Assembly: GCA_018340805.1 (NCBI GenBank)
Contig: JACMZG010001911.1
Coordinates: forward strand, 36,989,200 to 37,053,199
Direction: 5' to 3'
Length of the DNA: 64,000 bases
Source: Microvelia longipes
Lineage: Eukaryota > Arthropoda > Insecta > Hemiptera > Veliidae
A model generated the notes under the pieces. That model was not told where the DNA came from. It saw nothing but the letters and a program-made list of their open reading frames with translations, and ran no database searches. The position numbers and the translations under genes were made by a program. Of this stretch, positions 1-64,000 are shown piece after piece. Numbering within the stretch: position 1 is the stretch's first letter; the number at the start of each line of letters is the position of its first letter.

Positions 1-477
1 AGTGAGACTCAGCTGTGGTTGACGTGGAGGCTTGATGTTATTAAGTGACAGCCGATACTTGAAGTTATGAAACGACTGCGGTTTGCCGCACGAGATTCAA
101 GCCATTCTCCCCTCTAAACCAGGTGTTGCTCTAGAACTGAAGAGATGTTATTATTTCAAGAATAGAAAAGAAAACATATTTTTCGACGGGGAGGTGGTTG
201 AATTGTGTCGCATGGTGTCTGCAGTAAATCCATCTACTTTTTATCATTTCTGTAAAGTACTGCAGTTTTTCTCTTATCAAGTATGTCTCACACACCTACA
301 TTATTTCATTTCTTTTTACTGTGTATTTTATAATACATTACTTATGAGCATCTTGATACTTCAACGTATAGGACTCTTCCTTTATTCTCGTATTTCTTTG
401 TGTAAACACAGTTATAATATTAATTCAACTGATTGTTTCGTATTCTTATTCGTTTTGTGAATAACTTCATGATTTGG

Positions 478-1290
478 ATTTTTACTTTTCCTCATTTATA
501 CCGTAGGTATATAGGGAAAGTATTGTGTTAGCAAAAAAATTCGTAACCGGGATGAAACCGGAATTATCCGTTTCAGGTGTTTTGAAGGCATCCTGAATGG
601 TATTCACAAAGTTAGCTGTGTCTGTATGTGTGCGTGTGTGTGTGTCTTATCATCGTAGCCCCTAGTGTATTTATGCTAGGAATTTAAAACTTGGTATAAA
701 AATCAGTCTACCGCTGTAGTTGAGCTATTCCGTCATTAACCCGCAATAATGACTCAGCAAACATTTTGAAATATTATAGAACGCGGAAAACTAATGCGAT
801 CGGATTGAGATAGCACGCATGTAGCCATGTACAAGACTAACATATGTGCCAAGTTTCATTTCATTATCAGCATTAGTTTAATTTTTATCAAATGACTTGT
901 GTGCGTTTTTTTAATTTGTAAAAAATCGGAAAACAATTCAGTTCAGTTGAAATTTAGTACAAGTATATACCTTAAAAAATTAGCACACTTAGTTTCGTTT
1001 GAATACGACAAGTATATCCATAATTTTTGTTAGGTCATAATAAGTTTCATCACTGAGCGTTTTATTCATTTTACGTTTTATCATCAGTGCTGTATGGGTG
1101 ACTGCTGAGAATGAAACGGATGCATTTACAATCTAAGGACGAGCAAAGCGAGTCCTAAGACATGTTGCAGTATTAATTTAGTGAATTGTATATTCTGAGG
1201 ATGAGCGAAGCGAAGCCGAAGGAGGGAGGATGAGCATAGCGAGTCCGATGTGATGAGGAAAAGTTCCGAGGTACCCCGTACCTGATTTTT
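478..1290 (+). mobile_element. CTTTTCCTCA-family repeat, copy 1 (near full length)
   Basis: The copy opens with TTTTACTTTTCCTCATTTA followed by an ACCGTAGGTATA motif, and closes with GAGGAAAAGTTCCGAGGTAC and CCCGTACCTGA. The two ends share an inverted ACTTTTCCTCAT core. Inside are a short GT-rich microsatellite (about 624-645) and repeated GAGCGAAGCGA/GAGCAAAGCGA-like motifs near the 3' end. There is no coding capacity, so it looks like a non-autonomous element. The same ends and internal order recur about ten times in the window. Confidence 0.6.
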
Positions 1291-2022
1291 ATTACCTCAA
1301 TAAGAAAGTTTTAAAAACATTATTCTTATTTCCAAAACATACAAAAGCGTTATTGCATTTTTATTTTTTCATTTCCATAACTTTTGCATCTATTTTAACT
1401 CCCTCGGTGCCTTTTACAGATCTAATAAATAATTTGTGTTGGTGCTGCACGATTAGTTAAAGTGGTTAGCTATTAATTCATTACTTTCTGTTTAATAAAT
1501 TGATGGCAGCGTTTAATTTTATACATTTTATAAAGATAAATGAATTATCATAAAGTTAAATTTTCATTGATTGGGTTGAATTTGTTATGGGAGTTCTAGA
1601 ACTGATAGAATTTTATTGCAGTGCTAATGCAGAGATTTTCCTTAACCTCAAGTATTGACGATAAAGTTTACTTACGTTTTAACAATCTAAGCCTAAATGT
1701 GTAGAAGTATTTTCAGTTTTTAGTGTGTTTTGGGATTTATTTCCCAATGGCTTTTTTTATAGTCGTATAAACGATTATTGAAATTATGGTTAATTGTTAA
1801 TAACTTGTTAAATGTTGGTGTGTAGTATGGGCATGTTTATATGTAACGTAAAGTTGTATATTGAATTAGTTTGGTTGTTAAAATTAGTCGTTAGATTAAC
1901 GATAAAGTTTACGACAGGAAAAAGGAAGGTATTGGTACGTCTAGCTTTGCGGTAATAGAATGAGTTTACTAATTCTAACGGTTCGGAAATTATACAGCAT
2001 TAGTACGTGTGTGTAATGTGGT

Positions 2023-2223
2023 GTGAGGCATCACGATATAGTTAAAACTCGGTATAAACCAACGCATGCGCACTGGTCTAGCACCGGTAATCCATTAGTG
2101 GAGGAAGCCGAAACCCCAGTAGGGGAGGGTCCCGTCATGAATAGTAATATGCCAACAAAACGAGTGGGTAAGAGAAAAGTTGTGTCGGATTTAGGTTCCA
2201 GAGAAAAACCATTGTCGCTTTAA
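2023..2223 (+). other. Unrecognised open segment with higher GC
   Basis: A 66-codon open stretch starts at a GTG and ends at TAA, in a patch noticeably richer in GC than its surroundings. The translation is hydrophilic, with a basic KRVGKRK stretch, and I cannot assign it to a family. No clear splice signals or promoter are visible. It could be a fragment of an old mobile element, an unannotated exon, or chance. Confidence 0.15.
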
Positions 2224-2628
2224 TACAATGGAGATGTAACCTTTTAACTACTATGGACAGACGGGGAGGAAAATTACCTGCCGTAATGATTTTCTGCTTG
2301 GTGTCAGCAGTTTTTTAAATCATTTATTTACATTCCTCTCCATGACTTTACACTAACCGTCAATGTTTTTACATAACGGATCATTTACTCTACATTCATT
2401 AGATTATATTTTATTTTATAGTTTACTTAGTTGAATCTTTATTGATTTTATTTTGAAGTTTCATGTTTAAATGTTTATTATTTTGCTGGGTGATTTTGTA
2501 TAATCTTTTAAGTTTTCATTAGTAACTTAGGACTTAATTAGTACTAATTAGTAGTAATTGTCTTATATTTGTTAATTCGAATCTTATTTAGTGTATGATG
2601 GTTAGAGGAGGGGACGATGATTTATAAT

Positions 2629-3141
2629 AAAAGGTACGGGGTACCTCAAAACTTCTCCTCAACTTATTAGATTCGCTACGCTCATCCTCACGACTTCGTG
2701 ACCAAATTTTAATTCAATTAGATAATTTCCCGTTTTTATTACATTTTTTAAACGTTTACAGGTAAAAAGTGAACTAATACTTACAATAAAATTAATGTGG
2801 TATACATATGTTCGTCTCATATAAGACTACAAGCGTGTAAACCTCTAATCGATCGGTTTTTGAAATTTTCGCCTATTCATTATTGGTGGGTTTATGAAGT
2901 AAAAAGATTTTCCACTTAGCAGAACTAGGCCTAAAGATCGATTTTGTTTCGTCTCTAGCATCGTACTTTCGGAGATACGATGATAACAGACACACACATA
3001 TGTAGAAAAACAACTTAGTTAAAACCACTTTGGAGGTCTTAAAACACTTGAAATTAAAAATTCCGATTACATCCCGGTTTCGGATTATTCGCAAACACTA
3101 TACTTGTCCTTTATACCTACGGTATAAATGAGGAAAAGTAA
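2629..3141 (-). mobile_element. CTTTTCCTCA-family repeat, copy 2
   Basis: This is the reverse orientation of copy 1. It starts with AGGTACGGGGTACCTC and GATTCGCTACGCTCATCCTC, and ends with ACCTACGGTATAAATGAGGA. It is shorter than copy 1 and carries an internal deletion. An open frame at 2873-3094 is simply repeat sequence. Confidence 0.55.
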
Positions 3142-3970
3142 ACATGTTGCTAGAGTCTTATAATCATATTACTATCTAAAATAACAGTCTTTTCTTAAAA
3201 TTATCTCTAAATAATGATATTATCACTTAAAATTTATAGTGCAATTATTTTTATATTTCATTAAAGTCAAAATACAGAGTAGGAAATGATAAAAAATATG
3301 AGATCTTTTGAAAATGTTTGGGAAAGCCGTCATTTTCACGATGCCTAATCAAGAGAATACACAGTGGGTAGGGGATTGCTTAGAATGCCCGACGTAGGCT
3401 AATGAGGCACCCGATACAAGGGAAGAAAGGCGAAACCGCTAGACTAAGTGATTATTAATATCTACCTTTGGTTAGCCCCGCTTTTACTACTCTACAGTTT
3501 AAAGGGTCGTTAATAAATCGATACAGCTGAAGCCTTTCCTTTTTGGACCTCATGAATAGACAATGGGCATGGAGATGCTTCAAACTTTGTTCCCTTTTCT
3601 TAGCCCTAAAGGTTCTTCCTTTCAAACCAATAACTAATAATGGGATTTCGGCTCTTTAACGATTCGAGAAAACTGGCTTTCTTCAAAATAATAGCATTAT
3701 AAAAAGGTCAATCTGTTTTCGTCGCTTTAAACTATAATATCTTGGACGTAAAATTGAAAAGAAATTGAATATGATTTGCTTTAAAAATATATAAAAAGAA
3801 ATTGAAGAGAAAATAGAAATTTTCCTCATAATATCGGACTCGCTTTGTTCTTCCTTTTAATGTTTTTGCTTCCTTTTAATTTAATGTTTAGCTGAAGCTG
3901 TTGGGGCATTACTTCAGATGTGCTATGCTCGACCTTAGAATAGTAGAGTAACCAGGACAAAGTCTAAGGT

Positions 3971-4003
3971 GTTATAACTCCGTTTTCGCTACGGAGTTAT
4001 AAC
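3971..4003. repeat. Perfect 13-bp hairpin
   Basis: GTTATAACTCCGT (3971-3983) is followed by a 7-base loop and its exact reverse complement (3991-4003). GTTATAA-like words recur for another 70 bases downstream. Function is unknown. It may be an end of a small foldback element. Confidence 0.5.
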
Positions 4004-7000
4004 AGTCTTTATAAGTTTATAAGAGTCTTTATCTTTATAAGAGTTATAATGGAATCAGTTATAACGGAGTGTAATATAAATTTGTTGGCATTTTAAATTA
4101 TGTTGTATTTTATTTTGTTAAAAATCTTTGAGTCGCCTTTTTGTCCTTCGCTGTTATTGACCATTTAGATTCATGCTCATCAGCTCAGTCATTTGCCCTG
4201 TAGAATACACATCATGTGGCATATCGAGTTGACTCGGACGACCACATAGGACCTCCGATTCATACTATCTGTTTAAACTATTAATAAATTACCTTTGACT
4301 AATACTGGTGGCAGCAAAGTAATAATTTGCTGCCACGATTCGATACCACGATTTGATAGGAAACAGCAATGTCTTTTCCCCTTCTTTTGACTGCTTTGTT
4401 GGCCTTTAAAGTGCTGTATTTCCTTGTTTACTAAATTATTGTTTTGTTATAAGTTGTTACAATCATTTTTGCCTCTTCCTTTAAAGAAACTTAAGTTTGG
4501 TGAAAAAGTAGCTTAGTTATAACTAAGAAAAGAAAATTTTAACTGTGTCTGTGAGGGTTTAGAAAACTTAGTTCTTGTGATATACTTAACTACAAGAAAC
4601 TTCTATAACTTACAGTTTCAATTTTGAAAATAATTTATTGCTATAACTTTATTTGACATGTTCACGAAACGGTAAATGATATTACATTTATGACTTCACT
4701 AAAGAAAAAAAAGTTGTTGTTCGAAACTTTCCATTAGTTCGTTTACTCACTCCGTTACCGAAGAATGCTCAACTTGTCGAGGGTACAGCATGAAGGAGTT
4801 GCGACTCCTGAAAAGATACTGGATAAAATGTTGAAGAAGGGGTTTTTAGAAAAGAAAGGAGTCTGAGTTTCTAATAACCAGCAGCACATCCATCATACTG
4901 AGGGCGAAAAGGCATCTCATCCCTTGTACAACTCTTTACTCTTTCTCTAGAGAATTTCTATCTGAAACTATTCCCATTAGTTTTAACCCAGGTGTCATTG
5001 CCTCGGACTTAGCCCTAGCCCAAACTAATTGATTGCCTTAGTTCCCTGAAAGCAAAAGGAGAAAGGAATTACTGACCTCCTCTTGTTTAGGATGGCATTT
5101 CTCCACCCCTTCTCAAAAATCCTTTTACTAAAGCTATGAAAACCATTGCCTTGTTATTAATCTGTAACTCGAGTTAAAAGGACGATTTATATCTTTGTAA
5201 TTAATGAAACTCTTTAAAACTTAAGAATCCTCCTGAATTCTATAAAATCAGAAGTAATATCCTAATTGTTAAAGTTATTACTGATTGCTCTCGTTAAATA
5301 GAACAGAAATAGAAACTTAGATCTAAGTTGATCTTTCTAAGGTTGTTTTTTAACCTCTTTAATTGATACATGAAAGTCAAGAGGTAAGAAGGACTTATAA
5401 TTAATTCTCATGTCAGCTTATTTATTTATTTTGTTCTTTAATTTATTTGCATATAATACGAATTGTCTTTGTTTTCCAGTCATTATATAGTGAAGTTTAT
5501 TAATCTGAAATTACCAAAAGAAAATTTTTTGTGTTGTCTCTTGATTTTAGTGTAAAATTAATCACACAAACACTTCATTCTCTTCTATAAATTGTTCGCT
5601 ACGCTTAGTTTCTGGAATGGTTTAAAATTTTTATTTTCAGACATTTTACGCTCTTAAATCATTTTATATGTATTATATTGTTTAATTTAAATTAATTAAT
5701 CGCGTTTGAAATGTCTAGGTTCGGAACCAAATACTTTAGGTTTCAAATATAATTGAATAAACCAAAAAATCATAAAAGAAACGTTGAAACTAATGGACTC
5801 CTGCTTCGCCTATTTAGGTGATTTTAAGTGTGTCCCGGATGAAATGTATTTCTGAGTAAAATGTATCTGTAGTCCCCTAAAGTCATATTGCATGTACAAA
5901 TATAATTTGTTGATGCGTTTGATGGATGTGATAAGATTATATAAAATAAAATGAGATCAGATTAGTTAAGATTTTATACGATAAGATAAAATCTCAAGTC
6001 TGATTTATAGGTATATATTTTAAAATTAAAGTAAAAATAATGTTACAATTTTGGCAGGTTTATATGCCTCAAAATAGTTAACATTTGTTGTTACGTTTTG
6101 TTGAACACATTTATTAAAACTTAGTGTGAGGCTATATTAGCGCATTCATATTTGTTCCTGTTCTTGGTGATTCTCTAGAACAGAATCATTAAGACTCTAT
6201 CTCTTTATTTGTGCCTAAATAAATGCTTTATGAAAAACTGTGATTCTTAAAATAAATGGCTGAAATAAAGCATTAATTTTCTCATGTTTAATCCATTATT
6301 TTCACAATGTGTATTTGTATTAACCAAAGAGTTTAAATCCAATTAGAGATTAAGAAAAAATACTTGTAAATGAAAAGTAATTAAAAGCATAAAAATGGTA
6401 AAACGTTTACCGCTTCTTTGCTTTTATAAGATTATAAGTTTCAAATAAAAAATTATATTAATTTGTTTGAGATCTCTTATCACTAAAAATCCAATTATAA
6501 AAATTAAACTGGAAGCAAAGGGGAAAACAGAATAATAATGATCTTTATTTTGTAAAGGGGAATTATTCAATAAACCCTTTCTTTACAAAAATTGATTAAT
6601 TAATCTAAATGTTTTAATTTTTATCTTGAGATTTTATTGAGATCGTGTTTTAAGGTTAAGTAATTAGGATGTCGATTTAATTAATTTTAAGAATATATTG
6701 TTATATTAAATTAAGCTAATAAAAGTAGTGAGGTTGAAGATGCGAATATTGATACCTAGGTTCTAAATAGATAACTAAAATTAAAAATTATATGTTCATT
6801 TTCACTTTAACTTTAATTAACTATTACCGTGGCTAATTAATTACTTAAGATATTAAAAATTATATTTTATTTTATTTTTTATGAAATAATCACAATAATT
6901 ATAAATATTAGTTCTAGGAAACATTTATTTTTTAAAGATTTTTACTGTTCCTACTTATTTGCTTAATTATTTGTATGTAAAATGTTTATTCAATAAATTG

Positions 7001-7083
7001 TATAATCAATTTACACTTCAAGGACTACATTTTAATTTCCTGTATTACTTTAATCTCTTTGCGTGCGCACAGTTACGACTTAC

Positions 7084-7828
7084 AAATCTGGTACGAGATA
7101 CCGTGGAACCTTTAGGTACAGGTTACCTTTACCTTACTTAATCAGAGTCGCTATTCTCATCCTTACTTCAGACTCGCTGCGCTCGTCTTCTGAATATTGA
7201 TTCGTTTTGCTTGTTCTCAACAATGTTTTATTCCCAGTACTATTTGTTTCAGTGCAGGTACTAACCTCGCTCGATGCTACTTCATATAAGTAAAGCCGCA
7301 TCGAGTATTCGTTTTATTTATTATATAAAAGAATGCACTTCTACAAAATTTTAACTTCATTGGATTTTTTTTTAATCTTTAATTATTTTTAAATGTCTAC
7401 TTCTGCTGTTAAAGAGATAAAGCAAAATTTGTTTATATATGTGTATACACATATACAGAACACACATCTACATGCGTGCTGAATTCCATATCGATCCATA
7501 AATGTTTCCTCGTTTAATGAATTTTTGAATATTTCGCTGTCATTACTGGTGGTTAATGAGGTCATAAAAAATAAGTTTCCGGATAGCACCACAACTAAAC
7601 CTAAAAATGTATTATATGCCTAGTTATAATCTAACACAATAGTAGCTACAATGATAACATACTCACATAAACACACTCGTACACTCACCTACAGACAATT
7701 AGGTAAAAACCAGTCAGGAGGTTTTAAAAATACCTTAAGCGGATAATGCAGGTGGAATCCCGGTTTCGGTGTTTTAGTGAAAACACAGTACTTTCCTATA
7801 TACCTGCGGCATAAATGAGGAAAAGTTA
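7084..7828 (-). mobile_element. CTTTTCCTCA-family repeat, copy 3
   Basis: The 5' border reads CTGGTACGAGATACCGTGGA, a diverged version of the family's GGTACGGGGTACCTCGGAAC end. The far border is CGGCATAAATGAGGAAAAGT. GACTCGCTGCGCTCGTC lies inside. It is diverged from copies 1 and 4. Confidence 0.5.
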
Positions 7829-8895
7829 AAAAGTTGCTGGCAATAATCTATAAAAAAGTTTATTTCAGTATGGAACCGTTTTGGTTTTAAAATGTAGCTC
7901 TGAGTAGGATGTTCTAAATCGTCTAATCTCTAAGTCCCTCACGGTATCGGCTCCGGAAAACTTTGCTATCTAATAAGGCGTTTCTCTTTAAAAACGTTTT
8001 GCCTTAAAACTCGAGAGAAAGACTTTTAAAAGTTAAATATTATCAAGGTCCTTGTTTTTCTTTCTTCTTTTAACTTGTTTAATAAAACTATAAGTTTTCC
8101 CGAAGTGAGTTTGGGAAAGCGTAAAGAGGGGAAGCAATTATCGGTAGATGTAGCGTTGCCTAACGACTTGATGTCTTCAAGTCACGCCTCTCGCATCTAT
8201 TTTCCTCTTTTCTTATCATTAAAAGTATTTCTCAGTACTTAAAAATAAAAAGAGCAAAACGTACATTATTTTTCAGAGTTAATAAATCTCATTTTTCGTT
8301 GGATAAATGTATATTTTTTAGAACTTCTTATCGTTGTAACATTTGAAAAAAATTACACATCTTAAATTATAAAATGTTCTATACGGATGTCTTGATTCCT
8401 TTAAGAATTACTTCCTATAAACTGCAAGCTCTTCTTGAAGTTCCAAGTAGTTTGCTAGATTTTCTAATCTAATAAAATGAAATGTAGCTTGTCTCTTTTT
8501 TTTGTTTCACTGCAACACGTGTTGTAATAGTCTGATGGTTTATATATAAATACTAAAAATATTTAATTCTTGTTTAAGTAATAAATAAGCACATCTGTTT
8601 CAGATGTGCGTTGTATCATAATCGTGCGTTTTTCCATGATAATTCAAGGTTCATTTGAAAGAGAATACCAGTCACACTTTACTTATAAACACAACAGGAT
8701 CGTATATTTAGAATCGAATCTTTTTTTAGTTTTTATCTTATTTTGTAGTTGGAGATTTTTATTGGCTTCAGTTTGCTGGTACGTTAACTTAAGTTGTCGC
8801 TGCTGGTATACTTTGATGATCCACAAGAATGAATATTCTGAAATTATAATTAAATTTGCTATACAGTTAATGCTCTTTTGTAAAGATAATACTCA

Positions 8896-9468
8896 AAAAT
8901 CAGGTACGGGGTACCTCGGAACTTTTCCTCATCAAATCGGGTTCGCTACGCTAATCCTCCTACTTTGGTCTCGCTTCGCTCACACTCAGAATATACATAT
9001 CGTTAAATGTATATAGTAAACGTCCATTTTATTCTCATCCGTCACCCATTCAGGCACTAAACACGATCGATGATGCTTAATTTTTACAATCGAACAAAAT
9101 TCATGGTTGTACTTATCGAATTGAAACGAAACTTAGTGTACTTACGTATTGCGTAAAGGTATACTCTTTATCGAATTGGATTATTTTTCGATTTTTAACT
9201 ATTTTTTTAAAAAACACAAGTAATTGATTCAAATTGTACTAATGCTGATTTTGAGATGAAACATGCCACATATATTAGAATATGCTTAATCTTGAATTGA
9301 TCGCAACATTTTTCGGGTTTTTGAAATTTTTGCTGATTCATTTTTGCGGGTTAATGACTTCATAAAAATGTATCCCTTGAAATGGATAATTTCGATGATC
9401 CTGGTTTCGGAATAATTTTAACGTAATATTTTTCCTATATAGCTACGGTATAAATGAGGAAAAATAAA
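8896..9468 (-). mobile_element. CTTTTCCTCA-family repeat, copy 4
   Basis: The copy begins CAGGTACGGGGTACCTCGGA and ends ACGGTATAAATGAGGAAAAA. GGTTCGCTACGCTAATCCTC and TCTCGCTTCGCTCACAC lie near the first end. It is one of the better preserved copies and overlaps the tail of an otherwise meaningless open frame (8606-9016). Confidence 0.55.
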
Positions 9469-9539
9469 ACTGCACTTTAAATACAAACTTTAAATAAATT
9501 ATTATAATATAATGATTATTATAATTGTATTATGCTATA

Positions 9540-9655
9540 AAATAAGAGAAGATCTCTCTCTTATTTTATCCTGGGGAAGAAAAAGAAGGTATGGATACAC
9601 TTATACCAAGAATATACATATACATCCTCTCTCTACTTCCCCAGGATTCTATGTA
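9540..9655. repeat. Nested inverted repeats upstream of the first exon
   Basis: ATCCTGGGGAAG near 9568 is matched by CTTCCCCAGGAT near 9643, an exact 12-bp inverted pair about 65 bases apart. Just upstream, AAATAAGAGA pairs with TCTCTTATTT across a short loop (about 9540-9566). This looks like a small foldback element within the intron. Confidence 0.4.
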
Positions 9656-9900
9656 TTGAAAAACATAGTAAAATGAGAAAACATTAAAATTGTCTGCTCC
9701 GTTTCCCTTGATATTTTGTGATATAAGGGTGCTAAATTTTAATATCATACACCTCTCATATGCCCCCCTCCCCCTTCGACTTCACCATTTCCTTTCGATG
9801 AAACCATCCAATAATGACGGCCTCTGGCCGATAAATCCCTGCTATTAGCTTTGTATTACTTGTTTATTTTGACTCATATATGCCTATTTTTATGTTGCAG

Positions 9901-9983
9901 GTTTCGGATTCGTAACGTTTCAGAGCGAGGATGTTGTGGATAAAGTATGTGAAATACATTTTCATGAAATAAATAATAAAATG
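9901..9983 (+). CDS. Rbp6: Musashi-family RNA-binding protein (Rbp6-like), internal exon: second half of RRM2
   Basis: This 83-nt exon lies between a TTGCAG acceptor and a GTAAGT donor. With one base carried from the previous exon it encodes 28 residues starting [15 protein letters not shown] and ending HEINNKM. GFGFVTF is the heart of the RNP1 motif of an RRM, and the sequence is characteristic of the second RRM of Musashi/Rbp6 proteins, which bind UAG-containing sites in mRNA 3' UTRs to control translation. The exon starts in phase 1 and ends in phase 0, and joins directly in frame to the exon at 22465. It is far more conserved-looking than anything around it. Whether the orthologue is Rbp6 or msi itself cannot be settled from the visible exons. 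I favour Rbp6 because of the later C-terminal exon. Confidence 0.9.
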
Positions 9984-10188
9984 GTAAGTTCCATAATTTT
10001 ATATTGCTTTATTTTTATTTTTGTGGTTTTATCTTACATACAATGCGGCATTTCTGTAACATAACTAACTTTGTAACAATACAAAAATACATAAAGTTAT
10101 AGTTATAATAGTCTTTCAATAAATTGATATATTAAATACTTTGATTTTTTTTTAAATGACAAATAAAGACTTTAGACTGGATTAATGA

Positions 10189-10222
10189 ATAGATTTAATG
10201 GATAATAATCCATTAAATCTAT
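10189..10222. repeat. Perfect 15-bp hairpin
   Basis: ATAGATTTAATGGAT is followed by a 4-base loop and its exact reverse complement. Further AATAGACTG-like words follow. Function is unknown. Confidence 0.45.
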
Positions 10223-11019
10223 AGACTGTCTATTAGATCCAATAGACTGTTGATAATAGTGGTACACAATTAATTGAAGTCTGCAGTCCTAAAAAATCAA
10301 ACATTTAGTTTGTAAATGTTTTAAGTATAAGACTTTTGAGTAGTCTTTTTATTTTTATATTGTTACTTTTCTTCGCCTACTACCGAAATAGGAAATTTGT
10401 TGTGATCTCCTTAAAACTCCAAAACCGAAGTTTCATTATAACCATCCATACAGGCACTTTTTAGAACGTCTTTCTTATTGATTGTCATGTATTTGTCTGT
10501 TTGTGTGTATGTGTCTTTGTCACACGTAACTTCCGCTGTGTTTATACTAAACAGTTGAAACTTAGCACAAACATCAGACGGAAAGGTCTTGTGCTGCTCA
10601 AAAGATATTGTTTTAGTTTAATACTGTGCATTGTGCTGACTCATCAGTCATTAAAAAAGACGTTAAAAATCAAGAAGTTGCCCGATGAAGTTGATATTTG
10701 ACACAAATGTACATCTATAGGTGTTTAACGATCCACGTAAAATAATTACTTAAATTGTTGGCGAAAATACAAATTTGTTTGTGCGTCCTTCAATCATTAC
10801 ATTTCTGTCAACAAATTATTTTTTTACTGCAAAAATTGAACAAAGAATATTTAAATTATCGTATGATACTATGTTAAAATGAATTGCTAATATTCGTATA
10901 AAGAATCTTGACTATTAAATAAAAACGAGGCTGCCAGCGAGGTTTTTTTCTTTAATTAATTCCTTAGCATAATATAAAATTATTTTTCTTACGTTGTTTT
11001 AAAATGAGCATAAATGGAG

Positions 11020-11260
11020 TCCATCGTAATAGAACGAAAGAATAGAAAGTCTCTCCACAGTTTATGATATTTATTTACAATAAAGCAGAGCGCTTTCGAC
11101 CTAACAAGAGGTCATCTTCAGTGCCTATTAAACAAATAAGACAAAAAAAAATTAAAAACCCTACTTAGAAAGAAAAAATAAATAAATAAAAATACAAAGT
11201 ATACAAATAAGAACAGAAATGAAGTTAAACATAATAAATAAAATAAATTTACCGTTGAGC
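11020..11260 (-). mobile_element. Retroelement fragment carrying a hammerhead-like motif
   Basis: The segment contains TCTCTCCACAG followed, about 40 bases on, by GCGCTTTCGACCT and AGGTCATCTTCAGTGCC. The same order of motifs (TCTCTCCACA, then GGCTTTCAACC, then GTCATCATCAGTGCC) recurs at 60.1-60.3 kb, so these are two members of one family. Hammerhead ribozymes are known in the terminal repeats of Penelope-like elements and in related small retroelements. No reverse transcriptase is visible here. It appears to be inserted in a CTTTTCCTCA-family copy. Confidence 0.45.
11094..11121 (-). ncRNA. Candidate hammerhead ribozyme core
   Basis: Read on the - strand, the segment has CTGAAGA (fits the hammerhead core CUGANGA), then a stem-loop with GACCT pairing with AGGTC across six bases (stem II), then GAAA and GCGC. 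This is the conserved order CUGANGA, stem II, GAAA, stem III. Stems I and III are AT-rich and hard to confirm by eye, so catalytic activity is uncertain. Confidence 0.45.
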
Positions 11261-13785
11261 AGAGAATAAAATGGTATTTTTCTTACCATTTAATTGAATG
11301 GCTATCTCCTGTATCACTTCCTTAAGCGTTAATTAATCCTAAATTATATCATTCTAGAAATTGGGTTACCTAATAAACTAAAATTCTAACATAGTGAGAT
11401 CGAAGTAATACTACCTCAAGGTTTGCTAAATCATAACTTACTAAGGATAAGCGAAGCGATTCCGAAGTCATGAAGAGAAGTACCGTGGTATTCCGCTTCT
11501 AATCTTTTCAATTGGACTTAAAAATTACTGACGGGACTTAATGCGGATCTGACTTTATAGCAACTTCCTATGATCAATTTCTCATTTTAATCCATTAACT
11601 TTCCTTGCATCGCTTTTTTCACGCAATCATTTTCAATCTTCAGTGTGCAGTCTATAGTAGTAGTATATTTAGGAATTAATATTTCAATACATCTTAAGGT
11701 AGTATTTCCTTGCTAATGAATGCCTTAAGTTCTCTACCAGAAATTAAAGCTTAAAACGTGCATTCCCAGGAATTTGCATACCTTGAAATCTACTTTGTAG
11801 CTAACGAGCATTATTGTAATTAAGTAAGTCATTCTACATCTTATCAAAGTTATAAGTAAAAGATTAAGTTTATAAGTAATGTATATTTTATTTAAAAGAT
11901 TTTTTAATTCGTACTTTTATAATCATTACCTTTAATGTAAATTATAAATGAAATGCAAGCAAAATAAAAGAAGAATCTTCGCGTGGAAATCCATCACTGT
12001 CCCTTCGAATTTTATAATCAATTATTTTAGTTTTTCTTCCTAGAGTTGTTAAAGTCTTTCTCGTTTAAAGTCCTCTCCCTCTGTTCTCTTTACGTTGATT
12101 AAAATGTCTTCAAGTATTTATCAACGTCTTTATAATAAGCAAGGTTAAAACTTTCTATACAGTTTAATTTTCTTATATTTTTCTTTCTTTCTGTATTTTT
12201 AATCTATCAATGCCATTAAAGATTTGTTTATTTTTGGATTACTTACATGTTAAGCAAATTAATTATGAAGTAAAATTAAGTGATATTATGATTCTACTTT
12301 GATTTAATTAATTTGTGAAAGTTCTTGCTGTAACATAATGTTGAAGGTTTTGTATAATTTGATCTATTTTTAAGGAATTTCTCCGGCTATTTACTTTCTA
12401 TTGTTGAATTTTTCTTAAGGGATTTGTCACTTATTTCTTCTGATTTTAATATTTTTGCTGAATATGTTTATAAGACGGCCATACAGTCTTCAAACAATAT
12501 TGTATAGATTTATTGAAATGCATTTCTTTCCCAGATTGACAGATAAAGTTAAAGGGGAGAATAAAAAATGGAGATTTAAATCAATGATGTTGAGAAATAA
12601 GAGAAGCGAATATTTTTGACAGAAAAGGAAAGAAATAAAGAGTTAATATTTAAGAGTGAGTAAAGAGAAGTTAAAGATGTGTGAAAGTCAAAGCCATGCG
12701 GAATGGTGGGGGGTCGACTGGGGTGTGCATTAAAAAAGAAGGAGAGGAAGAAATGTCTAGTCAAAGAGATGCAAATCCCATCGGAGAGTAAGAAAACCTT
12801 GAGATATTCATCACTGAGGTTGGCACCACTGTCACCCTTTATTTCTGTGAAGTACTCCAGTGTTGCCTCGCGGTATGACACGACACAGTGCCAAGGGGGT
12901 TTAAATCTAAATCTAGAGTGAGTTAAAGCTTTTCCAACTCTTTCACCATACTATCTATCCAGGAGTGATGTCTCGCGGGAAATTCAAATACGAACTCATT
13001 CCTTTACGTAGTAACTTGACGAAAATCTCACTTCTTCCAACCAAAATATAACTTAACTCGAGTTTCCCATCAAGTGTTAGTATAAAACATGCATTACTAC
13101 ATCTATAGTTGAATTAATGTTTCAACTTTATGTTATGTCTTTATTCTCAGAAAAGACAAATTTCAAAACATATAATTTGATTTGAAGCTTTAAACTTAAC
13201 TGTTTCGTTTCTATTTAGACTCGTTTTCTGCATGTGTTCGAAATTCACACCATAGGAAATATAACATAATGAAGGGAACGTCAATTTTAGCTGACATTTT
13301 ATTAATATTGTATCTGTAGATTACCGGGGAGAATTTTAAAGTTTTAGTATTTTAATATTGCCCTATATTTTATTCTTTTCATTTAACATTTCTTTTTTCA
13401 CTTTTAATATTATTTTATGAACTGTTTCAGAAATTTTATCTCTAAATTCTGTATTTAGTGTTCCTATGATAACAAGGAAGATTCAATTTTTATTTTAAAC
13501 TCCTATGTATTATTATACATAATAATATTAATTAAATAATAATATCAATTACACCCCGTATCTATGAACCGCTAAGGAAATGGCCTTAATAGCGATTTTT
13601 TAATTTGAGTATTTATACCCAAATATAAAAGTGAAACCCTTAAATTTTAAATATTAAGTTTATTCGTCAGAAAATCCTCAACGAGCAAGAACGGTGGTAA
13701 ATTGCCGGAAACCCTAACAGGCACACATTAAATATGAAAATTTAAATTGGAGTGTCATTTTCGATGATTTTAGGGCTCTCAGCCT

Positions 13786-13860
13786 AATGAATAGGGTTTC
13801 GTAGCCTAAGGAAAGCTAGTGTACCTAGGCTCGAATCCTGGTAATGACGATAACTTTTTA
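13786..13860 (+). mobile_element. tRNA-like SINE head
   Basis: AGGCTCGAATCCTGG (13827-13841) fits a pol III B box (GGTTCGAATCC). A plausible A-box region, AGCCTAAGGAAAGCTA, lies about 25 bases before it. No intact cloverleaf is obvious, so this is more likely a SINE head or tRNA pseudogene than a functional tRNA. Confidence 0.35.
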
Positions 13861-15063
13861 TAGCTTTATTAGTTTATTATAGCAAAAATATTCTGCACAG
13901 TGGTCCGCATGATATCTGGGTGAATTTCCTGAGAAGTGCATGTTTCTGTGCTTAACAATATATTTCTTACTTATGTTTCCGGTGTATGATTTATAACATG
14001 AGCAGTTAGTCAATTATAAAGCGCTTTTCGTTACTCACTTTTCAAAGAATATGCAATGAAACCTTTAAAGATAAGCTTTAACTAAGCTACCTTGTGAAAA
14101 TAATGGTGTGCACAGCTAACTTTGAAGGCATAGTTTTGTATAACCATTTGAATCAAATTAAAAAATTAGTAATAAACAGTGCTTCCGGTTTATGCGGTAT
14201 AAACCGCAAACTTCCGGTTTATAAAGTTTATAACAACCGGAAACACGCATTCCATTTGAAATTCGAACGGCATGCGTACCTCCGCGCCAGAATTTATTTT
14301 ATTTGAGAATAAAATAAAGTTCTGTATCATAGACTTTAGAACTTAAAAAAATCTTAAAAATAAATAATAAATAGATTTTATTATGCCTACTACATCAAAA
14401 ACATGTACGTTTTCTAAGTCAAGAACTAAATTAAAACTTTTTACTGAAAGTAAAATAATTTTTACTAATCCATTTTTAATTAATTTTAAAAAATCCTTAA
14501 TATATTTCTTAAAAAAAATAAAACAAATTAATATATTTTCTTTCTCAGCTTATAAAATCGTTAAATTCTTATTACTTTTTTTACCTTGCTTTTTACGAGA
14601 CTGATTATAATTAAAATGTGCTTATTGGGCTGGATTCTTCATTGCTAATTAGACTGTAGATGAAGCTTTAGAGTCTAGCGAGCTTAAACTTATAGGAAAA
14701 GAAGGGTTAAAGGGCCCTGAAAATCCTTGGTTTTAGTAACAGCTATATAAAGTTTATCCTGAAGGAATATTGCAGTTAATAACTCTTGGCTTGAAGATAA
14801 CTCCCCTTCTTTCCCTTTTATAATTATTTTAGATAACTTAAGCAATGAATTTTCTTTCACTACCCTTCCTCTTTCTTAGTCAAATTTTTATCTTATTTTT
14901 TCCTTTTTAAATTATTTTTATCAAATTAAAATCAATTTAATACCAAATTGAATTCATTGAATATAATTTTCTCGTTCCTTTTATCTTTTAAAGGATAGTT
15001 AATATTTCTTTAGTTATTTCCTTTCCATGTTTACCTAAAAAAATAACTTAAAATACTATAGGT

Positions 15064-15541
15064 AAAAAAATAGAATACGGGGTACCTCCGAACTTTTCCT
15101 CCCCTAATCGGATTCGCTCCGTTTGTCCTCACAAATTTGGACTCGCTTCGCTTGTAATTTATATTGCATATTAATATTGTCAGCTAAATTTATAATATCG
15201 ATCAAAAACATTTTCCGCGTTTTATTAGTTTTCGATATTTTTGCTCAGTTATTATTGCCGGCAAACGATGTCATAAAATCATTTCCCCGTTAGTCCAACT
15301 AGACCTAAAGATTAATATTTGTACTAAGTTTCATCTCTCTAGCACAAACACACTATAGGAGCTACGATGATTACACACACACACACACGTACAGTTTGTA
15401 GAGAGTTTGTAACTTTGTAAAAACTAATCAGAAGGTCTTCAAGGACCTCAAACGGATGAGTCAGGTAAAATCACGCTTTCAGATTTTTCGCAAACACAAT
15501 TAATTTTATATTCAAATAAGGTATGAAGGAGGAAAAGAAAA
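15064..15541 (-). mobile_element. CTTTTCCTCA-family repeat, copy 6
   Basis: The copy starts AATACGGGGTACCTCCGAAC and TTTTCCTCCCCTAATCGG, and ends AGGTATGAAGGAGGAAAAGA. It includes a short CA microsatellite (about 15375-15387). It is shortened relative to copy 1. Confidence 0.55.
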
Positions 15542-15600
15542 AAAAACAATTAATGCAGGTTATCTTGAAAACTTATTTGGTTTTCGACCTTGAGGTTGAG

Positions 15601-15629
15601 AATAGCTGGTAGTACTTTTACCAGCTATT
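15601..15629. repeat. Perfect 11-bp hairpin
   Basis: AATAGCTGGTA (15601-15611) pairs with TACCAGCTATT (15619-15629) across a 7-base loop. It lies just beyond copy 6 of the repeat family. Function is unknown. Confidence 0.4.
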
Positions 15630-18432
15630 TTTAGTAGTCTATATTCTATATAGACTGATTGTAAGTGTCTTACTGATTTACCCCTTTCCTTACACAGCCG
15701 TATCGGGTTGTTGTAAAGGAACCCGATTTATTTTGTTTATTTTGTTTCTATGTAAATTAAAATTTATTATTAATTTTAACAAAAACAAAATTTTTCGGCT
15801 CAGCCTCTGCAGGCTATTCACCATTTGCCTTGCCAGGTTGAACCTTGTCCTACATAGTGTACCTTCGCCTTTTAAAGTAATTGTCATGTGATATGTTGTA
15901 AGAATAACAACATATTCTTGATTTTTAACCAAATATAGGCATTTAAGTCCAAAATTATCAATAATATATTATGACAATTAAAACATAGTTGTATTAATGT
16001 ATTGATAATTAAGTTAAATTTTTAACCTCTTTAGTTATAAGTATTAAAATATTATATCCCGGCAGTGTTACCTCAATAACAATTACTATGATTTTAGGAT
16101 GAGACAATGATGTTTAGGATATTGTAACTATCTTAATTATTAAACTATCTTTATCTTAATTATTTACTGTTAACTCATAATAAGCTAAGTTATTGTATTA
16201 TTTGATGTAAATCTAAGACAAATACATAGAGAGATATTCCAGTTCACTTTCTAATTATTTTATTCTTTAATTTAATGCATATAATTCTCTTTTTATTTAT
16301 TTTTAAAGTGGGGTTTTTAAATATATAATTCTTTTTCTTTAAGTAAAATTTATTAAAAAAAGAACGAAAAAAGTAATTAAAATTAAAACTTTAAGAGGCA
16401 AAAAAATCCTTAATTCTAAAAAGACAGTCAAAAAGATAAAAAAAAAAATAATAAAAATATATTTTTAAAAAAGAAAAATGGTGGTTGAAAGAAAATGAAT
16501 GCAATATTTTTTCTTTTACGGATAAAAAAAGAGAGAAAGTTGTGCGAAGTATTTGTCTACAAACAGATACTATAAAGGAGAACCCTTTTTTATTTTACTT
16601 TATAGAATGTATAATTAGGATTTATAATTTGGAAGAATGGAAAAAATGGCCAGAGTGAGGGGTCACGAAAAAAGCTATTTACATTTTTAATAAACCAGAA
16701 ATTTGTATTTTTTCATCTCTCTGTAACAGATTTAAACCTGTTAAGGATTTCGTTGTACAGTCAGATTTTCTATTTTTTGCTCAACCCTTTTTTTCTTTTT
16801 TCTTTAATGAATTAAAATTATTTTTTTAAGTTATGTAAACATAAAATTAAGGAGAAATAATGAAAAAATAAAAATGATGTTTACACAAAGAATTAACTTA
16901 AATTTTATCATCTCTTTCTATGCATAATTGTTTTAGAATTTATTTTATTAATGTTATGTCTGAAAATGGCTCACCCCACAGGTCTGACACCCCAATAATT
17001 ATATTTAGAGGCCATTTCCAAGTATGAAAAAATTATTTTTTATTAGAATATCGTAGCGCTAGTGGATTGGATATCAATATAAGATACAAATAAGTCTAGT
17101 ATATTTTCTAAAACTAAGCCGACTTTTAATCTAAGCTCTCATCTCTGTTTTCTACCCACATCCTCAACAGCCTTATAATTATATTTTCTCTGGCTGTGAA
17201 GATGGCTGCTTAGACTGATTGTATTAGTAAATATACGCTGTGGAGAAACTTACTCGTATTTTCTATTTAAATGTATTAAAATAGAAACATAAACCTGAAG
17301 CAGAAGTTACAATATTTTTTTTTATTGGACCGTCTATATAAAATTTGGTTGCCCTAATTTTTATTGATGTGTATTATTTTACGTTTTAATAAATGTTTTA
17401 ATGAAAGGAGATTATCGTTCTCAGTTGTTTAACGTTCTCAATTTCTAATCCATCGTAATATACATTATACATAATTATACATGATACATCATACATACAT
17501 ATTATCCATTATAATATACTTATTTTTGTTTTAATTGGTTTCAAATATTTTTAAATGTCATGACTTTTTTAATATCATTTCATTACCTTTGAGATTCAAA
17601 GCACAACTTTAACATCCATTTACTGTACTGATCATTTTTTTTCGATGCATTTTTTTGTATTATGATATCAAAATCATATAAATTAAAGAATAAAGTTACT
17701 AACGAAAGTGACTGATATTGATACCTAGAAAAAATCTCTAATGTCCCCACAAAATCCCCTCAAGGTAAACAGTGTTGCCAGGTGGACACAGATATTTTCC
17801 AGGGTTGCCATCTTCATCGACAAACGAAGATGAATTTCCCTACTATATATATCTATATATATTCTTTCTATCCTCATCCTCGACAGGGTTTTTCTAAGCC
17901 ATCAATCCTGCTCCCCCCTGGAGACAGTGATGTATGAGTGATTCTCCCTTCCCAAATGCTTCCCTACCTCTGTTTACATAAGGCACTACTAAACTAAGCT
18001 CCGTAGAAAAGAGGAGCATCATTTATTAAGAAATATCATGAGATTTTTTTATCCTTTATTTTTTCTACTCGCTCAACGTAAACAATGTTTGTTTTTTCTA
18101 GACCCTAAATTGGGTGTATTCATGCTAAGCCCTAAGTTTTTTCAGGGCTCTTTGCCAAAACAATCCACTGACAATTTCTTTATTTTTTTAACACTTTTAA
18201 AGAAAGCATCTGGTTCAGTCATTTTATTTATTTATTTTACTTTATAACAGGAGAAATAAATTTAAATGAACGTTTAATATAATATTTTTAAAATTGTCTC
18301 TAATGTTAAGAAAATGTAATGGTATTTTAATTCTATTAAATTATGTTTTATCTTCTTTGGCTCTGCATTTTAACTAGTTTAAAAAGGAATACATTACTCT
18401 TTCTGCTCTTTTAATTTTTATCTGACTACTCT

Positions 18433-18560
18433 AATCGAGAACACTACGTGGTGTTCTCTCTATGGGTGACCGCTAGAAATAAAACTCACATTTTTACTGC
18501 CTAAGGAAGAGCATTGCAAATCCAACAAGGCGAGGGGAATTGCCGGCCTAACCCGTTTCT
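18433..18560 (+). mobile_element. Fragment of the CTTTTCCTCA-family interior
   Basis: ATGGGTGACCGCTAGAAATA and the following AAGGAAGAGCATTGCAAATC resemble the copy-1 interior near 1092-1150 (ATGGGTGACTGCTGAGAATG, AAGGACGAGCAAAGCGAGTC). The ends are missing. It opens with a GAGAACAC/GTGTTCTC hairpin at about 18437-18458. Confidence 0.3.
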
Positions 18561-18670
18561 TTATTTACTCATTATTATTATTAATATTATACCGTTTTAT
18601 TAATTGTTTGTTTATATGATTATTTTTGTCAATGTTATTAACATTGACATAATTCTAATATAAGATTAGC

Positions 18671-18816
<146 letters not shown>

Positions 18817-19311
18817 GATATGAAAACACTGTTAGTGAGCATAAGTAAAATAATGCTTTGTGAGGATGATAAATGAAGTTTATTCATCTGATCAATATGT
18901 TGTCATCATAAATAAGTCAAAAGAATTTGATTAGTTCGTTTAGTTTACATTAGTTAAATTGGTGGTTAGTTAAATTTAATTTAACTAACGACCGAAAAAT
19001 AATGAACTCCTTAAACAAGGAACCTAAAACACTTTTAGATTCCTAAAAAATCGAAAAAAGGTTGGCGCTTTTTTAAATAGTTTTACGTGAGGGCTAAAAA
19101 GCGTTTTATCCCATTAGAAACTACTTAAATGCATGGCTTTACTTTAAAAATATCTGAAAAAAATAAAACCCTCTGAGAATTCTTTCTACACTTTGGATTG
19201 GGCTTAGCTCCTTAATAGAATTTATAGAAATACGCTTAATGCCTGGTATTTTTTTTTCAATTATTTTTTTATGGGGATATAATGAAACAAGGACTGCAAG
19301 ATGCATACTAG

Positions 19312-20095
19312 AATTTTTTTTTTACTTTTCCTCATTTATACCGTAAAATATAGGAAAAGTATTGTGTTTGCATTAAAAATCTAAAACTGAGACTTCACCT
19401 GAATTACCCCATTTTAAGTGTTAAGTGTCTGCCTCCGTGGCCGTGATCGTAAAGGCGTTCGTTTTCGGCACCGGAGGTCCGGGGTTCGCAGCCCGGGCTA
19501 TGCTCTAAGATTTTATAAATAGTATTTGTATTAAAATGATTTCGCCAACTTTTATTAATTCTTAGAGTGTAGTAGATGCAACCCACCTGAGGTGTTTCCC
19601 GCAGGGTGAATACCCTGATGGGCCGAAAGGCCCTAAAACGGGCATTTTATTTTATTTTTATGTGTTTTAAAATCTCTTTATTAGGTTTAGCCGAGTTGTG
19701 TTTTTTATCAGAACTTATAGTGTTTTTACGCTAAAGAGTCAAAACTTGATACATAAATCAATCTTTGGGTCTAATTTTGCTTTCCTGGAAATATTTTCTC
19801 TATAGCTGTCGCTAACTGTTATTATCGATTCAGTAAAAAAATCAAAGAACGAGAATTTTATTACTGACGGGCAAGTAGTTTCATTTATAACCACTAAACG
19901 TGGCAAGTTTTATATTAGTATCAGTATTAGTTCAAATTTTATCTAATGTAATGCATATGTTCTTTAAAAATTGTTAAAAACTGATGACGGCCGCTGGGAA
20001 TATAACAGACTTTTTACGGTCCGTGTCCGTGAACAAGTAAAGCGGGTTTGAAGACTTACTGGACTATAAATTGAGGAATAAAGGAGGAATGAAGA
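19312..20095 (+). mobile_element. CTTTTCCTCA-family repeat, copy 7, interrupted by a SINE
   Basis: The left end (TTTACTTTTCCTCATTTATA, ACCGTAAAATATAGG) matches copy 1. The interior resumes after the SINE with AGTCAAAACTTGATACATAA and GTGGCAAGTTTTATATTAGT, equivalents of copy-1 sequence near 690-870. The right end is degraded (ACAAGTAAAGCGGGTTTGAA), so its border is approximate. The SINE at 19423-19660 splits it, which shows that the family predates that SINE insertion. Confidence 0.5.
19423..19660 (+). mobile_element. tRNA-derived SINE
   Basis: TGGCCGTGATCG (19438-19449) fits a pol III A box and GGGTTCGCAGCCCG (19482-19495) a B box, with normal tRNA-like spacing. Downstream are a GC-rich stretch (AGGTGTTTCCCGCAGGGTGA, GGGCCGAAAGGCCC hairpin) and a T/A-rich tail. 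It is inserted in a CTTTTCCTCA-family copy: sequence like AAGTGTT before it and TGTGTTTTAA after it are probably the duplicated target, blurred. GC content is far above the surroundings. Confidence 0.65.
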
Positions 20096-21097
20096 ATCTA
20101 TTGAAATGGATAATCCTATTGATCTTAGATGAGTATCTTTGATAATGCGTTAATCACGTCAGAGAGTCTGATGTTTTTGTTGGGTCCATATTTTTTCTTG
20201 TTTTTTATTCTGCATGTCTTTTAAATTTTACTTTTTAGTTAAATTTTTTACTGCACAGTTAAATGTTTACATACGCGGGAGATACGGCTAGTGTTGTCTA
20301 AACTATGGAGATATAAGATAAGTAAAGATACTCTTTATTCCTCTCGTTACGATTTCAATTTTCAAAGTAAATTTTCCTCAATATCCAATGATACATAAAA
20401 GTAAAGAAAAAGCTATCAACTTGATTCTAAGAGAACACCTTCAAATCCTTTATAAAAGGATACAATACAACTTTCGTTGCTTGCCTTCTTTTTGACTTCC
20501 TTGCTATTAGTATTGTTATTGTGGAACAAATTTCCCTTTAATTAAAATATTTCCAATTGTGTATTTTGATGCTTTATGAAAATTAGTTTTGGTCTTGCCA
20601 TGAAAAGAAGAATACGACTCTTTGATTATTTTTTATCACTTTTATAGAATTTAAAATTAATAAAAATAGATCTTACAAAATATAAACAAATATTTTAATT
20701 TTGAATATCTAAAGTTTTATAAGTCAAACAAGACCTTAACTTGAACATTGTCTGTGACTATTTGCCTATGTTTTTTTATTAATTAAATTGAGAGAGAAGC
20801 TCAGAGATATTTTTGGGAGCCCTCAGTATTTAACTGAGATTAAACTGAAAAAATAAAAGAAATACATTTGTATTTTTTGTGGTTGCTATCTAGAACACTG
20901 ATTTAATCATAAATTACTCACACTCCTGCTTTGTTTTTCTCTGTGTTGGAGTTCTTAGACCATAATTACTTGATATAATTAATTGTTAATAGTTGTAACT
21001 CAAAAATAAAAATTAAAAAAACTATTTATATAAATATCTGTTTGCTTTTACCATGACCATGAGTGTTGGATTTGTTTCTGCCCTTGTACTAATATTT

Positions 21098-21224
21098 ACC
21101 CGAAACGTTTAGTTATTGGGTAAATGCCTGAACCTAAAATTACCAACACGTTAAGTTATGGGTAAATAACTGAACCAAAAATACCAACACGTTAAGTTGT
21201 GGGTATATGCCTAAACAAAAAATG
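21098..21224. repeat. Short tandem repeat, about 41-44 bp x 3
   Basis: Three imperfect units begin at 21098, 21142 and 21183, each with an ACGTTAAGTTATGGGTA-like core and ending in a CTGAACC/CTAAACA motif. The second and third are the most alike. Confidence 0.6.
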
Positions 21225-21749
21225 AAGCATTGTGGCTAAAATTGTATTTTTTTTTGAAACATTGTATTGGATATTTTCGTTTTATTTCTATTTCTTTTTT
21301 TGCTAAGGATAAAAATGTAAGTACAAGTAAAAGAAAGGAAAACATGTTTTATTTCATTTAGAATGTTGTTTGGTTGTATAATATACATTAGATTGGAAAG
21401 TTGCCCCATAGAAACACGTATTTCAACACCGATACGATCCCTTTTACCCTGTTTTCTTTTATTTTATTCTGCTTAAATTCAATATTTGTACATCTTTTTT
21501 TTAAAGGAAATATTTATCATTTTCGATTTTATTTATGTTTCTAATGTAGTTATTATACTTACAGCTCTTGACTGTTATTTGTGAATAATTTAAGTTAAGC
21601 GTTATTTTTATATTGCCAATTATAAGGAAACTTATAAAGGGTTATAAGATTTGAAAGTATTTATTATTTTATTATATCAATAAGGGTATTCAGCTCGTTA
21701 AAGATATGATATTGATATTGTCGCGATAACTTAGGGTTACTCCTACCTG

Positions 21750-22112
21750 CTTTTTAATAGTTATATCTCGTCATACTAAAGGTATATAGAAAAGGACTCG
21801 ATTATCTGTTTCAGATGTTTTAAGACCTCCTGAGTAGTTCTACTAAATTGTGTTTCTGTATGAATGTTTGTCACTGTTATCCCTAGTGTAATTATACTAG
21901 AGTCGAAAAAATCAATTTTTAGGTAAAATAGTAGGTGTAATAGTATTTTTAGTTCTTGTCAAAAAATAATTTTATTATGAGGCCATTAAGCGGCATTAAT
22001 TTCATTAAATGATAAAACGTGAAAAAATTATTGGATGGGTTTAAAATTGTCTCGTATTTCCTTGCTTAGGCGAGGAAAAGTTCCGCATTACCCTTTACCG
22101 ATTTTTAATACT
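21750..22112 (+). mobile_element. CTTTTCCTCA-family repeat, copy 8 (truncated)
   Basis: The copy starts with a degraded left end (ATATCTCGTCATACTAAAGG, TATATAGAAAAGG) and includes CTAGTGTAATTATACTAGAG, equivalent to copy-1 CTAGTGTATTTATGCTAGGA. It ends GCGAGGAAAAGTTCCGCATT with CCGATTTTTA. Most of the interior is missing. Confidence 0.45.
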
Positions 22113-22464
22113 GTTTTTCTTTTGTTCCTCAAATCCATAAGGTTGGGATGAATCCTTAGTATTTTAAACAATTCTACATAAGAGAAACGTAGGGTATCTA
22201 CTACTGGAGTCGGATTAAGATATAGATTTTTCCTCCACGACGTTTAAATGTCAATGTTGAAAATAAATTTTTCTTGAGACACTTATAGTGTTTATTGCCG
22301 AGAGATGGCATCATGATTTTCTTTATTATTATCGCTCTTTGTTAGATTGTTGAAACCCTCGCCATATTTGGTTGAAACCCAGGCTTGTGTTTTCTGTAAC
22401 ATATTTGTCAACCTTGTTACTCGGTACCTTCTAGTCTAATGAGATAATACTTTATCTGTTTCAG

Positions 22465-22549
22465 GTCGAGTGTAAGAAAGCCCAACCCAAGGAAGTTATG
22501 CTACCAGCCAACCTCGCCAAGACGCGAGCGGCAGGTCGTGGAGCCTACG
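22465..22549 (+). CDS. Rbp6: Musashi-family RNA-binding protein (Rbp6-like), exon: end of RRM2 and linker
   Basis: This 85-nt exon lies between TTTCAG and GTGAGT. It encodes VECKKAQPKEVMLPANLAKT and then RAAGRGAY plus one base. VECKKAQPKEVM is the last strand of Musashi RRM2 and the start of the linker, a signature of the family. It joins in phase 0 to the exon at 9901. Its last base plus GT of the exon at 54604 completes a glycine codon, giving a seamless AYG-F junction. The donor lies within an open frame that continues to 22824, so intron retention at this site would give a different tail (next entry). Confidence 0.92.
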
Positions 22550-22824
22550 GTGAGTTAGTTGTTTGTGGGAGAACGCCTGCGGCACTGCGTTACGCCCCTT
22601 ATCCCTTACCTTCCGCTTTCCTTCCTTCGATACCTGGTGGCCCTTCGGCCCTCGCATCTTATCCCGCTACCCCTGGGTTCAAGCGAATCTTTACCGCGGT
22701 CAGACCATCGCCTCCTTTGGCTGCCTATACAATGGCGGAGCTTGTTCCTCTGCCTCATGCTTTAGATTTTGGTCATGTATTTCCCTCTCCGGCAGCCACA
22801 TTACATCAAACTATTGCACTGTAA
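22550..22824 (+). CDS. Rbp6: Possible alternative C-terminus of the Rbp6-like protein by read-through of the exon
   Basis: If the GTGAGT donor at 22550 is not used, the frame stays open for another 91 codons to TAA at 22822-22824. The tail is proline- and alanine-rich, with GELVV, LRYAPYPLP and LAAYTMAEL segments. The stretch is clearly richer in GC than the intron on either side and drops to background just after the stop, as expected of coding sequence. My recollection that similar LRYAPYPL tails exist in other insect Rbp6 isoforms supports it but is unchecked. It would be a terminal exon form with its own 3' UTR. A cysteine and a short unusual stretch (GFKRIFTAVRP) could reflect divergence or a chance frame. 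Confidence 0.5.
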
Positions 22825-23214
22825 ACCATTTTACCATCGATTTTAAAATGGTTTCAACATTTTCTTCATATTTATAATTTTTTATTTAAAGTACCCACTA
22901 AATCATTAACTAAACCCATACTTGTGTTATTTAAAGTAATATTTTATGGAATTACTTCTCATACTCAGCATATTTCATTTTTGTAATAAAGCGGAATTTT
23001 TGTGAGGTGATCCGAAGTAATTATTAATTCGCATAAATAAGTAATATTTGCTATCTTGTACTAATCGATAAAAGTTGTTCATTAACTTCGCTAGCTTATT
23101 TTTCCTTGACTCAAAATGCTTGTGTTTCTCAGTTAGTTGTAGAAACCGTTACGCTCGAAGAGTTATTTTAAGTTGGAGCAAGTTTTTTTTTATTATAGAC
23201 TTATATAAACTAAG

Positions 23215-23310
23215 AGCGTAATCTAGAATGCGAACCCTAGACCTCTGTAGTGTCAAAGGCTAGAATAATAACGTTTTAACAACCTTGCCCAAGGTAGCTT
23301 ATATTTTAAT
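23215..23310 (-). mobile_element. tRNA-like SINE head
   Basis: On the - strand GGGTTCGCATTC (plus-strand 23227-23238) fits a B box, and CTTGGGCAAGGTTG about 45 bases upstream fits an A box. It is a candidate SINE or tRNA pseudogene. No intact cloverleaf was worked out. Confidence 0.35.
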
Positions 23311-26309
23311 ATAACTCCGAGCTCATCGCTGTATTTTTTCTAAACGATCCCATAAATTAGGCATGTGATATCCTCTAATGTTCACTAAAGGATAAACCTT
23401 ATTGAAAACTATGCTGGCTTATTCTTGTTTCATATTTTGCTTGCATTTCTGATATCGGTATTGTCTTTACTATTATTATCAAAGCTGGCTTTAAATTTAA
23501 TATTCAGCTCGTTTGTTAATTTAAGAATGACGTCTAAAGATTATGAAACAAAACCCAAATGCATTATACGTCGAAGTCCGTAGAAATTATTGCAAATTAT
23601 AATTATTTAACATCTTCTTTTTCTGAAGTAATTTTCAATAATTTTCTTATTTATTTAATTTAGTCTTCTCCTCAAGTCTTTTGTTCCATAGTTTGAAACA
23701 TACCCAAAATATTTGATTAATTTGTACACAAATAATAAATGTTTTTTAAACTTTTTATAATATCTGACTAATGCTGACATTACTAGGAATGACTATTAAA
23801 TTTAAATTTCGTTATTTAAGCTTTATTTTACATTATTAATTTTTCGTGGTTATTTCATAATTATCTCTTTTAGTACCTAAATTAAACATTTTAGGGACTA
23901 TATTAAACACGGAAAGAATTTAATTAGTAAATATTTTATTAATTTAATAATTATTACAAGTAAATTATGGTAAATTTTAACTGTTACCGCTCATTTTTGA
24001 GTGGTTTAAAATTTATATTTTCTATATTTTGATAAATTCTAATGAATTAAATGTTTAACTTATTAATATTTAGTTTAGTCTTTTAACTAGCATACCTGTG
24101 TATTTTTTACTTTATTATTTTCGATTTACAGTAATTTTTAAATGTTTATAATTTACGACAATAGTTATGCCTAACTATTTATTAAACCTTATGGAATTTT
24201 CTGGCTCAGACTTAAATGTTACCCGGTGCTCAAAATGTAGTTGAACCGTAGTTTGATAGCTTAATTTAAAAACTTCAATAAGTAGCTAACAATACTTAAG
24301 TCAATTTGGCAACTTAAAAGGCTATTTACTAGAAAAAGTTTTAATTAGTTTAATAGACGTAGAATAGACTTTTTTAAATTTATTGACCTTTAGAAAGTAA
24401 TTAGACATAGCAAGTCATACCTTTTTATCCCCGGATAGATAACTTTATAAGACTTCTAAGACTCTTTTATTTCAACATATTTTTTTGTTCACACATAATA
24501 TATTTATTTCAATATATATTTTTTGGCTTAAAAATAATGTAATTAGGGAAACTTATCAACTCATGATATTTTCTTTATATTCAGGCAATACTTTTTGACT
24601 ACTCGTCATCATCCATTTTATCATTGTTTTTTTATTTTACTGACACAACTATTATGAAGATAGTTTCTGCTTTCTAGACATGATGGTTTCCAACCCTTAA
24701 AAACATTTTTTGTAAACATCCTTTATATATTTTAATTAACTGTGATATTTTTATTAGCCTGCAGTGTATAATTTTGATGTAATGTGGTCTTTTATCATGA
24801 TAATATCAATTTACCGTAATTTCCATCTTGGTTCAGTCAAAACATTCCTGCGATATTTTCTTACACATTAGCACAGTAACTAACACTAGTTTTAAAATGA
24901 TAAACGAATAATTTTAATTAAAATATTTTATTGTTTCATTATATATTTTTTATATGCTACACTTCTTATTTAATTTTGCAGATTTTCTTAGAAAATATGT
25001 TTAAAAAAGCAATAATGATTAGTATATATTTATATTTTTATATTTATAAGTTTTCGTAAATATTTAATTTATTTCTTATTTTTAATATAAACTTTTTAAA
25101 TTTCACTCCTGTCTCAGCACTATTATATAATTGTTTTTCTTACAAACTTTACCCAAGCCACTGAAAATGGCTCTAATAATCGTAAATTACTTGAAAAAGT
25201 AATTATAATATTTCTCGTAATTGACTAATTACATAATAATACTTCAATCCTTGAAATTTAGTAAAAAAAATCGTCAGTTAACTAAAGTAAATTGTCCCAT
25301 AAATTGTTGATACATGTTGTGCACTTCTCTTTATCCTGGTATCATCCCCTTTCATCCATCCCCTATCCTATCACCCTTTTCTTTTGGGTCATTTTATTTT
25401 TATCAAATCGACTTACGTTTTGGGATATCTATTTGAATAATTTTTTTTTATAGACTCAAGATTTTTTATTTATTTTTCAGACATTTACATGAAAATTTTA
25501 GAGTAATAATCTTATGAATTTACTTGAAAATTCAATGTGGGTTATATATTCCTCTTGATACTTTTACTATGTCCTACAAATATATATTTTCCCCATTTGA
25601 GTAATTTTTTCAATTTTATTTATTATTATTTCATTGATCTTATAATATATTTATAAATATTATTTTTATGAACTATATTTTTTTGTTTAATACACAAATT
25701 AGTTTTGAGGGGTTATGAAATTTCATAAAGTTAAAACAGAGGTAAAATATAATTATATTACGGGAAGAATATTGTATAATTAAGTATTAAGGTGCTGCGG
25801 AAGTGATCTCATAATGACAACTCAAGTAAGTTTTTTGTTTTTATCAAATATATCATTGGATCTAATGATTGTTTTTTTTCGTCTTTTTATTTTGTATGAA
25901 ATACAATAAAGGTTTTCTTTTAATTTTTTATCTAATAATCATATCACTTTGTAATGAATATTTTAGTTTTTAATTTTGTTAACTATGTTCTCGTAGTTTG
26001 ATTGGTAAAGTAACTTTAGTACTTCAAATTTATAAGTTAAATGCAAATTCATCGATAAGGAGTTCAATTAAAAATCATTGGTATTTTCCTCTGCGATTTA
26101 ATGAAAACTAATGAAATTTATAAAAATTCTGGCACTTAAATATTTTAACTACTAGTATTTTTTACACATTAAGTAGTTTTCTTGTGACCGAATACATTAC
26201 CCACACTTGATTTTCTGGTTTCTAAAGGAGAGATAGATAAAGAAAGTTGGTCCTTGGATTTGTTATTTCCTATACAAGACATTTTAGTTCTTAATTATTC
26301 CTTGCACTT

Positions 26310-26480
26310 CACTGATTTATTTATTTATTTATTTAATGATTTTTAATGGGCCCCTAAACAGAAAAACCACAAGTAGGGCGCTCAGTACAAAATATTACAA
26401 AAATAACATAAGGCTATAAAAAAAACTTAAAAATAACAAGTTAAGAAAAAAGATTAATACAAAAATTGACGGTATCATAA
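26310..26480 (-). mobile_element. Possible 3' end of a LINE or SINE
   Basis: On the - strand the sequence runs through CTGTTTAGGGGCCCATTAAA into a tail of AATA repeats (plus-strand TTTATTTATTTATTTA near 26318). A simple AATA-type tail is typical of non-LTR retroelement 3' ends. No coding part is present. Confidence 0.3.
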
Positions 26481-28397
26481 AAACAGTTGCAAATATCCAA
26501 ATATCCAAATCCAAATATTTACTTTGTATAATTATGATCGCTTTCAACTAATGGCGATATAAAGAACGTGATAATTTTCTAATAACAAAGTAGTCAAGTA
26601 GGATGAATGTTTTGGTAAGGAGGGTTAGTTTCAGAGTTGCCTCTAGAGACCTGCTTCGAGTTCAACCCTATCTTCTGTTTGACGCTCTTTATTCTTACTT
26701 TATTTTTTGTAGAGGCTTAAAAATAGACGTCCAATGAATTATTGCTTTAAATTGGCATATTATGCTTTTAAACTCATGTATGTATATGCACTGTGTATTA
26801 AACATCCTTTAAACATCTGCGTACCTAATTGTGAACACCTAGGGCGAATTAAAAATAAAAATATGATAATATATTGAGTTTGATGATTCGAGATTATTTC
26901 AGATATGAAACTAGAAGTCTATTTAAAATAAGCTTGAAGTTTATACTGTGGTGGTTTTCTTTTTTAGCGTAATCATACTTAGTCACTTTGGTCGTATTTT
27001 TGAGAATAAATATAAATCCACATTTAAACAAATTTTGATAAAATAATAAAAACTTTATTTTGACTATCAATTAAAGAAAAAATAATGAAGTGTTTTACTA
27101 AGTGATGTGATTAGAAGATGTATTAACGTCATTACTGATCCATAGTTTAGTCGGGAGAGAGATAGATCAGATAGTAGAATAGTTTAACTTTTATTTTGTT
27201 TTCTTACATTGATTGTTTTTAGAGATAAAGCGTAGATAAAACTAATTGTCATACCTGATTTTTGTTGTTTACATTATTTTAGATAGTATGGCCAAGTTTA
27301 TGTAGGTACAGCATAATTTGTGTTGACTTTTGGGGATTTTGTTCGTGATGATCGGGATGAGACATTACAGTGTTGGTGGATTGCACGAATAGTGTAGTCC
27401 AGCATAGACAAATTGTGTAAACATTCAATGTAATGTTTTAATTAAACTAGAAACCATTTTATAATCTTAACCTGGTTGTATACAACGTGTAGGTAAAGTA
27501 GTAATAAGCGTCATTTTCTTATAAAATCCATTAAAAGTAAAACGGCTCTCCTATACCGGAATTATATGCCACAAAGGCTACAATATGTATGGTATTGACT
27601 ACGTTACAATTCACAACCGTTGTACCACATGGTTGAATTATGTAATTATTACAAAAATGTATTTAAACATCAAATTAGTTAATAATTATCATTTGGAAAG
27701 TTATGTTCTAATTTGAAGAAATAAAATTCTATACAATATTGAATTTCACAGAAACGGATCTCCGCATGCTCACACTCAGTAAATAGGTGTTCATGTTATT
27801 GATACTGAGATCGTTATAATATGTTGCATAAGCTGGAGCATAAGCTTTTAACCAAAAATTTTCTGGTTAAAAGTCTTTCTTATCTGTGTTATTTTATATT
27901 ATATTAATTAACAGTATATATAGTTTTCATCTGAATTTCAATCGTTCATTTAAAAGAAATGTGAGAAAATAGTAACAAGTCATATGGCGGTTCATAATTT
28001 TTTAGGGGTTTTTCTTTTCACTTTACCTACATTATGTTTCATAACACTTATGCTTACCTACAATAACTTGGCTATAATGTAGTTCATTTTGAAATTTTAG
28101 TACAGAGTTTTACTTTTTTTGTAATACATAAAATATTTCTTCGAATCTATGTATTTATTAATTTCTATTTTATTATACAGATTTTTGTTATAATAGCATA
28201 ACAGTGCTATTGTGACATTATTTAAAATTTGTTATCTAACTATAATAATTAATTTGTTTTATAGACATTTTTTTCATTTAAGATGTGTTAGCGAAATCAT
28301 AGTTTAAACTAAACAACGTGAATTATAAAATTATATTAATAATAAAAGGACATCTTATTTCACTCTTTTTTTATTAAAATATTTAAATAATTTTACA

Positions 28398-29280
28398 GGG
28401 TGAACCGAAAATCTCCCCCTCTTAATTTTTGAACCGTAAAAGATGAAATTTTAAAACGTTATTTATGTATAGTGAAGTTTTTTATGCAATGGCCTTAATG
28501 GCGCTGACGACTTTTTGCTTTGACCCTATTTTTTTTTCATTGACAACAAAATTCTATTATTAGAATTATAATACAAAAAATTACGAAGTTATTATTGACG
28601 ATTTGTATTCTTTAGGTAAAATAAATAAATGATGTTTAATACTTGGACAATTTTTTCCATTTCTTAGAGTTTGTGTAACAGTTGATCTCATTTGATATTA
28701 TTATTTATTAATAAGAATGAAAAAAAATAATTCAAATATTTTTTTAAAATTTCTTTATGATTTAACTTTGATACTCTTTTAACTTTTTTAAATTTTTTTG
28801 CCCCTCTTACGTTTTTATTTTTGCTCCTTAATAGGGAAAGTATTATGGATGCAAAGAATGTCTAAACCTAAAACTTTATTTATTTTATCCAAGGAATACA
28901 AAACGCCAATAACACATTTTATTTTTTTTAACTTTAATTCTTTTTTCTTTGCCCTCTACATTATTATCTCTTCATAGGGGGCAAAATAGTAATGATTGAC
29001 AAACATTTTATTTGTATAACACAATATTCATTATACCTAAAAACACAAATCGCCAATAATATATTTTTTGGCTATTTTCGCGCCCCTTTACAGTGTTGCC
29101 TTTTTATTGGGAGGAAACCGTTTTCTACAGAAAAACATCCAGAGAGTAAATTAGTAATTATTTTGTTCATACAATCGAAATATGCAATAATAATATATGG
29201 TCTATTATCAAATTTCAAACTGAAATGTCTTAGGGTGCCATTGGGGTGCTACGCCATAATGATCAATGGGTAAAAAAGCT
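28398..29280. repeat. Possible degraded repeat block
   Basis: CAGGGTGAACCGAAAATCTC (from 28398) looks like the end of an old transposon. Further on, AAACGCCAATAACACATTTT (about 28900) and a diverged second copy, AAATCGCCAATAATATATTT (about 29047), form an imperfect direct repeat with GCCCCT-type words beside each. I cannot name the family. Confidence 0.25.
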
Positions 29281-29749
29281 TCAATTGGTATCTTATTATA
29301 TAAGATACCTTTATTATAGTTCTGTGGTGAATAGTTTAATGATTTAACATATATTGGTCCGGTTAATGTCTAAATGAATGATGTGAGGTGGCGTACGAGT
29401 GTTTATTTTGTGGTGTGTTGCCCTGTTTTCTCTGTAACTTGAAATTTCACTTAATATTCAAAAATCTCATCTCATTTTGCTATTTCACTCTATTTGCTTT
29501 TAGAAGTAATATAAATCGTCGTATATATCTCTCCTATATACACACCAAAATAATCAAATAAACTATTCCGAAAATACTTCTAACAAATATGAGGCATTAA
29601 AAAAATTATTTTTTTTTTAAATGAAATTGAGTTAACTCATCAAATTCATTTTGACTCTCGTGTGGGAGTCTATACTTACGTTTATGTTTTGTTTTACTTA
29701 TAAAATATATGTTATTACCCATTCAATTATACTGAGAGGGTGGAATTTT

Positions 29750-32700
29750 ATTGTCTTTTTGATTGTGAGTGTGACTATATCTGAATTGGTACGAGATATA
29801 GTGCAAAATTAATACACATTATCAGCATTTATGTTAATTCAGTGTGTGAGTGTGTATTCAGGCGAATGTAAATTTATAATAGCTTAAACCTTGGAGGTGT
29901 TTTGTTAAAATTTAGAGTTAACTTAGTTGTTACAGAATTTGTTATTAAAAATAAAATAGAGGCCTAATATTCTTTAAAAGATAGGATTATACAATGCCAA
30001 GACACGTTGCAAAATAAGTGTTTGATTTAATATCGATGCGAATAGAGAATTCTAGTATATATTGTATTAAAGCTACAGCACTCTTGTACGAAGAGTGCAA
30101 ATATGATGTTCACGCTGGTGCAATATCGAGAGAGAGTGAATGTGTATAGTTGTGGCTGTGTCTATTAATAGGAAACGTTAGCGTGTGCTGGAGCGCACGT
30201 CACTGTAAGATTTGATGTATTTCACTCTTATCTAAAATTTTGGTCTTACTACACCTTTTTTTCATAATAGGTGTAATATATTGTTATATATATTTCGAAG
30301 AAAAAGCATAAAGCACGGATAGATTCGACCATCTAGATCATTGTAAGTAATAAGGAAGGATATGACATAAATTCGAGAGTATAGAATATAGATTCCATGG
30401 TCCCATTTGACAATTAACTTTTTTATCTTATACTGATGTTCTCCTCGATAATAGTTGTTTTAGTCTCTACTAACACTAGTTCTAATTGTCAACAAATTTA
30501 TTATCGCTTATGTGTTAGTTCACGTTATTTCCAAGAATTTATAATAATATATATCTTTTAGTATTTTCTCTAGTGTGAATCAATACGGCATGTTTGTGTG
30601 GAATAAATATTGCATGTAAATTGAGCATATATTAGCAATTTTATATGAGTTTATCTCACTATACATACATTAGGAGTGATTGTATCTTCAAAAAAAAATG
30701 ATTAATGAGTTATCCCAGAGGGGTTCTCTATTTTCGTTTTATTCTAAATAAAAGAAATGAAGTGGATTAATATGAGTATTGATGTGAATACGTGAGTTAT
30801 AATCTATATAGAATAGAGAGTTTATGTGCTAACTTAATTTGGAGCAATCAACATTTTCTCACTGATCATACACATATGATACACAACTATTATGTATAAG
30901 AGCGATAAATACACTTATACGTTATGCTCTATTAATTGATATCTGGCCATTACCGAAACAATAGAGAGCCACTGAAATAAGTAATTTATGTGAATATTAA
31001 GCTAACTCAGTGATAAATCATCATATATATAAATCTATACAAATTATTTATCAAAACATATAGGACTTAAATTTCAGTAGATTAAATTTTCGTCATATTA
31101 CGGAAAAGTTAATGAGAAATATGTTTTAGTTTAAGAAAAACCAAAATAATATTGAGTCTAGAGTGGAACTTAAACAAAAGCACCGTGAGATACAAGCCTG
31201 CTTATTATAGACAGCTCGCAGTGTTATTTCGTTGAGGCGTAATGATAAGAGCTTATTTTGGTCTGTGAGCTATATAATAGCTTATTCTCTTTCACATAAG
31301 TGTTGACACTTGTATCTCTCTCAACACTGAGGCAACTAATTCTGTAAGTCAACATCACTATAAACTTTATAAAAGTGTATATTTTATTAATTCCACTTAC
31401 ACTACACACTATCTATAAACATCAAAAAGTACTTTTTGAGAGCGAGACTTGTGTTATTTATTGGAACTCTCTATGCTCTATCAGATTTTAAATATGGATT
31501 GAGTCACTGCATACCCTAATAATTATCTCACACAACGGACACCTATATAGTATATTCGGCTCGTAATTATCACACACTGACTTAGTATCTAATTCTATTT
31601 TTCCATATATATTGTCAGTCGTTGTATTTATTGTTGTTTTACTCATGTTTAGATTTTTAAATCGTGATTTGTAGGTTCTCTCTTGTGAGCTCATTTCACG
31701 CCGTTGGCGCTATTACTTGAAGTGATAATGAATAATTTAGTCTATTAATATTTCATATATTATTGTTTAGAGTTTTAACATACTTTACATCAATTAAGTT
31801 TTACCAACAAGTCTCATTATTTCCATACTACTTCTAGATATTAAATGCTTTTGACTACACATACTGTGTATGATGGTGAAGAAATGTGATTAACCGTTCT
31901 ATAGAGTGCTCATATACTGGTTTATAACCTTTTGATAACTAAAACACTCTGAGTGTGACACCTGATATATATGAGAAATCTTCATTATTTGACATAAGTA
32001 AATAAGCTTAATTTTTTGGGACCATCGTTTTATATATTTCCGTGAGATAGTATTGTGTGTGCGTGGAGTTGTGCCACTCATTCATTTTATCAGCGTGACA
32101 GATAAAAACTGAGTACATTTGTATAGAGACCAGATACCTGTTGTCACAGTGTTCAGCCCCATTCTGAGGAGTGACATGTTAACGACACTAAGTGAAAGCT
32201 ATTTTTCATAGGTGATATTCTCACACGTCTCTAAACTCAAATTGAGTGAACTAAATATACTTTAATGATGTGCTTTAAAGACACCGTTGTATTACGATTG
32301 AGAGAGAGCTCAATTCCTATTGACGTCAATATAAGAATATTTCACTACTATTTATAACTATAGAGTGTACGTATTGAAATGTAATTACAGAGTGATAGTT
32401 TAGTAGAGACACGATACCAACGGCACATTTGACTATTATGATATCTATCTCTTTAAATACTATACTAGAATCATGTAATTGAATGTTCCAAAATTTCTAT
32501 CAATATATCTCAACATATTATTATATATGTAGAGAAGCATAAACAATAAATTAATCTATTCATATCTATATCAATGCTTGATAAGATTGTGAGGAGTATT
32601 ATACACATGACATTAATAAATAGAATTTTATAGAATATTTGCTCATCACTAGATATGAGTGGTATAAACTCGCAAATCTCAATTGTTAAACACAACACAG

Positions 32701-35700
32701 TATCAAATAAATACTCTTTAGAAACATATCTCAAATACCACTACGTCAATACATCGTTATGAATAATCAAACAAGAAAAGGTAGTGGTTTTTACACACAA
32801 TGAGATTAACGAGTGTAAGCTCTTAACATAGTATATAATGTCGAGTGCATATCTCAATAACCATATAGGTGCTAACCTTAGAGGTACGTTTATAAATATT
32901 AAATTTTCAACATAAATCTTTAAACCACAAATTATCTGTTTTACAAGTAGATATTGTTCACCATCATATATACTCTATTATTATGAATTATATATTTTTT
33001 ATTAAAAGGTTTTATTAAAATTTATATTATTAAATACCAGTGTATTTTAAGTGAGATATTGGCGCGTAGCGAGTTCTAAAACCAAATATCGTGTAATGAC
33101 ACCCTTTGTAGTATTTAAACGGTAAATAATTAAACTTGAGAGTGAGAGTCTGCTCTTAATAAACAGATAAAGAACATAAAATATTTATTCAAACTCTCTA
33201 GTGTTTTTAGTGAAACCTAATTAAGTGGCTCTTCTCTATGAAATTAACTTTTCCTTCTAGTAAGTATATCCTCTTGAGACTAGGGTGAAAAGAAAAACCA
33301 TGATATATATAAAAAATAAAATTATATAATATAGGGTATATATTATAATAAACATTAGCTTGGTAACGATTGTGTGTGGTTATATATCTTAAATAAACAC
33401 CATTTGAGTCTCTGTCACCAATTAGATTTTGAGAGTGTATAGATTATAAGTGAGCGACAGCTAATTACCAACAATCAACGGATAGTATCCGGTATATTAT
33501 ATTTTATACTCTTTTATGCTTATTCCATTTGTTCATGAATATTATAATATAGGAAGCACGCATACTCGTATATAGTAAAAGTGAGTCAGATATTATATCG
33601 TCGATTTAAGTATAAGAGTTATGTGTCGCAAGTCAGTAATATGACCCTCTCTATTGTATTTTCACATAGTAAGAATGTATGCATTTTGTAGTAATAGTAC
33701 TACCTGATATTCGACAGATTTTTGTGACGTATAAAGCTCTTGAAGAAAATCGCCATATATATCAGTAAGATATTAATTAAGCATAAAATGAACTACTACA
33801 CATCCTCATTTAAACCGATATAAATAGCATGTGATAATAGATAAACTATGACTCTCAATTATATATACACCATTATTGAGGCATTTCGATAATAATTTAT
33901 TATTTTAAGAATGGAAAATACGAATAACACTCTGTGGGTTGGAATATTGTTACTGAGAAACTACAGCCAATTTAATTATTATTCAAAAAATATGAAAATA
34001 TTATGTGTTTATAAGGTAAATCGATTTACATTACAAGACTGTATTCAAGGCAACACAGCGTTAAATGTGAATTTGTCGAGATTTTCTACTCAGACACACA
34101 GACAATGGAGACAAAATACTATATTCAAGAATAGGTATATAGTATGGTCATATATTATGCCGAGATAATAGATAAAATTTTACGAGAAATTGATACGTTG
34201 GTTTAAAGTTTTAATTAAACTCACTATTAACTTGAGGCTTTAGCCTTAGTGATTTTAACTCAAAATAATATGTATTTATTAGATCTACATAAGTTCTAAA
34301 AGATTTATATGTTCGTGTATCAGAGTGATACTTAAACTAGAACGTACTTCTCATGAGTACTGCGAGTATATCTTATAACTGTATATTCTATTCGCGCTTT
34401 GTCAATTTAAGCAGGAATACGAGAGAAAATTAAAATGTCTCTTAATATCCAATATATGTACCCAAATTTCTTCATGTTATTTTGCGCACACCTTGTATCA
34501 CAACTCACATACGCGCCCAGTCTCTCTTGTTTACGATAAAAATTGGAGTGCTCTATTATTTTTTTTATACCTTCATTTTCATTATACTCTATCTAACCTC
34601 AAGCTACTTCACAAAGAGTTTGGTTTACCGCACTTATAATAAAAGCACAAAATCTAGTTTAAAAGCAGATTATTTCTATAGTTTTGAGGCAAGTAAATGA
34701 ACTGAAATGAAATTGCCTAATTCCATGAGTCGATCACTTTGATAAGAAAATAGACCGCTTTTAAATTATATAAAGTATATAAAGATATAAAAAGATAATT
34801 ATGTGAGTATCACTAGGTATACCGATATTCATTTGAGCGCACTATTGCCTATTATGTGCGGATATGACCTTAGAGCATTGGAAAAAACTGAATAAATAGC
34901 TTCGTCTTATCTATAAGTGAGTGAATGTTTACACGGTATGGAATATGGCAATAATTGTACCTTATAAGTGATAAATTTAGTAGTACACAGCTTATAAAGC
35001 ACACGGTGAACTATACCGATACCGAATTAATATAATTTTCCCAAAATTGATTTTATGTAGTATTTGTCTAAGATGTTCTGTTATTAGCGCGTCAATCTGA
35101 GGTAAACAAATGGTGGAATCACAAATATAGAGTTGCTCAGAATTGACCAGGTAGTGACTTTATCTAATATATCTATATAATAATTTGCATCAACAGAATA
35201 ACCGTTGGAAATAAAATAATATATCTTGTAAGACGTCCATATCCAAAGCATAACGTAAGCAAAAAAGTCTGATATGCAACATTAGATCGGTAATTCAACC
35301 AAACATTTCACTAATTAAATTAGAAATTGATTAGAATGTTTTTAACATATTTACCAAATAAAAAAAAGAAGGTGGTGAGAGCTATTCAATCCTTATGTGA
35401 TCACTAATATAGATCGTGATTTCAACAGGTTTTCGAACCAGATATAATTATTTCACTTTCGACATAAAGGAAAGTGAACGGGAGCTTTTATGCGAGATGA
35501 TAATTCTACTTTTTATTTTAAGAAAAAAAAATTTCGTAACATTTATCATCTCGAGAGAGAGACACTACAAACAAGAAAACGTCACGATAATTAACATACT
35601 CAAAAAATCCTTTATTTCAAGCTAAAAATGCAACTCAAAAAAAGATATATTCTAATCAGTAAGAAAAAAGTAATAATAGAAGGGAAGAGTAACAATAAGG

Positions 35701-36720
35701 GAGAGAGCTTGGGGTCGGAACCTAAACAATAGATAGAATGATGAGGTCAATATCATACTAAGGTACCTAATGGCACATGGAAGCGTAGTCTTAAACACAA
35801 ATGAAAAGTTTGAACTGATAAAATAACACAACCCTTAGTTTACAATTTTTACACAATAAAATTTGTTAATAATTTATTGTCAAATATGTTTAGATTATAA
35901 GAAGTTATTTATATAAATACTTTAAAATATAATTAGGTAGGATTGTATAAAAAAATAATAAATACAGAGCGTATTAGAGTTCAAAAAATACCTGAAAATA
36001 TGATAATACACACCACAAAAAGTTTTCAAAACTGGAAGGCAGTGTGAAAGTAGTGGTTTATAGACAAAGAAAATAGAATCATTTACTCACTCAACTAGAG
36101 ACAGAAAGAGTTTTAGAGAATAAAATAAAAAGGTATTTCGAGAAAAAAAAAAAAAAAAAGAAATAAAAAAAACAAGTCAAAAAGGAAACTAATTAAAAGG
36201 AAAACCAACTTACTTAAACAATAAATGACAAAATAGTAGTAGAATTTCTTAGCTACTAGTTATAGAAGAAAAAAACTCAAATAATAGTAACATGATTCTC
36301 TAATTTAAGTAATTTTAAAGTAAAATATATTAGGTAGTATAAGAAAAATTAAAGTAATTATAAAATATGTGTAAATAATTTAAAAGCTTTATTAATATGT
36401 TTTAGTATGAGAAAACTTAAGATATGTGCAAAGATATAGTTTTTGATTAAGATATTAAGCCACCAATACAAGCGAAAAAAGTGATATTTATTCATGGTGT
36501 AATAGAGTGTAAAGGTCTCGGAAGTTGTAAGAATATTTACGAGTAGACAAAATTTATACCGAGATAAGAAAATAATAAAATATGATAACTGTTAATATAA
36601 AATCAATATAAAAAAAGGGAAACAGAGTTCTGTCTAAAAGAATAAAAACAAAATTAAAGTGTTATTAATTAATACAGGTAATTAAGAGATAACAAGAAAA
36701 AGAAAAAAAAAAAAAAGAAA
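29750..36720 (-). repeat. Inverted, base-inserted copy of 41.49-45.4 kb (probable assembly artefact)
   Basis: This block is a reverse complement of the downstream region with many small insertions. Exact anchors in inverse order: 29815-29826 with 45335-45346 (12 bp), 30393-30408 with 44987-45002 (16 bp), 32938-32950 with 43559-43571 (13 bp), 33908-33927 with 43056-43075 (20 bp), 34651-34672 with 42645-42666 (22 bp), 35699-35719 with 42047-42067 (21 bp), and 36621-36636 with 41566-41581 (16 bp). Between the outer anchors the copy spans 6.8 kb against 3.8 kb in the source, a 1.8-fold excess made of scattered one- to few-base insertions. That is the error style of raw long reads. All short open frames here should be ignored. 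Confidence 0.85.
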
Positions 36721-39700
36721 CCTCCTTTGCTTATTAGATTGTTAATTAAATTGGATAAATACTCTATTCCCATTATTTTCGGTCTTCAACTAAAAATTGA
36801 TGAGATTATTAATGAGATTGGCATTTCTTACTGTTATTTTTCAAGAAAATAATCAATCGTTTTGGTTATGAATTATGATTACATAGTCCAACTTTCGATA
36901 ACTCTCGGTTACTTTGTATAATAAATGTATCTGTTTGTAATTGTAGCCTCTGTTTAGCACTATCGAACAAGACGACAAAAAAGTAGTCACATTATTCTCT
37001 TTAAAAAAATTAATTATAACAAATGTTTTTATGACAAATACGAATGTTAATGTTTAGCTTGAATATAAAAAGGGTTTGGAAATAGTTTTTTGAAAATTTA
37101 TTAGTCGTTTTAATTTAATTACGTGGTTTTTGAAAACTTAACAAATATGTAATACTCAATATATTATAGTATATGAAATTTTGTATTACACTAATATATG
37201 TGCATGGTATAATTTTCATATTAACAATTTGATTCGAATATATGTGATATTATTCTCAAGCATAAAGAATTGAAAAATAAATATATTATCGATATTGTAA
37301 ATTAGTTGTCCATTTTAATTTTTGTATTTATATAGTATTAAACTATAAACATCTCATTATCTATAACTAATTACTAATTAAAATATTATTCTTATCTTGT
37401 ATTCTTAAAGATTTAAAAACACTGATTGTCATAAATAATGTTTACTGTATAATTATAATATGTTTCGTCAAGTAATCCATACTATTAATAATACGATGCC
37501 TACACTTATGTTAGCTTGTATACGGGCAAAATAAATGCATATCGTCTCATCTATTCTTATCTATTTTTTTCTTTACTTCTTCTCTCTTCTCACCTCTCCA
37601 TTTTACTTCTCATCAGGACACAAAATCTTTACACATTAAATCAACATAAGATAAACTACTGTTTTTCACACTAAGATTGATGGTCACCGCTTTTGTGTGA
37701 ATTCAGTGAAAGGCAATAGGTAAGAAAAATAGAATATAAAAGACGGTAAAATTAAGTGTTCGAAAAATTAAAAATCGTTACGTTTTTTTTTTCCGCATTG
37801 GGAAGGTCTAATGTATCACCAAAAGTAATGACATTTTATAATAACAATCATTTTACTACACTTAGGAGATTAATTGAGACGTTGCTTGCGCGATTTCATT
37901 CATGAGTAAGACTTTAAGAACAAATTTTAACTCTTGCTTAATCGTTAAATTCTTTTGTTAATAAAAGTAATAAAATAAAATAGTAAAAATATGTCTGCAT
38001 AAGTGGCTTGTAAAAAGCAATCAGTACTTAAAAATTTGGTTCATTTAAAAAGTTTTATTTTTATTCATTAATGAAATCTAAAGTATATAGTTGAATTTCA
38101 CATTGGGAGGTGGGTATGACATTTTGTAATATAGTTTCGTTATTAATAAATATAAATAAATCTGCAATGTAGTTTAATTAAACAAACAAATTATAGTTAG
38201 AGCTTTTTTAAATTTACCAATCAAATGCACAATAAACAAATAAAGTAGTTAAAAATAACAAGCGTTAAATATAAATCAACATGCCGATTAATTAATTATT
38301 TATTAAATTTCACATTCCTTACAAAAAAATATGGTAAAAAGTTTTAAAGCAAATACCAGAGTGACATTTTCAGCCTTAAATACAATTTTTTGACTGTACT
38401 GGAACAGTACAATTTGGATTATTGTTTTAGGCATACCTTTATGTTCACTCGTTAAGGTTTGAGTGTGCGCTATGTGGAAAATTGCATTGCGTTTAGTTAC
38501 TTTGCTCCAATGTCACGATGAATCAACTCAAACGTATTGTTGAGTTAGTTAGGCTCATATGTTTGAACAATCAAGCGGTGAGTAACTTACAGTAATGTGA
38601 AAATATGTCAAACATAATCACTTACAAAACTTTATCGACTCAAGTAAATCTCTGCATTAGCTCTGCAGTGAGTAAAATTCAATTCCAATGCAGTACTTCT
38701 GCATCAAATATCCGTAATTAAAGATAACCTAACTTGACTTTAGAAACAAATGTTTATCCTCATAAAATGTTTAAAATACTACTTCTGATTATTTTTTAAC
38801 TGAATGTAAATTCTAAATAGACAAATACTTGTTGTTAAAGGGTAAATCTTTTTAACTTTAATCTTAAGTTTAAGATAGACAAGTAAAAAAGCTATTTTTA
38901 TTTTCTCTACTGTTATTAATTGTTTATGTATGGTATATATGAACGTATTGTTAAAATAAAAGGACATTAAGCAGAAATTAGATAACTGAAAACAAGGCTG
39001 CCTGTATTTATAATTTTTACATATTATAAATACTGATATTTTTACACTTATAACAACCTTTGATGTTTAAATATTTAAAAAAAATATTATAGCAGTAATT
39101 ATGTTATAATTATTATTCTGCTATAATTATTATACTGAATGTTACATTATTCTGCTGTTATGTTTTGCAATTGAATTCTGTATTGTTTTAATTACAGAAT
39201 TCTAAAAAATAAAAACATTTATAGCAATCCTTGTGTCTAGCAAGTTTTAGTTGATAACAGTAGCTAGGCTGTTAAACTCAAACACTAGTTGCAACACTAG
39301 TAATATTGCCACAGGTGGTTTTATGTTTGAACATATCAATTGATAGTACAAGTGGTGGAAGTAACTAAGTAACGTTTTACTTTTGATCTCATTAATAGAT
39401 TATTTAAACCCCTTTTAAATATTTTTCTAGCCTGCCTAATATTAAGTTGGAGGCAGACGATTTAATTTATATTTTCTTCAATTATTTGAAAGTTAACAGG
39501 GGATATATCTAAAACATTGAGGATGGAATAGGATGTTTTAGGGTTTGCCAAATAATCTAACACACGCAAATAACCAAATTTTATTTATTCGCCCGAAATT
39601 TGTATTAATTTAAAGATTGCAAAATGGTTGCCGAGGCACTGATAAAATATATACGTTTATCAGCTAAATACTGCAACAGTTCTATACCATTACAGTTCGA

Positions 39701-41489
39701 TGGAGCAAAATCATTGAAGGAACGAAAGTTACTTTTCTTCAATTTAAAATGCAAAAAATATGGTTCCGGTCTTGCACCAAATAAATATTGTATACTTTTG
39801 CCAATAAAGAACTTGTTAAAAAAATATTAAATTAAAATGACATATTTGGCTAAAAATTTTCTGTAAAAACTGAAGTATAAACCTTTATAGTGAGATAACC
39901 TGTGTTTATTAATATGTTACACATTATAGCTCCAACATTAAAAGCACCTTATTTCTGGGTAGCCCGTATGTTCGTCAGTGATATAGGATGTTCATGTTTT
40001 GCTACTTGTATATCATTTTTGTGATGACTATACTAAGTTGAAAATCTTGAATTTTTAAAGCAAGCTTGAAAAAAGGGTAATCCTGATGATTTCACTATAA
40101 TTAATAACAACGAGATCAACCAGTAAACGAAACTAAATTTGTAATTTAGTCCTTCTTGCAGCGGACTGCTATTTAATTTTTAACGACATGACTACATTCA
40201 AATAAATACATTAAAATAAATAATTTTATTTAAATAAAATAATTGGTTTTAAATGTAACAGAATTTCTGGATATTTAAGAGAGATTTAAGATTTTGAATC
40301 AATTACGTACTTGAACACCGTTTGATGTAAAACAATGCCAATACAGAATAGATTCAACGACTCTTGTGCTCCCTAACTCTGTAAAGATCTGAATTTCTGG
40401 GTTAATTGTTACTAACTGCTTCATACCCAATAGCTTTTAATAAGAATTTGGTTTCTGTTGAAATCTATACATATTAGACATTTTTGGTTAGGCTCCTTTT
40501 TCTCAAACAATTTTTAAAACTTTCAATGCCACTCTTGTGCTTTTAACAATTCAGAGTTTTTGTTAATGTTTAGTTAGTTCCATGTTTAAGTATTTTCCGC
40601 TAGTTTTTATCCTCTTGAGCTTTTAAAAAAATGGTTTTATTGAGATAATTAATGCTTAATCGCTGTCATTTAGGCATCACAGTCTATGTTCATTATAAAA
40701 AAAATGTCTCTCGTGTTACAAGGAGACCAAAATGTGACATATCAGTAAAAAACTGCTTTAAAAGAAAACTGCTAGTATTTAAGTTCTTTTACATTGAAAC
40801 TTCTTTAAGGTTTTCTAAACAACGTAAAAAAGTAAATTACACTCCTTCCATTTAATATGAGCACTTTATGTATGTATCTGTTACAACTGAGTTGTGATGC
40901 CTGGTAAATAATTTCAAACAAAACCATGACTTTGTGTCTTAGGTCATTACAAGCAGTATTTACTTTGAATTTGATGTTAATCTAATATTTCTGTAAGAAT
41001 TATATTTAAAATGCATTGAATTATTGATAAATTATAATTTATCTATTAGCAATACTATTTTTTAACATTAAAATGTTACTACTCATGAAGCAATCTCAAT
41101 TAATCTCCATTAGGTTAAATATCTGTAGCCTAGTTTAATTTCACTTTACTTTAATATTCTATTTCTCCTATGCCTTTCACTGATCCTTTACCTCAATTGT
41201 GGACAGACTGATAAGAGTATGATGATAAATGGTAGTAAAAAAAATGTAGAATGTGTATGTTCATTTTGCCTATAACTGTAGAATTATTAATAGGGTTTAC
41301 TTGACATTTTATTTAATTATTTTGCAATTGTTAATAATAGATATATTTTATAGATTAGATTGTTTTATAAATATTTTATGATAATTATTTTAATCTTGGA
41401 TTTTTATCGAAATTAATATTATACATGCAAATTTGTTTCATCAATTATTATGTATTTAATTTTGGTTAAGTTTTCAACTAATTAAAAGT
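36721..41489. other. Intron sequence with no recognised feature
   Basis: This AT-rich unique-looking sequence lies between the two arms of the inverted pair. I see a weak direct similarity around 37795 and 38103 (CATTGGGAAGGT and CATTGGGAGGTG, each followed by an ATGACATTTT motif), which may be a degraded duplicated element. No coding region or named repeat was found. Confidence 0.5.
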
Positions 41490-44400
41490 GATAGTGAAGA
41501 AAAAAAGAAGATTTGATAGATAATGAGTAAAATACAACATTTAAGGCCTTTCTGCTAATTTTCCTTAGACAGAACTCTGTTCCTTATGATTTATAAGATC
41601 ATATTTTATTTATTCGTATAAATTTGTCTATCGAATCTACGCCAGCCTTTACTTTACAATAACTTCCTGTTGCTTTAACTTCAAACTACTCAAGTTCCAC
41701 TAAACTTTAAAGTTTAGTAACAGTAAACTTTAATTTTCTTTTACACCCCTAATAGATCTACTATCGTAATACTAAGTAAATCTACTTTGAGGGTCCTAAA
41801 TTCTGCCCGAACCTTTATTCTTCCTCATTCTGTCAGTGATAAATTCTACTATTTCCTCCTCCTGATTTGTTGTTACATTTGTAGATCTACCTAAATTTAC
41901 CTAATATTTAAGATTAAAAAACTTCTTATCTAAGCTATGCAGTTGCTAAACTAAGGGTTGTGTATTTTATCAGTTCAACTTTTCATTTGTGTTAAGACGC
42001 CTTCAGTGCAGCCTGTGATTGCCTCATCATTCTATCTATTGTTTGGTCCGACCCCAAGCTCTCTCCCTTGTACTCTTCCCCTTTAACTTTTACTTGAAAA
42101 TCTTTTTTGTCTTTTCTGTTGAATGAATATTCTCTTTTTCTGTTTTTCCTCAAGAAAATGTCTTTTTTTCTTTACAGTTTTTATCTCTAACCCCGTCACT
42201 CTCCTTTTTAATGATGACTGACAATTTAGAAATGATAAACCCTTTTTTTGTTTTAACTTTCTCATATTTTTTAGAATGTTTTTTGCTTAATGTTGAGATT
42301 TTTGCTACATTTCTTTTATGGCATAAAGAATATTTTCAAACTTATTCTGTTGAGATTATTATTTAGATTTAGAAAAGCCTGGTCATCGAGCTCTATTACC
42401 TTTTTTACAATGAGCTAACAAAACATTAATTAAAAATCAATTTGGGAAATTATATCGGACGGAAGATCCTGTGCTATGGTGTCTCATTATTCTTAACATA
42501 TCACTTAAAACTCTGAAACGAAGCCTATTCATTTTCTTCTATCGAATGCATGTCAATGATTCGGGATAAAAATTTATCTTTAATTTTTTTAAGGTTTTTT
42601 TCACTCAGATCTTGGTTACATTCTTTTCATTATTACAAAACTAATAATCTGCTTTTAAACTAGATTGTGGTTTCTTAGGCGTTACAACTCGATAGCTGGG
42701 TAGAGAAAAAATGAGAAAAAATATAGCTCCATTTTTAAGAGAGGGGGTTTTAATCAAGTTGCAAAAATGGAATGGTACAAATGTAAGTTTAATTTCTATT
42801 GCAGGGTTGAATCATGAACTGCTATTTCTGGAGGTTGGTTTCTTGTTATCGATAAAACTTAAATCTTTGATTTGTTTAATATTAATTTGTTAAAACACCA
42901 AACGAGTGTAGTAAAAAACTAATTACAATCGTCTCTAATTTTCCTGCTTTAGCAAAATCTATCCATTTTTGCATTGTCTGAGTATCAATTCATACGGTTT
43001 TAATCTGTTTATATGACAAAATATTCATTGAATAATCTACGTTTATCAATAACAATTATTCGTATTTTCCATTCTAATAAATTATTTACAATGCAGTATA
43101 ATATTGTCTAGTATTATACATGCATTTCATGGGCATCTTTTATGCTTAATAATTTGTTGGCTTTGTTAAGGTTAACGTCAAATGTCGATTCAGTTAATTA
43201 CAAGGCATTGATAATGCATATGGAAACTCCATCTCTTGCGTATCTCCCCTCTGGTTTCTCCTATGTTTCCCTTACTAAGATTATCCCTCTACCTTGTGTC
43301 TACTGCTATTTCTAATTAATATTGTTACCAAGGTTTTGAAACACAACGTTACCACATGAAATAAACCCCCAATTAAATATTTAATACTGTATTCTCTCCC
43401 TAGTCCAAGTTTTAGAAGTATCTAACGTATTAGATTATAATTTAGCGTATGATTATTATTTTAAGCATTTTCAACGTATATACCTTATACTCAAAGTTCA
43501 TGCGACGTACTCTTAAAACCATTTTTATTCGTAATTTTAATTTATAAAATTGTGTAAACTACTTGTAAAACATTTGTATTATTTGGTTTAAAAGAAATCT
43601 AGTACGATGGTTGTATGATGCTTTTATTAAGTTTCATGAATCATTGTTTAAAAAACACTACCTTTTCTGTTTGATTTCAAGATGTTTAGTGTGTAATTTT
43701 AAGTATAACTTTTGTTAAAATTATTGGTTAGTTAATTTTAGTCATAAACAGTAGAATATTATTAATGTCAAGTAAACCCCAACTTAGCTTGTTTTATATT
43801 TTATTGTTTTGCTCTATATTATGTGTTTAGAATTGAATTATTATTACGTAAAGGTCTATTGTAGATGATCGCTCATACCTAATTTTCATCTAGTCTAGTT
43901 AAAGAGTTATTTTTATAGCTCTAGAATATTTTTATAGCGTGTCTTTAAAGCAATAATAATTAGCACATTTATGCGTGGGACTGAATACTTTCATATTGTT
44001 AACATGTAGTTTGGATATGGGACCTGAGGTCTGTCTATAACAATTTCAGTATCGAAATGTTGTTGGCCAATCCGAGAAATCTTTGAAATATTAGATGGTC
44101 CCAAAATATCTTTCTTGTGTCAATAGAGATTTTGTAACAGGTCAGTGTTCCAAGGTAATATTGCAAGCGCATATCACACAACAGTTAAAACCTTTGTTAG
44201 GATTAGAGGTTGGAAACTATGTGTTGTAACTTTATTATAACATTTAATATCTTAGTAGCCAACCGTAAAAGGAACTCACATTTTAAAAAAAACATGCGTG
44301 ACATGAAAAAATAGAAAGTCCGTTTCAGGATCTATTGTTCCGTGAGTGTATTATTAGGTATGCAGGAACAACCTCAGGTAGCATGCATCTACAGTGCTCA

Positions 44401-45400
44401 AAGTTTTGTTTATAGTTGGTTTAGCTATTAATAAATACTATTTATATATATTAAAAGTGTAGATCATGCTCCTAAGAGGATAGTCTTAGCGCCCGGTGCC
44501 CCGAAATCGAGTGCTTAAGCGGCCTGTAATCGGTGCTTTGTAGGCCTGCAATTATTTGGTTTTTTTTAACTAAACATTTTTATTAACTTTTTTGTTGCAA
44601 TATTACTGATTTAGTCCTACTTGTAAAACTTATAGTTTTTATTGTTTCGTATCCTTAATCAATTTCAGTGGCTCCTATGTTTCGGAATCATTATGAAAGT
44701 AAGGTTTTCGTTTCATTGGGCATGGATGACAGGGAAATGTGATTCAATGTGAAAAGCTTTCTTGATACCCGTTCCTCTTCTACATCATTTGATAACGAAG
44801 AACCTCGGAATTACTCATAGATAATACTATGCTGTTGTAAAATAAATGTAAATTGCAATTGTAAGCAATTAACAACTCCGAACTAAAATAAAGTAATACT
44901 AATACTGGAAATTATACACATAAGCGAACAATTGTGCATATATGTAAATCATAAAAATATATGGAAACGTATAAAAAAAATCAGGTAAATGGGACCATGG
45001 AACTTTTCCTTACTTCGAATTTGCTACGTTTATCCTCACTGTTTTGGACTCGCTTTGCTTGTCTTCAGAATATAAAAATCACCAAATTTATAGAAATATA
45101 GATGGAATACATCTTCGGACTCGCTGCGCTCGTCCTAAGACAGTAACACATTCGTTTTATTCCCAGCGTTCACTCACTCTTCGGATGCTGCTTAACATTT
45201 ATGATCCGACGTAAAACCAAACACTTATTTGCGGCATTGAAACAAAACTTAGTGTACTTATTTATTACGTAATTGGACACTAGTATCAAATTTCAACGCA
45301 ATTGAATCATTCATCCGATAAAAATGAAACTAAAGCTGATAATGTGATTTATTTGCCATTCACAATCAAATCAATCAAAACATAATTCCACGTTTTATGA
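41490..45400 (+). repeat. Source arm of the inverted pair
   Basis: This is the clean counterpart of the 29.75-36.72 kb block. Its sequence texture matches the rest of the intron, and it includes part of a CTTTTCCTCA-family element. A GC-rich patch at 44470-44555 is not recognised. The correspondence fades beyond about 45.4 kb, before the (TA)n tract. Confidence 0.75.
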
Positions 45401-45680
45401 ATTTTCAAACTTTTTGCTAACTAAGTATTGCCGGTCAAAGATGTCATCAAAAAATATTTTCCGTATTGAAGATTTTCTGAAGATTGATTTTTGTATTAAG
45501 TTTCGATTCTCTAGCAAAAATACATGGGGAGCTGTGATTAGAACAAACACACATACACAAGCACACACACACAGACAGGCAATATTGTGATAACTATTCA
45601 GAAAGTCTTAAAAACTCCTGAACGGATAATTTAGGTAAAATTCGTTTCCTGTAAACATAAGGAAGAAATGAGGAAATGTA
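44974..45680 (-). mobile_element. CTTTTCCTCA-family repeat, copy 9
   Basis: The copy starts AAAAAATCAGGTAAATGGGA and CCATGGAACTTTTCCTTACT, and ends AAGGAAGAAATGAGGAAATG. It contains GACTCGCTTTGCTTGTC and GACTCGCTGCGCTCGTC motifs and a CA microsatellite near 45555-45573. Its first half is also present, corrupted, in the 29.8-30.4 kb block. Confidence 0.55.
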
Positions 45681-45698
45681 AAAATAAACCAATGAAAA

Positions 45699-45811
<113 letters not shown>

Positions 45812-46213
45812 ATATATAGTAGAAGACCTTTCCTATTAATTACATCTTTTTAAAGAAAATTACGCTGAATCTAATAACTACTTCTATAGTTTTTGATCGG
45901 ACTGGCCCAGAATCCTGGCAACCATAGAGATATATACTGGAGGGAGCATAGGCTATCTTAATACATTGAGAGGCCTGAAACCTTTTTAGTGGGGCTCTCA
46001 GGGGCTCTGTGTAACCTCATTGAAACCTCCTCTAAGAGGTAGTTTGTTTATCTTGTGATTTGTATTTTAAACATTCTACTATATAATTTACTGTTTGTTT
46101 GTTCTGTTTATTTGATGATAATGATAATCGAATGTGGTCAGGTTACTTTTTCGATGTTTCAAAATTCAACCAATAGGGCCCCTCTAGTAATATATCTCTA
46201 TGCTGGCAACAGG

Positions 46214-46951
46214 ATTCACTTTTACTTTTCCTCACCTACGAACGTAGGTATGTAAAAGTGTAAAAAATATAACCCTAAAATATAAAACCCAGGTTTTATT
46301 ATAACTATCCATTATAGGCACTTTTATGGTTTTATCATTCTGTGCGTTTAACTTCTGTCTGTGTTCAGCTCTACCTAGTTTGCTGAGTTAATAGTTTAAA
46401 AAAAATCGTGAAAAATATGAAATTTAAATTGAAGTTTTACTTAAATCTACATTTCATAAGTGAGAAATAGATCTATGGTCTAATTAAGAATTTTTATTTT
46501 GTTTTTGATCGCTATTTTGAAAACATTGGCTTTTTAATTTTTAAAATTTGAACTGTCTTCAAATTCCAAACTTCAAACTATTGTGAAAAAAATGTGATAA
46601 TTGCTTTAATTTTAGTTTGTAAGTTAGTGTACTGGCTAAAATATTTTTTTTTTCTGAACAAAAATATTTTTTATATATTTGTGCAAGAATTAAATATATT
46701 GCTAATATTCCTTGAATGGTTTGAAATTAAACAAACTATAGGTATTTTTAATGGTTTCGTAAACATATGAAAGTAGTTTTTGTACTACATGATTGAATGG
46801 CTATCAACTGTATTACTTTTCGCATTAGGTAACTTTACTATTCTGACGTCGAGCGCAGCGAAACCGAAGTTATATAAGACAATTCAGAGGTTGAACGAAC
46901 CGAATCCGAATTTGTGTGGAAAAGTACCGAGGTACCCAGACCCGATTTTTC
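46214..46951 (+). mobile_element. CTTTTCCTCA-family repeat, copy 10
   Basis: The left end is CACTTTTACTTTTCCTCACC and the right end GGAAAAGTACCGAGGTACCC with CCGATTTTT. TCGAGCGCAGCGAAACCGAA lies near the right end. Its interior matches copy 5 (10.36-11.51 kb) better than copy 1, so at least two subfamilies exist. Confidence 0.5.
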
Positions 46952-47081
46952 ATAAATAAATTGTTTCATCTATATACGTATAACTTCATGTACGCTATTA
47001 TACGTTCTTTACATTTACAGTTTTAATATTAATTAGCGTCTATCTAAATATCTTTGTATACTTTAATTTAATCAAAAAACG

Positions 47082-47104
47082 GTATGATACTATATTTATC
47101 ATAC
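47082..47104. repeat. Hairpin at the element's target site
   Basis: GTATGATA and TATCATAC form an exact 8-bp inverted pair around CTATATT, ending within the 6-bp target duplication on the left side of the Polinton-like element. Confidence 0.4.
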
Positions 47105-47107
47105 TGC
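47102..47107. repeat. Left target-site duplication TACTGC
   Basis: TACTGC lies directly outside the left terminal repeat and is repeated directly outside the right one (52154-52159). Six base pairs is the length made by Polinton/Maverick integrases. Confidence 0.8.
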
Positions 47108-47139
47108 AGTAGGGGCAAAAGGGGCATTCTGGCACCTCC

Positions 47140-47205
47140 TCCACCTCCTCCTCCTCCTCCACCTCCTCCACCGCCACCACCACCTCCTCCTCCACCGCCT
47201 CCTCC
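47140..47205. repeat. CCT-rich triplet repeat in the left inverted repeat
   Basis: The tract is a pyrimidine-rich run of CCT/CCA triplets about 30-100 bp from the element's end, mirrored as GGA/GGT at about 52053-52122. The strand asymmetry could favour unusual DNA structures. The arginine- and tryptophan-rich frames across it have no obvious meaning. Confidence 0.7.
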
Positions 47206-47622
47206 TCAAGCATCTCTTTATAGTTTTATATCCCCCCCTCTCTTTTGCTTTGCATAGTGTAATAACAGTAACATTAAATATGCTTTGCATAAAAATAAAT
47301 AGGTCCCCACCATATAGGTAGAAGCAGGATGATTTTAGGTGTGAAGTAGTAGACCACCCTGGATAAGTGTCTCTCTTAGTAAAAAGCCTTCCCACCACGT
47401 CAAGGTGGAGACACATCGGGAAGGTGTACAGTGCCCCGTCCTCGCACTGTACTATGGCGACCATCCTCTTTAAAAAAATATCGCCTCTATATATTTGTTT
47501 TGTATTTTTTTATATTTTTAATTTTTTTGTATTTTTTTATATTTTTAATTTTTTTTTTTTATATTTTTATATTTTTTCTAACGTATTTACAATTACACTT
47601 ACATCTCGTTAGCGCCATATAG

Positions 47623-47790
47623 GTTTACGGGACGCTATGCCCACGCCAGTGACCTTAAAAGATGGAATATTGCGGTTACGGGACGCCATGCCACGCCAGG
47701 GACCGCTCTGAGGGTTTACGGGTCGCTATGCCACGCCAGGGACCCTCTATGGGTTTACGGGACGCCATGCCACGCCAGGGACCCAAATTA
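47623..47790. repeat. Four subterminal subrepeats of the left inverted repeat
   Basis: The core TTTACGGGACGCCATGCCAC followed by GCCAGGGACC recurs four times, beginning near 47623, 47674, 47714 and 47753. The spacing is about 51, 40 and 39 bp. The units are CpG-rich in AT-rich surroundings. The right inverted repeat has the mirror set (about 51478-51645). Arrays like this could be protein-binding sites for transposition or packaging, which is inference. Confidence 0.75.
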
Positions 47791-47872
47791 TGGCACGCTT
47801 CGCCATACTAGAGTTCCATCTCGTATTTGCGGCAGCTGCTGAGACATGAGTGTAAGGCTATTTAACATATGA

Positions 47873-48226
47873 TTAAACTCTAAGAATAAACTCGAAAATA
47901 AATCCCACTCTGGTTTTTTTTAAAACAACAAATATTTTATCTTCTTCATTCGAACAAATCGGACGAATAATAACTTGACGTCCGTGAAATTTAGGATTAA
48001 CCAATCTTACTTTTATTAAACCAAATTTTCGACCAAGTTGTACATCTTCTTTTACTACGTTTTACAAAATAATTATCAATTTCATTTTTCGCGGATTCAA
48101 CAACTCAAAATCGGACATGTGAATGTTTACACTTCTTTTACCATGTTCTAATCTCAAGAAAGCTACACCTTTAACTAAACAAACTAATACCTTTTTACCG
48201 TCACTTAGATGGTAAATGGTCGACAT
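47873..48226 (-). pseudogene. Small broken gene, possibly PC4-like single-stranded-DNA-binding protein
   Basis: From ATG at 48224-48226 the frame runs 54 codons (stop at 48062-48064), starting MSTIYHLSDGKKVLVCLVKG. Immediately beyond, similar-looking coding sequence continues in the other two frames: one with SAKNEIDNYFVKRSK, and one running to a stop at 47873-47875 just inside the left inverted repeat. The pattern of an LSDGKKV strand, a VKG turn, a basic strand and an amphipathic helix with NEID resembles the PC4/p15 coactivator fold, a short ssDNA-binding dimer. This is a by-eye resemblance without a database match. The breaks may be decay or assembly indels. It lies downstream of the capsid-like gene on the same strand. 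Confidence 0.35.
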
Positions 48227-48303
48227 CTTGCGCAATACTGATTTATTATTGCTCTGCTTTCTTTATTTATACATACCCCCACCCCTCGACCAGACATGTC
48301 TAT

Positions 48304-49911
48304 TCATGTCATTTTATGCACAATGCTAGTCAGGGGGTTGTACTGAACTAATCTATCGTGTAACAATAGACAGTACGCGGTAGTATTTGCCGGGAAATCT
48401 TTTTCAGATTCAAATTCTAATCTCACATCTACCGGACCCTTTTTGATAGACTCTGATTGTTCGAACAATCAATGATTACAACAGGACATTTATTCTTAAA
48501 ATCTGTAAAGGATACGTACGGTAGACTCTGATAAGTGTTGTAGTACGACGTTTGAAACGCCGCGTACATGTGGTATAATAAAGCAAATTTATTTTGGGAG
48601 AATTTTAAATTTAAATCATCGTAGGGGAACTCGTGAATTGAGATAAAGCTTGACATTTGTCAAGTCGCAGTAATCGAAACAACTGGATGCCTTATCGACG
48701 ACGTTATTTCTACCCTTTTGAAAGGCTAAAATTAAAAATCGCGGTTTCTCGAGTTGAGTCGAAGTTTTAATCGACCATACTTGTCGGTTTGACGTAGGTA
48801 ATAGCGGATACTCGTGCATATCCCACGCTCGGAAATGGAGAGAAATTATTTTTTCTGTTTTTAAATAATTAATTAAATTTAGTTTCTGAACTTCGTTAAC
48901 CGAAACGTAAGGTATTTTCCAACAAAGCGATAGTAGTTCAATTTTAACTTTCTCGCGAACTTCTGCCCGTGCATCCGTATCGACGTACGGAACATGTTGT
49001 ACAAAACAATTTGAATCGTTTCTCGCTCTTACTAAAATTAGCTCTTGCTTTACGTTTATCAAAACTTTTCGGTAATCTTCCGCGAATCCTAGTAACGAGG
49101 ATAAAGGTAGACAGACGTTGTACCGGGTGGATGATTCTTCTTGTACTTCATTGAAGGGTATTGTCCATCCCATATTTGTTAGAGAATACGATATAGGCGC
49201 GTGAGATGCAATCCCTTTTAGAGTCGAAGTCATTCCGGGGTTTCTGACTTTATCAATCTCAACTCCACAAATTTCATACCGGATCTCGTCGAATAAAAAC
49301 GGGAATGCGTTGTTGATGAGTCTGTGCTTCGCCGGTGTCGTATTTCCTCCTTCTTTTAAAAATGATAGTTCCAAATATATAAAACTTTCACTCGGAAGCG
49401 AATAAATGTCTTGGATTTGTACCGGTATCCGTATCTCTTCTCCGGCGTCTAGCTTTGAGTTTGCGTACGGATAGTGAGTATGATACTCTAGACTCTCTAT
49501 AGATTCATCATATTCGGGGTGTTCACTTAAATTTAACATCTCTACCATTTTTGGCTCTTCTATGTCTTTGTTACTTACTACATCATCAATAGGTTCATCC
49601 TCCTCATCATCTTCTTCATCCTCCTCCTCATCGTCTTCTTCTTCTTCTTTTCTATCCTTTTCCGATCCACATACTGCCTCGCTAGAGTTATTATAGTTTT
49701 CAATTGACTCATCATGTTTACCTGCAATGGCGTCCTTGTAGAATCCCAACTCTGAAACATCTTCGCGTTCAACCCCCTCACAGTGTTTATCTCGTTGGTG
49801 TCGAAGTAAATTCTTTTTATGTACAAACTTTTTACAGCAGTCTGGACAATTAAATGTCAAGTTTTCAAATCTCTTCTTGTAGAGACTCGAATCACGTATC
49901 TTGGAGAACAT
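48304..49911 (-). pseudogene. Zinc-finger double-jelly-roll capsid-like protein, frame broken twice as assembled
   Basis: The first open part is 431 codons (49911 to 48616). It starts MFSKIRDSS. A C2H2 zinc finger follows (C22, C25, H38, H43), then a long acidic run (about 89-107), then from about residue 155 a domain rich in beta-strand patterns. NAFPFLFDEIRYEICGVEID (201-220) resembles the first jelly-roll loop of Polinton and related capsid proteins. The region with FLILAF and VKLYLN near residues 395-425 resembles the second. Coding sequence continues in another frame to 48429 and in a third to TGA at 48304-48306, with breaks near 48632 and in the run at 48436-48445. The total length, about 530 codons, is normal for such capsid proteins. 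The N-terminal zinc finger is unusual. TATA box at 49960. Capsid assignment is by pattern only. Confidence 0.6.
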
Positions 49912-49959
49912 CTCTGCTCGGTGTCTGGCTCAATACTAAAGTTGGAGCTCCACTAGCTC

Positions 49960-49969
49960 TATATATATA
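49960..49969 (-). promoter_or_regulatory. TATA box of the capsid-like gene
   Basis: TATATATA lies 49 bases upstream of the start codon at 49911, read on the - strand. The distance suits a TATA-driven start a short way before the ATG. It is the mirror of the TATA box on the other gene. Confidence 0.45.
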
Positions 49970-50057
49970 CTAAACGAAAGCTAAAACACCGCTAAAGCGG
50001 CTTCAACAACTCCAGTTATACCCATATTAGCTACAACACAACACCAAATGTGCTCGT

Positions 50058-50750
50058 ATAGGCTCTGCGATAGTTCATATTGGCTCCACATCGGCTCTAA
50101 ATGGCTCATATAGGCTCCACACCGGCTCTAAATGGCTCATATAGGCTCCTACTCGGCTCCAAATAGCTCATACTCGGCTCTAAATGGCTCCACTCTGGCT
50201 CCAAATGGCTCATATAGGCTCCACTCCGGCTCTAAATGGCTCATATAGGCTCTAAATCGGCTCATATAGGCTCTGCGATAGCTCATATAGGCTCTAAATG
50301 GCTCCAAATGGCTCATATAGGCTCCTACTTGGCTCCAACACGGCTCCAAATCGGCTCATATTGGCTCCAACATGGCTCATATAGGCTCCAAATGGCTCAT
50401 ACTCGGCTCTAAATGGCTCATATAGGCTCCACACACCGGCTCCAAATGACTCATATAGGCTCCAACTCGGCTCCAAATCGGCTCATATAGGCTCCACACC
50501 GGCTCTAAATGGCTCCACTCCGGCTCTAAATGGCTCATATAGGCTCCAAAGTGGCTCTAAATGGTTCATATAGGCTCCAACACGGCTCTGCGATAGCTCA
50601 TATAGGCTCCACACCGGCTCTAAATGGCTCATATAGGCTCCAAAGCGGCTCTAAATGGCTCATATAGGCTCCAAAGTGGCTCTAATTGGCTCATATAGGC
50701 TCCCTACTCGGCTCATATAGGCTCAAAATAGGCACCTACTCGGCTCCAAC
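50058..50750. repeat. GGCTC helical-pitch array between the two divergent genes
   Basis: About 690 bp consists of the pentamer GGCTC followed by 5-6 variable bases, over and over, so that GGCTC recurs every 10 or 11 bp on one strand. Common spacers are ATATA, CAAAT, TAAAT and CACACC, and a few units read GGCTCTGCGATA. Higher-order units (GGCTCATATAGGCTCCACAC plus CGGCTCTAAAT) recur irregularly. Open frames on the - strand across it (EPF-AYMSH type) have no start context and are a by-product. It ends just before the TATA box of the + strand gene. Confidence 0.9.
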
Positions 50751-50757
50751 AAGATGA

Positions 50758-50766
50758 ATATATAAG
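50758..50766 (+). promoter_or_regulatory. TATA box of the 174-residue gene
   Basis: ATATATAAG lies about 54-62 bases before the preferred start at 50820, immediately beyond the GGCTC array. Confidence 0.45.
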
Positions 50767-50819
50767 TTTATGATTTAAGGGGATATGATCAGTTGTATCT
50801 CGGCTTCCGTGCTGTCAAG

Positions 50820-51344
50820 ATGCCTTCTACCGCTATTATAGATATTCAAGGGTTTGTAGATAATGAGGGGCAAGTCATCGTTAAAGAGCTCGCATGTTTG
50901 GACCTGGAGACGAAATCGTCTTCGAGCTGGTTATTTTTACCACCTGCAAATTACATTCAAGATTCTAAATCTATGAAAACAAATTCTTGGCTTACATTAA
51001 ATTTTCACGGAATAAACTGGGATGACGGTGATGTTGAGTACGAGCGATTGTATTTAGTGTTTAAACTTTTATCTAATCGGTACACACACTTTGTCGTTAA
51101 AGGTAAAGTACGTTTATTGAAAAAATACTTGCCAAATAATTGCGTCATTATAGATTTACTTGCGATAGAATGTCCCAAAATTAGTTCATTGAGTTATAGC
51201 TGGAGGCCCTGGCTCCTTCATAAGAATAATAAAAAATTTGCTTGCGCTCAGGCTCGAGTATGGAGTTTGTATAAATGGCTCGTAAACGGACCTGCACTCG
51301 GTTTGACCATAAATTTACTACCGATTTCATGTGTAGCCACGTGA
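50820..51344 (+). CDS. Element-encoded 174-residue protein, possibly RNase H/exonuclease-like
   Basis: I chose the ATG at 50820 (MPSTAIIDIQGF) over an in-frame codon at 50793, because it follows CAAG and matches how I recall relatives beginning. The frame is intact and stops 13 bp before the right inverted repeat. IIDIQGF (6-12) followed by KELACLDLE (22-30), a helix with NFHGINWDDGD (61-71), FVVKG (91-95), VIIDL (109-113) near ECP, and a final CAQARVWSLYKWL (142-154) follow the strand and helix order of DEDD exonucleases or the RNase H fold. The first motif has DIQ where active enzymes have DxE. H134 and C142 could be a partial metal site. I recognise related uncharacterised arthropod proteins but no function. 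Divergent from the capsid-like gene. Confidence 0.6.
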   Translation: MPSTAIIDIQGFVDNEGQVIVKELACLDLETKSSSSWLFLPPANYIQDSKSMKTNSWLTLNFHGINWDDGDVEYERLYLVFKLLSNRYTHFVVKGKVRLLKKYLPNNCVIIDLLAIECPKISSLSYSWRPWLLHKNNKKFACAQARVWSLYKWLVNGPALGLTINLLPISCVAT

Positions 51345-51357
51345 GTTTCATTTGTAA

Positions 51358-52153
51358 GGATTTATTTTCGAGTTTATTCTTAGAGTTTAATCATATGTTA
51401 AATAGCCTTACACTCATGTCTCAGCAGCTGCCGCAAATACGAGATGGAACTCTAGTATGGCGAAGCGTGCCATAATTGGGTCCCTGGCGTGGCATGGCGT
51501 CCCGTAAACCCATAGAGGGTCCCTGGCGTGGCATAGCGACCCGTAAACCCTCAGAGCGGTCCCTGGCGTGGCATGGCGTCCCGTAAACCGCAATATTCCA
51601 TCTTTTAAGGTCACTGGCGTGGCATAGCGTCCCGTAAACCTATATGGCGCTAACGAGATGTAGTGTAATTGTAAATACGTTAGAAAAAATATAAAAATAC
51701 AAAAAAAAATTAAAAATATAAAAAAATACAAAAAAAATTAAAAATATAAAAAAATACAAAAAAAAAATATATAGAGGCGATATTTTTTTAAAGAGGATGG
51801 TCGCCATAGTACAGTGCGAGGACGGGGCACTGTACACCTTCCCGATGTGTCTCCACCTTGACGTGGTGGGAAGGCTTTTTACTAAGAGAGACACTTATCC
51901 AGGGTGGTCTACTACTTCACACCTAAAATCATCCTGCTTCTACCTATATGGTGGGGACCTATTTATTTTTATGCAAAGCATATTTAATGTTACTGTTATT
52001 ACACTATGCAAAGCAAAAGAGAGGGGGGGATATAAAACTATAAAGAGATGCTTGAGGAGGAGGCGGTGGAGGAGGAGGTGGTGGTGGCGGTGGAGGAGGT
52101 GGAGGAGGAGGAGGAGGTGGAGGAGGTGCCAGAATGCCCCTTTTGCCCCTACT
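51358..52153. repeat. Right terminal inverted repeat, 796 bp
   Basis: This is the mirror of 47108-47905, ending GGGGCAAAAG-type sequence read inward and closing in CCCCTACT-3'. It differs from the left repeat by a handful of one- to two-base indels, mostly in A or T runs. A TATA-like AATATATAGAGG (about 51765) lies about 30 bases before an outward-facing ATG at 51797. Confidence 0.9.
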
Positions 52154-52162
52154 TACTGCTAA
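51797..52162 (+). other. Outward-facing open frame of 121 codons in the inverted repeat
   Basis: The frame starts MVAIVQCEDGALYTFPMCLH and ends in an arginine/tryptophan-rich run encoded by the GGA/GGT triplets. It runs off the element's end and stops in host DNA. The left repeat has the same frame (47464 to 47099, - strand), also stopping in host sequence but with a different last codon or two. The first 65 or so residues have mixed composition and could be real. The lack of an internal stop argues against a genuine protein. Confidence 0.2.
52154..52159. repeat. Right target-site duplication TACTGC
   Basis: This is the exact partner of 47102-47107, directly outside the right inverted repeat. 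Confidence 0.8.
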
Positions 52163-52811
52163 TATCTATTAAAAATCAACAATCTAAAGTCAACTTCAAT
52201 TACGATAATAACATTGTATTTGATGTTAATTTGATTTTATTCTGTTTAATAATTTAATTTAAAACACTAACATGAAGCTACTGACAAATTATAAAAGCTT
52301 TTTGATAAAACAGAGAGGGGTTTTTAAACAGAGAATTGGAAAGTGATAATGCAGTTGTGAAAACTCTAGAAAAGGCGTGAGTTGGAAACTTGACGACAAA
52401 TAAATACCCGGAGATGTTTGTAAAGCAAACCTTTGAGCCCCAGATTATTGAATTTACATTTAACTGAAGGGCCGGTTTATTTTAGCAGAGCAAGTGCCCC
52501 GGAGCAATGTTATCTTAACTCGATCCTCTCTCATATAACCCGACAGTGTAAAATTTCTTCTATTTTTCCTCGGAAGTACTATTGACGATGACTTAGTGGT
52601 AAAAAAATTAATGTTATTTCTATTTTTAGTCAAATAACAGTTTTGATTAAAGAGTAAATATGTTATTGTCTTAGTTAAATTACATTTACTGTATTTTAAT
52701 ACCCCTTAAGAGCCAAATTAAATGAGACAACACTGCTTTGATATCCTCTCTATTTATGAATATTTACTAGTAATATTAATTGTTAAATTTTGATTCAGGT
52801 TATTGTTATGT

Positions 52812-53026
52812 TTTAATTATAAATAATTAAGAGAAAATAATTTTAGAAAATAATGAATATGTTTTCTTTTAGTGTAAATAAATAAATAAATAAATTATAA
52901 TATATATATATATTATATATATTATATATATATTATTTATTTATTTATATTATTTATTTATTCACACTAAAGGGAAACATTCATTATTTTTTAAAAATAT
53001 TTTCTCTTAATTATTTATTATTAAAA
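52812..53026. repeat. Palindromic foldback around an AT microsatellite
   Basis: The left arm (about 52812-52893) and right arm (about 52933-53026) are imperfect reverse complements: AATTAAGAGAAAAT, AAATAATGAAT and TTTAGTGT followed by AAATAAATAAATAAA occur in both, in mirror order. The centre is (TA)n with TATTATAT units. It is probably a MITE-like foldback or a collapsed palindrome. Confidence 0.6.
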
Positions 53027-54603
53027 ATCGATAACAAAACCTGAATCTACACTAAAAGTATTTATACATTTTATACATTTATATTTAGCATTATTATTTT
53101 TTTTCTTTTTCATTTGATTGACAGGAATTGGGTTTCTTTTCTTTGAACTTTTAACCCTCGTATGCACTGATTTAAAACGAAAAAAAGATTCTTTAGAAAC
53201 AAAACTCTTTGTTAAAGAAGTGAAAAAAATATATACAGACAAAGAAAAGAACAGAAAAATTATTAAGATAGTGAAAAACAAGGGAATCCTTTTAAGGAAT
53301 TGCTGAGGGTGGCATCGAAGGCAGTGAGCCTATCCTTTCCTTCCGTCCTGCTTTAAGTAGAAATCTTGAAGAGTAGATGGTTGGAAGTTTAAAGGGTCAG
53401 GTGAGAAAAGAGGACTGAAGTGTTCAGTGAAAAAAAATCTTAGAAAAACGTTAAGAGTGTTTCACGAGAAGTGTGATAAAGAAAGCAAGAAAAGAAAAAA
53501 AAGATAAAGTTGGGGGTTAGTAAAGGTGTTTTTAAAGAATGTTGTGAAAGATCTCTTCAGGTAGATAGATGGAAGAAAAAGAAAGCTTTACTTATTTTTA
53601 CCACAGGCGCACCGACGAAAGTACTTTAGTTGAGATATGGAATAAAAAAATCATAGGAAAAAAAGAAATGTAAAGGAAAATAAAGTAAGACATGTTTGGA
53701 TGGAATAGTTGCTGAGCCTGCTTCAGGCTGGATATACTCGTACTTAGCTACACGTGCTTCACAAACTTACCATTCAGTTTTTTTTAAAGAAAATAAGGCG
53801 CAAATGGATTTAAGTAAACAATGAAATAAGAAAATGGATTGAAAATGTTTGGTATTAGTTAACACATTTACCTAAGTATTAAACTATTATAGTTACATTT
53901 GTTTTTCCGATCTGATTTGCGATGTTTATAACTTTAATTTATGCATATACTTGGTTCCCAAAATTACCTAATGTATGTGTTTAGCCCTCTCTTCTGGTGG
54001 TTACAAAAGACGAACCTGTTCAAAGTGAAAATAAGTCTTCTAGAGACAAATAATTTGGTTTTTTTTGTGTGGGGGGGGGGAGTGACCGAAATATTATTTT
54101 GGTTCAAAATTTGTTTCAGATCAAAAACATTGGAGCAATAAAATAATTTTTTGGATCGAAGTTAATCTCCCCAGTGAGACTTGAACATACAATCTTTACT
54201 TCTCATATACAATTCTGTAGCAAAAGCTACAGAATTGGATTTTTACTTTCGTTTAACATTTTAATTTAGTCTCTTATTTTTACTTTCTATCTCCGAATTT
54301 TATTTTAGTCTACCATTTTAAAATTAAAGATAAAAAGGTGTTAAGTGCTTTCTAACCTATACAGTAAGAAAGGATTTGACATCTTTTTATCTCTGGTCTT
54401 TAAATGCTGCACTAAAATAAATTTCAGGTGTAGAAAGTAAAAAGTGAGAAAGTAAAAATAGAAAAAGGTTAATTTTAGTCCCTTTTGGAAATAAATTATT
54501 TTCCCTTTAAGTTGTACTTATTTTTTTTAATGATGTTTTTACTGTCTAATTACCCTAATTATTTTAAATTAATGCTTATGATTATTTTATGCTTATGTTT
54601 CAG

Positions 54604-54687
54604 GTTTCCCAGCGGCTGCGTATGCAGCATACGCTGCGGGACGTGGCTATTCAGGCTACCCTAGCTTTGGGCTTCCTTACCCCACAG
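54604..54687 (+). CDS. Rbp6: Musashi-family RNA-binding protein (Rbp6-like), C-terminal exon
   Basis: This 84-nt exon sits between TTTCAG and GTAATT. In phase 1 from the previous exon it encodes 28 residues: GFPAAAYAAYAAGRGYSGYP, then SFGLPYPT, plus one base. GFPAAAY is conserved from vertebrate Musashi C-terminal regions, and the AAYAAGRGYSGYP form is what I know from insect Rbp6. The exon starts and ends in phase 1, so it can be skipped or included without a frame change. Its GC content, about 60%, stands out from the AT-rich intron on both sides. It is a low-complexity, probably disordered tail segment. Confidence 0.92.
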
Positions 54688-57600
54688 GTAATTTAGGGGG
54701 TCAACAACATTTGGCCCTTATCCACCCTCTCCATTTGGACCCACTCTGTCTCCATACCCTTCCACTATAACCCTTTCCTCGCCATAATCAACAAAATGTT
54801 TGGAGCTTATTGGATACGCGTCAGCTTGTTTAATAGTCTTATTTCTATTTGATATAATACACATTTTGCTTTATAAACAGTGAGAAGTATTAAAAAATTA
54901 GAAACAAGTCAAATTAATTAATTTAGAAATGTTTCGCTTTTAATTTTTGTAGTATGAAGTAAATTTTTGAGGGGTTAACTTACAAAAAAAGAAAGAAAGG
55001 GAATAAAACTAACTTAAATCTTGTTTTGAAACAATTAAAGAAACAGTGATTTGGCGTTTTGTTTTTCCGCAGTTTTAATTAGTATTGTTGGGAATATTTC
55101 CTTGACTTTGTTTATCTATAGGTAATATAGTAATTAGCTTTTTAAGATAATATTTAGGTATTAATGCTATGTCAAAAGAAATAATGCGAATATTAGTACA
55201 TGTTAATCATTAGGGTTCAAAATCATTATTTCAACATTAAACAATTAGTTTTAGTTAATTTTAAAATAGTTACTTAATAATTTATTTAGACATAAAATGA
55301 TATTGCAATGTAGTGGAAAAACATTTAAATAGTTAGGATACATTTAACGTATTGTAGATGGGTTGCATTTGAGACTATAGGTGTAGGTAAGATCTAAATA
55401 AAAATAAGGAATACTATATTTAATTTGTTGCATAGTTGTAATAAATATGCTGAAAGATATTTAATAAAAATATTTTAGGGACATATAAATGAAAAAGTAA
55501 ATATCAGAACTAACCAATATAATAGTTCTTAATTAATAAAAATACGCATATAACTTTTAATTCAAAATTTTATTTATGTATTTAATTTTTAAATTGTTAA
55601 ATTTTAATTTAAATTTAAAAAAGTATAAAAATATATAAAATAAATTTCAACGATGTCTAAAATTAATTAAAAAAAAATAGTTTATTTAATCAATTCGGTT
55701 TGTATCTGTTTTTAACATTTGACTGGTTATTTGGTTTTAATTAATGTCAAATTATATTAAAGGGTTTTTTTATTTGACGTAATGGTTAATGAAAATAAAT
55801 TATTTAAAATAACTAAACCTTTGATGATTATTAACGCATAAAAAGTAATTAGAGATTTGCCTTTATTTTTCTCGTTTCCTTTTTTATTTCAAGTTCGAAG
55901 CTATTTTTACATAAAAACGGCTTTTTTCAGACCCTCATTTTTTACAGATTTAGTCGGTGTATGTCGTTATATTAAAAAATAAATATTAAACGAAATGCAC
56001 ATAAAGGCATTAATTTTGCTGTTAATATTACTAATTATGTATTTATACATAACATTTATTATTGCTGTGTGCAGTTGCATTAGAAATTAGAAAAATCAAT
56101 GTTTTACTTGGTAAAACGATTCTGATTATTCACCTAAATCGTCCTAAACTTTTCTTTTACTGTAATTTATTACATTAAATTTGTAAAATGGCCAACTGTA
56201 AAGAGTATTACGACTCTCTTAAAATAGATATTATTTAGTTACCGAGTCTACGTTTCGTTAGAATGGAACGTAGACTTCCCTGAAAAGACTCAGAAGCTCA
56301 GTCTAAAGCTGCACTGAATTTCCCAAACTACCAAATCCGATTAATAATTCTTTGTAGTAATAAGTTATCGTTTTATTTAACCGCGCTCTAATTCTACGGT
56401 TGTATTTTGAGTTGAATAAAACTCCACTGCTTATTATTTTTTTTTTGTCAAAATCCTTGCTTTCTTTAATGTAATTTAATAAAAAATAAGTAAATAAATA
56501 TAAATTTAATCTGTGATATTTTGTTTAAATTCGACCGTCTTTGCTTGTTTAAACAACTCACAAATGTTTATTTAAGTATAAAGCTTCCAAACCTTTGCTT
56601 TGACTATACATAGTGCTTGCTTCAATTAAATAGTTGCTGAGTTTGTAACTGTAATTAAAGGCATTTTATTTATTGTTTTTCCATCACTAAACTCTCTACC
56701 AAAGATATGCACTACCGATTTTTTAAAAATTTATTTTTAGCATAAAAGTTTTTTTATAAAACGCACATTCCATTTATTGAAGAGCTCAATAGTTCATTAA
56801 GAAATTACTTTGTGAGTATATTATTCGAAATAATTGATGCTAAAGTTGTAAAGTGTGTATCAAAATCCGAATTTCTATAATATAATATTAGGCAATTTTT
56901 TGTTTATAGCTTCCCTATACAGTACCAAATATCTTTAGGTTAATTCGAAATTAACCACAGACATTAAACAAGTGACTCTATTTGACATACAGCCAACGAT
57001 TTAATCATGGACTGTTTTTATCTAGAGATACCGTCGCATACCTGTAGCATAAATTAATTAGGTAAACTTGTCTATTTTATCATCTTTGCCATCACTAGAC
57101 TTAAATTACTTTAAAGCACTTTAATACATATTGAACCAAAGAAACGGTAAATTTGCCAAACAAATATTTTAATATGCTGTGATATCTTAGGCAATTATAA
57201 TAAGAAAAAAGTATAAACTTATAAAATAAAGGTACAGGAAAAACCAATTTCAGTTTTCAATTAATGTTTGAAAAAATATAATGAAAATAATTTTAACTTT
57301 GCTCCAGGTCTAAACATTGCTTGCTTTTTCCTTGCTTTTCCTTTTGAAGCCCCTATCCTTCGATTGAACCCCTATTTGTGTTTTGCCAAAAACTTCTTCT
57401 TTTCTAACCCCTATTCCCTTGTCTGGCTGTGTGCTTTAAAATACAAAAAAAAACTTTGGCCTGAACTAGGGAAGTCGGCGTTCCCTCACTTCTGTCTTTG
57501 TATACATAATTATTTTGTTACTTCTTCCTATTTTGTGTATAAATTTATTTGCAATATTTAAAATCCTCTATAATTTTTCAAGCTTCATGAAGTGTGCTAG

Positions 57601-59210
57601 TTGTGTGTGTGGGGGTTAATTATTGAAAGAGAAATATTTCACAAAATAAGTTATGTAAATATTGTTTTTCTTATAATATTATTGCGGTTTTTACTGCACT
57701 AAATTTTTTAATTTCTTTTTTTAATTAAATATTTTAATATTTAATTAATTTTAATATTAATATTTTATTTAAAGTTATTTAATAAATTTGTAATCTATTT
57801 AACAAGAAATGTTCACTTACATAATATTATTTAAAACAGCAAAAACAAATGTTAACATTTTTTATTCAATTTTTAGTTTTATGCTTATTTTATGTTTAAT
57901 ATGTTAGTTGCTTAAAATTTTGTAATAAATTCAAAATTCGTCCACAAAAAAGAATAATCAATTATTATCATATTAATGAAAATATTTGTATCTTTAATTA
58001 CATTTTAAAAATCTATTCTTTGAAATTACTTGTATTAATTATATAAAATAAATGATTATTAATTATATCTGTTAAGTGAATAAATATGAAATAAAAAGCC
58101 ACATCTCACATATCTTAACATGTATACCCAGTGCAATACTTATTATATAATTAATAAATTTAAAAAAATAAAAAATGAAAAAACACAAAAAATAAACTGT
58201 GTAACTTAAGATATGGTTTATATCTATAATTATAATTTGCCAATTAAGAAGAAAAAATATATATTAAAATTATATGTTGCTTCAAAAAACACATGCATTC
58301 TTTGAGATTTTTTATTTAATTTTAAGTTTTATCTCTCATTTCCTTGAGAGCAACCAAAGTTGATTCGTCCATGGATCGTGTTTTCTCAATAAAATAAATT
58401 GACTTATACCCCCATACAAAAATTAGAAGTTTTTAATTCAAATTCTTATGATTTGAATTTAAATTTGAATAAATTGAAATATGAATTTTATTTAAAAAAT
58501 ACATTTGATGTAAATAAATTTTATAGTGTTCCTGATTTGAAATTTTTAACAGAATAATTGTTGATGTTGTTGAGTATAATTTTTATTGTATTCGCTCATT
58601 TGAAATAATTTTTAATTTTATTACCTTATTTATCATATAGCTTAATTTGTAATAAATTTTTATTTTTATTGTTCTTTTCCATTGGAATTATATCTTAGTA
58701 TAAGAATATGAGTCTATTGACGATATTTTATTGATTGTAATTAAGTATAAATAACTACAACCAACCAACAAACTTGTTTTACATGCTAAGCACAAACATT
58801 ATTTTATAAAATAAGGTTCTAAAGGCATTTTATAAATTTGGAACACTTTATGGTTACTAGTTACTTGATTAAGGAATTAAAACTAATTTTAAAAAGATTT
58901 CGTCTAAGTTGTTGTATTGGTAAATGGTTAACTATTTTTTGTTGATTATTGACGCATTAAATATAAATTTTAATTTATTTAGTAAATTACCACTTAATAG
59001 AAATGTTTGCTTCTAATTATTAACATAAGAAATATTTAAATAATTTAATGATGTGGCTAACTTGTTTCTACTTCTAAAGCTTCAGTGACAGCATAAAGTC
59101 TATTGCTATTTAAAGCCAGCATAATTTACACAAAAACGACTAACCGTAAATTTGAAGCTTCACGCTGGACAGAAATATTGTAAAAAACAAAATGTATTTT
59201 TAATTCCCAG
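54688..59210 (+). other. Rbp6 intron with no recognised feature
   Basis: This is very AT-rich sequence from GTAATT onward. An open frame at 57268-57561 is translated from T-rich DNA and lacks coding character. I see no repeats with clear borders. Confidence 0.5.
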
Positions 59211-59278
59211 GATGGGCTACAATATACAGTTCAATGCGGGGAGTGCGCGAGTGCCCAAGACCCGTACATAAAGCCGAC
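59211..59278 (+). CDS. Candidate Rbp6 exon (68 nt)
   Basis: A GC-rich island sits between TTCCCAG and GTGAGTCAG, both good splice signals. Taken in phase 1 from the exon at 54604 it stays open, giving GWATIYSSMRGVRECPRPVH and then KAD. It would end in phase 0. If the donor is ignored the frame runs 11 more codons to a stop near 59312. I do not recognise the peptide in Musashi proteins, so this could be a lineage-specific exon or chance. Confidence 0.35.
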
Positions 59279-60124
59279 GTGAGTCAGCATTGCGTCTGTG
59301 AGTTTATATACTAATCATTAAATTTATAAATAGTTAATGTGGTTTTCATAGCAAATGTTGATAAAATTCATTGTTTTAAAGTCTAAGATTTATATAAACT
59401 TTAAAGAAAAATTAGAACAAATAGAAACGTCTATGTTCCGTCATAGTTTAATATTAACGTTTTAGATTTAAAGCTATTTATTCAAAACATTTCTTAATAA
59501 AAATTATTTTAGAGTTTGATTTTTGTTAAAATATTATTATGTTATTAAAATGAGTGTTATAAACCAATAGAATTATAATTTAAATAATTAAATTAAACTA
59601 CACCGCGTAAGGCATACTCAACGTTTAATAAGTTTTTATTTTCATGAATTTAGTAGAAGTTTTTATTTATAATCCTACGTTTCTAATAGATTAACTAGAT
59701 AAATTGTTTTAATAATATAACCTTGCATGATTTAGTGGCAAAGATTAGGTTAGTTGTTAATTCGATCTGTGTAAATAGTAAGTAAAATATTTAAATATAT
59801 TTATTAAAAATGGACGACTCAATTTCTTGGTTGCTGTCCATTTTTTAATGTCGAACTATTTTAATTAATTATGTATAGGTTGTTTTATTTTATTAATTTA
59901 TAGTTCGATTTTTTTTCTTAAAAATAGATAGAGCCGTTAAGTTAAATATGGAGTTTAAATAATACCTCTAGCTTATCTAATACTAATAAACCTTGTGAAC
60001 TAATAAGCTGGCTAAAATGTTTTTAATTCTAAACCAAATTTAAACCATCATAGTGATTCATAATTTCATCACTAATCTTGGAGCTCTGTCATTGCTGCGA
60101 AATTTTATTATGCAAACCATGTAT

Positions 60125-60289
60125 TAATGAATAAAAACGGAACAGTATTTGTCTCTCCACACATTATTATATTTATATAACAGAGCCGGCTTTCAACCAG
60201 TAACAGTCATCATCAGTGCCTACATGACAAATAATGTCATGCATTGATCATATGTTTGTCATGTAAAACTGTTCTGTTTTTATTCATTA
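60125..60289 (-). mobile_element. Retroelement fragment with 22-bp inverted ends and a hammerhead-like core
   Basis: 60125-60146 and 60268-60289 are reverse complements with one mismatch. Inside, ACATGACAAA (60222-60231) pairs with TTTGTCATGT (60255-60264). The TCTCTCCACA and GGCTTTCAACC motifs match the fragment at 11.0-11.3 kb. No coding part is present. Confidence 0.45.
60191..60216 (-). ncRNA. Candidate hammerhead ribozyme core (degenerate)
   Basis: On the - strand the segment has CTGATGA, a 15-base segment, then GAAA and GCC. CTGATGA is the exact hammerhead core. Stem II between them is weak, needing a G-T pair, so this copy may be inactive compared with the one at 11.1 kb. Confidence 0.35.
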
Positions 60290-61539
60290 TTACGGCACTC
60301 CACAGCTCAATTCAACCATTTATTATTATTATTTCTTGCAGACAAATTAATAAGTAATATATTTTTGAACCTACGTAAACCGATTAAATGGTTTTCTAAA
60401 TTGCCAACATTTTCCTTAGATTAGACTTTTAAAATTAAAATAAGATTTATAATTTTGTTTATTTTTGATATTTCAATCTACACATTTTTTTATTCTAAAA
60501 CTTCGAGTTTATTACAGGCTCTTATTTTAGAATTGAAAAAAAAAACATTTTAACCTGTCATCAAGCCACTTGGTTTATTCCGTGTAGTCTTGTTAGTTTT
60601 TTTTTCTTTACCTTAGACATTTAAAACAAATTTTTAATACCAATTTACATAATTTATGGTTTTATTTCTCAGAGCAATCTCTAATATGAACTTGATTTTG
60701 TTACACCTGAATTTAGATGGCTCAAATTGCGAATGCTTAGTATTGGTATTAAACCTTTGTTTTCTTAGTTCACTTTAAATTAATAGAAAAGAGAAATAAA
60801 TGTTGGATATCTTGCCTCGCGTTGAATCGACTCTTTTTAAACTTGCCGAAGAAACATCAAGACTGTCATCGCTGGAGGCTGTTGACTTCATCATTGGAAA
60901 GTGCTTTTTTTATTACTTTGAAAAAATGTTTTTAGTTGTTCAATGTAGTTTCAGAATTAAAAAAAATGAACTAATCATAAAAGTATTCTCCATACAGTTA
61001 TTTTGATTTTGTGTTTTTAAAAATAGAATAGATTTTTTAATATTTTTCGTCGAAGTGTTTTTTTGTAGTATTAAATATCAGATGTTAAAAAGAAATATGT
61101 TCTAGAGTATATTATTACATTTTTGTAGTTTTAACATAACTGGATTTCTGTTAAAGATTTTAGTGTCCTAACTACGCTTGAACTAAATTTAAATTTTATC
61201 TGTTGAATTATCTGTCATAAATTTTATTATCTGTCATAAGTATAGTGTTCAATCATGCTTTAAGTAGTAATCAGCATTACATTAAAGAGAAAGGATTACG
61301 GGACCAATATCAATATTTAGGTCCATAGCGACACTTTAAACTGAGAATAAAGTGTTATGTTATATTTATTGAAAAGGGTTAAACTTTTCAAGATTATCTT
61401 ATGCAAAATTCATCAAGTTTAGAAATGTGACAGTGCTATGGTTAGGCTCTATTATCTTTGTTTCAAGAAAGCTTACTCAACTGCTCTAAAATGTGTGAAC
61501 TTAAAGTATGATATTATTTATAGAATAGATAAAAAAAAC

Positions 61540-61905
61540 TATAGAATAGAATATTATTGTGGCTATTTTTTCATAGAATAGAATTTATTGTCATATGAAT
61601 AAATATTGTGATATCCTAATTGTAGACTAGGTAAATAATTGTGATTCAACTTTAAGTAGAATAGAAAATATTGTGGATATTTTTCATAGAATAGAATTTA
61701 TTGTCATATGATAAATATTGTGATATCCTAATTGTAGACTAGGTAAATAATTGTGATTCAACTTTGAGTAGAATAGAAAATATTGTGGCTATTTTTTCAT
61801 AGAATAGAATTTATTGTCATACGAATAAATATTGTGATATCTTAATTGTAGTCTAAGTAAATAATTGTGATAAAACTTTTGGTAGAATAGAAAATATTGT
61901 GATCA
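61540..61905. repeat. 113-bp tandem repeat, just over three copies
   Basis: CATAGAATAGAATTTATTG begins at 61572, 61685 and 61798, an exact 113-bp period, and the copies are near-identical. Decayed TAGAATAG words continue to about 62160, suggesting an older, longer array. Confidence 0.85.
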
Positions 61906-63763
61906 ATATTTAATTAAATAGAACATAAGATTTATTTAGAATAGGTCATAAAATTTATTGTAGAATAGAATTATTTACTTGTGATTTGTGATAAAATTGA
62001 ATTAGGATAGAAAATATTTTTAATAACTTAAAGTTTAGAATAATAATTTTTACCAAATAACTTGTTTTTAGTATAGAAAACATTGTGATTTCAAAGTGTT
62101 TTTTTGTTTAGAATAGACATATTAAATGTGAATTTTGTTTGGTTTTAGAATAGAATATTTAATGTTTTCAAAACTAAATTTTTATTATAATTATTAAATT
62201 GTTTTTTTTTATTTATAAATTATATCTGCGTAAACATGTTGGAATTTTAAAGTAATTATTATGAAAAGGGTATATAATAGCGAACTATTGGTCTATAGTT
62301 TTGTGTAACTATTGGTCCATACTTTTGTTAACTATTGGTGAAACTTTGGTGTATGACTTTAATAAAAATGATCAAAAAATCTGGTCAGGACTTTAAAAGG
62401 AATGCCGTAGTACATACGGTCTTGCATTTTTTGGTGAGATTGTTAACTTAAGTTTGTTTGATTCAGCATTTTAAACTGAGCCTCTTGATGTACCCTTTTC
62501 CTTTGTGTTAAACAATTATTTTTACTGTGAAACTTAATTTTAGTTCTATCTTTTACTTTAATGTTATTTCTTTAAAGTTTTTTTTAAACAACATTTTAAC
62601 ATAGATATTAGTAATTGGGTTTATTAGTTAGGTGCGTGTGCGTCTGTTTCTGTGTGATTTTATTTTATTACTATTAATTTCTTTATTAATTTTTATTTAG
62701 TCTTTTAGCCTTATCCTTCGTACTTCCTTTCCAGTTTTTATTTATTAAATTTAATTATAGTTATAATTAGAATAGAAATTAGTTTATTATATTTTAAGTT
62801 AAGAGATAGCGATTAGAAGTGGGTTTTATTGTAGTTATGTTTAATCAATATAGTTATGTTTAACGTTAAAATTATTGCATTAAACTTTAGTAATTTACTA
62901 GAACTTAAGATTTTTAAATAACTTTCACTTTTAACTATTAATTTTTGTAGAAATGCAATAATTTTATCTTTACAACTTAAATGACGAATTCTTAAAGAAA
63001 ACGATTACGACAATATAGTTGTTGTTTCATAAAAATCAATCTTTAAGAATTCATTTTGTTGACTTAATAATTTATTTTCATTAGTTAATATTTTGAAAGT
63101 CATTCATTTTGAATTTCATTATTTTTATAATCAATGAATAAATTATTATTTTAAAATTATTATTTCAAACATAATTACGAACAATGAATAATAGTGATTT
63201 AAATATATTAAGTTAAAAATTAGTCACCATAAATCGCCTTTCTATATAAAAAAATAACTACATGTGTAGATTTTTTTAACATTTTAGTCAAATTTATTTG
63301 CTTTGGATTATTTACAGTTATATGCACATCACTGTATCATTTGATTGTTGATGAATATTAATTTTTGAAAGTAAATTATTATTTTTTTATTTTATTTTAT
63401 TTAGAAGTAGGGTAAAAACTGAAAAAGAAAATATCTTTTTACTAAAAGATAAATATAATAATGAATCGATTTATTCATTATGGAGTTTTCCATTTATTTT
63501 AATAAATTTATAACAATTAAAAGTCACATTAAGTTTGGAAGTCAGACTTATTTATTTCTTACTTTCAAGACATCAAAATGCAGGACGTTTACATATCTGT
63601 TTTATGACTTCCTTACTAAGTTTTCCTTTTGTTTTATTTTCTTAAGCATATTTTTCTCTGTTTATTGTTATGTAAAAGGATATTTTCATTATTATTTTTG
63701 AAAAAGATAATGTTCCACCATAATAATATGTCCGGTAGATATTTTTCTTGTTCTTTTTTACAG

Positions 63764-63838
63764 ATGTTGTGCAAGCAGACAGGGTTAGGGGTAGTTATTT
63801 CAGTCTCCTAACACATATGACATTCCTGGTCGTATAAT
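63764..63838 (+). CDS. Candidate last Rbp6 exon
   Basis: A strong acceptor (TTGTTCTTTTTTACAG) precedes this segment. Joined in phase 1 directly to the exon at 54604 it encodes 24 residues starting DVVQADRVRG and ends in TAA. Joined in phase 0 to the candidate at 59211 it encodes MLCKQTGLGVVISVS and a stop at 63809-63811. Both are open, so the phase gives no decision. The following sequence could be 3' UTR. I do not recognise either peptide, so the support is the splice signal and position only. Confidence 0.3.
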
Positions 63839-64000
63839 ATTATTATGACACCTTTAGGCCGCTTTTTCCTCAAGAACTCTATCCCCTTCGCCGTTTTTTC
63901 TTGACTTTTTTCTATGACTTTACTACCTTTTTGTATGACCTGGACGCTTCTAGCCTTAGTTTTTTACGACTATCCAAGTCTTGTCTTTATTTTTATTCGC

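What the first reader, a model, noticed from the sequence alone, without database searches (positions are those of the whole stretch)
47102..52159. A 5-kb Polinton-like element reduced to a capsid-like gene and two small genes
Seen: about 797-bp inverted repeats, AG...CT ends, and a 6-bp direct duplication TACTGC. Known: these define Polintons/Mavericks, normally 15-20 kb with polymerase B and integrase. Here there is room for about 3.4 kb between the repeats and none of the replication or integration genes. A minimal element that keeps a capsid-like gene while losing the machinery to copy itself would resemble a satellite virus that depends on a full Polinton. If widespread, this is a distinct class of virus-like element.
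Basis: partly seen in the sequence, partly recalled or inferred. Interest (0 to 1): 0.9.

Follow-up and report, generated by a model that had tools for sequence, protein, structure and literature searches.

The report
Capsid-carrying satellite of a Polinton
This 5-kb mobile element, one of dozens of copies in a probably insect genome, carries a predicted virus-type capsid gene and a small unknown gene that both bear the statistical mark of purifying selection, yet it has no recognisable polymerase or integrase, so it likely spreads as a satellite of the 12.6-kb virus-like transposon (Polinton) whose ends it shares.

Summary
In detail: the element is 47108-52153 (5,046 bp), with ~797-bp inverted repeats (2 substitutions between the arms) and an exact TACTGC duplication. 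It is not a one-off deletion. Of 39 end-paired elements in this genome, 18 carry a capsid match without PolB or integrase, and 14 of those 18 are 4.9-5.6 kb; two are 12.6-kb Polintons with PolB, integrase and capsid and the same ends. The 5-kb form is more than a shortened Polinton. An N-terminal zinc-finger/acidic extension is seen on 0 of 12 integrase-linked capsid genes but on 60 of the other 75, and 54 of those 60 lie beside a new small gene, P2. All 18 compact loci read also carry a GGCTC array stepping about 10.4 bp; the full-length pieces read carry none. In compact copies, variants shared between copies are mostly synonymous in capsid (N18/S56) and P2 (N5/S21), while single-copy variants look near neutral: constraint while spreading, decay after insertion. 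Best reading: a capsid-bearing satellite of a Polinton. A ~7.4-kb PolB-only class with the same array hints at a splitting genome. Helper dependence, particles and the array's role are inferred; the window's own capsid gene is frame-broken.

The parts
47102..47107 (.). left copy of the 6-bp target duplication TACTGC
   Evidence: sequence
47108..47905 (+). left terminal inverted repeat, including the 3' end of the MSTI gene
   Evidence: 797 bp match the MSTI-side end of the full-length element C521 at 89.6%
47791..48262 (-). MSTI, small gene that is also in full-length Polintons; frame-broken in this copy
   Evidence: tblastn
48429..48656 (-). continuation of the capsid gene in another frame (C-terminal part of the double jelly roll)
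   Evidence: PF21738 positions 220-280, E 9.6e-18
48616..49911 (-). zinc-finger/acidic/double-jelly-roll capsid fusion gene, frame broken near codon 428
   Evidence: PF21738 E 7.9e-68; relatives keep about 536 codons
49783..49854 (-). single C2H2 zinc finger (residues 20-43) of the N-terminal extension
   Evidence: PF00096 E 0.018, below Pfam's cut-off; not seen on integrase-linked capsid genes
50061..50746 (+). GGCTC array, 59 exact GGCTC mostly 10 or 11 bp apart (mean step 10.48 bp)
50823..51344 (+). P2, open frame of 173 codons, orphan gene of the compact class
   Evidence: constraint
51358..52153 (-). right terminal inverted repeat, a second, inverted copy of the MSTI-side end
52154..52159 (.). 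right copy of the 6-bp target duplication TACTGC
   Evidence: sequence

Best explanation
The element is a compact relative of a 12.6-kb Polinton that shares its ends, carries a predicted capsid gene and the small gene P2, both with the mark of purifying selection, has no recognisable polymerase or integrase, and so likely spreads as a satellite of the full-length element. How it would work, step by step. Shown: the ends and the 6-bp duplications are shared; the compact class is the commoner one; capsid and P2 variation is constrained in it. Inferred: PolB of the full-length element copies it from the shared terminal ~180 bp; the full-length element's integrase inserts it; ATPase and protease also come in trans; its own capsid fusion and P2 give its DNA an advantage that helps it alone, most simply by favouring its packaging. 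The GGCTC array, about one site per helical turn and so far seen only in the partial classes, is the best candidate for the cis site of that advantage.
Against: The window copy, although young, has a broken capsid gene, and 3 of the other 107 matches also run to query residue 431, which suggests that they share that break: copies with a truncated capsid may have spread, which fits help in trans and weakens a strict need for the own capsid. The zinc-finger/acidic part itself shows no constraint among shared variants (N8/S2), nor does MSTI (N6/S4). Capsid proteins of compact and full-length elements are 95-97% alike in the best cases, so some capsid constraint could have been inherited from full-length relatives; this does not apply to P2. 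No penton gene was recognised. p-values treat variants as independent. No particles, expression or mobilisation were observed, and one genome was studied.
Confidence: 0.55

Rival explanations
1. Passive non-autonomous transposon: only the ends matter, the genes are passengers, and the constraint was inherited from an unsampled full-length Polinton that carries P2 and the zinc-finger capsid.
For: Gene-less relatives with the same ends exist (3.1 and 3.5 kb); the window's capsid gene is broken; 22 of the capsid variants in compact copies were set aside because they touch states seen in full-length copies.
Against: No integrase-linked capsid locus has P2 or the zinc finger (0 of 12). P2 is constrained separately within both compact subfamilies (N0/S11 and N1/S7). 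Single-copy variants look near neutral in the same copies.
Confidence: 0.22
2. One part of a splitting (multipartite) Polinton: the capsid sits on 5-kb elements, PolB on 7.4-kb elements and the remaining enzymes on full-length elements, each part mobile alone and kept by complementation.
For: PolB without integrase in 5 of 39 end-paired elements, 3 of them 7,345-7,609 bp; PolB-only loci L017, L018, L022, L036 and L043 carry the GGCTC array; L018 and L036 carry a P2 3' remnant. PolB is constrained in five PolB-only copies (shared N14/S43; private N6/S16).
Against: No element with integrase alone was seen, so the full-length element still looks needed. Much PolB variation is shared with full-length copies (97 sites set aside). 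Sample of five.
Confidence: 0.15
3. Domesticated or defensive element: the host keeps capsid and P2 products because they interfere with the full-length virus-like element.
For: Constraint on both genes; a modified capsid could poison assembly (inference).
Against: Constraint is seen in many dispersed young copies with exact duplications and decays after insertion, which fits element-level rather than host-level selection.
Confidence: 0.06

Closest known systems
Polintons/Mavericks (polintoviruses)
   Same: Terminal inverted repeats with AG...CT ends, 6-bp duplications, DJR capsid gene; full-length relatives with PolB, integrase and A32-type ATPase in the same genome. Krupovic et al. 2014 (PMC4028283, passages read) report DJR major capsid and penton genes in Polintons.
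   Different: The 5-kb element lacks PolB, integrase and ATPase and adds a zinc-finger capsid extension, P2 and a GGCTC array.
Satellite viruses that encode their own capsid (satellite tobacco necrosis virus; recalled)
   Same: A capsid gene of its own and no replicase.
   Different: Here the element is integrated in chromosomes as linear DNA with inverted repeats; a helper is inferred only.
Capsid-forming phage-inducible islands (cf-PICI; recalled)
   Same: A genome parasite that brings its own capsid genes while using a helper.
   Different: Bacterial, unrelated machinery.
Virophages (Sputnik, mavirus)
   Different: Virophages are larger and carry more genes (recalled); no giant virus is implied here.
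Multipartite viruses through cheating (Leeks et al. 2023, PMC10159356, abstract read)
   Same: Theory that genomes which drop a shared gene product can drive a genome to split; capsid-only and PolB-only classes look like such complementary cheats.
   Different: That paper is theory; here the full-length form persists.
Defective adenovirus genomes with duplicated ends (recalled)
   Same: Internal loss together with duplication of one terminus into a long inverted repeat, as a strand-displacing linear replicon can produce.
   Different: Here such forms are integrated and multicopy.

Membership tests
Polinton/Maverick | 6-bp target site duplication | tested here: met
   window exact; 21 of 22 elements read at both ends exact
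Polinton/Maverick | long terminal inverted repeats, AG...CT ends | tested here: met
   about 797 bp
[quoted passage not shown]
   no match in the window element; present in full-length relatives
Polinton/Maverick | retrovirus-type integrase | tested here: not met
   absent from the window element; rve in full-length relatives
Polinton/Maverick | packaging ATPase | tested here: not met
   absent from the window element; Pox_A32 in full-length relatives
Polinton/Maverick | adenovirus-type protease | tested here: inconclusive
   absent from the window element; in full-length relatives the 162-aa gene looks like one by a motif that I recall, but Pfam gave no support
Polinton/Maverick | double-jelly-roll major capsid protein | tested here: met
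Polinton/Maverick | penton (single jelly roll) protein | tested here: inconclusive
   none recognised by Pfam among the ORFs scanned; no fold test of the small genes succeeded
Satellite virus | own capsid gene, no replicase gene | tested here: met
   the capsid role is predicted
Satellite virus | multiplication depends on a helper and yields particles | not testable with these tools
   needs wet-lab work
Passive non-autonomous DNA transposon | shares ends with an autonomous element, many copies | tested here: met
Passive non-autonomous DNA transposon | no constraint on coding sequence | tested here: not met
   for capsid and P2; MSTI and the zinc-finger part are not shown to be constrained

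The most novel reading that the evidence does not exclude
A Polinton genome caught while breaking into a multipartite one: capsid (5-kb) and polymerase (7.4-kb) elements spread separately, each under selection, alongside the 12.6-kb parent, and both carry a helically phased GGCTC array that acts as the loading tag for a zinc-finger capsid, so that partial elements are packaged in preference to the parent.
Probability: 0.18. Interest if true: 0.92.

Novelty: new variant of a known kind. Interest (0 to 1): 0.75.

Why it matters
If right, an animal genome holds both a virus-like transposon and a multicopy satellite that evolved from it, with signs of selection on the satellite's own capsid gene. 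That would put satellite and multipartite evolution, usually argued from RNA viruses and phages, into a DNA system whose copies are preserved and datable in a chromosome assembly, and it offers a test of whether Polintons still make particles.

Tried and rejected
One-off deletion: rejected by the number of like-sized copies. Chance repeats: rejected. Relatives in viral contigs: none confirmed with the single protein or the alignment. P2 relatives: 8 candidates, none at E <= 0.001 in the 5.8-billion-protein set, no solved structure, single-sequence fold useless (pLDDT 30). I recall similar 'IDIQGF' proteins in insects, possibly of RNase H fold; no call supports that. Capsid profile against PDB sequences: no match up to E 10; only the fold comparison matched. 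Long-range phase of the arrays: not better than order-shuffled spacings (z -0.7 to 2.0 in 26 arrays), so only the step length near 10.4 bp is claimed. Array as a promoter between the divergent genes: possible in compact elements, but in PolB-only L018 and L036 it lies beyond the 3' end of PolB, so it would not explain its presence there. Papers: phrases for a non-autonomous, miniature or derived Polinton gave three papers, all only for 'polinton-derived'; searches listed no title on a capsid-bearing satellite Polinton. Subscription papers and Repbase reports were not searchable, and I recall that non-autonomous Polintons are listed in Repbase.
Full report
What is there. The window is G000:C562:36989200-37053199 of a 664.6-Mb assembly. 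The element spans 47108-52153 with ends AGTAGGGGC...GCCCCTACT, the duplication TACTGC on both sides, and inverted repeats of about 797 bp whose arms differ by 2 substitutions (K2P 0.003 beyond the first 120 bp, n 672), so the insertion is young. Genes: a capsid-like gene (PF21738, E 7.9e-68) with an N-terminal C2H2 finger (E 0.018, below the cut-off) and acidic stretch; a small gene, MSTI; and P2, reading the other way. The capsid gene and MSTI are frame-broken in this copy and P2 is open. Between capsid and P2 lies a GGCTC array.

The host is probably an insect: the closest named capsid relatives are Rhodnius prolixus (56%), Cimex lectularius (53%), a leafhopper, ants and Hermetia. Mobile genes are weak evidence for the host, and no host gene was tested.

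Not a single deletion. A protein search of the genome gave 108 capsid matches (97 of 481 first-look candidates scored, so a lower bound), which merge into 87 loci. Two end motifs gave 79 and 71 matches. Pairing neighbours less than 13.5 kb apart, with one element added, gives 39 elements. That script's capsid and P2 lists left out C707:48146205-48151429, which does hold matches to both; I correct that row here. So 18 of 39 carry a capsid match without PolB or integrase, 14 of these 4,909-5,614 bp and the others 5,988, 7,485, 8,071 and 8,175 bp; L034, one of the 8-kb ones, holds other long ORFs that look like a nested insertion (by eye). Four more carry capsid fragments. Two are full-length (12,578 and 12,631 bp). 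Five carry PolB without integrase (6,001, 7,345, 7,422, 7,609 and 9,960 bp). Ten carry neither capsid, PolB nor integrase in my lists, two of these with P2. Duplications are exact in 21 of 22 elements read at both ends; L040 has one mismatch. For L002 the left end was not found in the 181 bases fetched.

The full-length parent. Five loci (L044/45, L046/47, L048/49, L052/53, L054/55; the last and L047 partly withheld as N) share a gene order: zinc fingers plus PolB, A32-type ATPase, an unknown gene, integrase (rve plus chromodomain), a 162-aa gene that looks like an adenovirus-type protease by a motif I recall (Pfam gave no support), capsid without the zinc-finger part, MSTI. PolB was placed by PF03175 in the genome search and in the L043 piece (E 7.7e-26); hmmscan of the long L021 and L046 frames did not list PF03175. 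No penton gene was recognised.

The compact class is a distinct gene set. In 87 loci: 12 integrase-linked, 0 of them with the zinc-finger part and 0 with P2 within 3.5 kb; 60 with the zinc-finger part, 0 with integrase within 2.5 kb, 0 with PolB within 9 kb, 54 with P2; 15 with neither, 9 of these with P2. For this I entered 23 of the 129 integrase matches (the closer ones), 24 of the 126 PolB matches and most of the 150 P2 matches; by eye none of the integrase and PolB matches left out lies within those distances of a zinc-finger locus. In the protein database the 120 best of 729 capsid relatives have 396-428 residues and cover at most 77% of the 536-residue query, so none listed has the extension; a search with residues 1-85 found only two rabbit zinc-finger entries.

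Anatomy of the ends. The window's 797-bp repeat matches the MSTI-side end of the C521 parent over its whole length (89.6%) but the PolB-side end only within its first ~184 bp. Both ends of the compact element therefore descend from one parental end, and the P2-side copy still carries the last codons of MSTI. The 6,001-bp element L041 is an inverted repeat throughout (57 mismatches in 6,039 columns), and L042, L031 and L035 have repeats of 2.1-2.6 kb. Such forms fit fold-back copying of a linear strand-displacing replicon (inference).

Selection. Among 16 compact copies, pairwise pN/pS is 0.18 for the capsid domain, 0.55 for the zinc-finger part and, in 13 copies, 0.64 for MSTI (0.20 in full-length copies); P2 is 0.22 in 17 copies. 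Variants shared by two or more copies: capsid N18/S56, p 5e-17; P2 N5/S21 plus one shared stop, p 3e-8; single-copy variants are near neutral (omega-like 0.75 and 0.66, not significant). P2 alone: subfamily A N0/S11 plus one shared stop, subfamily B N1/S7; capsid variants not seen in full-length copies N17/S40. Within single subfamilies the single-copy capsid variants are also somewhat constrained (0.52 and 0.48). The zinc-finger part (N8/S2) and MSTI (N6/S4) show no constraint. Variants are not independent, so the p-values are rough. The DJR tree puts five full-length copies in one clade (support 0.985) beside compact L027 and L028, with subfamily B apart (0.997); MSTI of the two classes intermixes, which suggests exchange.

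The array. All 18 loci read with zinc-finger capsid sequence (window, L002-L007, L025-L035) hold 31 or more GGCTC, mostly 10 or 11 bp apart. PolB-only L017, L018, L022, L036 and L043 and the gene-poor L037 (119 sites) and L039 also have it; L020, L040, L041 and L042 do not. None of the ten full-length pieces has a cluster of six; of these only C521 was read end to end without N. The mean step over 26 arrays is 10.378 bp (sd 0.084), close to the DNA helical repeat; phase along the array is not kept better than in shuffled orders. A 26-place array pattern has 790 matches in the genome, its reversed control 0. Alternating GC- and AT-rich half-turns would also suit a nucleosome- or bend-favouring role; this was not tested.

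Reading. I commit to a capsid-bearing satellite of the full-length Polinton (0.55). The PolB-only class, constrained as well (shared N14/S43; private N6/S16; five copies), makes a splitting genome the boldest reading not excluded.

Noticed in passing
L041 (G000:C562:17817473-17823873): A 6,001-bp element with PolB N-terminal sequence that is an inverted repeat over its whole length, with an exact 6-bp duplication.
   Followed up: partly
L037 (G000:C518:33934168-33937686): A 3,119-bp relative with almost no genes whose middle is 119 GGCTC sites; its function is unexplained.
   Followed up: partly
L036 and the end pairs C629:3840128-3847736 and C629:46106592-46113936: PolB-only relatives of uniform size (7.3-7.6 kb) with the same end motifs; L036 was read and has the GGCTC array.
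   Followed up: partly
L038 (G000:C542:35182078-35186271): An older, diverged 3.8-kb relative with P2, an array and capsid fragments, which suggests that the compact class is not recent.
   Followed up: no
window 52811-53026: An AT-rich imperfect palindrome (108-nt arms, 73%) beside the element.
   Followed up: no
G000 genome-wide: PF03175 matches fall into several groups (whole-domain and split 10-200 / 208-365 matches), so other PolB families or Polinton lineages live in this genome.
   Followed up: no
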